Shown here: piece after piece, positions 1-42,551 of the stretch
Position numbering within the stretch: position 1 is the stretch's first letter
Layout: every line of letters starts with the position of its first letter
DNA from: Candidatus Rokuibacteriota bacterium
Lineage (GTDB): Bacteria > Methylomirabilota > Methylomirabilia > Rokubacteriales > CSP1-6
Reading direction: 5' to 3'
DNA: 42,551 nt
Assembly: GCA_030647435.1 (NCBI GenBank)
Contig: JAUSJX010000127.1
Coordinates: 1-42,551 of the forward strand
Made by a program: the position numbers and the translations under genes
Notes under the pieces: model-generated
Told to the model about the DNA's origin: nothing
Seen by the model: only the letters and a program-made list of their open reading frames with translations
Databases searched by the model: none

Positions 1-40
1 TCAGCGGCTGATGCGGACCATGGAATACAGCAGCCTTCAT
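1..40 (-). CDS. N-terminus of a zinc-type (MDR) alcohol dehydrogenase, partial at window edge
   Basis: Only the first 13 codons lie inside the window. They read MKAAVFHGPHQPL, the usual opening of medium-chain zinc-dependent alcohol dehydrogenases, which oxidise alcohols with NAD(P). A strong ribosome binding site, GAGGAGGAC on the minus strand (44-52), sits at the right distance before the ATG at 40. The rest of the gene, with its zinc ligands, is outside, so the family call rests on the N-terminal motif and the binding site alone. Confidence 0.55.
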   Translation of the reverse strand, partial: MKAAVFHGPHQPL

Positions 41-157
41 ATCGTCCTCCTCTATCGGTCTAGTGGGATCCGGGCGGCGTGCAGGCACAGACACTGCGCC
101 GCCTCGCCCGAGGTGTCAAGGCCCCCAAGGTTGTCGAGTCAGGCCTCGAGAAAGTCG

Positions 158-772
158 TCAGACCGCGCCGGAATCGGAGAGCGTCCGCGTGGCGGGGTCG
201 TCGAGATGGGCGATGCAGTTGAGCAACCGCACCCGCCACGGGGCCGGATGGTCGATGACGGTGAGCGCTGTATTCTCCCAGCGTGCCGGGACCTCCTGGC
301 CCTCCGGCAGGATCAAGTGTCTCGCGGCCAGCGAGCGGCAGACGAGCCCGTGCGTCACGACCGCAAGATGCCCGCCGGCCGCGGCGGCCGTCTCCCGCAC
401 GAGCGCCCAGGCGCGATCGACGCGCTCGTGGAAGACCTCCCAGGTCTCGCCTCCGGGCGGCGCGTAGTCCGGCGCAAACATGTCGAGGCCGAGCTCCGCG
501 TAGGGCGTGCCCCGGAGATCTCCAAAGTTGCGCTCCTGCAGCAGGGGGTCGTAGCTGATGGGCACGCCCGTGACCCGCTGAAGATGCTCGGCCGTCGTCA
601 CGGCGCGTGAGAAATCGCTCGAGAGGATGGCCGCGATGCCCTCAGACTCGAGGCGGCGCGCGAGGCGCTCCGCTTGAGCGACGCCGCGGGGAGAGAGCGG
701 GTTGTCGGGCAGCTGAACGGTGCGCGAGGCGTTGCCGAGCGTCTCGCCGTGACGGATCAGGAAGATCGACAT
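158..772 (-). CDS. Histidine phosphatase family protein (phosphoglycerate mutase-like)
   Basis: The 204-residue protein begins with the hallmark LIRHGE, where His8 would be the phosphorylated residue. It continues with the acid-bearing LQERNFG segment and a second catalytic His in VVTHGL, in the usual order for the cytosolic histidine phosphatase superfamily. Its length fits the small branch (CobC/GpmB-like). The substrate cannot be told: alpha-ribazole phosphate, sugar phosphates and other phosphoesters are all possible, and no cobalamin genes are near. It lies 18 bp downstream of the CoA transferase on the same strand, so the two are probably co-transcribed. Confidence 0.88.
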   Translation of the reverse strand: MSIFLIRHGETLGNASRTVQLPDNPLSPRGVAQAERLARRLESEGIAAILSSDFSRAVTTAEHLQRVTGVPISYDPLLQERNFGDLRGTPYAELGLDMFAPDYAPPGGETWEVFHERVDRAWALVRETAAAAGGHLAVVTHGLVCRSLAARHLILPEGQEVPARWENTALTVIDHPAPWRVRLLNCIAHLDDPATRTLSDSGAV

Positions 773-790
773 CCGCGAGCTGGAGGCGGC

Positions 791-1987
791 TTAGATGACG
801 CGCTCGCGTCGAAGCGCCGCGATGTCGACCGAGGCGTACCCGAGGCCCGCGAGAATCTGATCAGTGTGCTGGCCGAGCTTCGGCGCCGTCGCGCGCACTC
901 CGATTTCGCTCGCGGACATCCGCACGGGCGTGCGGATGTGGGGCACGCGTCCGAGCTCCGCGTCCTCGGCGTAGACCACGAGCTCGCGGTGCTGGACCTG
1001 CGGATCGGCAAAGAGCTCTGCGTAGGTGTACACGGGCCCGCCGGGCACGCCCGCATCGTCCAGCACCTTGCTCCAGTGCGCGGACGACGCTGTCGCCAGG
1101 ACCGCCGCCAGTTCCACTTCGAGCGCGGCGCGGTTGCGCATGCGGTCGGCGCCGCGGCGGAAGCGCGGATCATCTATCCACTCCGGATGCCCGAGAGCCT
1201 TGGCGGCGCGTTCCCAGATGCCCTGGCCGGCCGCGCCGATCATCATGTAGCCGTCCTTGGTCTCGAAGCGCTGGTACGGCGCATTCTGACGGTGGCGCGA
1301 ACCCTGGCGCGTGGGCTCCTTGTGATCGGCCAGCCAGCCCGCGCTCGTCCACGAGGAGAAACCGACGGCTGTCTCGAGGAGCGAGCACTCGACCTTCTGC
1401 CCCTGGCCCGTGCGCTGCCGCTCGTAGAGCGCCGCCAGGATGCCCTGCACGCCCCACATGCCCGTGCCGAGGTCACAGATGGGCAGGCCGACGGAAGTCG
1501 GCGGACCGTCAGGCTCTCCCGTGACGTGCATGATCCCGCCCATGCCCTGGGCGATCAGGTCGAAGCCGCCCCGCTCGCGGTAGGGGCCGTCGGAGCCGAA
1601 GCCGGACAGTTGTGCATAGACGAGGCGCGGGTTCTTCTGCCGCAGAACCTCGTAGCCCAGGCCCGCGCGGTCCATGACGGTGGGGCGATAGTTCTCCACG
1701 AGCACGTCCATGCCGATGACGAGCTTGAGGAAGATCTCGCGGCCGCCGGGCGCCTTGTAGTCGAGCGTCAGGCTTCTCTTGTTGCGGTTGATGTAGCGGA
1801 AGTAGGGATTGCGCTCGCTGCCGTCGCCCATGGCGCGAGAGGAGTCGCCCGTGCCGGGGCGTTCGACCTTGATCACGTCCGCGCCCATGTCGGCCAGGAT
1901 CATGGTGCAGTAGGGCCCCGCCATGTGCTCCGTCAAGTCGAGGACCTGGAGACCTTCCAGCGGGCCCCGCGCGTTCTTCTCCGCCAT
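791..1987 (-). CDS. CaiB/BaiF family (family III) CoA transferase
   Basis: The product moves CoA between carboxylic acids in the cytosol. The N-terminal segment LEGLQVLDLTEHMAGPYC, the ADMGADVIKVE motif and NRNKRSLTLD are standard family III landmarks. The Asp in PICDLGTGMW is the likely acyl-bearing nucleophile. An in-frame ATG at 2035 exists, but the ATG at 1987 (MAEKNARG) is preferred because GGAGGCGGC lies just before it and the homology starts here; this gives 398 residues, a normal length. The CoA donor and acceptor cannot be read from sequence. The histidine phosphatase follows and an acyl-CoA synthetase is divergent, which suggests organic-acid catabolism. Confidence 0.93.
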   Translation of the reverse strand: MAEKNARGPLEGLQVLDLTEHMAGPYCTMILADMGADVIKVERPGTGDSSRAMGDGSERNPYFRYINRNKRSLTLDYKAPGGREIFLKLVIGMDVLVENYRPTVMDRAGLGYEVLRQKNPRLVYAQLSGFGSDGPYRERGGFDLIAQGMGGIMHVTGEPDGPPTSVGLPICDLGTGMWGVQGILAALYERQRTGQGQKVECSLLETAVGFSSWTSAGWLADHKEPTRQGSRHRQNAPYQRFETKDGYMMIGAAGQGIWERAAKALGHPEWIDDPRFRRGADRMRNRAALEVELAAVLATASSAHWSKVLDDAGVPGGPVYTYAELFADPQVQHRELVVYAEDAELGRVPHIRTPVRMSASEIGVRATAPKLGQHTDQILAGLGYASVDIAALRRERVI

Positions 1988-2130
1988 GCCGCCTCCGTGA
2001 GAATCAGAGGCCCAAGGCTGCGGCCTCCAGACCACGGGAGATCATAGCACCCTGCGGGACGGAGAGGATCGGCGCGGGCACATCGAGGAGCCGGTTTGAC
2101 CTCGCACACGCGCTCTGGCAGGATCGGCGC

Positions 2131-4218
2131 GTGACCCGCACTTCGCTCGCCTCGTTTCTCGACCCGCACAGCATCGCGGTGATCGGCGCCTCCCGGGATC
2201 CCTCCAAGATCGGGGGCAGCGTGCTCGCCAACCTGCGCTCGGCGGGCTTCGCCGGCCGCATCGTGCCGGTGAACGTCCTCGCGACGACGGTCCAGGGGCT
2301 CCCGGCCTTTCCCTCGCTCCACGCGGTCGACGGCCCGGTCGACCTCGCCGTGATCACCGTGCCCGCCCCCGCTGTTCTCTCCGCGCTCAACGACTGCGTG
2401 GCCAAGGGCGTGGGCGGCGCCGTCGTGATCTCCGCCGGCTTCCGGGAAAGCGGTGAGGACGGACGGAAGCGGGAGGCCGAGCTCCGCGAGTGGCTCCGCG
2501 ACCAGCCCATCCGCGTCCTCGGCCCCAACTGCCTCGGGTGGATCAGGCCGTCGCGCCGTCTCAACGTCACGTTCGCCCCCGGCATGCCGGAGGCGGGAGG
2601 CATCGCGTTTGTCTCGCACTCCGGCGCGCTCGCCGTCGCCATTCTCGACTGGGCCCGCGAGCGCCGCATGGGCTTCTCGCTCTTCGCGAGCCTCGGCAAT
2701 CAGGCCGACCTCACCGAGGCGGACCTGCTCGAGGCCGTCACCGCTGACGCGGAGACGCGGGTCATCGCCGCCTATATCGAGGGCGTGGCGGACGGGCGGC
2801 GGTTCTTCGAGGCGCTGTGCGCGGCGGCGGCGGTCAAGCCCGTCGTGCTGCTGAAGGCCGGGCGCTCCGCCGAGGGCGCCCGCGCCGTCTCCTCGCATAC
2901 CGGCGCCCTCGCCGGCTCCGATCAGGCGTTCGACGCGGCGGTCAAGCAGGCGGGCGCGCTGCGCGCGGGCACCGTCGAGGAGCTCTTCGATCTCGCGCGC
3001 GGCTTGGTGAGCCAGCCCCTGCCGCGCGGCCGCCGGCTCCTCGTCGTGACCAATGGGGGAGGGCTCGGCATCGTCGCGACCGACGCGGCGCGGGAAGCGG
3101 GACTCGCGGTCGACCCGCTCGACGCGGCCGTGCGCGAGCGGCTCGCGGCCGTGCTGCCGCCGACAGCCAGCCTCGCCAATCCCGTCGATCTCGTCGGGGA
3201 CGCCGATGCCGCGCGCTACAGCAATGCGCTCCACGCCATCGGCGGCGCCGGGGCCGACGCCGCGCTCGTGGTGCTCACGGCTCAGGCAGCGACGGACGCG
3301 CTCGGCGTGGCGCGGGCGGTGATCGGCGCCACGCGGGGCTGGCCCATCCCGGTCGCCGGCGCCTTCGTCGGCGGCGCGCGCGTCGCGCCGGGTGCGCGCG
3401 CGTTCGAGGAGGCGGGGATCCCGTGCTATCCGTTTCCGGAGCCGGCGGTCAGGACCCTCGCGGGGATGGCGAGGCTCTTTGAGCGGCGCGGGCGCCGGGC
3501 GGAGCCGGCGCGCTTTCCCGCCCGCGTCGAGGAGTCGAAAGCGGCGGTTGCGCGGCTGAGCGCCTCCGGTCGGTCCACGTTCGGCATGGCGGAGCTCGAG
3601 CCCGTGCTCGAGAGCTATGGCATCCCCTGCGCGGCGGCGCGGCCGGCGACCACGTCGGCAGAGGCGGCCTCCGTCGCCGAGCGCCTCGGCTTCCCGGTGG
3701 CGCTCAAGCTGCGCTCCCCCGACATCACGCACAAGACCGAGGTGGGTGGGGTCCGCCTCGGCCTCGGCTCAGCCGGCGAGGTCGCGGAGGCGGCGACGGC
3801 CATGCTCGCGAGCGTACGCGCGGCGCGGCCCGACGCGCGTCTCGAGGGCGTGCTGGTCCAGCGGATGGCTCCGCCGGGCAAGGAGCTGCTGCTGGGCATG
3901 ATCAGGGATCCGCAGTTCGGTCCCCTGGTCGTGGTCGGCTTCGGCGGGATCTACGTCGAGGTGCTCAAGGACACGGCCGCGCGCCTCTGCCCGCTGGCCG
4001 CCCGCGACGCCCACGAGATGCTCGGCGAGCTCAGGATGGCGCCCCTGCTCAAGGGCGTCCGGGGGGAGCCGCCCGTCGACCTCGACGCGCTCGCCGAGAC
4101 GATCTGCCGCTTCGCCCAGCTCGCCGCCGATACGGCCGACCTCGCGGAGATCGAGGTGAATCCGCTCGTGGCCGGTCCCAGCGGCGTGATGGCCGTGGAC
4201 GCGCGAGCACGAATCTGA
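2131..4218 (+). CDS. ADP-forming acyl-CoA synthetase (acetate-CoA ligase type), fused alpha-beta
   Basis: This 695-residue cytosolic enzyme interconverts acyl-CoA, ADP and phosphate with acid, ATP and CoA. The alpha half has a CoA-binding start (IAVIGASRDPSKIGG) and the phosphohistidine motif SSHTGALAGSD, with His256. The beta half is an ATP-grasp domain with the second conserved His534 in DITHKTEVGG and the metal-site segment EIEVNPL near the end. Both catalytic histidines being present argues for an active enzyme. The GTG start has only a weak AGGA before it, and a possible -10 hexamer ends six bases upstream. It is transcribed away from the CoA transferase, and the two may act on the same acids. 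Confidence 0.93.
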   Translation: MTRTSLASFLDPHSIAVIGASRDPSKIGGSVLANLRSAGFAGRIVPVNVLATTVQGLPAFPSLHAVDGPVDLAVITVPAPAVLSALNDCVAKGVGGAVVISAGFRESGEDGRKREAELREWLRDQPIRVLGPNCLGWIRPSRRLNVTFAPGMPEAGGIAFVSHSGALAVAILDWARERRMGFSLFASLGNQADLTEADLLEAVTADAETRVIAAYIEGVADGRRFFEALCAAAAVKPVVLLKAGRSAEGARAVSSHTGALAGSDQAFDAAVKQAGALRAGTVEELFDLARGLVSQPLPRGRRLLVVTNGGGLGIVATDAAREAGLAVDPLDAAVRERLAAVLPPTASLANPVDLVGDADAARYSNALHAIGGAGADAALVVLTAQAATDALGVARAVIGATRGWPIPVAGAFVGGARVAPGARAFEEAGIPCYPFPEPAVRTLAGMARLFERRGRRAEPARFPARVEESKAAVARLSASGRSTFGMAELEPVLESYGIPCAAARPATTSAEAASVAERLGFPVALKLRSPDITHKTEVGGVRLGLGSAGEVAEAATAMLASVRAARPDARLEGVLVQRMAPPGKELLLGMIRDPQFGPLVVVGFGGIYVEVLKDTAARLCPLAARDAHEMLGELRMAPLLKGVRGEPPVDLDALAETICRFAQLAADTADLAEIEVNPLVAGPSGVMAVDARARI

Positions 4219-4227
4219 CCCGCTCCC

Positions 4228-5337
4228 TCAGGTCAGGACGGCGATCTTCTTTCGCTCGATGAGGCCGAAGTCGATCGCCGCGCCGAGCCCCGGGCCATCG
4301 AAGGCGTGGACCAGCCCCCGCTTGTCGACCTCGATGTCCTGGGCGAGGCCGTACTTCTGGGCTCCGGCCGGCAGCAGCACCTCGAAGAACTCGCAGTTCC
4401 GGATGGCCATCATCACGTGGAGGTTCGCCACGTTGTTGAGCGAGTTGCCGCCGTGGTGGATCTCGAAGTTCATGTGGAAGGCCTCGGCGAGATGCGCCGC
4501 CTTCACGAGGGCGGTGATGCCGCCCTTCACGGCGACGTCGCCGCGCAGGTAGTCGGTCGCCTGGTGGACGAGCCACGGCGCGTACGCGGTGAGGCCGCCC
4601 GGTGAGTACTCGGTGGCCAGGATCGGGATCGCCAGGTGCTGCTTGAGCTTCACGTAGCTCAGGAGGTCGTCATCCGCGAGCGGGTCCTCGTACCAGTAAA
4701 AGCCCAGCTCCTCGATGACCTTCCCCACGCGGAGCGCCTCGGGATACTGGTACGCCCAGGTCGGATCGAGCATGACGGTGAAGCCGTCGCCCACAGCGCG
4801 CCGGACGGCGCGGCAGACCTCCGCGTCGACGACTGGATCAGTAGGCGGATGGATCTTGTAAGCCGTCCAGCCCTCGGCTTTGAACCGCGTCGCTTCCTCC
4901 GCGTACGCCTCCTTGGTCGGCAGGACGGCCGAGCTGGCGTAGGCCGGGACGCTGTCGCGGTACGAACCAAGCAGCCGGTGAATGGGCAGGCCTGTAATCT
5001 TTCCCGCGATGTCCCAGAGCGCCACATCCATAGCGCCAATCGCGCGAAGCGTCGTCTGGCGGTTCTTCTGCCACATCGCCTGGTAGAGGCGCTCGCGCGC
5101 GAGCGGATCCTGGCCGAGCACGACCGGCTTCAGGTACTGGATGAGCGACTGCCCGTCCAGGTGCGCGCCGCGCATGGCCGAGCCGAGGAAGGCGTGACCC
5201 TTGACGCCGTCGTCGGTCTCGATCGTCACGAGGCCGAGCTGGCTCGCGCCGCTGAACGTCCCGGTGTGCCGGCCGTACTGGGTCGCCGGAATGTCGTCCC
5301 AGCCAAAGAGCGTCAAGTGAGCGTCGGTGATTTTCAT
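4228..5337 (-). CDS. Mandelate racemase/muconate lactonizing enzyme family protein
   Basis: The 369-residue protein belongs to the enolase superfamily, which abstracts an alpha proton from a carboxylate and stabilises the enolate with Mg2+. Visible landmarks are YKIHPP (KxH base motif), the metal ligands in LDPTWAY, WYEDPL and ILATEYS, and the general-base His in FEIHHGG. This pattern is closest to the mandelate racemase subgroup, acting as racemase or sugar-acid dehydratase; the substrate is not determinable. Its 3' end lies 9 bp from the convergent acyl-CoA synthetase. It diverges from livK, and GTGATAGT lies about 11 nt before its ATG as a possible -10. Confidence 0.9.
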   Translation of the reverse strand: MKITDAHLTLFGWDDIPATQYGRHTGTFSGASQLGLVTIETDDGVKGHAFLGSAMRGAHLDGQSLIQYLKPVVLGQDPLARERLYQAMWQKNRQTTLRAIGAMDVALWDIAGKITGLPIHRLLGSYRDSVPAYASSAVLPTKEAYAEEATRFKAEGWTAYKIHPPTDPVVDAEVCRAVRRAVGDGFTVMLDPTWAYQYPEALRVGKVIEELGFYWYEDPLADDDLLSYVKLKQHLAIPILATEYSPGGLTAYAPWLVHQATDYLRGDVAVKGGITALVKAAHLAEAFHMNFEIHHGGNSLNNVANLHVMMAIRNCEFFEVLLPAGAQKYGLAQDIEVDKRGLVHAFDGPGLGAAIDFGLIERKKIAVLT

Positions 5338-5397
5338 GACGAGGCGAGACTATCACACCGGCGTGCCGGAGCGACTGTGACTCCCCGGCCTGGGACC

Positions 5398-5426
5398 TTG
5401 ACAGGTCGGGGCAAGTTTGCTAGAAA
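5398..5426 (+). promoter_or_regulatory. sigma70-like promoter of the liv operon
   Basis: A perfect -35 hexamer TTGACA (5398-5403) is followed after exactly 17 bp by TAGAAA (5421-5426), matching four of six consensus -10 bases. The site lies 58 bp before the livK ATG in a locally AT-richer stretch. This is read from sequence only; no transcription start is known. Confidence 0.7.
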
Positions 5427-5483
5427 CAAACACCATTTCGAGTTGACCCTGGTCCGTTCCCGGACCATTTGAGGAGGACTTCG

Positions 5484-6665
5484 ATGACCACACTGCTGTG
5501 GAGACTCGTGGGCGCCCTAGCAGTGGTGGCGCTGTTCGGCGCCGCCGAGGCCCAGGCGCAGGCCCCGATCAAGATCGGTGCGTCGCTATCGCTCACCGGG
5601 ACCTACGCCGCGCTGGGGCAGAACCAGCACCGCGGCTACCAGCTCTGCGCCAAGGACGTCAACGAGAAGGGCGGCGTGCTCGGGCGCAAGATCGAGTTCG
5701 TGCTCTACGACGACCAGTCCCTGCCCGCCACCGGCGTGCGCCTCTACGAGAAGCTGATCACTCAGGACAAGGTGGACGCGATCATGGGCCCCTACTCCTC
5801 GGCCATCACGGAGGCCGTGGCCAACGTCAACGACCGCTACAAGATGCCCATGGTGGCCCCCATGGCCTCCACCACCTCCATCTTCAGGAAGGGGCGGAAG
5901 TACATCTTCATGGTCCAGTCCCCGGCGGAGGTGTACCTCGAGGGGCTGATCGAGGTGGCGGCCAAGCGGGGCCTCAAGACCGTGGCCATCATCAACGAGG
6001 ATACGCTCTTCCCGAAGGCCACGGTGCAGGGGACCATCGAGCTGGCCAAGAAGAAAGGGCTCCAGGTCGTCTTCGTCGAGGCCTACCCCAAGGGCAACAC
6101 GGACTTCTCCGCGCTCCTCACCAAGATGAAGGCGGCCAACCCAGACGTCCTGGGCGCGGCGACCTACTTCGACGACGCGCTGGCAATCACCCGCCAGATG
6201 AAGGAGCTCAACGTCAACCCGAAGATGTACGGGGTGACCGTGGGCGGTGACCTGCCGAAGTTCTACGAACAGCTCGGGCGCAACGCCGAGTACGTCTACG
6301 GCGCCAGCCAGTGGGAGCCGGAGCTGCCGTACCCCGGTTCCCAGCAGTTCGCCGAGGCGTACAAGAAGGAGTTCCCGGGGTCCGACCTCTCCTACCATTC
6401 CGCCGGCGGCTACGCCGGATGCCAGATCCTGGTCGAGGGCATCAGGCGCGCCGGGTCGCTCGACAGCGAGAAGATCCGCGAAGCGATCCTCAAGATGGAC
6501 TTCAACACGGTCTACGGCGGCTTCAAGGTGGACCAGGACGGCTTCCAGGTCTCCCACAAGATGGTCATGTTCCAGTGGCACGACGGCAAGAAGGTCATCG
6601 TGTGGCCGGACGAGCTGGCCGGCGGGAAGATCCGCTTCCCCACGCCGCCGTGGAACCAACGCTGA
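5484..6665 (+). CDS. livK: Branched-chain amino-acid ABC transporter substrate-binding protein
   Basis: This periplasmic protein captures the ligand for the Liv permease encoded downstream. It has a signal peptide (about residues 1-27, ending near AEAQAQA) and then the typical type I periplasmic-binding start IKIGASLSLTGTYAALG, followed by two Rossmann-like lobes over 393 residues. The ATG at 5484 is chosen over an upstream in-frame start because AGGAGG lies at 5472-5477. Ligands of this family include leucine, other amino acids, amides and aromatic acids, so the true ligand is open. A strong hairpin separates it from livH, as expected for a binding protein needed in excess. Confidence 0.93.
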   Translation: MTTLLWRLVGALAVVALFGAAEAQAQAPIKIGASLSLTGTYAALGQNQHRGYQLCAKDVNEKGGVLGRKIEFVLYDDQSLPATGVRLYEKLITQDKVDAIMGPYSSAITEAVANVNDRYKMPMVAPMASTTSIFRKGRKYIFMVQSPAEVYLEGLIEVAAKRGLKTVAIINEDTLFPKATVQGTIELAKKKGLQVVFVEAYPKGNTDFSALLTKMKAANPDVLGAATYFDDALAITRQMKELNVNPKMYGVTVGGDLPKFYEQLGRNAEYVYGASQWEPELPYPGSQQFAEAYKKEFPGSDLSYHSAGGYAGCQILVEGIRRAGSLDSEKIREAILKMDFNTVYGGFKVDQDGFQVSHKMVMFQWHDGKKVIVWPDELAGGKIRFPTPPWNQR

Positions 6666-6695
6666 CCAGATGACCGTCTGATTCGCCACAGGCAG

Positions 6696-6723
6696 GGCGC
6701 CCGCCGGGGCTCCGGCGGGCGCC
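6696..6723 (+). terminator. Strong GC hairpin between livK and livH
   Basis: Twelve bases, GGCGCCCGCCGG, pair perfectly with CCGGCGGGCGCC across a four-base loop. No T run follows, so it is more likely an attenuator or an mRNA-stabilising 3' end for livK than a full terminator. Its position between binding-protein and permease genes is a common design for raising binding-protein levels. Confidence 0.65.
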
Positions 6724-6757
6724 GGCTCGCCAGGGCCCTCTCGACTCGCGAGGCTCC

Positions 6758-7633
6758 ATGACCGTCGTCATCACCCCGACCATGATCGGCCAGGTGGTCA
6801 TCTCGGGCCTCCTGGCCGGATCGCTCTACGCGATGGTGGCCCTGGGCCTCGGGCTCGTCTTCGGCGTCATGCGGGTGCTCAACGTGGCCCACGGGCCGCT
6901 GCTCATGCTGGGCGCCTACACGACGTTTGGGCTCTTCCAGTGGCTCGGCCTGAACCCGTATCTCTCGCTCCTGGTGTCCATGCCGGCGCTGTTCGTCGTG
7001 GGCGTCGTCCTCCAGCGTCTGCTGGTGCGACGGGTGGTGGACGCGCCGGAACTGTCCTCGCTGCTGCTCACGTTCGGCGTGTCCATCGCCATCGTCAACC
7101 TGGCTCAGCTCGGCTTCACCTCCGATGTGCGGTCGGTGGAATATCTCACCGGGTCCTTCGTCCTGGGGCCGTTCGCTTTCTCCAAGTCTCGCGTGATCGC
7201 CTGCGCCTTCGCGCTCGTGATCACCGCCGGCGCGTTCTGGTTCCTGCGGCAGACCCGCCTCGGCAAGGCCATCCGCGCGGTCTCCCAGAGCCGCGAGGTG
7301 GCCCAGGTCTGTGGGATCAACGTCCAGCGGATCCACATGATTACCTTCGGCCTCGCCTCGGCGCTGGCGGCCGCCGGTGGGACCCTGATCGCCGTGATGG
7401 TCGCCATCCAACCCGAGATGGGGCAGGTCTACACCTTCAAGTCGTTCCTGGTGATCGTGCTGGGCGGCGCCGGCAACTATCCCGGCGCTCTGCTGGGCGG
7501 TCTGCTCCTCGGCCTCATCGAGCAGCTCTCCTCGTTGTTCATCACCACCCAGGTCAACGAGGCCGTCGCCTACATCCTGCTGGTCCTGGTGCTGCTGGTG
7601 AGACCGACGGGCCTGCTCAAGGGGCGCTCGTGA
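6758..7633 (+). CDS. livH: Branched-chain amino-acid ABC transporter permease LivH
   Basis: This 291-residue inner-membrane protein forms half of the Liv translocation channel. It is strongly hydrophobic with about eight predicted helices. The family segment GLGLVFGVMRVLNVAHGPLL lies near residue 30, and the cytoplasmic loop with GKAIRAVSQSREVA contacts the ATPases. The end, LLVLVLLVRPTGLLKGRS, is typical. Its stop overlaps the livM start (TGATG), showing translational coupling. Confidence 0.94.
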   Translation: MTVVITPTMIGQVVISGLLAGSLYAMVALGLGLVFGVMRVLNVAHGPLLMLGAYTTFGLFQWLGLNPYLSLLVSMPALFVVGVVLQRLLVRRVVDAPELSSLLLTFGVSIAIVNLAQLGFTSDVRSVEYLTGSFVLGPFAFSKSRVIACAFALVITAGAFWFLRQTRLGKAIRAVSQSREVAQVCGINVQRIHMITFGLASALAAAGGTLIAVMVAIQPEMGQVYTFKSFLVIVLGGAGNYPGALLGGLLLGLIEQLSSLFITTQVNEAVAYILLVLVLLVRPTGLLKGRS

Positions 7634-8553
7634 TGACGCGCTGGCTGCTGGCCGGTTTCCTGGTGCTGCTCGTCCTCCTGGCGCTTTACCCGATGCAGGG
7701 GACGGGTTACGGCATCCGCACCATGCTCCAGCTCTTCATGTGGATCGCGCTGGCTCAGTCCTGGAACCTGATCTCGGGGCTCACCGGTTACGTTTCGTTC
7801 GGGCACGTGGCCTTTTTCGGCATGGGCGCCTATACGGCCGGCATCCTGATCGGCAAGCTCGGGTGGCCGTGGCTGTTGGCGTGTCTGGCCGGCGGTGTCA
7901 TGGCCATGGTGCTGGCGCTGGTGATCGGCTGGCCGTGCCTCAGGCTCAAGGGGCCGTACTTCGCCATCGCCATGCTGGGGCTCAACGAGGTCTTGCGCGT
8001 GATCGTGTCCTATTACGAGGGCCTCACCGGCGGCGGCAGCGGCCTCTCCCTGCCCACGCTCCACGCGAGCGTGCCGATCTACTATGCCATGGGGCTGGTG
8101 GCGCTGCTGGTCACCGCGCTTACCTACGTGATCATCACTTCCCGCTTCGGCCTGCGCCTCATGACCATCCGGGAGGACGAGGTGGCGGCCGAGGCGATGG
8201 GAATCGACACCTTCCGCTACAAGCTCTACGCGTTCCTTCTCTCGGCCGTGGCGCCGGGGATCGTGGGCGGGCTGGCGGCCCGGGACCAGGGCTACATCGA
8301 GCCCACCAGCGTGTTCCCCCTCATCACGACGATCACCATGATCGTGATGGCGCTCTTCGGCGGCAAGGGAACCATCTGGGGCCCCGTGCTGGGCGCCGTC
8401 CTGCTGTTCACGTTTCAGGAGCTGGTCTGGGCCAGGTTCATCTACCTCCACCAGCTCCTCTTCGGCGCCATCATCGTCGGCGTTGTCCTGCTCATGCCAC
8501 GCGGCATTCTGGGCGTGCTCCAGCAGAAGTACAACCTCCCGAGGACCATCTGA
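7633..8553 (+). CDS. livM: Branched-chain amino-acid ABC transporter permease LivM
   Basis: This is the second channel subunit (306 residues) and pairs with LivH in the inner membrane. The family signature SWNLISGLTGYVSFGHVAFF is near residue 40. The ATPase-contact loop reads LRLMTIREDEVAAEAMGID, and the C-terminal GILGVLQQKY is usual. An in-frame GTG one codon upstream is an alternative start, but the ATG overlapping the livH stop is preferred. Its own stop overlaps the livG ATG in the same TGATG fashion. Confidence 0.94.
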   Translation: MTRWLLAGFLVLLVLLALYPMQGTGYGIRTMLQLFMWIALAQSWNLISGLTGYVSFGHVAFFGMGAYTAGILIGKLGWPWLLACLAGGVMAMVLALVIGWPCLRLKGPYFAIAMLGLNEVLRVIVSYYEGLTGGGSGLSLPTLHASVPIYYAMGLVALLVTALTYVIITSRFGLRLMTIREDEVAAEAMGIDTFRYKLYAFLLSAVAPGIVGGLAARDQGYIEPTSVFPLITTITMIVMALFGGKGTIWGPVLGAVLLFTFQELVWARFIYLHQLLFGAIIVGVVLLMPRGILGVLQQKYNLPRTI

Positions 8554-9257
8554 TGGAGCCCATCCTGATGGTGGACCGCGTGGTCAAGCGCTTTGGCGGC
8601 GTGACCGCCGTCAACAAGGTATCCCTGTCGCTCGAAGCGGGTCGTATCTACGGCCTGATCGGCCCGAACGGCTCGGGCAAGACCACGCTCTTCAACTGCA
8701 TCACGGGCGTCGATCAGGCCGACGAGGGGCAGATTCGCTTCAAGGGCCAGCGCATCGACGGGCTCAAGCCCCACCAGATTTTCCACCGGGGTATCGGCCG
8801 GACCTTCCAGGTTATCCGGGTCTTCCCGGAGCTGACGGCGCTCGAGAACCTGGTCGTGGTGACCATGGGCGACTATGCGCAGGCGCGCGCCCGAGCCGAG
8901 GAGCTGCTCCGCTTCGTCAAGCTCGAGCGGCTTGCCAACGAGTACGCGGGCAACCTCTCCTACGGCCAGCAGAAGCTGGTCGAGTTCGTCCGCGTGCTCA
9001 TGACGGACCCCGAGCTGGTCCTGCTCGACGAGCCGGCTGCCGGCGTGAACCGCACCCTCCTCAAAGAGCTGCTCGATGCGGTGCGGACGCTGCGGGACCG
9101 CGGCAAGACCGTGCTGCTGGTCGAACACGACATGAAGGTCGTCATGGGGCTCTGCGAGACGGTCTTCGTCCTCGACCACGGCGAGAAGCTGACCGAGGGC
9201 CCTCCCGGCGTCATCCAGTCTGACGAGCGAGTGATTGAAGCTTATTTTGGCCGCTAG
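8553..9257 (+). CDS. livG: Branched-chain amino-acid ABC transporter ATP-binding protein LivG
   Basis: This cytosolic ATPase (234 residues) powers the LivHM channel together with LivF. It shows Walker A GPNGSGKTT, the ABC signature LSYGQQK, Walker B LVLLDEP and the switch His in LLVEHDM. The LivG-type insert GIGRTFQVIRVFPELTALEN follows Walker A. The signature is LSYGQ rather than LSGGQ, which is normal for LivG. The last 23 bases overlap the start of a membrane glycosyltransferase gene, an unusual neighbour. Confidence 0.94.
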   Translation: MEPILMVDRVVKRFGGVTAVNKVSLSLEAGRIYGLIGPNGSGKTTLFNCITGVDQADEGQIRFKGQRIDGLKPHQIFHRGIGRTFQVIRVFPELTALENLVVVTMGDYAQARARAEELLRFVKLERLANEYAGNLSYGQQKLVEFVRVLMTDPELVLLDEPAAGVNRTLLKELLDAVRTLRDRGKTVLLVEHDMKVVMGLCETVFVLDHGEKLTEGPPGVIQSDERVIEAYFGR

Positions 9258-10713
9258 CGCCGCGCTCGCGCTCTATCTCGGCTGGGGCTCCTGGGGGTGG
9301 CCGCTGATCCACGACGCCCCGCTCATGCACTACATCGCCTGGCTGGTGGCCCAGGGTGCCGTCCCCTACCGCGACGTCTTCGACATGAACGTGCCCGGCG
9401 TCTACCTGCTGCACCTGGGCGTGATCACGCTGCTGGGTGAGGGCGATCGCGCCTGGCGGCTCTTCGACTTTGCGTGGCTCGCCCTCACGGCGGCGGCGCT
9501 CTTCGGCTTCTCGCGACGCATGGGCGATGCGTGGAGCGGGCTCGGCGCGGCGCTCCTCTTCATCCTCTATCACCTCTCCGGCGGGGCCTGGCGGGCGGGG
9601 CAGCGCGATTTTCTGCTCACGCTCTTCCTCGTCCTGGCCGCGTGGGGAGCGGCGCGCGCCTGGGAATCGGGCGGCGCGCGGGCGCCCCTTCTCTGGGGAG
9701 GGCTTGCCGCCGGCGCGGGGGTCATGGTCAAGCCCCAGGCCGCGCTCTTCTGGATCGCGTGCGCCGGCGTCGCGGCGCTCGGCGCCGTGGGCTCGGGCGC
9801 GATGCGCGCGCTCGGGCATTGGTGCGCGGCGGGGCTCGCCGTGCCCGTCCTCGTGATGGGCTGGCTCGCGTGGCACGGCGGGGCAGGGCCCTTTGTGTCC
9901 ATCGTCACGGGTTACGTCCTGCCGCTCTACAGTCGCGTCGGGCGCGTCTCGGTGTGGGAAGGGCTCCGCTGGCACGTTTACGGCTGGCAGATATGGAGTT
10001 GTCTCATCGCGCTCGGCCTTCTGGGTTTCGCGCGCCGCCCTTCGCCGGCGTACGGCATCCGCCGCTGGCTCGCCCTGCTGGGCGCCGTCTACGGCTTCGT
10101 GCATTTCGCCGCTCAGGGCAAGGGGTGGGAGTACCACAGCTATCCCTTCGCGGTCTTCGTCTGCGCTCTCGCGTCGCTTCCGCTCGCCGCGCGGGTGACG
10201 CAGGCCCAGCCCTCACGCTGGGATGCCGCGCCCGCGCTCTCCCGCGCGCTCACGTGCGCCCTCCTCGTGGTTGCCGTGGCGCTCCTGGGCGCCAAGGGCG
10301 CGGCCGCGGCCGACGCGCCGTGGATCGCCGACAAGGCCCGCCGCGTCTCGGCTCTCGCGCGCGACCTGGAGCGTCTGGCGGGCGCGGGCCCGGTGCAGGT
10401 GATGGACGTAAGCGAGGGCGGGGTGCACGCCCTCCTGCGCCTGCACCTCCGCCAGCCGACACGCTTCCTCTACGACCTCCACTTCTTCCACGACGAAGGC
10501 GACGCCCGCATCCAGGCGCTTCGCGACGAGGTCGCGCGCGACCTCGAGCGCGGCAGGCCCACGGCCGTCGTCGTCTTCAAGGACACGTGGCGCCGTCCCG
10601 GCTACGAGCGGCTCGACGGATTCCCAGCCGTGGCGGGGCTCCTCGCGCGGGACTACAAGCTCGCCGTCGAGGGTGACGGCTACAGGATCTATGCGCAGCG
10701 AGCCAGTCCTTAA
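9235..10713 (+). CDS. Membrane (GT-C type) glycosyltransferase-like protein
   Basis: The 492-residue protein has about ten hydrophobic segments and a C-terminal soluble part (about 370-492). After the first helix comes a loop with an acidic residue (HDAPLMHY) and then GAVPYRDVFDMNVPG. This layout is seen in GT39/ArnT-like polytopic glycosyltransferases, which use lipid-linked sugar donors on the outer face of the inner membrane. Neither donor nor acceptor can be told. The likely TTG start lies inside livG (23-nt overlap; a second TTG is at 9247), and the next gene overlaps its end by 23 nt, so it appears built into the liv operon. The family call is by layout, not close similarity. Confidence 0.65.
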   Translation: MKLILAASAALALYLGWGSWGWPLIHDAPLMHYIAWLVAQGAVPYRDVFDMNVPGVYLLHLGVITLLGEGDRAWRLFDFAWLALTAAALFGFSRRMGDAWSGLGAALLFILYHLSGGAWRAGQRDFLLTLFLVLAAWGAARAWESGGARAPLLWGGLAAGAGVMVKPQAALFWIACAGVAALGAVGSGAMRALGHWCAAGLAVPVLVMGWLAWHGGAGPFVSIVTGYVLPLYSRVGRVSVWEGLRWHVYGWQIWSCLIALGLLGFARRPSPAYGIRRWLALLGAVYGFVHFAAQGKGWEYHSYPFAVFVCALASLPLAARVTQAQPSRWDAAPALSRALTCALLVVAVALLGAKGAAAADAPWIADKARRVSALARDLERLAGAGPVQVMDVSEGGVHALLRLHLRQPTRFLYDLHFFHDEGDARIQALRDEVARDLERGRPTAVVVFKDTWRRPGYERLDGFPAVAGLLARDYKLAVEGDGYRIYAQRASP

Positions 10714-11334
10714 CGTCATTCGCGCCTACGAGGACAAGATCGTCCGCGGCTACTGCTGGGGGCGCTTCTGGATCCTCCGCCAGCGCTTCCTCGACGAGAT
10801 CGGCCAGTACCTGCCCGAGCGCGGGCGGGTGCTCGATCTCGGCTGCGGCTTCGGCCTCTTCTCCCTCTACTACGCGAGCGTCCATCCGGGGCTGCGCCTC
10901 GAGGGGCTCGACCGCAATCCGCGCCGCATCGCCATGGCGCGGGCCGCGGCGGGCAAGCTCGGCCTCTCGAATGTCCGCTACGAGGTCGGCGACGTCATGG
11001 ACTTCCGCGGCGGTGAGAGCTTCGACGCGGCCTACATGCTCGACATTGTCCACCACATCCCGGAGGAGGCGGTGCGCCCGCTGCTCGAGCAGGTCGCCAA
11101 GATCCTGCCGCCGGGCGGCCGGCTCCTCATCAAGGACGTGGATCGCCGGCCCTTCTACAAGCGCTGGTTCACGCATGCCCTCGACAAGGTCATGGACCCG
11201 GGCACCGCCGTTCGCTATTGGGACGCCGAAGAGCTGGGGCGCCTGCTCCAGGACGTCGGATTCACGGTCCACCGCCACCTGATGGTGGACATCCTGCCGT
11301 ACCCGCACATCCTGTATGTCTGCGAGCGGCGGCC

Positions 11335-11338
<4 letters not shown>
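10691..11338 (+). CDS. Class I SAM-dependent methyltransferase
   Basis: This 215-residue soluble protein has motif I VLDLGCGFG near residue 50, an acidic residue after strand 2 (LEGLDRNPRRIAMA), motif II in EVGDVMDF and the post-motif FDAAYMLDIVHHIPEEAV. These define a Rossmann-fold S-adenosylmethionine methyltransferase. The acceptor is unknown; small molecules, lipids and sugars are all possible. The ATG at 10691 is chosen over an upstream in-frame GTG at 10673. It overlaps the glycosyltransferase gene by 23 nt and the livF start by 4 nt (GTGA), which suggests that the pair acts together, for example on a surface glycan or lipid. Confidence 0.85.
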
Positions 11339-12051
<713 letters not shown>

Positions 12052-12094
12052 TTTCTGTATCGTGTAGCGGGTTCAAAGGGGGAGAGAGACTCGA

Positions 12095-13201
12095 ATGGAT
12101 CGGTTTTTGCGGCCCAGCGGGGTCGCCTACTTCGTCGTCGCGGTCGTCTTCATCGGAGTGTTGGCCGGTCTCCCGAGCTGGGCAGCCAAGAATTCCGCCA
12201 AGGCGGCCCCAAAGGCGACCCAGGGCGCTGTAGCCGCGGTCCCGGCGGCGCCCAAGGCGCCCGCCGTCGATCACGCGGCCGGCGGGTATTCGGCTACCGC
12301 GCACCAGGAGATCCTCGATCGGGGCAAGCACATGTTTGTGCAGTACTGCGCCTCCTGTCACGGGGACGCGGGCAAGGGTGACGGGCCCGGCGGCGCCAAC
12401 CTGGCGGTCAAGCCCCAGGACCTCAGCGTGGGCGCGGTCATGAACCCGCTGCCCGATGCGTTCCTCCACCGGGTCATCGCCGAGGGGCCGCAGTCCGTCG
12501 GGCTCTCCGCGCTGATGCCGCCCTTCAAGCCCCAGCTTGGCGACCGGCAGATCAATGAGATCATCGCGTATGTCCGGACGCTGGCGCAGCCCGCCTACGA
12601 TCCCGCCAAGGTCCTGCCCGTCACGGCCACGCGCGAGGGGCCGGTGCAGCCCATCTTCTTCAGCCACGTCATCCACACGGGCTCATACCAGATCGCCTGC
12701 CAGTACTGCCACGCGGGTGCGCGCCGCAGCAGCGACGCCGGGGTGCCCTCGGTGGAGAAGTGCATGGGTTGTCACAAGATCGTGGCCGCGCAGGGCAACG
12801 AGCAGGTCCAGAAGCTCCACGGCTATTGGAACAAGCAGCAGCCGATCCCGTGGGTGCGGGTCTTCAGGATCCCGGAGTACGCGCAGTTCCCGCACAAGAA
12901 TCACATCCAGGCGGGGCTCGTCTGCCAGACCTGCCACGGCCGCATCGAGGCGATGGAGCAGGTGCACGCCACGACGGGCCAGAACACCATCAACGACCTG
13001 ATGAACCTGGCGGCCATGCCCGTGCCGGGGCCCAAGCTGACCATGGGCTGGTGCGTCGAGTGCCACCGCGCCGTGAACGAGAAGGGCGTGCAGGCGGTGC
13101 AGCCGACGCCCGATGCGTGGGGCGCGGCGCCGCGGCCGGCGACGGCCGACGACACGAAGAAGCGCAACGCGCCGCTCGAGTGTGTCGCCTGCCACCACTG
13201 A
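12095..13201 (+). CDS. Hexaheme cytochrome c: class I cytochrome domain fused to an ActA-like pentaheme domain
   Basis: An N-terminal membrane anchor or signal (FVVAVVFIGVLAG) is followed by six CxxCH haem sites at Cys85, 202, 223, 277, 320 and 363. The first lies in a class I cytochrome c domain (CASCHGDAGKGDGPGG, with Met in ALMPPFK as possible sixth ligand). The other five sit in a multiheme domain with distal-His segments FSHVIH and FPHKNH, resembling the pentaheme ActA subunit of alternative complex III. The last haem site is at the very C-terminus (CVACHH). The protein would carry electrons on the periplasmic side. The other complex III subunits are not in the window. It starts 43 bp after livF. 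Confidence 0.85.
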   Translation: MDRFLRPSGVAYFVVAVVFIGVLAGLPSWAAKNSAKAAPKATQGAVAAVPAAPKAPAVDHAAGGYSATAHQEILDRGKHMFVQYCASCHGDAGKGDGPGGANLAVKPQDLSVGAVMNPLPDAFLHRVIAEGPQSVGLSALMPPFKPQLGDRQINEIIAYVRTLAQPAYDPAKVLPVTATREGPVQPIFFSHVIHTGSYQIACQYCHAGARRSSDAGVPSVEKCMGCHKIVAAQGNEQVQKLHGYWNKQQPIPWVRVFRIPEYAQFPHKNHIQAGLVCQTCHGRIEAMEQVHATTGQNTINDLMNLAAMPVPGPKLTMGWCVECHRAVNEKGVQAVQPTPDAWGAAPRPATADDTKKRNAPLECVACHH

Positions 13202-13280
13202 TCTAACGTCGAAGGCCTCCCCCTCATTCTCTCAGCCCTCGCCTCGCCGCTCGAGGCGAGTGTCTCAGCTCGAACTTCGG

Positions 13281-13306
13281 CCCTCTCCCCCTCGCGGGGG
13301 AGAGGG
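13281..13306. repeat. Hairpin CCCTCTCCCC-type inverted repeat, copy 1
   Basis: CCCTCTCCCCC pairs with GGGGGAGAGGG around a short loop. A second near-identical hairpin follows 14 bp downstream. They lie between the cytochrome gene and the PhzF-like gene and could end cytochrome transcription or be REP-like extragenic repeats. A T-rich tract follows (TTTCTGTTTGT). Confidence 0.6.
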
Positions 13307-13320
13307 TTTCTGTTTGTCCC

Positions 13321-13343
13321 CCCTCTCCCCTCAGGGGAGAGGG
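13321..13343. repeat. Hairpin CCCTCTCCCC-type inverted repeat, copy 2
   Basis: CCCTCTCCCC pairs perfectly with GGGGAGAGGG around TCA. It shares its stem sequence with the hairpin at 13281-13306, so the two together are a tandem repeat of one palindromic unit. It ends 30 bp before the next gene. Confidence 0.6.
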
Positions 13344-13373
13344 TAGGGTGAGGGGTGGTGTACGATAGCCGCC

Positions 13374-14285
13374 GTGCCCGCGCGCTCCTACCGCTTCGTG
13401 CAGGTGGATGTGTTCACCGACCGCGCTTTCACCGGCAACCCGCTCGCGGTCTTTTTCGACGGGCGCGGCCTTGACGACGCCGTGATGCAGCAGATCGCGC
13501 GCGAGATGAACCTCTCCGAGACGGTCTTTCTCTTCCCGCCCTCGCGTCCCGACTGCGCCGCCGCGCTCCGGATCTTCACGCCTGCGCGCGAGGTGCCCTT
13601 CGCGGGTCATCCCAGCGTCGGCACGGCGTGGGTGCTGGCCGCGCATGGAATGGCGCCCCCGGGCGCGGCGCGCTTCGTCCTCGAGGAGAAGATCGGCCCG
13701 GTACCCGTGGAGGTCGAGGGCAATCCCGCGCGGCCGGATTTCATCTGGATGAAGCACCCGGGCGCGACCTTCGACCCCGCGCTCGAGAACCGCGACGCGG
13801 TGGCGCGGGCTCTCGGCCTCGCGGAGGCCGATCTTCTTCCCGGCGCGCCCATCCAGCCAGGCTCCACGGGCAACAAGTTCTTGTTCGTCCCGCTGCGCGA
13901 CAAGGCGGCGGTGGACCTCGCCGTCCTCGCCGTCCGCGCCCTCCTCGAGGCCATGGGCCACCTGCCGCACCTGGGCATCTTCGTGTTCGCCCCGGATCCC
14001 GATCCCGCCGCCGGCCGGGTCTACTCGCGCATGTTCGCGCCCCACACCTCGGGTGTCCCCGAGGACCCGGCGACGGGCTCGGCGAGCGGCCCGCTCGGCG
14101 CCTATCTCGTGCTGAACGGCCTCGTGAGGAAGAGCGCGGAGGTCCGAATCGTGAGCGAGCAGGGAACGAAGATGGGACGGCAGAGCTTTCTCCACATCCG
14201 CCTGGCGATGCAGGGCGAGACGATCACGGGGATCCGTGTCGGGGGCGGCGTCGTGCCGGTGCTGGAAGGGGAGCTTCGGATCTAG
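13374..14285 (+). CDS. PhzF family isomerase/epimerase-like protein
   Basis: The 303-residue protein has the PhzF fold pattern: [17 protein letters not shown] at the start, the catalytic Glu49 in NLSETVF, the segment [17 protein letters not shown] and the second-lobe counterpart [16 protein letters not shown]. PhzF itself isomerises a phenazine precursor, but most relatives have unknown substrates and no phenazine genes are nearby. The GTG start has no ribosome binding site, and TACGAT ends seven bases upstream, compatible with a leaderless transcript. Its 3' end overlaps the convergent MmgE/PrpD gene by 4 bp. Confidence 0.9.
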
Positions 14286-15634
14286 CTGAGGATCGCGGTC
14301 AGGCTGCGGAGGTCGGGGCAGCCGTCGAGACCTTCGACCATCTCGCGTACCGACTCGACGCGGTCCTCGGACAGAACGATACGCGCGCAGTCCCTGAACT
14401 TCTCCCTCAGCTGATCCATCGAGAGCGGCAGGTCCGGGTGTCCCGGCACGGCCCTGGGCGCGATGGCCAACTCCCGCCCGTCACGCAGGCGCACTGTCAT
14501 GCGCGTCCACATGTGGCGCTCCAGGTCCCCCGGGATCGTTGGGTCTACGACCACGCGCACGCGCTTCATCAGCCCCGTGATGGCCGGATCGTCCGTCTTG
14601 CCGTCGCGGAACGTCGCGATGCCGACCCACCCCTCGCAGAGCGCCGCGGCCGCCGTGAACTCGCCCGAGAACTTGGCCTCGAGGCCGCTCCGCGGGTTGG
14701 AGTGGATGAGGATGCGCGGGACGGCGGCGTTGACGCCCACCGTGACCCGCTCCACCTGCTCGGGAGTGATGCCGTGGGTGCGGCGCAGCTCCAGCGCGCT
14801 GTCGATGATGGAGTGCGTGCAGGCGCAGGAGGGATACGGCTTGACAGCCACGCCCGTCTTGAGGATCTTCCACGGCGCGCCGAGTGTTTCGAGCGCGCCC
14901 TCGTCGCGCTTGCCCGCGCCCAGCACCGCGAAGTAGCCCTGCGGCCCTTCGAGCGCCTGCTCCGAAGCGGAGAATCCCTCGCGCGCGAGCAAGGCCGAGA
15001 GCACGCCGCTTCTTGCCGCGTGCCCCGCGTGAAATGGCTTGGTCATGGTGCCGAAGTTTTCCTTGAGCCCCGAGGCCTGGCTGGCCGCGACGGCCAGGGC
15101 TGCGCGCGTCTGCGACGCGTCGAGACCGAGGAGACGCGCCGCCGCCGCCGCCGCGCCCATCGTGCCGAGCGTGCCGGTGGCGTGGAAGCCCTTTTCGTAG
15201 TGCGGTGGATTCATCACCTCGGCCAGCGTGGTTTCGACCTCGAAGCCCAGCAGGAAGGCGTGGACGAGAGCCCGGCCGTCGGCCAGCGCCAGCTCGCCCG
15301 CCGCCAGCGCCGCCGAGAGCACGGGCGCCGACGGGTGGCCCATCATGGCGAAGTTGGTGTCGTCGAAGTCGAGCGCGTGCGCCGCCGTGCCGTTGGCGAG
15401 CGCGGCCCACACGGCGCCGGTGCGGAGTGACGTGCCGACCACCGTGGCGAGAGGCGCGCCGCCCTCTGACCGGGCGATCTCCGTCACGATGCGGGCCGCC
15501 GGCTCGACCGAGCCCGCGAGCATGACCCCCAGGCAATCGAGGATGGCCCGGCGGGCCGCGTCCACGGCCTCGGCGGGGCAGTCCTCCCAGCGGCTCTTGG
15601 CGACGAACTCGGCGACCGTCGAGGTGGCGCGCAT
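14282..15634 (-). CDS. MmgE/PrpD family protein (2-methylcitrate dehydratase-like)
   Basis: The 450-residue protein matches the MmgE/PrpD family, whose known members dehydrate 2-methylcitrate or decarboxylate cis-aconitate. Landmarks are the AHALDFDDTN segment near residue 85, GHPSAPVLSAALA, GLKENFGTMTKPFHAGHAA and KPYPSCACTHSIIDSA, all in family order. No other methylcitrate-cycle genes are beside it, and broad relatives act on other hydroxyacids, so the exact substrate is open. TGTGATAGG lies about 12 nt before the ATG. It is divergent from the exported-protein gene that follows. Confidence 0.9.
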   Translation of the reverse strand: MRATSTVAEFVAKSRWEDCPAEAVDAARRAILDCLGVMLAGSVEPAARIVTEIARSEGGAPLATVVGTSLRTGAVWAALANGTAAHALDFDDTNFAMMGHPSAPVLSAALAAGELALADGRALVHAFLLGFEVETTLAEVMNPPHYEKGFHATGTLGTMGAAAAAARLLGLDASQTRAALAVAASQASGLKENFGTMTKPFHAGHAARSGVLSALLAREGFSASEQALEGPQGYFAVLGAGKRDEGALETLGAPWKILKTGVAVKPYPSCACTHSIIDSALELRRTHGITPEQVERVTVGVNAAVPRILIHSNPRSGLEAKFSGEFTAAAALCEGWVGIATFRDGKTDDPAITGLMKRVRVVVDPTIPGDLERHMWTRMTVRLRDGRELAIAPRAVPGHPDLPLSMDQLREKFRDCARIVLSEDRVESVREMVEGLDGCPDLRSLTAILS

Positions 15635-15670
15635 GGGCCGAGCCTATCACAGGTCTGCTATCATCGCCCG

Positions 15671-17023
15671 GTGACCATGAGGCCGGTGACTTTGGTGCTG
15701 CGGTTTGCGCTGCTCGCCGCGCTGGTGCTCGCGCCCGCTCACGCGCACGCGCAGATCTTCATCGCCTCGCGCCCCGATCCGCCCTTCGCCATCGGCCCGC
15801 TGAGCATTCGCGCAACGGTCACGCCCTCGCTGACCCCGGTTGACCTGGAGGTGCGCTGGGCCCTCGACATCCCGGCGGGCAAGAGCCGCGCGGGGATCGA
15901 GCAGGACATCTTCCTCCTCTGGCCCGGCGAGGTCACGAACCCGCATGGCCGCGCGGCGGGGGACAAGGCGCTGGCGCAGTTCGTCGAGAAGCGAGGTTTT
16001 ACAGTCGTCGGCGACGGCCGCCTGCCGCTCTACGCCCAGAACATCTACGCCGAGGGGGTCGAGGCCGCGCCCAAGCCCGTCGGCGAGGCGATCTACGTCA
16101 CGTTCGTCCAGGACAGCCACGCGCTGGGCCTGAGCCCGGCGGCAACGTGGATCCGCATCCCCTGGACACCGCAGATGGCCAACGTCACCTACATGATGAG
16201 CCTGCTCATGCGCGTGGGCGGCGTCATCAAGCCGCGCCAGCTCCCCTGGTACGAGAGCGTCTTCACCGGCGAGCGCCACCAGTTCTCGCTGTCGTTCAAC
16301 GAGGTGCGCGACCGGCCGATCTTCCCCATGTACGCGGAGCACCGCAACCGCGCGGTCCGCCTGGCCGAGGCGCCCGCCGAGCTGGTGGTGCACTTCACGC
16401 ACGCGGAGCAACTGCGGATCGAGCAGGTGTATCCGCCGACGAGCATCCGCCGGCTCAGCGAGACGCTCGAGAGCACGGAAGTGGTCTCGCTCTTCATGGG
16501 CGCCGCCGAGGGCATCGTGCCCCAGCACATGACCGTGCAGTTCGGGTACTTCTCGCGCCTCCAGGGGCTGATGATCGTGCTGATCCCGCTCCTGCTGCTG
16601 GCCGCGGGCCCCGCGCTCGGTCCTGCCATCGGGCGCGCGCTGCCCGGTCTGCTGGCGCGGGTGCGGGCGCGGCTGCATCTGGGCGCGTCGGAGGCGAGTC
16701 TGCGGGCGCGCGGGGTGGTGCTCGGGCCCGAGACGCTCGACCGCATCGTGCCGGGCAAGACCTCGCGCGAGGATGTCTTGCGGCTGTGCGGGAGGGAGGT
16801 CGAGGAGGAGGAGCGGCGCGACCAGCCCGATCGACGCGTTCTCATCTACCGCGGCTGGCGCGCCGTGCCCGAGACGCGCCGACGCATGAAATGGATCGCC
16901 ACCGTCGAGGCGTGGGAGATCTTCGCGCAAGAGGCGCGCATCGAGATCGAGCGCGACGTCGTCAGGGACGTCCGGGTGCTCATCCGGCGGAGCCGCGGCC
17001 CCAATCCCGAGCCGCCAGCGTAG
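15671..17023 (+). CDS. Exported membrane-anchored protein of unknown function with a BamE/SmpA-like tail
   Basis: I do not recognise the full protein (about 450 residues). It has a signal peptide (ending near AHAHAQ), a long extracytoplasmic region of about 270 residues with beta-rich sequence, one transmembrane helix (GLMIVLIPLLLLAAGPALG, about 300-318), and a charged C-terminal part. That tail contains TLDRIVPGKTSREDVLRLCG, similar to the opening of the SmpA/OmlA (BamE) fold, and ends in basic residues. Start is GTG 15671 or ATG 15677; TATCAT ends six bases before the GTG and no ribosome binding site is visible. A role in envelope maintenance is possible but unproven. Confidence 0.7.
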   Translation: MTMRPVTLVLRFALLAALVLAPAHAHAQIFIASRPDPPFAIGPLSIRATVTPSLTPVDLEVRWALDIPAGKSRAGIEQDIFLLWPGEVTNPHGRAAGDKALAQFVEKRGFTVVGDGRLPLYAQNIYAEGVEAAPKPVGEAIYVTFVQDSHALGLSPAATWIRIPWTPQMANVTYMMSLLMRVGGVIKPRQLPWYESVFTGERHQFSLSFNEVRDRPIFPMYAEHRNRAVRLAEAPAELVVHFTHAEQLRIEQVYPPTSIRRLSETLESTEVVSLFMGAAEGIVPQHMTVQFGYFSRLQGLMIVLIPLLLLAAGPALGPAIGRALPGLLARVRARLHLGASEASLRARGVVLGPETLDRIVPGKTSREDVLRLCGREVEEEERRDQPDRRVLIYRGWRAVPETRRRMKWIATVEAWEIFAQEARIEIERDVVRDVRVLIRRSRGPNPEPPA

Positions 17024-17340
17024 AGCCCGACAATAAGGACACAAAGCAGAAGAAGATGTTCTTCTTCCAGGTGGGATTCGACGCTGTGACGGAGCCGGAG
17101 CTGAAGGAGAGCCTGAACGCCATCCCGACGACCTTCCGCCTGCGTGCACCGCCTCGGCGGGTTCCTCAGCATACCGGGGAGCAGTCCAGTGGTCGGGGGA
17201 AATACATGGTGCGGCTTCTTTAGTCCCGGCGAACAGCAAAAGCAGAAAGAACTCCGGCAGACCCGCTGATCGCGCTCGGAGTGTGCCCGCCGGTTGAGGC
17301 GCTGGGTCTCAAGGACGGTTCACAAACGACCCACCGCGGC
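17024..17340. other. Intergenic stretch with only a doubtful small ORF
   Basis: No convincing gene lies here. A 55-codon plus-strand ORF (17056-17223, starting MFFFQVGFDAVTEPE) has an ATG but no clear ribosome binding site and no recognised family. Near its start is a small inverted repeat GAAGAA-GATG-TTCTTC. The stretch precedes the cyclase promoter. Confidence 0.4.
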
Positions 17341-17369
17341 TTGACCTCGCCCCGCGCGAGGACTACACT
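17341..17369 (+). promoter_or_regulatory. sigma70-like promoter of the cyclase gene
   Basis: TTGACC (17341-17346) and TACACT (17364-17369) are separated by 17 bp, matching five of six and four of six consensus bases. The site is 56 bp upstream of the cyclase GTG. Evidence is sequence only. Confidence 0.55.
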
Positions 17370-17425
17370 CCCGGAACGTTCCGTGTGGGAGATGTGCCTA
17401 TTGAGCCCGAGCGGGAGGCTGTGAC

Positions 17426-20400
17426 GTGACGTGTCCGCGCTGCCAGGCCACGAGCCGCGAGGGCGCCCGGTTCTGCGAGCAGTGCGGCGCCCGCCAGGCG
17501 CGGGCGTGTCCGTCCTGCGGCGCCGAGGTGGCGGCCGAGGCGCGCTTCTGCGGCGGCTGCGGCGCGGCGCTGACGGCGGGCGCTCCCGCGACGGGCCGCT
17601 TCGCCGACCCTCAGACGTACACCCCCAAGCATCTCGCCGACAAGATCCTCACCACGCGCGCCCAGCTCGAGGGCGAGCGCAAGCTCGTCACCGTGCTCTT
17701 TGCCGACGTCAAGGGCTCGATGGAGCTCCTCGCCGACCGCGATCCCGAAGAGGCGCGCAAGATCCTCGACCCCGTCCTCGAACGGATGATGGAGGCGATC
17801 CACCGCTACGAAGGCACCGTCAACCAGGTCATGGGCGACGGGATCATGGCGCTCTTCGGCGCGCCGGTCGCCCACGAGGACCACGCGGTGCGGGCCTGCC
17901 ACGCCGCGCTCCGCATGCAGGAGACGGTCGGCTGGTACGCGGACGAGCTGCGCCGGAGCCAGGGCATCGACGTCCAGATCCGCGTCGGGCTCAACTCGGG
18001 CGAGGTCGTGGTCCGCGCCATCGACAGCGACCTGCACATGGACTACTCCGCGATCGGCCAGACGACGCATCTCGCCGCGCGCATGGAGCAGCTGGCGCGG
18101 CCGGGCACGGCGCTGATGACCAAGGACACGCTGCGGCTGGCCGAGGGGTACATCGAAGTCCGGCCGTTGGGCCCGGTGCCGGTGCGGGGACTTGCCGAGT
18201 CGGTGGAGATTTTCGAGATCGTCCGCGCCGGGGCTGTCCGCTCGCGGCTGCAGGCGGCGGCCGCGCGCGGGCTCACCCCCTTCGTCGGGCGCGACGGCGA
18301 GCTGGGGCGCCTGCGCGAGACGCTCGAGAAGGCGCGGGCGGGGCAGGGGCAGATCGTGGCCGTGTCGGGCGAGCCCGGCGTGGGCAAGTCCCGCCTCTTC
18401 TGGGAGTTCACGCACTCGCACCGGACGCACGGCTGGCTCATCCTCGAGAGCTCGCCGGTGTCCTACGGGCGGATGACCTCGTACCTGCCGGTCAGCGATC
18501 TCCTCAAGACGTACTTCGGCATCGAGGATCACGACGACAAGCGGCGTATTCAAGAGAAGGTCACCGGCAAGATCTTGACGCTCGACGACAGCCTGCGGGG
18601 CACCATTCCCGTGTTCCTGGGGCTCCTCGACGTGACCACGGATGAGGCCGAACAGAACACCGACCCGCGCGAGCGCCGGCGTCGGACCCTCGACGCGCTC
18701 AAGCGCCTGCTGCTGCGCGAGAGCCAGGTGCAGCCGCTCCTCGTGATCTTCGAGAATCTCCACTGGTTGGACGGGGAGACGCAGGCGTTCCTCGACAGCC
18801 TGGTCGAGAGCCTGCCGGCGGCGCGCCTGCTGCTGATGGTGAACTACCGGCCGGAGTACACGCACGGCTGGGGCAGCAAGAGCTACTACACGCAGTTCCG
18901 CATCGACCCGCTCGAGCCCGAGAGCGCGGACGAGCTCCTCCAGGCGATCCTGGGCAACGATGCGGCCCTCGCCCCGCTCAAAAAGCTTCTAGTGTCGCAA
19001 ACCGAGGGCAATCCCTTCTTCCTCGAGGAGTGCGTCCAGTCCCTGGTCGAGACCGGCGCGCTCGCGGGCGATCGCGGCCAGTACCGCATGGCGAAGTCCG
19101 TCGAGACGTTGCAGATGCCGCCGACCGTCCAGGCGGTGCTGGCCTCGCGCATCGACAGGCTCGAGCCCGAGGACAAGCGCCTGCTGCAGGCCGCTTCCGT
19201 CATCGGCAAGGACGTGCCCTTCGCGCTCCTCGACGCCATCGCCGATCTCCCAGAGGAGGCGCTGCGCGCGGGGCTCCTGCGGCTGCAGTCGGCCGAGTTC
19301 ATCTACGAGACGACGCTCTTCCCGGCGCTGGAGTACACCTTCAAGCACGCGCTCACCCACGACGTCGCCTACGGCAGCCTGGTCACGGGCCGGCGGAAGG
19401 TGCTGCACGCGCGGCTGGTGGACGCGCTCGAGCACCTCTACGCCGACCGCTTGGGCGAGCAGGTCGAGCGCCTGGCGCACCACGCGGTGCGCGGGGACGC
19501 GTGGGAGAAGGCGATCGGCTATCTCCGCCAGGCTGGAGCCAAGGCGACCTCGCGCGCCGGCAACCAGGAGGCCGTCGCGTTCCTCGAGCAGGCGCTCCAG
19601 GCGCTCACCCACCTGCCGGAGGGGCGCGCCAAGCTCGAGCAGACGATCGACATCCGGCTCGAGCTGCGGCCGCCGCTGCTCCAGCTCGGACGGCTGCGCG
19701 AGGTGCTCCAGCTCTCGAAGGAAGCCGAGCAGCTCGGCACCGAGCTGGGCGACGAGTCGCGCCTGGGGCGCGTGTACAGCTACCTCGTCAACTATCACTA
19801 CCTGAACGGCGAGCCCGACCTCGCCATCGGCTACGGCGAGCGCTGCCTGCGTATCGCTGACGCGACCCAGGATCTCGCGCTGCAAGCCCTCGCCCGAGGC
19901 TACCTCGGCCTCTCGTGCCACGCGCAGGGGCAGTACCGGCGCGCCGAGCTCATCCTCCGGCAGAACGTGGACGCGCTCGCGCAGGCGCGCGGGACCGCCG
20001 CCGACCAGTCGGCCATCTCCTACGTCACGTCGAGCGGGTGGCTGGCCTTCACGCTGGCGGAGCTCGGCGACTTCCACGGCGCGGACGCCTGCGTGGACCA
20101 GGCGCTGCGCGTGGCGGACGGGGCCGGCCACGTGTACGGCCAGACCATTGCGCGTACCCTGGCCGGGCTGGTGTGGCTGCGACGCGGCCACCTCGAGCGG
20201 GCGCTCGGGCTCTTGCAGCCGAGCCTCGAGGCCTGCCGCGAGAAGCACCTCGACGTCTGGCGGCCCATCCCGGCCTCGCTGCTCGGGCTCGGGCTGGCGC
20301 TCTCCGGCAGGCTCGCCGAAGCGATGCCGCTGCTCGAGGATGGCGTGCACCTGAGCGAAGTCCTCGGTGTCAACGCGTACCTCGCGCTGTGGACGCTCCA

Positions 20401-21019
20401 CTGGGCCGAGGGGCTCATGGCGGCGGGCGAGGGCGAGCGGGCCCGCGAGATGGCGCGGCACGCGCTCGATCTCGCCGTCGCGCACAAGGAGCGCGGGCAC
20501 CAGGCCTGGGCGTGGCGCCTGCTCGGCGACCTGGCATCCCGCGGTGGAGCGCCGGCGCTCGCCGAGGCCGAGCAGCACTACCGGGAGTCGCTCGGCATCG
20601 CCGAGGAATTGCGCATGCAGCCCGTCGTCGCTCACGCCAAGATGGGCCTCGGGCGGGTCATGCGGCTCGCCGGCGACCGCGCGCGGGCCGAGGAGTATCT
20701 GGTGACGGCCTTCATGTTGTTCCGGGGCATGGACGTTCCATACTGGGTCAAGAAATGCGGAGAGGAGATGGTGCAGCTCGGAGAGATCTTCGTCGTCGCG
20801 CGATACAATCCGCAGCTCTATGATTACCTCCAGCGCGAGTTCAGCCACGAGGAGCGGATCCGCATCATCATGGACCGCCGGGTGGGCGAGCGCCGCCAGC
20901 GCGCGGTCCCCGCGTCGGGCGAGCGCCGGCAGAGCGACCGCCGCCGGCACGAGGACGTGGACGCGAACCTGCGCGAACGCGGTTTCGTGATCCTGCACAG
21001 CGGCAACGGCGCCTCGTGA
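17426..21019 (+). CDS. Adenylate/guanylate cyclase fused to an AAA ATPase and TPR region, with N-terminal zinc ribbons
   Basis: This is a 1197-residue regulator. Two zinc-ribbon knuckles open it (CPRC/CEQC and CPSC/CGGC, residues 3-45). A class III cyclase domain follows (about 85-270) with metal-binding Asp94 in LFADVKGS and Asp138 in GDGIMALFG, then NSGEVVVR and AIGQTTHLAARME. Next is an AAA/ORC-type ATPase with P-loop GEPGVGKS (about 315-322), then many helical TPR-like repeats (about 640-1130). It ends in an Arg-rich tail (RRVGERRQ, GERRQSDRRR). It probably makes cyclic nucleotide in response to a signal sensed by the repeat region. The GTG is chosen because it begins the first zinc knuckle. 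Confidence 0.9.
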   Translation: MTCPRCQATSREGARFCEQCGARQARACPSCGAEVAAEARFCGGCGAALTAGAPATGRFADPQTYTPKHLADKILTTRAQLEGERKLVTVLFADVKGSMELLADRDPEEARKILDPVLERMMEAIHRYEGTVNQVMGDGIMALFGAPVAHEDHAVRACHAALRMQETVGWYADELRRSQGIDVQIRVGLNSGEVVVRAIDSDLHMDYSAIGQTTHLAARMEQLARPGTALMTKDTLRLAEGYIEVRPLGPVPVRGLAESVEIFEIVRAGAVRSRLQAAAARGLTPFVGRDGELGRLRETLEKARAGQGQIVAVSGEPGVGKSRLFWEFTHSHRTHGWLILESSPVSYGRMTSYLPVSDLLKTYFGIEDHDDKRRIQEKVTGKILTLDDSLRGTIPVFLGLLDVTTDEAEQNTDPRERRRRTLDALKRLLLRESQVQPLLVIFENLHWLDGETQAFLDSLVESLPAARLLLMVNYRPEYTHGWGSKSYYTQFRIDPLEPESADELLQAILGNDAALAPLKKLLVSQTEGNPFFLEECVQSLVETGALAGDRGQYRMAKSVETLQMPPTVQAVLASRIDRLEPEDKRLLQAASVIGKDVPFALLDAIADLPEEALRAGLLRLQSAEFIYETTLFPALEYTFKHALTHDVAYGSLVTGRRKVLHARLVDALEHLYADRLGEQVERLAHHAVRGDAWEKAIGYLRQAGAKATSRAGNQEAVAFLEQALQALTHLPEGRAKLEQTIDIRLELRPPLLQLGRLREVLQLSKEAEQLGTELGDESRLGRVYSYLVNYHYLNGEPDLAIGYGERCLRIADATQDLALQALARGYLGLSCHAQGQYRRAELILRQNVDALAQARGTAADQSAISYVTSSGWLAFTLAELGDFHGADACVDQALRVADGAGHVYGQTIARTLAGLVWLRRGHLERALGLLQPSLEACREKHLDVWRPIPASLLGLGLALSGRLAEAMPLLEDGVHLSEVLGVNAYLALWTLHWAEGLMAAGEGERAREMARHALDLAVAHKERGHQAWAWRLLGDLASRGGAPALAEAEQHYRESLGIAEELRMQPVVAHAKMGLGRVMRLAGDRARAEEYLVTAFMLFRGMDVPYWVKKCGEEMVQLGEIFVVARYNPQLYDYLQREFSHEERIRIIMDRRVGERRQRAVPASGERRQSDRRRHEDVDANLRERGFVILHSGNGAS

Positions 21020-21076
21020 TCGTCTTCTACCCCGCCCGGTGACGACGGCCGACCTCGCCCACGAAGGGGAGGACGC

Positions 21077-21496
21077 ATGGGCATTCCGCTGTCTGACGAC
21101 GTCAAGGCCCTGATCCGGGGCGCCAACTTCGCCCACCTGTCGACGCTGATGCCGGATGGCTCCCCCCAGGCGGCGCCCGTCTGGGTGGACCTTGAGGGCG
21201 ACCGCATCCTCATCGCCACCGGCGAAGGCTCGCTCAAGGCCAAGAACACGCGGCGGGATGGGCGCGTGGCGCTCTCCGTGGTCGCCTACGCCAACCCTTA
21301 CGTCGAGACGCAGCTCCGCGGCCGAGTGGCCGAGCGCTGGAAGGACGCCGACTTCAAGATCATGGACCGCATCTCGCGCAAGTACACCGGCAAGGAGTTC
21401 CCGATGCGGCAGAATCCGGAGCAGCGCGTGGTGCTGGTGATCGAGGTCGAGCGCGCGCGGTTCGCCAAGCTGCCCTTCGCGCACACGCCGGCCTGA
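21077..21496 (+). CDS. PPOX-class (split beta-barrel) flavin/F420-type oxidoreductase
   Basis: The 139-residue protein has the pyridoxamine-5-phosphate oxidase-like barrel pattern: NFAHLSTLMPDGSPQAAPVW at 17-36, ILIATGEGSLKAKNTRRD, and RVALSVV. This layout is typical of the F420-dependent PPOX subfamily. The cofactor (F420 or FMN) cannot be decided from this sequence alone. GGGGAGGACGC before the ATG is a good ribosome binding site. It sits 57 bp after the cyclase and 42 bp before the DNA methyltransferase, on the same strand. Confidence 0.85.
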   Translation: MGIPLSDDVKALIRGANFAHLSTLMPDGSPQAAPVWVDLEGDRILIATGEGSLKAKNTRRDGRVALSVVAYANPYVETQLRGRVAERWKDADFKIMDRISRKYTGKEFPMRQNPEQRVVLVIEVERARFAKLPFAHTPA

Positions 21497-21538
21497 CATG
21501 CGCGCGTTCATGATCATCCGCATCCGGCGGCCGGCCCC

Positions 21539-22090
21539 GTGATCCCGGGCGGTCCTCTGCCGGTGACCGGGGGCGAAGCCTCGACGGCCATCGAGCTCAG
21601 GACCGACACGATCGACTCCGAGCTCGGCCCCATCGTCGTCGTCACGGACGCCCGGGCGCTCTGCGCGCTCGACTTCGGTGACTGCGAGGAGCGCATGAAG
21701 GAGCTCCTCACGCGCCGCTTCGAGGACCTCGTGCTCCGGCACGAAGCGAATCCGCTCGGCGTGAGCGAGAAAGTCCGCGCCTACCTCGCGGGCGACCTCC
21801 ACTCGTTCGACGGCATCGCGGTGGACCCGGGCGGCACGGAGTTCCAGCAGACGGTCTGGTCGGCGCTCAGGAAGATTCCGGTCGGGACCACGCGCACCTA
21901 CGGTCAGCTCGCCGCCTCGATCGGACGTCCCACCGCCTCGCGCGCGGTCGGGCTCGCCAACTCTCTCAACCCCGTGGCCATCGTCATCCCGTGTCACCGC
22001 GTGATCGGGAGCAACGCGTCCCTCACGGGCTACGCGGGCGGGCTTCCGCGCAAACAGTGGCTCCTGCGCCACGAAGGCGCGCTCCTCTGA
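21539..22090 (+). CDS. ogt: Methylated-DNA-protein-cysteine S-methyltransferase
   Basis: This suicide DNA-repair protein transfers the alkyl group from O6-alkylguanine to itself. The active site IPCHRVIG carries Cys152, followed by LTGYAGGLPRKQWLLRHEG as in all Ogt/AGT proteins. The helix-turn-helix with the arginine finger region (TYGQLAASIGRPTASRAVG) is intact. Its 183 residues match the Ogt type without an Ada regulatory domain. The GTG start has no ribosome binding site; a second in-frame GTG at 21563 is possible. Confidence 0.93.
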   Translation: MIPGGPLPVTGGEASTAIELRTDTIDSELGPIVVVTDARALCALDFGDCEERMKELLTRRFEDLVLRHEANPLGVSEKVRAYLAGDLHSFDGIAVDPGGTEFQQTVWSALRKIPVGTTRTYGQLAASIGRPTASRAVGLANSLNPVAIVIPCHRVIGSNASLTGYAGGLPRKQWLLRHEGALL

Positions 22091-22119
22091 CCTGGTACGC
22101 TCGCTGGGGCCGCCGTCCA

Positions 22120-22413
22120 TTGGCCGCAACCGCGGTCCTTTGTCTCGTCCTCGCGTGGCCGGCGGTTCGAGTCTGGCAGGCCCGGTCACAGGTCACCGAC
22201 CTGTGCGCCGGGGCGGTGGCCGGCGCGTCGGCGGCCGAGCAGGAGGCGAAAGCGAGGGCCAGCGGGCTCAACGTCATGTCGTGGCAGGACCCGAAGCCGG
22301 GCCGGCCCGCCATCATCTCCGCGTCCGGGGGGTTCTTCTTCTTCCGATGGGTCTGTGTCGTGGAGCACGCGGGCGGGAAGGTAGTCGCCACGCGCACGTT
22401 CATTCTCGACTGA
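22120..22413 (+). CDS. Small membrane-anchored or secreted protein of unknown function
   Basis: The ORF runs on from just after ogt. It encodes a hydrophobic N-terminal segment (VLCLVLAWPAVRVW), then a soluble part of about 70 residues with LCAGAVAGASAAEQEAKA, a Gly-Phe stretch (GGFFFFRWVCVVEH) and the end VVATRTFILD. Two cysteines in the soluble part (in LCAG and WVCV) could pair outside the cell. There is no ATG: TTG 22120 or CTG 22087 would serve as start, so the N-terminus is uncertain. I do not recognise the family. Codon composition is like its neighbours, and it may be co-transcribed with ogt. Confidence 0.55.
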   Translation: MAATAVLCLVLAWPAVRVWQARSQVTDLCAGAVAGASAAEQEAKARASGLNVMSWQDPKPGRPAIISASGGFFFFRWVCVVEHAGGKVVATRTFILD

Positions 22414-22448
22414 CGGCCCGGGACTGACGGCCTGGGACTGACGGCCTG
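22407..22448. repeat. Three tandem 14-bp repeats
   Basis: The unit GGACTGACGGCCTG occurs twice exactly (22421-22434, 22435-22448) and once with changes (22407-22420). The first copy contains the stop codon of the small protein gene. The array lies between convergent genes. It is probably slippage-prone spacer DNA. Confidence 0.75.
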
Positions 22449-22456
22449 AAGCTGCT

Positions 22457-22963
22457 CTAGTCCGCCCGCGAGCGCGCAATCCGCTCGCGAATCTCCTCGA
22501 TCGGCATGCCGCCGGCCGGCGCCTGCTTCAGTTCACGTTCGGTGTCGTCCGAAGCCCGCGCCGGAGGCGGCGTCAACGTCGGCAGGACCGGCAGCCATCC
22601 TCCGGGGCATTCGGGCACGTACGGGTAGTAACCCTGCGCGCTCCGGCAGTAGGCCCAGTACTGCGGTTGAGGCTGACTGTAGGCCGGATACGGGACATAG
22701 ACCGGGGTCGGGTAGCTATAGACGTACGTCGAAGGGGCGGCGGCCACGGGGGACTGGACGACGAGCCCGGAGCCGAAGAAGAAGGGATGCCGCCCAAAGA
22801 ACGGCGCCCGGACAAAGGACGGGGGCCGAGTCGGGAGCGGAGGCCTCCTGACCCCGTGTCCGCTGATGCCGCCCCGCGGGTCTGGCATCCTGGACTGAGC
22901 CTGGGCGGCGCCCGCGAGAAGCAGCACCAGGACCGTCGACAGCGCCGCAGCTGATGTCTTCAT
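22457..22963 (-). CDS. Exported Pro/Tyr-rich protein with a GYYPYV-CPGGW domain
   Basis: The 168-residue product has a signal peptide (MKTSAAALSTVLVLLLAGAAQAQ) and then a proline- and aromatic-rich chain. The segment QYWAYCRSAQGYYPYVPECP followed by GGW resembles a short motif seen in many exported proteobacterial proteins of unknown role. Two cysteines in that motif may form a disulfide. A clear GAGGAGGA binding site precedes the ATG. It lies downstream of the two-component genes on the same strand, 23 bp after the kinase stop, and could be its target or simply share the transcript. Confidence 0.7.
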   Translation of the reverse strand: MKTSAAALSTVLVLLLAGAAQAQSRMPDPRGGISGHGVRRPPLPTRPPSFVRAPFFGRHPFFFGSGLVVQSPVAAAPSTYVYSYPTPVYVPYPAYSQPQPQYWAYCRSAQGYYPYVPECPGGWLPVLPTLTPPPARASDDTERELKQAPAGGMPIEEIRERIARSRAD

Positions 22964-22986
22964 AGCCGTCCTCCTCTGCCCTTCCC

Positions 22987-24354
22987 CTATCGTACTCTTG
23001 CCGGCGCGGTTCTGAGCGTCAGCGTCACCCGGCAGCCACGCTCGGTCCCGTTGATCGTCTCGGCGGGGCCGATGGTGATGGCGCCGTCGTGGACTTGGGC
23101 TACGCGGCTGGCCAGCGTGAGGCCGAGGCCGAAGCCGCCCGATGCCTCGCCCGGTGTGCGCGCCTTGTCGAGCCGGTAGAAGGGCGCCAAGACCCGCTCG
23201 CGCTCCGCCGGCGCTATGCCGTCACCCTGGTCCGTGACCGACAGCGCCACGTGATCTCCGTCCCGCTCGACCTGGAGCGTGATGGGCGGGGCGCCGTACT
23301 TGGCCGCGTTGTCCACGAGGTTCCAGAGCGCGCGCCGGAGCAGCGCGCGATCGGCCGTGAGCTCGATCGCCGGACCCGCGGCGACCCGCACGGAGCCGGC
23401 GGCCAGCCGGGGATCGCCGGCGGCGCGCTCCGCGACGTCCATGAGGACCTCGCGCGCGTCCATCATCCCGAGGCGAGGCGGCACCCCCGTCGCCTCGAGC
23501 CGCGTGGTGGTGAGCACGTCTTCGATCAGCCGCTCGAGCTCGTCCAAATCCGCTTCCACGTCCTTGAGCCGCGCGTCGGCACCGCCGTCGTGCGGCAGGA
23601 GCTCGAGCGCGACGCGGATCCGCGTCAGCGGCGAGCGGAGCTCATGCGAGACGTTGGCCATGAGCTCCTTCTGCCCCGCGATCAGCCGCTCGATACGCTC
23701 GGCCATGTCGTTGAAGGCCCGCGTCAGCTCGGAGAGCTCGTCCTCGCCATTCCGCGTGCCGATCGGCACGCGGGCGGCGAGGTCGCCCGCGCCCAGCCGG
23801 CGCACCGCCTCGGTCAACCGCTCGACGGGGCGCGAGATGCGGCGGGCGAGGAGCGCGGACGCGATGGCGACGAGGACGAGGACAAGGCTCAGGATCAAGG
23901 CGGGGCGGGTGAAGGCGGCCCAGAGGGGGCGCTGCTGCGCCGCGCTCACGACCGTGCCGATGACAGCGCCCGTTCCCGGCTCGCGCACCGGACCGACGGT
24001 CGACCAGGCTGGGGTCGGGTGGACGATGCGCCGCCCGGTTCGGGCCTGGCCGAGCTCCTCGGCGGTGAAGGCGGGCGGCTCGGCGCCGGCGGCGGCGAGG
24101 ACTCGCCCCTCGAGGTCGCGTACCACCAGGTCGATCTCGAGCTCGTCGTGGAGCAGCTTCACGCGGCGCGCGAGCTCCGGCGGGTCGCGGAAGACCTCGC
24201 CCACGATCCTGCCCGCGTGGCGCGACGTCCGCCAGGCCGACTCCTGGACGAAGGCGCTGCGGGCGGTGAAGGCGAAGACCAGGCTCGCCGCGACCGCGAC
24301 CACCAGCAGCACGCCCAGGAAGTGGAGGTAGATTCGCGCGAAAAGCCGGCGCAT
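22987..24354 (-). CDS. Membrane sensor histidine kinase (CpxA/RstB-like architecture)
   Basis: The 455-residue protein has an N-terminal helix (about 9-32), an extracytoplasmic sensor region of about 110 residues, a second helix (LILSLVLVLVAIASALL, about 155) and a HAMP linker. The phosphoacceptor His237 lies in NVSHELRSPLTRIRV. The ATP-binding domain shows NLVDNAAKYG (N box), DQGDGIAP (G1) and GGFGLGLTLA (G2). All catalytic boxes are present, so it should be active. It starts 1 bp after the response-regulator stop, showing coupling. The stimulus is not evident; envelope stress is a reasonable guess given the sensor layout. Confidence 0.92.
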   Translation of the reverse strand: MRRLFARIYLHFLGVLLVVAVAASLVFAFTARSAFVQESAWRTSRHAGRIVGEVFRDPPELARRVKLLHDELEIDLVVRDLEGRVLAAAGAEPPAFTAEELGQARTGRRIVHPTPAWSTVGPVREPGTGAVIGTVVSAAQQRPLWAAFTRPALILSLVLVLVAIASALLARRISRPVERLTEAVRRLGAGDLAARVPIGTRNGEDELSELTRAFNDMAERIERLIAGQKELMANVSHELRSPLTRIRVALELLPHDGGADARLKDVEADLDELERLIEDVLTTTRLEATGVPPRLGMMDAREVLMDVAERAAGDPRLAAGSVRVAAGPAIELTADRALLRRALWNLVDNAAKYGAPPITLQVERDGDHVALSVTDQGDGIAPAERERVLAPFYRLDKARTPGEASGGFGLGLTLASRVAQVHDGAITIGPAETINGTERGCRVTLTLRTAPARVR

Positions 24355-24355
24355 C

Positions 24356-25054
24356 TCAGTCTGCCTCGCGCGCGAGCATGTAGCCGACGCCGCGGACGGT
24401 CTTGAGGTAGCGCGGCTCCTTGGGATCGGTCTCGAGCTTGGCGCGGAGCTTGGCGATGTGGACGTCGATCGAGCGGTCGAAGGCTTCGGCCTGGCCTTTG
24501 AGCGCCTCGAGGATCTGCTCGCGCGAGAGCACGCGGCCGGCCGCCCGCGCGAGCGTGGCGAGGAGCTCGAACTCGTGGTGGGTGAGGACGCGCCGCTTGC
24601 CGTTCACCGTCACCTCTCGCGCGGCGAAGTCGAGCTCGAGCCGTCCCACCCGCAGCCGCGGCGGCGTCGCGGCGGGACGGGTGCGCCGCAGCACGGCGCG
24701 GATCCGCGCCAGGAGCTCGCGGGGGTTGAAGGGTTTGGCGAGGTAGTCGTCGGCGCCGACTTCGAGCCCAACCACCTTGTCCACGTCCTCGCCCTTGGCG
24801 GTCAGCATGATGACGGGCAGGGAGGCCCACTCGGCCGTCGCGCGGATCTTGCGGCAGACCTCGAGGCCGTCCATGCCGGGCAGCATCAGGTCGAGCAGGA
24901 CGAGGTCGGGGCGGCTCTTGTGGAGCGCGATCAGGCCGCGCGGCCCGTCACCTGCGATCGTGACGTCGATCTCGTGCTTGCCGAGATATTCCGCCACCAG
25001 GGCGCCCAGGCGGGCGTCGTCGTCGATGAGGAGCGCGGCCGTGCGGTACGCCAT
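24356..25054 (-). CDS. OmpR/PhoB-family response regulator
   Basis: The 232-residue protein has a receiver domain with the acidic pocket DDDAR near residue 11, phosphoacceptor Asp55 in LVLLDLMLPGMDG, Thr in MLTAKGED and Lys in YLAKPFNPREL. A winged-helix DNA-binding domain follows (LTHHEFELLATLARAAGRVL; YLKTVRGVGYML). It is the partner of the kinase gene directly downstream. AGTGATAGGG lies about 12 nt before the start as a possible -10. The target genes are unknown. Confidence 0.94.
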   Translation of the reverse strand: MAYRTAALLIDDDARLGALVAEYLGKHEIDVTIAGDGPRGLIALHKSRPDLVLLDLMLPGMDGLEVCRKIRATAEWASLPVIMLTAKGEDVDKVVGLEVGADDYLAKPFNPRELLARIRAVLRRTRPAATPPRLRVGRLELDFAAREVTVNGKRRVLTHHEFELLATLARAAGRVLSREQILEALKGQAEAFDRSIDVHIAKLRAKLETDPKEPRYLKTVRGVGYMLAREAD

Positions 25055-25128
25055 GCTGCTACCCTATCACTCCCGCGCGTCAGGACCGTGTGTGCCGCGT
25101 GTAAAGAAGTGTGAAGGCATCCGGCTCC

Positions 25129-25168
25129 TTGCGCGGCGCGGGACGCCCGGTTATTATCTAACTGGTTA
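25129..25168 (+). promoter_or_regulatory. Promoter with a palindromic operator for the TetR-efflux operon
   Basis: TTGCGC (25129-25134) and TATTAT (25152-25157) are spaced by 17 bp, and the -10 matches five of six consensus bases. Immediately after it, TAACTGGTTA (25159-25168) has TAAC/GTTA arms around two bases, a likely TetR binding site that would cover the transcription start. This AT-rich patch stands out in GC-rich surroundings and lies 8 bp before the tetR-type start codon. Confidence 0.55.
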
Positions 25169-25176
25169 CTTTAGCC

Positions 25177-25830
25177 ATGGCCACAGTCTCTCTGCTGCGA
25201 CCCCGCCAGCACCCCGTCGGGCACCACCCGGCGCGCACCCGCGAGCGCATTCTCGCCTCTGCGCTCAGGGAGTTCTCCGACAAGGGCTTTGCCGGCGCGC
25301 GCGTGGATCGCATCGCACGGCGGGCGCGTATCAACAAGCGAATGCTCTACCACTACTTCGGGAACAAGGCGCATCTCTTCCGCGAGATCCTCGCCCGCAA
25401 GGTCCGCGAGCGGTCCGCGTGGGCCGTGACGGCCCCGGACGACGCCGCCGAGAGCCTGGCGTTCTGGTTCGACGCGGCCTGCCGGGACCGCGACTGGGTG
25501 CGGCTCATGGAGTGGGAGGCGCTCGGCTCGGCCGAGGGGGCGGTGAGCGGGGATGCCGAGCGCCGCGCCGCCTTCCAGAAGGGCGTGGGCCAGGTGCGCG
25601 ATCGGCAGGCGCGCGGGCTGCTCCGCGCCGACCTCGATCCCGGGCATCTCCTGCTCGCGATGGTCGCGCTGACGACATTCCCTACGGCCTTCCCGCAGTT
25701 CACCCTCCTGCTGACCGGGCTCAGGCCGACGGACCGCGCCTTCGTGACGCGCCACGCCGCCTTCCTCCGGCGGCTGGCCGACGGCCTGAGACCCGCGCGT
25801 CAGCGCCAGCCCGCGGAGGCCCGGCGATGA
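25177..25830 (+). CDS. TetR/AcrR family transcriptional regulator
   Basis: The 217-residue repressor has an N-terminal helix-turn-helix (TRERILASALREFSDKGFAG, then VDRIARRARINKRMLYHYFG, residues about 20-62), the standard TetR DNA-binding unit. The C-terminal ligand pocket is divergent, as usual. Its stop overlaps the adaptor ATG (ATGA), so it is the first gene of the efflux operon and most likely controls it by binding the operator just upstream. The inducer is unknown. Confidence 0.92.
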   Translation: MATVSLLRPRQHPVGHHPARTRERILASALREFSDKGFAGARVDRIARRARINKRMLYHYFGNKAHLFREILARKVRERSAWAVTAPDDAAESLAFWFDAACRDRDWVRLMEWEALGSAEGAVSGDAERRAAFQKGVGQVRDRQARGLLRADLDPGHLLLAMVALTTFPTAFPQFTLLLTGLRPTDRAFVTRHAAFLRRLADGLRPARQRQPAEARR

Positions 25831-27107
25831 CGCCCCGGCGCGCCGCGGCGCTCGCGCTCTCCGTCGCCGTCCTTGCCCTCGCGGCCTGCTCCAGGAGCGA
25901 CGGCGACGCCAAGGCCAAGGCGGCGCCACGCGCGCCCGCCGTGCCCGTTACCGCGGCCACCGTCGAGACCCGCGACGTGCCGGTGGTGATCGAGGGCATC
26001 GGCAACGTCCAGGCGTCCTCGACCGTGTCCGTGTACTCGCTCCTCAGCGGGCAGATCTTCCAGGTCCACTTCAAGGAAGGCCAGGACGTCAAGGCGGGCG
26101 CGCTCCTCTTCTCGATAGACCCGCGGCCCTTCGAGGCGGCGCTCCAGCAGGCGCAGGCGACCATGGCCCAACACCAGGCGGCCATCGCGCAGGCCGAGGC
26201 CAACCTCGCGCGCGACCAGGCGCAGGCCGACAACGCGCGCGTTGAGGAAGAGCGCTACAAGAAGCTCGTGCAGGGCGGTCTGATCGCGCGCGAGCAGTAC
26301 GACCAGATCTTCACGGCGCACAAGTCGGCGCTGGCGACCGTGGACGCCGCCCGCGCCATGGTGGCGAACCAGAAAGCGCTCGTGCAGGCGGACGCGGCGG
26401 CCGTGGAGAACGCGAAGGTCCAGCTGACCTACACCGCCATCCGCGCGCCGATCGAGGGGCGGACCGGCAACCTCCTCATCCACCAGGGCAACATCGTCAA
26501 GGCCAACGACATCGGCAACCCCCTGGTGATCATCAACCGCGTGCACCCGATCAACGTCGTCTTCTCCGTGCCCGAGCGCTTCCTCGACCAGGTCAAGACC
26601 GAGCGGGCCAAGGGGCCGCTCGCGGTCGAGGCGACGCCGCAGGGGCAGAGCGTCAGGGCGCGCGGCACGCTCAGCTTCGTCAACAACACCGTGGACACGG
26701 CGACGGGCACGATCCAGCTCAAGGCGGCGTTCGAGAACGCGGACAACGCGCTCTGGCCCGGGCAGTTCGCGACGGTCACGCTGACGGTCCGCACCGAGCC
26801 CAACGCCCTCGTGGTGCCCTCGCAGGCGATCCAGGCCGGCCAGAAGGGGCAGTACGTCTTCGTGGTCAAGCCGGACTCGACCGTCGAGTCGCGCCCGGTC
26901 GTGGTCGCCTTCGCGAGCGGGCCGTTCACGATCGTGCGTCAGGGGGTGCAGGTCGGCGAGCGCGTGGTGACGGACGGCCAGCTACGCCTGGTCACCGGCA
27001 CGCGCGTGGACGTCAAGCCCGCGGGGCCGGCGAGTCCGACCAGCCCCGCGCCAGCGCAAACCAGCCCCGCGCCAGCGCCCACCAGCCCCGCGCCCGCGCC
27101 CAAATGA
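25827..27107 (+). CDS. RND efflux system periplasmic adaptor lipoprotein
   Basis: This is the membrane-fusion subunit that links the inner-membrane pump to an outer-membrane channel. A lipobox (AVLALAAC, Cys21) suggests lipid anchoring. A lipoyl-like half (SVYSLLSGQIFQVHFKEGQD) precedes a coiled-coil hairpin rich in Gln and Ala (about 95-195), then the second lipoyl half (YTAIRAPIEGRTGNLLIHQG) and beta-barrel domains. The tail carries three 7-residue Pro/Ala repeats. The ATG at 25827 overlaps the tetR stop; 426 residues is slightly longer than usual because of the repeat tail. No outer-membrane channel gene follows the pump. Confidence 0.93.
   Translation: MTPRRAAALALSVAVLALAACSRSDGDAKAKAAPRAPAVPVTAATVETRDVPVVIEGIGNVQASSTVSVYSLLSGQIFQVHFKEGQDVKAGALLFSIDPRPFEAALQQAQATMAQHQAAIAQAEANLARDQAQADNARVEEERYKKLVQGGLIAREQYDQIFTAHKSALATVDAARAMVANQKALVQADAAAVENAKVQLTYTAIRAPIEGRTGNLLIHQGNIVKANDIGNPLVIINRVHPINVVFSVPERFLDQVKTERAKGPLAVEATPQGQSVRARGTLSFVNNTVDTATGTIQLKAAFENADNALWPGQFATVTLTVRTEPNALVVPSQAIQAGQKGQYVFVVKPDSTVESRPVVVAFASGPFTIVRQGVQVGERVVTDGQLRLVTGTRVDVKPAGPASPTSPAPAQTSPAPAPTSPAPAPK
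27039..27101 (+). repeat. Three tandem 21-bp repeats coding a Pro/Ala-rich tail
   Basis: Units starting ACCAGCCCCGCGCC lie at 27039, 27060 and 27081 and encode three in-frame 7-residue T-S-P-A-P-A-x units at the C-terminus of the adaptor. Length variation by slippage would keep the frame. Confidence 0.85.
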
Positions 27108-30100
27108 ACACCGATCTCTTCATCCGCCGGCCAGTGATGACGACGCTCCTCATGGCGAGCCTCCTGATCTTCGGCGCCATGGCGTACCGGCAGCTGCCGG
27201 TGAGCGACCTGCCCAACGTGGACTTCCCGGTCATCCAGGTCGCCGCGAGCCTGCCCGGCGCCAGCCCGGACACCATGGCCTCCGCCGTCGCGACGCCGCT
27301 CGAGCGGCAGTTCTCGACGATCGCGGGCATCGACTCGATGACGTCCACCAGCGCCCTCGGCCTGACGCAGATCACGGTCGTGTTTACCCTCGACCGGAAC
27401 ATCGACGGGGCGGCCCAGGACATCCAGGCGGCGATCGCGGTCGCGGCGCCGCTCCTGCCGCCCGGCATGCCCACGCCGCCGTCGTACAAGAAGGTCAACC
27501 CGGCCGACCAGCCGGTCCTGTACCTCTCGCTCAGCTCGCTGACGCTCCCGCTGTACACCGTGGACGAGTACGCCCAGACCATGCTGGCGCAGCGGATCTC
27601 GACCATCAGCGGCGTCGCCCAGGTGCAGGTCTTCGGCTCGCAGAAGTACGCGGTGCGCGTCCAGCTCGACCCGCGCGCCATGGCGACGCTCGGCGTCGGC
27701 ATCGACGAGGTGCAGCAGGCGATCGCCCAATCCAACGTCAATCTTCCCACCGGCACAATCTACGGCCAGTACCAGTCCTTCAACGTCCAGGCGACGGGCC
27801 AGCTGACGAACGCCGCCGCCTTCCGGCCGCTCATCGTCGCATACCGGAACGGCTCGCCGATCAGGCTGGAGCAGCTCGGCGCCGTGCTCGACAGCGTCCA
27901 GACCGACAAGGTCGCCTCCTGGTACAACGACGAACGCTCGGTCATCCTGGCCATCCAGCGCCAGCCCGGCACCAACACCATCGAGGTGGTGGACTCGATC
28001 AAGAAGATCCTCCCGAGCTTCCAGGCCCAGCTGCCGGCCTCCATCAACCTCAACATCCTCTACGACCGCTCGGTGTCCATCCGCGCCTCGGTCGGCGAGG
28101 TCCAGTTCACGCTCCTGCTGGCGATCGCGCTCGTGGTGTTGGTGATCTTCCTCTTCTTGAGAAATGTCTCGGCGACGATCATCCCGAGCCTGGCCCTGCC
28201 GATGTCCATCATCGGCACCTTTGCCGGCATGTACGCGCTCGGCTACACGATCGACAACCTCTCGCTCATGGCGCTGACGCTGTGCGTGGGGTTCGTCGTG
28301 GACGACGCTATCGTGGTGCTCGAGAACATCATCCGGCACATGGAGCACGGCATGGAGCGCATGCAGGCGGCGCTCCTGGGCTCGCGCGAGATCGGCTTCA
28401 CCATCATCTCGATGACGCTGGCGCTGGCGGCCGTGTTCATCCCGGTGCTCTTCATGGGCGGCGTGGTGGGCCGCCTGCTCCACGAGTTCGCCTCCGTCAT
28501 CGTCATCGCCGTCCTGGTCTCAGGCGTCGTGTCGCTCACGCTGACGCCGATGCTCTGCAGCCGCTTCCTCAAGCCGCCGACCGCCTCGCACGGAAGGATC
28601 TACCGCGCCTCCGAGCGCGTCTTCGCCGGCATGCTGGCCGCCTACCGGGGGACGCTCGAGGTGGTGCTCCGCCATCCGCAGGCGACGATCGGCGTCTTCG
28701 TGGCGACGATCGTGGGGACGGGGTGGCTCTTCATGGCCGTCCCGAAGGGCTTCATCCCCGACGAGGACACGGGGCAGATCTTCGCCTTCACGGAAGGCGC
28801 GCAGGATATCTCCTTCGACAGCATGATGGCGCACCAGCGGGAAGCCGCCGCCATCGTGCTGAAGCAGCCGTACGTCTCCTCCTTCATGTCGTCGATGGGG
28901 GCCAGCAACACGAGCGTCGTGCCGAACACGGGGCGGTTCTTCATCCGCCTCAAGCCGCGCGCGGAGCGGCCCGGCGTGGACGAGATCATCCAGGAGCTGC
29001 GCGCCAAGCTCACCGGCATCCCCGGTTTCACCGTGTACCCACAGAAGCTGCCGACGATACGGATCGGCGGCAACCTGACCAAGGCCGCCTACCAGTACAC
29101 GCTCCAGGACGCCGACGCGGCCGACCTCTACAAGTGGGCGCCGGTGCTCCTCGACAAGGTCCGCGGGCTGCCGGGCTTCCTCGACGTCAACTCGGACCTG
29201 CAGGTGACGAGCCCGCAGGTGCTGGTCGAGATCGACCGCGACCGCGCCTCGGCGATGGGCGTCACCGCCTCGCAGATCGAGGCCGCGCTCAACAACGCCT
29301 ACGGCGCGCCCCAGGTCTCCACGATCTACACGCCGACCAACCAGTACTGGGTGATGATGGAGCTCCTGCCCCGGTTCAAGGACGACCCCGACGCGCTCGG
29401 CATGCTCTACATCCGGTCGACTTCGGGCAAGCTCGTGCCGCTCAGCGCCGTCGCCAAGCTCACGCGCTCCGTGGGCCCGCTCACGGTCAACCACCTGGGT
29501 CAGCTGCCGGCCGTGACGATCTCCTTCAACCTCAAGCCCGGCGTGCCGCTGGGCGACGCCGTCGCGGAGATCCGCGGGCTCGAGCGCGAGCTGCGACTGC
29601 CGGCGACGCTGACGACGACCTTCCAGGGCACGGCGCAGGCCTTCCAGTCCTCGGTCAAGGGCCTGGGGCTCCTCCTCTTGGCAGCGGTCCTCGTGATTTA
29701 TCTGATCCTGGGCATCCTCTACGAAAGCTTCATCCACCCGCTGACGATCCTTTCCGGCCTGCCGTCTGCGGCGATGGGGGCGCTTCTGACGCTCCTCATC
29801 TTCCACGAGGAGCTGAACCTCTACGGCTTCGTCGGCATCATCATGCTGGTCGGCATCGTGAAGAAAAACGCCATCATGATGATCGACTTCGCGATCGTCG
29901 CCCAGCGCGAGGGCAAATCCCCCCGTGTGGCGATCTTCCAGGGGTGCCTGCTCCGCTTCCGCCCGATCATGATGACGACGATGGCGGCGCTCATGGCGAC
30001 GCTGCCGATCGCGGTCGGCGTCGGGGCGGGCAGCGACGCCCGGCGGACGCTGGGCCTCTCGGTGGTGGGCGGGCTCATCCTCTCCCAGCTCCTGACGCTC

Positions 30101-30238
30101 TACATCACGCCCGTGATCTACCTCCAGCTCGAGGGCCTGCGCGAGCGCGTGGGCGGCTGGCGGGATTTGTGGCGGCGGATGCGCCCGGCGCGGCCGGAGG
30201 CGCTGCAGCTGCCCTCCTCGGGCGCCGCGGGCAAGTAG
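27104..30238 (+). CDS. RND-family multidrug efflux pump permease
   Basis: This 1044-residue inner-membrane pump is driven by protons. It has the two-fold RND layout: a first helix (FIRRPVMTTLLMASLLIFGA), a large periplasmic loop, six helices with the proton-relay pair Asp400-Asp401 in GFVVDDAIVVLENI, a second loop, and the final helices with VGIVKKNAIMMIDFA. The sequence looks closest to the MdtB/MdtC-like branch. Substrates cannot be predicted. It overlaps the adaptor stop by 4 bp (ATGA) and is the last gene of the tetR operon. Confidence 0.95.
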   Translation: MNTDLFIRRPVMTTLLMASLLIFGAMAYRQLPVSDLPNVDFPVIQVAASLPGASPDTMASAVATPLERQFSTIAGIDSMTSTSALGLTQITVVFTLDRNIDGAAQDIQAAIAVAAPLLPPGMPTPPSYKKVNPADQPVLYLSLSSLTLPLYTVDEYAQTMLAQRISTISGVAQVQVFGSQKYAVRVQLDPRAMATLGVGIDEVQQAIAQSNVNLPTGTIYGQYQSFNVQATGQLTNAAAFRPLIVAYRNGSPIRLEQLGAVLDSVQTDKVASWYNDERSVILAIQRQPGTNTIEVVDSIKKILPSFQAQLPASINLNILYDRSVSIRASVGEVQFTLLLAIALVVLVIFLFLRNVSATIIPSLALPMSIIGTFAGMYALGYTIDNLSLMALTLCVGFVVDDAIVVLENIIRHMEHGMERMQAALLGSREIGFTIISMTLALAAVFIPVLFMGGVVGRLLHEFASVIVIAVLVSGVVSLTLTPMLCSRFLKPPTASHGRIYRASERVFAGMLAAYRGTLEVVLRHPQATIGVFVATIVGTGWLFMAVPKGFIPDEDTGQIFAFTEGAQDISFDSMMAHQREAAAIVLKQPYVSSFMSSMGASNTSVVPNTGRFFIRLKPRAERPGVDEIIQELRAKLTGIPGFTVYPQKLPTIRIGGNLTKAAYQYTLQDADAADLYKWAPVLLDKVRGLPGFLDVNSDLQVTSPQVLVEIDRDRASAMGVTASQIEAALNNAYGAPQVSTIYTPTNQYWVMMELLPRFKDDPDALGMLYIRSTSGKLVPLSAVAKLTRSVGPLTVNHLGQLPAVTISFNLKPGVPLGDAVAEIRGLERELRLPATLTTTFQGTAQAFQSSVKGLGLLLLAAVLVIYLILGILYESFIHPLTILSGLPSAAMGALLTLLIFHEELNLYGFVGIIMLVGIVKKNAIMMIDFAIVAQREGKSPRVAIFQGCLLRFRPIMMTTMAALMATLPIAVGVGAGSDARRTLGLSVVGGLILSQLLTLYITPVIYLQLEGLRERVGGWRDLWRRMRPARPEALQLPSSGAAGK

Positions 30239-30265
30239 CCCGCAGCCGAGAAAGGGAACGAAGAG

Positions 30266-31036
30266 CTACTGGACCGGGGCCTTGGGCGCGACCGACACGC
30301 CGATGGCGCCGGTCTTCTGGATCGCTTGGGCGACCAGCCCAGAGGTTTTTGCCTCCTCGACGAAGCCGCGAAGATACGTCACGCCGGCGTCGCGGCCCTT
30401 CGGGATGCCCACGGCCTGCTGCACCGCCATGAACCGGCCATCGAGGATGCGCGATCCGGGCAGCTTCGCGGCGGGCGTTATGAGCGCCTGCCTCAACCCG
30501 GCGAGCGCTTCCACCTGTCCCGAAACCAGCAGGGCGATGGCCGCGTCGGCGCCTTGCGCCCGCACCAGCTGGGCGCGCTTCAGGCTCCGGGTGAGGAACA
30601 GCTCATACGCGGCCCTGGCCGGCGCGGCGACGCGCACGCCGTCACGGTCAACGTCGGCGATGGCGTGCAGCGGCGACCCGGCCGGCACCAGGTAGGTCGC
30701 CTCGAGCTCCACGTAGGCGGCGGTGAAGCTGATCTCGGCCGCGCGGGCCGGATCGGCCCCGAGGAACGCGATATCCCACGCGCCAGCCTTGGCTCCGTCG
30801 ACCATCGTGCCGACGCTGTCGTACGCGACGATCTCGACGGGCACGCCCAGACGCTTCGCCAGCTCCCGCGCCAGGTCGATCGCCACGCCGGTGGACTCGC
30901 CCGTCGCCTTATCCTTCCTCGCGACGATCACGTTCCCATAGTTGATCCCCGCGCGCAGCTTGCCCGTGGGCGCGAGCTCGGCGCGCGCCGGCGGAGGAAC
31001 CTGGGGGGTCGATGCGCCGGCGGCCATGAGGAGCAC
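30266..31036 (-). CDS. Periplasmic solute-binding protein (type 2, amino-acid-like), start uncertain
   Basis: The protein (256 residues from GTG 31036) has the SBP type 2 pattern: LRAGINYGNVIVARKDK, GVAIDLARELAKRLGVPVE, WDIAFLGADPARAAEI, and the late hinge VTYLRGFVEEAKTSGLV. It would bind an amino acid or small organic acid in the periplasm. No permease or ATPase genes adjoin it. The hydrophobic signal continues upstream of the GTG as open frame (SLARIALGFATVLLMAAGA) until a TGA, but no normal start codon is there. The gene may have lost its start, or may use a rare one. Confidence 0.8.
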   Translation of the reverse strand: MLLMAAGASTPQVPPPARAELAPTGKLRAGINYGNVIVARKDKATGESTGVAIDLARELAKRLGVPVEIVAYDSVGTMVDGAKAGAWDIAFLGADPARAAEISFTAAYVELEATYLVPAGSPLHAIADVDRDGVRVAAPARAAYELFLTRSLKRAQLVRAQGADAAIALLVSGQVEALAGLRQALITPAAKLPGSRILDGRFMAVQQAVGIPKGRDAGVTYLRGFVEEAKTSGLVAQAIQKTGAIGVSVAPKAPVQ

Positions 31037-31124
31037 AGTAGCAAATCCGAGAGCGATGCGCGCGAGGGATCAGCCGGCGCCGGCCGCCTTGAGTCGTGCG
31101 GCCGCCGGTGTTAGAAGAGAGACC

Positions 31125-32315
31125 ATGGATTTCCAGTACACGCCGGAGCAGGAGGCCTTTCGCCGCGAGGTCCGCGGCTGGCTCGAGAAAAACTTGCCGG
31201 CGGACCTGTGCGTGGACGATGCCTTCGACGAGCGCGTCGCGCCGGACCGCGCGACCTTCGATCGCCGCGTGGCCTGGCAGAGGAGGATGTACGCCTCCCG
31301 GTGGGTCGGCATCTCCTGGCCGGCCAGCTATGGCGGCCGGGACGCGACGCTGCTGGAGCAGATCATCTTCGATGAGGAGTACTTCCGCGCTCGCGCTCCC
31401 GTCCTGCCCGGCTACTCCGGCGTGAACATGGCGGGGCCGACCATCATCGAGTGGGGCACCGAGGAGCAGAAGCGGCGCTTCCTGCCGCGCATCCTGAGCG
31501 GCGAGGACATCTGGTGCCAGGGTTACTCCGAGCCGGGCGCCGGTTCCGACCTGGCAAGCCTCGCGACCCGGGCGGAGGACAGGGGCGATCATTTCGTGGT
31601 CAACGGCCAGAAGGTGTGGACGTCGGGCGCCCAGTTCGCCGACTGGATCTACGCGCTCGTGCGCACCGACCCGGCGGCGCCCAAGCACCGCGGCATCAGC
31701 TACCTGCTCGCCGATATGAAGACGCCCGGCATCACCGTGCGGCCGCTGGTCCTCATGAACGGCCATCGCCACTTCAACGAGGTCTTCTTCGTCGACGTCC
31801 GCGTGCCGAAGGAGAATCTGATCGGGCGGCAGAACGAGGGCTGGAGGCCGGCCATGACCACGCTCATGTACGAGCGCAAGTCCGGCGGCGGGCGGGGCTA
31901 TACCGAGCAGCTCGCGCGGCTCCGGGCCCTGGCCGGAGAGCTCTACGTCGCCGGCCGGCCCGCATGGGAGGACCCGCTGGTCCGTCAGGGCTTCTCCCAG
32001 CTCTGGATCGACGCCACCTGCCTTCGGTACACGCGGCTCCGCAACATCACGCGCCAGCTCCGCGGCGAGCCGCCCGGGCCCGAGGGCTCCATCCTCAAGC
32101 TGTTCGGCTCCGAGCTCGGCGTGCGCATTGCGGACTTCGCCGGCGAGCTGCTGGGCCCCCGCGTGCTGGTCAACCGGCCGAGCACGGCCGTGCCCGACGG
32201 CCCGCGCTGGTACAACCGCGTCGTCAGCGCCCGCCAGTACACTATCGCGGGAGGCACCAGCGAAATTCAGCGCAACATCATCGGCGAGCGCGTGCTGGGT
32301 CTGCCGAAGGACTAA
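31125..32315 (+). CDS. Acyl-CoA dehydrogenase family protein
   Basis: This 396-residue flavoenzyme would introduce a double bond into an acyl-CoA. It has the N-terminal helical part, the FAD/substrate segment WCQGYSEPGAGSDLASLATR and the C-terminal IAGGTSEIQRNIIGERVLGL. At the place where short/medium-chain enzymes carry the catalytic Glu (YEGT) it has Gly (AGGT). That is common in the branch with the base elsewhere, and the Glu in LMYERKSGGG near residue 247 is a candidate. The ATG at 31125 (MDFQYTPEQEAF) fits the family start. The GlcG-like gene follows 14 bp downstream. Confidence 0.92.
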   Translation: MDFQYTPEQEAFRREVRGWLEKNLPADLCVDDAFDERVAPDRATFDRRVAWQRRMYASRWVGISWPASYGGRDATLLEQIIFDEEYFRARAPVLPGYSGVNMAGPTIIEWGTEEQKRRFLPRILSGEDIWCQGYSEPGAGSDLASLATRAEDRGDHFVVNGQKVWTSGAQFADWIYALVRTDPAAPKHRGISYLLADMKTPGITVRPLVLMNGHRHFNEVFFVDVRVPKENLIGRQNEGWRPAMTTLMYERKSGGGRGYTEQLARLRALAGELYVAGRPAWEDPLVRQGFSQLWIDATCLRYTRLRNITRQLRGEPPGPEGSILKLFGSELGVRIADFAGELLGPRVLVNRPSTAVPDGPRWYNRVVSARQYTIAGGTSEIQRNIIGERVLGLPKD

Positions 32316-32329
32316 GAGGAGGACTCACA

Positions 32330-32770
32330 GTGGCCGGGATCACGCTCGAGCAGGCGACGACGGTGGTGGAGGCGGCGCTCAGGAAGGGCCGGGAAACGGG
32401 CTGCGCGCCGCTGGCCGTGGCGGTGCTGGACGACGGCGGGCACCTGAAGGCCTTCTCCCGTGAGGACGGGGCCGGCATCATCCGTCCCCAGATCGCCGTG
32501 GGCAAGGCCTGGGGCGCGCTCGGGATGGGCATGGGCTCGCGCGCCCTGGCCCGCCGCGTGGCGGAGCAGCCTCAGCAGGCGCCGTTCTTCGCCGCGCTCA
32601 ACGCGATGTCGGACGGGCGGGTGGTGCCCGCGCCCGGCGGCGTCCTGATCCGCGACGGCGCCGGGACGGTGATCGGCGCGGTCGGCATCTCCGGCGATAC
32701 GTCGGACAAGGACGAGGCCTGCGCGCTTGCCGGCATCGAGGCCGCCAAGCTCGTCGGCGACACGGGATAG
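32330..32770 (+). CDS. GlcG/HbpS family (DUF336) protein
   Basis: The 146-residue protein has the family landmarks LEQATTVVEAALRKG, PLAVAVLDDGGHLKAFSRED, AVGKAWGALGM and the Gly-rich PAPGGVLIRDGAGTVIGAVG, ending in DEACALAGIEAA. Members are found beside glycolate or diol metabolism genes and, in HbpS, bind haem; the role here is unknown. GAGGAGGACTCACA precedes the GTG, which fixes the start. It is probably co-transcribed with the acyl-CoA dehydrogenase. Confidence 0.9.
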   Translation: MAGITLEQATTVVEAALRKGRETGCAPLAVAVLDDGGHLKAFSREDGAGIIRPQIAVGKAWGALGMGMGSRALARRVAEQPQQAPFFAALNAMSDGRVVPAPGGVLIRDGAGTVIGAVGISGDTSDKDEACALAGIEAAKLVGDTG

Positions 32771-32781
32771 CCGTCGCTCGC

Positions 32782-32810
32782 TTGACAGGGTCGTGCGCTT
32801 CTCTCATAGT
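32782..32810 (+). promoter_or_regulatory. sigma70-like promoter of the NHL-repeat gene
   Basis: A perfect TTGACA (32782-32787) is followed after 17 bp by CATAGT (32805-32810), four of six -10 bases. It lies 62 bp before the NHL gene start and shares its TTGACA and 17-bp spacing with the liv promoter. Confidence 0.65.
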
Positions 32811-32872
32811 CTGGCCCTCTCACAGGTGGACGCAGTGAACCCCGAAGCACAGCTGAGCGGCGGAGGCGAGCC

Positions 32873-33856
32873 ATGGTGCAGTCGAGCGCGTTGCGCTACG
32901 AGGTCCTCGAGGGCTGGGAGCAGCTTCCCGCCGGATACAAGCACCGCGATGTCGCCGGCGTGGCGGTGGACTCGGAAGACCGCGTCTACCTGATCTGCCG
33001 CGGCGATCACCCCATCATTGTCTACGATTCCGGCGGCAGGTTCCTGCGCTCCTGGGGCCAGGGCGAGTTCACGTACCGGACCCACGGCATCAGCGTCGGG
33101 CCGGACGAAATGCTCTACTGCACGGACGACGGCAATCACACGATCCGCAAGTTCACGCCGGACGGCAAGCTGCTGATGACGCTTGGAACGTTGAACACGC
33201 CGTCCGACACCGGCTACGACGGCAAGGACACCGGCACCGTCTCGCGGGCCGCCGGCCCGTTCAACCGCCCGACGAACCTCGCGGTCGGGCCCAAGGGCGA
33301 CCTCTACGTGTCCGACGGCTACGGCAACTGCCGCGTGCACCAGTTCTCGCCAACCGGGGAGCTTCGGCGATCGTGGGGCACGCCGGGCGGCGGCCCCGGC
33401 GAGTTCTTCCTGCCGCACGGCATCGCCGTGGCGGCCGATGGGCGCGTCTTCGTCTGCGATCGCGAGAACGACCGCATCCAGATCTTCAGCCCGGACGGCG
33501 AGTATCTCAGCGAGTGGACCGACACCCAGCGGCCGACCCACCTCGTGTTCGACGCGCAGGGCCGGGCTCACGTGTCCGAGCTGTGGTGGCACAAGGGCCA
33601 GACCTCCCAGCGGCACGGGCCGACACTCGAGTCGAAGTACGGCCGGGTCAGCGTCTTCGACAAGGACGGCCGGGTCTTGGCCCGCTGGGGCACGCTCAAT
33701 GCCGAGGAGCCCGGCAGCTTCGCGGCCCCGCACGGCTTGGCGGTTGACTCGCGCGGCGACATCTACGTGGCGGAGGTGACCTGGACCTTCGCGGTGAGTC
33801 GAGGGCATGCCCGCGAGGACTGCCACACCTTCCAGAAGTTCACGCTGAAGCCCTGA
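32873..33856 (+). CDS. NHL-repeat beta-propeller protein
   Basis: The 327-residue protein is a six-bladed propeller of NHL repeats, for example VAGVAVDSEDRVYLICRGDH, GISVGPDEMLYCTDDGNH, NLAVGPKGDLYVSDGYGN and GIAVAADGRVFVCDRENDR. This resembles the peptidyl-alpha-hydroxyglycine amidating lyase-like family often met in this kind of genome. No signal peptide is evident. Function may be binding or lyase activity; it is not determinable here. Its own promoter lies upstream. The last 46 bases of the gene, and 44 bases beyond it, recur 870 bp downstream. Confidence 0.88.
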   Translation: MVQSSALRYEVLEGWEQLPAGYKHRDVAGVAVDSEDRVYLICRGDHPIIVYDSGGRFLRSWGQGEFTYRTHGISVGPDEMLYCTDDGNHTIRKFTPDGKLLMTLGTLNTPSDTGYDGKDTGTVSRAAGPFNRPTNLAVGPKGDLYVSDGYGNCRVHQFSPTGELRRSWGTPGGGPGEFFLPHGIAVAADGRVFVCDRENDRIQIFSPDGEYLSEWTDTQRPTHLVFDAQGRAHVSELWWHKGQTSQRHGPTLESKYGRVSVFDKDGRVLARWGTLNAEEPGSFAAPHGLAVDSRGDIYVAEVTWTFAVSRGHAREDCHTFQKFTLKP

Positions 33857-33900
33857 CCGGAGCCGGAAAACACACGTGGCTACGGAGCGCCCTATAGCCC
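33811..33900 (+). repeat. Direct repeat A: NHL gene tail plus 3' flank
   Basis: These 90 bases match 34681-34770 at 79 of 90 positions by my count, with no gaps. The block covers the last codons of the NHL gene (DCHTFQKFTLK) and a downstream inverted repeat, which in this copy has decayed (GGCTACGGAGCGCCCTATAGCC). Confidence 0.9.
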
Positions 33901-33903
33901 TGC

Positions 33904-33945
33904 CAGTTCAGGTCTGAGAACGGGTGGTATGTTATCTACGCTCTT
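33904..33945 (+). repeat. Dispersed 41-bp repeat, copy 1
   Basis: It starts CAGTTCAGGTCTGAGAACGG and ends GTTATCTACGCTCT. It is near identical to 42246-42286, and its last 31 bases recur at 36182-36212, all in the same orientation. It begins four bases after the decayed hairpin of the NHL tail and lies 57 bp before the secreted-protein gene. Confidence 0.9.
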
Positions 33946-34002
33946 CACATAACGCGTGATTTGACGCATCACGAAACCAACGATTGAGGGAAAGGAATCA
34001 GC

Positions 34003-34650
34003 ATGATGCAGAAAGGTTTCTTCATGCTGTTGGCGATTCTTGTTGTGTCCACTGCCTTGGCGGCTCCCGACACAAAGGGAACATCGGAAAGGATGCCTGG
34101 TTCGGTCACCGTCGAAACGTTGTGCGCCAATGCACAGGCCGATGCGACGTACTTTATCCCGGAGGCCTTCACGGAACACAGCCTTCGGAGCATCTCCGGA
34201 AAGCATGGGTATCGCACGAGTCCGAATTGCCCCTTCTGGGTCGCGGACTTTTCAATGAACAGCAAGTCCAACACCTTCGTCGATCCGCGCACGAACCAGC
34301 GTATCAAACAGCGGACTCAATTTTATGGCCGTGCCCATGACTTACCCAGTTCTCCGTCGGCGGACGGCACGATGCCTGTCGTCGATGAGGATTGCAAACG
34401 ATATACCGTTGAATATATCGTCTACAGAAAATTCAAGCACGAAGCAAACTTTGTCCTCCAAAAGCACGTCACTTCGCAAGGCAGTGTGCTGGGTGGCGGG
34501 TGCATTCAGCAACCCAAACCTGATCTGGCTTCCTATAAGACGGAAGCGCCCGACGCCAATGTCCTGGTAATCAGAGTGGCCACGCGAGTAAAACTGCGCA
34601 CGTCCTGGCAGGAGACGGCCGCGAGGGCGGACGACGCCCCTCTCGAATAG
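34003..34650 (+). CDS. Secreted protein of unknown function, AT-richer than its neighbours
   Basis: I do not recognise this 215-residue protein. A clear signal peptide (MMQKGFFMLLAILVVSTALA) is followed by a soluble chain with at least four cysteines (LCAN, NCPF, DCKR, GGCIQ), suggesting disulfides outside the cytoplasm. GAAAGGAATCAGC before the ATG is a plausible binding site. Base composition is visibly lower in GC than all flanking genes; the stretch around 34381-34440 is about 40% GC, and codons such as ATA, AAA and TTG are used freely. It sits between the two copies of the duplicated NHL tail. These signs point to acquisition by transfer. Confidence 0.7.
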   Translation: MMQKGFFMLLAILVVSTALAAPDTKGTSERMPGSVTVETLCANAQADATYFIPEAFTEHSLRSISGKHGYRTSPNCPFWVADFSMNSKSNTFVDPRTNQRIKQRTQFYGRAHDLPSSPSADGTMPVVDEDCKRYTVEYIVYRKFKHEANFVLQKHVTSQGSVLGGGCIQQPKPDLASYKTEAPDANVLVIRVATRVKLRTSWQETAARADDAPLE

Positions 34651-34666
34651 CCTATCCTCGGGCCGC

Positions 34667-34726
34667 ATGCTCGGCATCGTCCGCCAGGACTGCCACACCT
34701 TCCAGAAGTTCACGCTGAAGCTCTGA
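34667..34726 (+). pseudogene. Remnant of the NHL-repeat gene 3' end
   Basis: Twenty codons (MLGIVRQDCHTFQKFTLKL, then stop) repeat the C-terminus of the intact NHL protein 870 bp upstream. No propeller sequence precedes them. It is either the displaced original end of the NHL gene or a trace of a lost paralogue. Confidence 0.8.
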
Positions 34727-34770
34727 CGGCGGTCGGAAAACAAACGGGGCTACGGAGCGCTCCGTAGCCC
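34681..34770 (+). repeat. Direct repeat B: second copy of the NHL tail and flank
   Basis: It pairs with 33811-33900 (79 of 90 identical, offset exactly 870 bp). In this copy the terminal hairpin is perfect, so the two have diverged since duplication. Confidence 0.9.
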
Positions 34771-34771
34771 C
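34746..34771 (+). terminator. Perfect 26-bp palindrome, likely terminator
   Basis: GGGGCTACGGAGC is followed directly by its reverse complement GCTCCGTAGCCCC, then GCAAGATTTT with a short T run. It resembles a rho-independent terminator, presumably the original one of the NHL gene. Confidence 0.7.
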
Positions 34772-34779
34772 GCAAGATT

Positions 34780-34992
34780 TTGGTGGAGCTGAGGCGTGTC
34801 GAACTTGACAAGTTGTTCGTAAATACCACAGGCGGGAGGCTGTGCCGCTACGTGCTGAGGTGCGGCTGGAGCGATGGGACGACGCATCTGCTCTTCGAGC
34901 CAGTGGAGTTTCTGGAGAAGCTGGCGGCGCTGACGCTTGCTTTCGCCCCGTCCCGTACGCCGAGAACAAGCATTGTGTTACTTACGCACTGA
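34780..34992 (+). pseudogene. C-terminal remnant of an IS91/IS801-type transposase
   Basis: The 70-codon frame contains WSDGTTHLLFEPVEFLEKLA and then ALT, which closely resembles the conserved late segment of IS91/IS801-family (HUH, Y2) transposases. It ends in a short, altered version of their PRxxxVLYHG segment (PRTSIVLLTH). The nuclease domain with the His-hydrophobe-His and tyrosine motifs is absent, so it cannot be active. The element's ends are not identifiable. It lies directly after the duplicated NHL tail and is a plausible trace of the event that rearranged this stretch. Confidence 0.65.
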
Positions 34993-35034
34993 CGACGACT
35001 AGCGTGAGGTCGAGGGAGAGAGGATCCGGCCCAA

Positions 35035-36147
35035 ATGGCCAGTGGCGAGGTGGTGATCGTGGGAAGCGGCATCGTGGGCATGGTCACTGCCTACTACCTC
35101 GCGAAGGCGGGCGTTCCCAGCGTCGTCGTCGAGCGCGACGCCATCGGCAGCCATGCTTCGGGCTTCGCCTATGGCGGGCTGAGCCCGGTGACCGGCTTCG
35201 GGATCCCAGGGCCCCTCGCCGAGATCGCCCAGGACGGGATGCGGCTGCACCGCGAGCTGGCCGAGAGCGTGGTCGAGGAAACGGGCATCGGCATCGACTT
35301 CCGCGTGCGGCCCTCGCTCGCCCTGGCCTTCACCGAGGCCGACGCGCAGAGGCTCCAGGCCGCCCTGCCCTGGCAGCAGCGGCAACCGGGATGTTCGGCG
35401 CGCTGGCTGGACGCCTCGGAGGCCCGCCGCGTGGAGCCTCGCATCTCGGACGAGACCCTCGGGGCGGTGTCGATCGAGGGCACCGCCGACGTCGAGCCCT
35501 ATCGTCTCGTGCTGGCGCTCACCCGGGCGGCCGAGCGCCTGGGCGTGACTGTCCGGCACGGGCGGGTCACCGGCCTGCGGCGCGAAGGGGGGCAGGTCAC
35601 GGGCGTGATCCTCGAGCGGGACGAGGTCGCCTGCTCCAGGGTAGTGCTGGCCCTCGGCCCCTGGAGCGGGGAGACATCGGCCTGGATCGACGTGCCGATC
35701 GAGGTCCGCCCCCTCAAGGGCCAGATCCTGCGGCTCCAGGCTCCCGGGCCGCCGGTCGCGTGCTCCGTCGGCTGGGGCCACAACTATGCCACCACCAAGA
35801 CCGACGGCCTGCTGTGGGCGGGCACGACCGAGGAGGAGGCGGGCTTCGACGAGGAGTCGACGACCGAGGCCCGCGACGAGATCGGCGCAGCCCTGGTGAG
35901 GATGCTGCCCGCGATGGCGGACGCCCAGGTCGTGCACCAGACCGCCTGCCTGCGTCCGGTGGCTTCGGACGGGCTGCTCCTGCTCGGCCGCGTGCCCGGG
36001 CTCGAGCATGTCTACATGGCCACGGGCGCCGGCCGCAAGGGCATCCTGTTCGGCCCGGCCATGGGGCGCGCCATCGCCGATCTCGTTCTGACCGGGGGCA
36101 CGACGATCGTCCTCGAGGCCTTTGCCCCCGGGCGCTTCGCCCGGTAG
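35035..36147 (+). CDS. FAD-dependent oxidoreductase (DAO / glycine oxidase-like)
   Basis: The 370-residue protein starts with the FAD dinucleotide fold EVVIVGSGIVGMVTAYYLAK and the acidic ribose-binding residue in VVVERD. It ends with the family's FAD-contact segment MATGAGRKGILFGPAMGRAI. This is the D-amino-acid oxidase/dehydrogenase-like superfamily, oxidising secondary or primary amines such as sarcosine, glycine or D-amino acids. The substrate is unknown. GAGAGAGGATCC precedes the ATG. It is flanked by dispersed repeat copies 1 and 2. Confidence 0.88.
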   Translation: MASGEVVIVGSGIVGMVTAYYLAKAGVPSVVVERDAIGSHASGFAYGGLSPVTGFGIPGPLAEIAQDGMRLHRELAESVVEETGIGIDFRVRPSLALAFTEADAQRLQAALPWQQRQPGCSARWLDASEARRVEPRISDETLGAVSIEGTADVEPYRLVLALTRAAERLGVTVRHGRVTGLRREGGQVTGVILERDEVACSRVVLALGPWSGETSAWIDVPIEVRPLKGQILRLQAPGPPVACSVGWGHNYATTKTDGLLWAGTTEEEAGFDEESTTEARDEIGAALVRMLPAMADAQVVHQTACLRPVASDGLLLLGRVPGLEHVYMATGAGRKGILFGPAMGRAIADLVLTGGTTIVLEAFAPGRFAR

Positions 36148-36181
36148 CCGGCTTCGGATCGCGCGGCCCGGCTCTCGGGGG

Positions 36182-36212
36182 CTGAGAACGGGTGTTGTGT
36201 TATCTACGCTCT
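36182..36212 (+). repeat. Dispersed repeat, copy 2 (31 bp)
   Basis: CTGAGAACGGGTGTTGTGTT followed by ATCTACGCTCT matches the inner 31 bases of copies 1 and 3 with one or two changes each. The left ten bases of the longer copies are missing. On the minus strand its last bases AGAGCGTAG supply the final codons and stop of the hydrolase gene. Confidence 0.88.
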
Positions 36213-36917
36213 AACGCGCTCGCACGACGCTGACATGAGGAGACGCGCCAGCTCCGCGGGCTGGCTCAGCATCGGATAGTGTCCGGTGTCCATCTCCGTG
36301 TACGAGGCCTTCAGGCGCTCCGCCGTCCGGCGCTGATGCGACTCGGGAGGGTTGCGCGCCTGCCGGCAGCGGATCACCGCCGCCTTCCACGTATGCTCCC
36401 AGAAGTTCGTCGGCCCCATGGGCGCCTCGAGCGCCGCGATCGGATGGGGTGTGTAGCGGGCGAGCACCCACGCCCGCATCGCCGGCTCGAGATCGGCGAA
36501 CATGCGCCCTTCAGCGTCCTGGCGCGTCGGCGCCGTGGTCATCTCGGTTACTTCATTGGCGGCGGGACGGTTCACGATATCGGCGACGCGCTCGGCAGGC
36601 AGGAGCGCCAGCGCGTCCACGAAGACGAGGCGCGAAATCCGGTCGCCGGCCAGCTCGGCCGCCTGACAGATCACCATGCCGCCCGAGCTGGTGCCCACCA
36701 GCACGACGTCTTCCAGATCTTCGTAGAAGAGGAGCCGCGCGACCTCATGGGCATGCGTGCCCACGGTGATTCCGGGGCGGACTTGATGGTGCCGCTCTCC
36801 GCAGCCTTCGAGCGTGGGCGCATAGACCTCATGCCCGGCGGCCCGCAGGCGTTGTGCCACCGGCTTCCATATCCAACCGCCCTGATACGCTCCGTGGACG
36901 AGTACGTAGGTGGCCAT
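36204..36917 (-). CDS. Alpha/beta hydrolase
   Basis: The 237-residue protein is a compact alpha/beta hydrolase of the esterase/hydroxynitrile-lyase-like kind. It opens with YVLVHGAYQGGWIWKPVA (oxyanion region) and has nucleophile Ser77 in VGTSSGGM, an acid strand (LVFVDALAL) and catalytic His in DTGHYPML. The ATG at 36917, 4 bp after the upstream gene's stop, begins the homology. The last codons (Arg-Ala-stop) come from dispersed repeat copy 2, but the fold appears complete before that. It is probably co-transcribed with the dehydrogenase gene upstream. The substrate is unknown. Confidence 0.88.
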   Translation of the reverse strand: MATYVLVHGAYQGGWIWKPVAQRLRAAGHEVYAPTLEGCGERHHQVRPGITVGTHAHEVARLLFYEDLEDVVLVGTSSGGMVICQAAELAGDRISRLVFVDALALLPAERVADIVNRPAANEVTEMTTAPTRQDAEGRMFADLEPAMRAWVLARYTPHPIAALEAPMGPTNFWEHTWKAAVIRCRQARNPPESHQRRTAERLKASYTEMDTGHYPMLSQPAELARLLMSASCERVRA

Positions 36918-36921
36918 CGCC

Positions 36922-37818
36922 TCACCCGCCGCCGCCGACCCGCACGCCGGCGAGCCGTTCGAATACCTTGATGACGGCGGAGCCGTCCTCCTTGTTGAAT
37001 CCCGCGGCGCGCGCCATCTGATAGACCTGCTGGCTGACGTTCGCGAGGAGCACCGGCACGCCGAGCTGCTTGGCGAAGGCCGTCTCCAGCTCCTGGTCCT
37101 TGAACGAGATGTCGACGGTGCCGCCCGGCGAGAAATCACGCTTCAGTATCTTCGGCATGCGCGTCTCGAAAGCGAAGCTCGTACCGGTACTGACACGCAC
37201 CACGTCGTAGATCATCTGCGGGTCAAGGCCGGCCTTCACGCCCATGACCAGCGCTTCGGCGATGGCGACCGTGTTGACCTGGATGAGCATGTTGTTGACG
37301 AGCTTCATGGCGAGGCCCTGTCCGAGCCCGCCGACGTGAAAAACGTTGTTTCCCATGGCCTCGAAGAGATCCTTGCACGCGGCCACCGTCTCCGACGTCC
37401 CTCCCACGATGATCGACAGCTCCCCCGATGCTGCGCGCCCCGTGCCGCCGCTCACGGGCGCGTCGAGCATGGCGATGCCTCGTGGCGCGAGCTGGTCGGC
37501 GAGTCGGCGCGCCGCGAACGGGTCGATCGTGCTCATGCAGGCCACGATATGTCCAGGCCGGGCGCTCCGAACAATGCCGTGCTCGCCCGCGATGACGGCC
37601 TCGGCCTGCGCGGTCGTCTCCACCATGCAGATCGTGCGCTCGACCGAGGCGGCTACACTCTCGGCGGAATCGACGATCGTGGCGCCGCGCGTGCGCCACA
37701 GCTCGGCTTTCGCCGGATCGATGTCGTGCGCCACGAGCGAGAAGCCGTGCTTGACGAGGTTCAACGCCATGGGACCGCCCATGGCCCCGAGCCCGATGAA
37801 TCCTACCGTGCCTGGCAT
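36922..37818 (-). CDS. 3-hydroxyisobutyrate dehydrogenase-family NAD(P)-dependent oxidoreductase
   Basis: The 298-residue enzyme has the N-terminal cofactor fold GTVGFIGLGAMGGPMALNL, the substrate-site DAPVSGGTGRAASGELS, and the catalytic Lys in GLAMKLVNNMLIQVN. It would oxidise a beta-hydroxyacid such as 3-hydroxyisobutyrate, tartronate semialdehyde reduction being the alternative. A GTG at 37827 is also in frame, but AAGGAGGC at 37828-37835 is well placed only for the ATG at 37818. The alpha/beta hydrolase follows at once, suggesting a shared catabolic step. Confidence 0.92.
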   Translation of the reverse strand: MPGTVGFIGLGAMGGPMALNLVKHGFSLVAHDIDPAKAELWRTRGATIVDSAESVAASVERTICMVETTAQAEAVIAGEHGIVRSARPGHIVACMSTIDPFAARRLADQLAPRGIAMLDAPVSGGTGRAASGELSIIVGGTSETVAACKDLFEAMGNNVFHVGGLGQGLAMKLVNNMLIQVNTVAIAEALVMGVKAGLDPQMIYDVVRVSTGTSFAFETRMPKILKRDFSPGGTVDISFKDQELETAFAKQLGVPVLLANVSQQVYQMARAAGFNKEDGSAVIKVFERLAGVRVGGGG

Positions 37819-37943
37819 CGCGATCACGCCTCCTTGAGGGATTTCGAATGACGCAAATCCTGCCAGATCAGAGTGGATGGGTCAAACCCGGGCTTGGGGG
37901 CCGGGCTCCGTGAAAGGAATCTCCGTTCGGCGCCTCGAGGGGT

Positions 37944-38465
37944 TTACTTGGCGAAGTGATCCCGCGCCAGCGGCGGGCGCACGTCAGCTCCCGAGAAGAG
38001 CAGCTGCACGATGATCTCGACCGAGGCGTCGCCGCCGAGCCCCCGGCAACCGATGGCGGCGCGGGTGGGCTTGCCGCGGTCGCCGTAGATCTCGACGAGC
38101 AGGTCGGCCGCGCCGTTGATCACCCGGGGCTGATCATTGAAGCCCGGGGCCGAGTTCACGAAGCCCGTCATGTGGACGATCTGCTGCACGCGATCCAGGT
38201 CGCCCAGCGCGTACTTCACGGCCGCCAGCGTCGTGAGCGCGGCATAGCGGGCCGCCTCGTAACCCTGCTCGATGGTCAGGTTCTCGCCCAACACGCCGGG
38301 GAGATAGAGCGTGCCGTCTTTGATCGGCACGGTGCCGGAGAGATGGAGCATGCTCTGCACGGGGAAGTGCGAGATGTAATGGGCGCCCGAGGCATTGGTG
38401 CGGTACAGATCCTCGAGGTTCGGCACCATCAATCCCAGCCCCTTCAGCTTGTCCTCGACGATCAT
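37944..38465 (-). CDS. RidA/YjgF/Rid family protein
   Basis: The 173-residue protein is a Rid-family member with the landmarks MLHLSGTVPIKDG, EQGYEAARYAALTTLAAVK and VNSAPGFNDQPRVINGAADL, and the Arg-bearing strand KPTRAAIGCRGLGGDASVEI. RidA hydrolyses reactive enamine/imine intermediates from amino-acid metabolism; this longer, divergent form (usual length near 130) may have another substrate. It lies upstream of the dehydrogenase gene on the same strand with a 125-bp gap that holds no other gene. Confidence 0.88.
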   Translation of the reverse strand: MIVEDKLKGLGLMVPNLEDLYRTNASGAHYISHFPVQSMLHLSGTVPIKDGTLYLPGVLGENLTIEQGYEAARYAALTTLAAVKYALGDLDRVQQIVHMTGFVNSAPGFNDQPRVINGAADLLVEIYGDRGKPTRAAIGCRGLGGDASVEIIVQLLFSGADVRPPLARDHFAK

Positions 38466-38613
38466 ACCGGCCGATGGTGCCAGATGGCCGGGGACAGGTC
38501 AAACCCGATGTCGGAGGGGGTCATTGGCGCCCACCCGGCCCATTGGAGAGAGATCAACTCCCACCAAGACGACCTCGACCGGGAGCAGGTCCTGTCTCTC
38601 AGTGATCGCCTTG

Positions 38614-41007
38614 TCAGAGACCTCGCCGCACTGGCGGCACGACAGCCCGGCGGGCCTCGGCGTACCGCTTGATCGCGCGATACTGGCTCTCGCCGTCCAG
38701 GCCGGCCTCGGCGAGCACGACCTCGCCCTGGCCGCTTCCGAGGAAGTGCCCGTGCTGGAACGGGTGGAGCGTCATCCCGCGGCCGAGGTCGGATCGCACC
38801 CAGCGGAACATCGTCGGCAAGGTGAAGCCCGTGATCCCCATCGCCTCCTGCGCGCGCTCCTCGGGGAAGATCGCGCGCTGCCGCTCCGGCGGGAGCAGGT
38901 CGAACAGTTCGGCGCTCGCGACGTAGTAGACCCAGGGATCGAGCCCGTCCCGATCGAGCCGCGCCAGCGCCTCCTGGACGAATGCGTAGGTGACGCCGCT
39001 CTCCTGGAGGATCACCGTCCCGTCGCCCTCTCCCCGCGGCCGCCGCAGGAGGTAGACACCGCTCACGGCATCCTGGGCGGGCGCCAGGTGGAGGCGCGCG
39101 CGGTCGAGGACGACCTCGTTCGGACGCGTCACGAACGGGGCGATGATCGCCGGCCGCTTGGCGAGCGCGGCGGTCAGGAGCGGCCAGATCTCCTGAGGGT
39201 CCCACGGTGTCAGCGTGATGGCCGTTCCCCGCGGGAAATTCTCCTGGAGGAGCTGGAGGGGCTGGGGGTCGGCGTGGGTCGGCCCGTCCTCGCCGGTCGT
39301 CAGGCCGGCATGAGCGCACACGACGATCATTGGCCGGTACGGATCCCCGGCCCGCGCGTGGCGCGCCTGGGCGCCGATGGCGTGCAGGCGCGCGGCGATG
39401 TGGCTCAGCGGCGCGATGAACGCGCCGTACGACGAGCCGACGCCGATGTGATGTCCGAACGTGGAGAGGCCGGACAGGATCCCGGCCATCCCGTCCTCGC
39501 AGATGCCGCCGATCGAGAGGATCCGCGATCCCGGGTTCGCGCTGGCGTTCCAGTACCCGTCGGCGAACCCGACGCCCGCGGCACCGACGCTCGTCGAGGC
39601 GAGGAGGTCGGCGGAGGCGGTGAAGAGCGCGCCGCCCGACGCGCGGTTCAGGTGGCCGAGCGCACGTCCAAGCTCGCCCCGGAGCGTCGTCACCGTTCCA
39701 GGCTCGAGGAGAAGCTCGACGGGCGTCCGAGCGCCCTCGGCCGCCAGCTCGTACACCGCGTCCACCCGGGGCGCGGCGGATCGGGGACGACGGCCCCGCC
39801 GGTCGAGCCGATCGCGAGCGGCGACGAGCCGGGCGGAGAGCGCTTCCACGAGGGGCCGGCTCTCCTCCAGCACCTTGCGCACGATCCCCAGCGACTCCCA
39901 GAAGCACGCCTCGATGACGGCGCTGCTGTCCGGGCTCGCCATGCAACGCTGCTGGCCCGCCTCGCACGTCGGCACCATCGCGTCCGCCACGCCCGTCAAC
40001 CCGGCGATGGCCTGGCAGAAGCCGTCGGAGCACATCTTGTGGCCGGCCCCGTGCGCCGCCTTGCCCTCGATCCCGTACTGCCAGCCCTTCACCGTGCGGT
40101 AGACGATCGCCGTCGGCTGGCCGTTGGCGATGGCGGCGCTCGCGCGCTGGGCGGCGGAGACCTGGCGGAGGTCCTTGCCGTCGGGCACGAAGACGACGTT
40201 CCAGTCGTGGAGATAGAAGAGCTCCATCGGCGTCCACTGCACGTAGTCGCCCGGCTGACCGTCTTCACGACACACCCGGTTCGAGTCGATCGAGGCCTGG
40301 TTCCAGTCGAGGTGGACGACGGCATTCCCCAGCGAGGCGGTGCCCGCCGCCGCCAGCGCTTCCACCACGCGTCCGGGGGTCAAGCCGCCCTCGCCCTCGA
40401 TGACGTGAACCCTTGGCGCATCGTCGCCGAAGTAGTCCCTGGCGCCGAACGCCAGCCCGAGGGAGCTGGCGAGTCCCACGCCGGATGCCCCCGTGGAGAG
40501 CCGGACGAAGGGCGTGGCCGGTGTCGGATGGCCGTCGAGGGCCTTGGCGCCGAACTTCGTGACGAGCGGCGTCTTCGTGACGGGATTGCGCCGGAACCCG
40601 AGCAGGTCCTCCAGCCGCAGGCGCGACTTCGCCTCCGGCGGGAGGAGGTCAGGCGCGCCGATCCGGGCGATCTCGTCGCGGAGCGCCCACATCGCATAGA
40701 GCCCCATGGCCTTGTGCCCGGCGGCATAGGAGATGATGTCCGCGTCCTCGCGATCGGGGCGCGCGAGGTCGTAGTCCAGCGCGTCGAAGAGCGCGGCGGC
40801 CACGATGCGTCCCGAGGAGATCGAGCCCCCCGGATGTCCCGAGGTGGGCACGTAGTTGTAGAGGAGGGCGCAGAGGGAGCGATACACGAGATCCAGGGTC
40901 TCGAAGTGGCTGATCTCCGCAGGGGACAGCGGGCGGCCCTGCCCCCCGTCGAGGATCTCGCCGACATCCGTGTAGACGGCACGCCGCGGTCCCATCTGGA
41001 ATGCCAT
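38614..41007 (-). CDS. Large transketolase-like thiamine-diphosphate enzyme
   Basis: The 797-residue protein has the transketolase start SGHPGGSISSGRIVAAALF (about 56-74) and the thiamine-diphosphate/Mg site GEG at 205-207 with its partner NQ at 236-237, replacing the usual GDG...NN. The pyrimidine-binding middle domain (GEDGPTHADPQPLQLLQ, about 570) and C-terminal domain follow. It should transfer two-carbon or acyl units in the cytosol. It is longer than classical transketolase (about 660) and shorter than pyruvate dehydrogenase E1 (about 890), so the reaction is uncertain. The ATG at 41007 is chosen because AAGGAGGGATCC (41008-41019) precedes it. No second-component genes adjoin. Confidence 0.85.
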   Translation of the reverse strand: MAFQMGPRRAVYTDVGEILDGGQGRPLSPAEISHFETLDLVYRSLCALLYNYVPTSGHPGGSISSGRIVAAALFDALDYDLARPDREDADIISYAAGHKAMGLYAMWALRDEIARIGAPDLLPPEAKSRLRLEDLLGFRRNPVTKTPLVTKFGAKALDGHPTPATPFVRLSTGASGVGLASSLGLAFGARDYFGDDAPRVHVIEGEGGLTPGRVVEALAAAGTASLGNAVVHLDWNQASIDSNRVCREDGQPGDYVQWTPMELFYLHDWNVVFVPDGKDLRQVSAAQRASAAIANGQPTAIVYRTVKGWQYGIEGKAAHGAGHKMCSDGFCQAIAGLTGVADAMVPTCEAGQQRCMASPDSSAVIEACFWESLGIVRKVLEESRPLVEALSARLVAARDRLDRRGRRPRSAAPRVDAVYELAAEGARTPVELLLEPGTVTTLRGELGRALGHLNRASGGALFTASADLLASTSVGAAGVGFADGYWNASANPGSRILSIGGICEDGMAGILSGLSTFGHHIGVGSSYGAFIAPLSHIAARLHAIGAQARHARAGDPYRPMIVVCAHAGLTTGEDGPTHADPQPLQLLQENFPRGTAITLTPWDPQEIWPLLTAALAKRPAIIAPFVTRPNEVVLDRARLHLAPAQDAVSGVYLLRRPRGEGDGTVILQESGVTYAFVQEALARLDRDGLDPWVYYVASAELFDLLPPERQRAIFPEERAQEAMGITGFTLPTMFRWVRSDLGRGMTLHPFQHGHFLGSGQGEVVLAEAGLDGESQYRAIKRYAEARRAVVPPVRRGL

Positions 41008-41104
41008 GGATCCCTCCTTGCGAGCCTCTTTCGCCCGACAACCGGCCAAGTATCCCACTCTCGTTCATACCTGCCGGGGTTGGCGCCGTCAATCAGCCAT
41101 CTGG

Positions 41105-41200
41105 GGGGTCAGGTCTTGCAATCCAACATCCGGCCTCGGCCGATGATCCCTCGCCGCAGCGGAGTCCGGCGGACAATGTAGGAATGCAAGACCTGACCCC
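41105..41200. repeat. 96-bp REP-like/MITE-like palindromic element
   Basis: The ends GGGGTCAGGTCTTGCAATCC and (reverse complement of the right end) GGGGTCAGGTCTTGCATTCC are terminal inverted repeats of about 26 bp with three mismatches. I recall similar ends next to REP-associated tyrosine transposases, but no transposase is here, so it would be a non-autonomous copy. It abuts the open frame of the glycosyltransferase at 41201 and removes that gene's start. Confidence 0.85.
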
Positions 41201-42169
41201 GATCCCCTCGGCGAGAACACGCTCGGCCTGCGCAAGTGGCACATCGATCCGATCGTAGACGCGATCAACCGGTCACCCTCGCGCTACGTTGGCGACATCT
41301 TCTTCTCCGGCGAGGACCTCTCGCGGTTCGACATCGTCGTCATCGTCAAGCACTTCGAGTCCTTCACCCCGGACGTCGTGCGTCGGCTGCACGAGCGGCC
41401 CACGCGGCTTGTCTACGACACGGCCGACATCCGGTTCGTCCAGACCACGAGCGGGCGGCGCGACATCTACGAGGACCCCGACGCGCTCGAGCGGCACTAT
41501 AAGCCATTCCTCCGGTCGATGGACGCCCTGATCCTGGCGAGCCCGCTCCAGCGACGAGACTTCGAGGACCTCGGGATCCCACAGGTGGAGATCGCCCGCC
41601 CGCTACTCAACCGCCGGCACCGGACCACCTACGCGCACGGCGGTCCGATCCGGGTGGTATGGCAAGGCTATCGGGAGAACCTCGCGCCGATGCTGCAGCT
41701 CCACCCCATCATCGAGCAGCTCCGGGAGGAAACCGGCCTCGACATCCGGCTCGTGTACGACACGAGCGGGCCGGCCCGCGACGAGGGCCCGATCCAGTAC
41801 ACCGAATGGAAGATCCACCGCTGGGAGCGTGTGCTCGCCGCGTCCGATGTAGCCGTGGTGATCAAGCCGCTCGACGACCCGTTCCAGCAACGCAAGGCGC
41901 AGACGAAGGTGGTCAGCTACATGGCCGCCGGCCTCCCCGTCGTGTGTACGCCGTCGGAGGCGGACCGGCGCGTCATCGCCCACGGGGAGACCGGATTCTT
42001 CGCGTTCGAGGATCGCGAGTGGCACGCGTGCCTCGGCGCACTGGTGACGGACCCGTCACTTCGGGAGCGGGTTGGCACGGCCGCGCGGCAGCACGTCCTG
42101 GAAGGGTATGACGTGGAGCGGATCGTCGCCGACTACTTGCGGCTATTCGACCGGCTCCTTGGGCCCTGA
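41201..42169 (+). pseudogene. Glycosyltransferase (family 1/4-like), 5' end replaced by the REP element
   Basis: An open frame runs straight from the end of the REP element: DPLGENTLGLRKWHIDPIVD, then FFSGEDLSRFDIVVIVKHFE, LVYDTADIRFVQ, and later GPIRVVWQGYRENLAP and the GT-B donor-site-like YMAAGLPVVCTPSEADRRVI. It ends with ADYLRLFDRLLGP. These 322 residues match a glycosyltransferase lacking about the first strand. The first in-frame start codon is a GTG at 41378, well inside the conserved region, so the gene is probably inactive or produces only a shortened protein. Confidence 0.75.
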
Positions 42170-42245
42170 CCCCTGCGCAGCGCGTGACCCAGACGCGCCC
42201 GTGACCCACAGCCGATCTCTGAAACCCTTGGCATCTGTGCCAGTA

Positions 42246-42286
42246 CAGTTCAGGTCTGAGAACGGGTGTTATGTTACCTACGCTCT
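42246..42286 (+). repeat. Dispersed 41-bp repeat, copy 3
   Basis: CAGTTCAGGTCTGAGAACGG through TACGCTCT matches copy 1 at all but two of 41 positions. It begins 76 bp after the glycosyltransferase stop. Its right end is fused to the PafA/Dop frame and gives that frame its stop codon on the minus strand. Confidence 0.9.
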
Positions 42287-42551
42287 GCCCTTCGAGTCGG
42301 TGTTGTTCTTGTAGATCAGGATCCGCTGCTCGGGTGGCGAGACGGCCTCCGCCCGCACGCGGGCGAGGTCCAGGATGCGCTCGCCGGCCCTGTCCCAGAT
42401 GACGCAGTCACGCGGGTTGGTCGTCTCCGGCGAGGAGTACTCGGGGTGCGCGTGGTCGACGTAGAAGCGCGCGCCGTTCGAGAGGATGAGGTTGATGAGG
42501 CGCGACTCCTCCTTCGACGGCGTCTCCTTCTCCTCCATGTACTCGAAGCCG
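42278..42551 (-). pseudogene. PafA/Dop family (Pup ligase or depupylase) fragment, cut at the repeat; continues beyond window
   Basis: The visible frame reads GFEYMEEKETPSKEESRLIN, ARFYVDHAHPEYSSPE, NPRDCVIWDRAGERIL and ILIYKNNTDSKG, all hallmark segments of the prokaryotic ubiquitin-like (Pup) ligase/deamidase family. The family normally continues with an Asn-Ser-Tyr-Gly-Cys-His-Glu-Asn stretch and several hundred more residues. Here the frame instead runs into the repeat and stops after Arg-Ala. More than three quarters of the protein, with much of its catalytic site, is therefore missing at this locus. It points to a Pup-proteasome system in this lineage, possibly with an intact copy elsewhere. 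Confidence 0.82.

Follow-up and report, generated by a model that had tools for sequence, protein, structure and literature searches.

The window (that is, the whole 42,551-nt stretch analysed, contig C127 of genome G000, GenBank assembly GCA_030647435.1 of Candidatus Rokuibacteriota bacterium) contains an intact NHL beta-propeller gene of 327 amino acids (positions 32873–33856, plus strand; Pfam NHL, 8e-28), the 3′ end of which is the first of three copies of a short repeat. A preliminary description had reported a gapless duplication of this gene tail 870 bp apart, and a repeat search of the window bears this out, recovering a 96-nt ungapped repeat of 86% identity (33811–33906 and 34681–34776, spacing 870) that blastn extends to 33804–33906 and 34673–34776 (85.6%, E = 2e-26), far beyond chance level. 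On folding, the outer copy (copy 2; 34673–34776, plus strand) forms a perfect palindrome (34745–34772) with a 12-bp stem and −25.4 kcal/mol, compared with −9.8 kcal/mol for the decayed palindrome (about 33875–33900) of the inner copy (copy 1; 33764–33906, plus strand), just as that description had it. Copy 3 lies on another contig of the same genome (C38, 13669–13782) and matches copy 2 at 93% over 114 bp and copy 1 at 90.6% over 138 bp. The idea that the second tail is the end of a full paralogue elsewhere is rejected, given that neither extra tail is attached to the body of an NHL gene (that is, both are orphans).

Copy 3 is located directly 3′ of a complete tRNA-Ala(GGC) gene, and copy 2 runs on to position 34794, into the last 14 nt of a truncated tRNA-Ala(GGC) gene (34781–34794, minus strand) that exactly match the 3′ end of the tRNA on C38. 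A palindrome of this kind also lies behind tRNA-Ala(GGC) in G006, G013, G009, G015, G016, G010 and other relatives of the family, at loci without an NHL gene. Because tRNA-Ala carries such a palindrome without an NHL neighbour, we read it as the terminator of tRNA-Ala(GGC) and reject the alternative that it is the NHL gene's own, so that its earlier assignment to the NHL gene tail does not hold. The repeat unit is thus the NHL gene end together with the terminator of a neighbouring tRNA gene, present in three copies across approximately 9 kb, and the distribution of the palindrome in the relatives suggests that the NHL gene in this lineage once ended against the tRNA terminator. In several family relatives (G009, G013 and G019), tRNA-Leu(CAA) and tRNA-Ala(GGC) are close together; in C38 the two (L025, 1167–1253 and 7608–7683) are separated by roughly 6 kb, a stretch that includes a branched-chain amino-acid-type ABC transporter cluster.

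Relatives differ at this site. In G003, the closest relative, half of the palindrome is still present behind the NHL ortholog (96% protein identity), and a different gene comes next from the same breakpoint (L026, about 4056–5002), its product beginning with a signal-peptide-like sequence; secreted-type genes thus occupy one spot in both genomes but are not the same, and the NHL/tRNA-Ala(GGC) junction is a concrete place at which two close relatives differ in insert content. The comparison of orthologous NHL loci that had been proposed as a check returned no empty site, as other DNA lies behind the NHL gene in the 27 loci listed; the orthologous loci scanned for tRNAs yielded none, and the uninterrupted order of NHL gene, terminator and tRNA-Ala was seen in no relative examined. 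The outcome that would have spoken against an insertion, an arrangement common to all relatives, did not occur either, as the relatives do not share that of the window.

Behind tail copy 1, the first inserted gene (34003–34650, plus strand) encodes a protein of 215 amino acids with an N terminus that by eye resembles a signal peptide. Its G+C content is 55% compared with 68–73% in neighbouring genes (about 69%), and no match was found for its product in Pfam, NCBIfam, PHROGs, PDB, plasmids, viral contigs or the relatives searched, in line with the initial impression of a foreign-looking gene between the repeats. Before it lies the end of a mobile element (end #1, 33904–33944, plus strand; motif GAGAACGGGTGGTATGTTATCTACGCTC), which is 95% identical over 41 bp to a third end at 42246–42286 (end #3, plus strand; motif search and blastn); a second end (end #2, 36179–36212, plus strand) was found by repeat and motif searches. 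Beyond tail copy 2 and the tRNA scrap follows an internally deleted C-terminal scrap of an IS91-family (Y2) transposase gene (34840–34936, plus strand; tblastn E = 1e-9), of which 34866–34936 matches the Y2 gene of contig C139 at 93% over 71 bp, and behind this a probable diverged element end (34957–34990, plus strand), which is tentative, with 7 mismatches in its 26-nt core. A gene for an FAD-dependent oxidoreductase (35035–36147, plus strand; DAO/ThiO-like, Pfam DAO 2.7e-69, also by NCBIfam) sits between two element ends. The bracketed segment further contains a run of metabolic genes (36922–41058; hydroxyacid dehydrogenase, Rid-like protein and transketolase-like protein) with host-like G+C content where measured, and a glycosyltransferase frame (41378–42169) whose matches fall chiefly in the C-terminal part of the respective families, as if its N-terminal portion were missing.

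The motif of the ends (33911–33944, 36179–36212 and 42253–42286; 34–41 nt) is dispersed in the genome, with 46 copies of one form at up to 3 mismatches and 54 of another form, against 0 in the control. Within the genus it occurs in 5/5 genomes; a search of 55 genomes outside the genus gave none. In three genomes, a stretch encoding a Y2 transposase of the IS91 family, or just the C-terminal part of one, has the motif at its 3′ end (G000 C139, G001 C70 and G004 C415); in C139 the motif lies approximately 210 nt after the transposase stop. Most genome copies are solo units of approximately 82 nt with a hairpin and no transposase, the consensus of which folds with a CCGAGGG..CCCTCGG stem. IS91-family insertion sequences encode a Y2/HUH transposase, have distinct oriIS and terIS ends, and insert next to a GAAC/CAAG-type tetranucleotide without target duplication. 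At family level (that is, in C139, G001 C70 and G004 C415), the transposase (PF04986) is present, as is a hairpin-bearing, oriIS-like 3′ end placed 3′ of the transposase gene. Judged from these sequence features, the short dispersed repeat noted earlier behind the NHL gene does exist, with the correction that it is an IS91-family element end; a reading as integron attC sites was set aside, given that the ends belong to Y2-transposase elements and attC core motifs are absent by eye. Unlike typical members of the family, most copies here are solo 3′ ends of approximately 82 nt without a transposase (34–41 nt for the three in the window), and no conserved target tetranucleotide was seen in their flanks, the insertion point at dop having been deduced from the native sequence. 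The window itself holds the transposase scrap and neither an intact autonomous element nor an intact transposase. Our literature search found no paper joining 'Rokubacteria' and 'IS91'; for the nomenclature of IS91-type ends see PMC13393415.

The right end of the window leads to the third tail. Its last 266 bp (42286–42551, minus strand) are part of a duplicated fragment of dop (Pup-ligase family), 98.9% identical to C154, and one 26-bp node is common to the ends of four contigs (C37, with the start of dop; C38; C154, with the remainder of the gene; and the window), with a 141-bp overlap at 100% between C37 and C38. In most relatives tested, the dop region aligns collinearly with the final 1.7 kb of C37, which reaches into dop (96.6% to G001), so that the native gene runs from C37 to C154 and the window must continue into C38, a join with good but indirect support. 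Along the joined path, element end #3 is followed by a dop fragment totalling 381 bp, tail copy 3, the terminator and the intact tRNA-Ala gene, placing copy 3 at 8,904 bp from copy 1 and 8,034 bp from copy 2. At the C38 end beyond tail copy 3 lies another part of dop. The fragment is host DNA in duplicate, 99–100% identical to this genome's own dop.

As the join depends on a metagenome assembly (short overlap and synteny) and not on reads, an assembly or binning artefact was considered, in which copies 2 and 3 would stem from other strains and the arrangement would be chimeric. The assembly is of the metagenome type, in 176 contigs, C38 ends approximately 145 bp after the tail, and the tail copies differ by approximately 10%, near the distance between G000 and G003. 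However, copies 1 and 2 lie within one contig of 42.5 kb, the ends of C38, C37, C127 and C154 form a consistent repeat node, and the dop piece is near-identical to the genome's own gene; we regard this explanation as highly improbable.

The order of the joined path is best read as NHL gene with tail 1, decayed terminator, insert, tail 2 with terminator and tRNA scrap, insert, and tail 3 with terminator and tRNA-Ala. It is well supported that DNA was inserted at the NHL/tRNA-Ala junction, approximately 8.8 kb in at least two rounds. The insertion behind the NHL gene proposed in the preliminary description is therefore upheld, with the amendment that its 870 bp is only the first of these insertions and that three tails, not two, are involved.

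As in genomic islands at tRNA 3′ ends, the insert lies against tRNA-Ala(GGC), with a scrap of the tRNA 3′ end at one boundary; a recombinase could have used the tRNA 3′ end, with the scrap and its terminator at 34745–34794 as an attR-like site and the intact tRNA on the attL side. Copy 2 does end inside the tRNA (14 nt at 34781–34794, the intact gene being on C38), and tRNA-Ala 3′ halves with their terminator are duplicated in G013 (C238 and C9) and G006 (C113), a pattern expected of integrase att sites. Unlike in such islands, the repeats extend far outside the tRNA, reaching approximately 100 bp into the NHL tail and well past the usual att core; the tRNA part is missing from copy 1, and the junctions bear element ends and a Y2 transposase scrap. 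No integrase was recognised among the window's open reading frames at 33900–42551, on C38 near the tRNA (the family search covering part of the frames) or in the 3-kb interval of G013. We consider a tRNA-targeted island quite improbable at this locus.

We rather suggest, with slightly better than even confidence in the account as a whole, repeated insertion combined with IS91-type capture closed by tail copies. Starting from an ancestor in which the NHL gene ended at the tRNA-Ala(GGC) terminator, DNA would have entered the junction in at least two rounds, each closed again by the NHL tail, the terminator and some of the tRNA, so that three tails now bracket approximately 8.8 kb. The inserts carry IS91-family (ISCR-like) rolling-circle element ends and the transposase scrap, along with DNA captured from elsewhere (that is, the AT-rich secreted-protein gene and the 381-bp piece of the host's own dop). 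Replication that started at the oriIS-like 3′ end of the element may have failed to stop at the opposite end and copied the NHL tail and terminator as well, yielding circles of tail, terminator, element end and captured DNA, and these circles may have recombined back into a resident tail, the route proposed for complex class 1 integrons with ISCR1. The terminator is still perfect in the copy next to the intact tRNA and has decayed in the copy fused to the element end. For the ISCR-like mechanism as such, we put the chances at about even.

Complex class 1 integrons with ISCR1 repeat a conserved segment after each captured stretch, and the model is that circles from aberrant rolling-circle replication recombine into that segment (PMC7707992). 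The present locus resembles this arrangement: captured DNA is flanked on either side by a copy of a short host segment, an IS91-type end separates the first copy from the cargo, the units form a stack (tail 1, end #1, cargo and tail 2; then tail 2 through end #3, the dop fragment and tail 3), and the model of circles and homologous recombination (PMC7707992) fits. It differs in that the window is without integron, ISCR1 or resistance gene, the repeated segment is chromosomal (that is, the NHL tail plus tRNA-Ala terminator), and no complete ISCR/rcr gene is found in the unit, only ends and the deleted scrap at 34840–34936.

Several observations run counter to our preferred account, in addition to the reliance on the assembly join. 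By classical IS91 direction, the dop fragment on the outer side of end #3 is on the target side and would not be cargo; end #3 may therefore first have inserted into a dop copy, and that copy been carried along later. The motif at 34957 is weak, the search of the window recovered neither an intact autonomous element nor an intact transposase, and the relatives do not show the NHL gene, terminator and tRNA-Ala in uninterrupted order. Finally, element-end flanks elsewhere are not enriched for duplicated host DNA: in a test of 19 flanks of 120 nt (second copy of at least 85% identity; controls 1.1 kb away; best candidates scored per search), approximately 4/19 flanks had such a copy versus 3/19 controls. 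This lack of genome-wide enrichment would agree with plain accretion, in which an element end inserted beside the NHL gene and the tails arose by unequal crossing-over or repair-driven duplication, with no capture circles. The junction of dop and tail 3, with only approximately 2 bp of microhomology and small indels, would also agree, and an element end need not drive every junction. Such a scheme nevertheless requires several independent duplications of the same 100–140 bp, each closing an insert begun by an element end, and we consider it unlikely.

To our knowledge, most descriptions of ISCR-type gene capture come from resistance plasmids of clinical bacteria. Here, the same layout occurs in a chromosome from an uncultured environmental phylum (soil and groundwater); an integron is lacking, and the cargo consists of ordinary metabolic genes and of unknown ones. 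We rate this as known biology (that is, gene capture) in a new variant and not a new kind; if the account is true, rolling-circle capture would shape genomes outside resistance settings. A more far-reaching version, which we hold as a tentative and rather doubtful possibility, is that uncultured Rokubacteria possess a chromosomal capture system, with the tail of a host gene and a tRNA terminator as the repeated recombination segment, at which short solo IS91 ends moved in trans would stack captured genes. Such a system would amount to a natural counterpart of the ISCR complex integrons that does without an integron, and its activity would be recent enough for a dop fragment of 99–100% identity to persist.

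Two further observations concern the elements and tRNAs themselves. Second copies of the tRNA-Ala(GGC) 3′ half with its terminator occur in G013 (C238, L114 70–152 and 3232–3363, the duplicate having the same orientation as the full gene; and C9, 2970–3052) and in G006 (C113, 5424–5510), and look like attachment-site duplicates of small islands. The IS91-type ends are much expanded in the genome of the window (54 versus 2–11 elsewhere in the genus); its approximately 50 3′ ends are mostly solo units with a fixed left boundary, and often several lie in the same orientation 1–3 kb apart (for example, C87 at 444, 2990 and 4845; C119 at 16813, 18986 and 21535).
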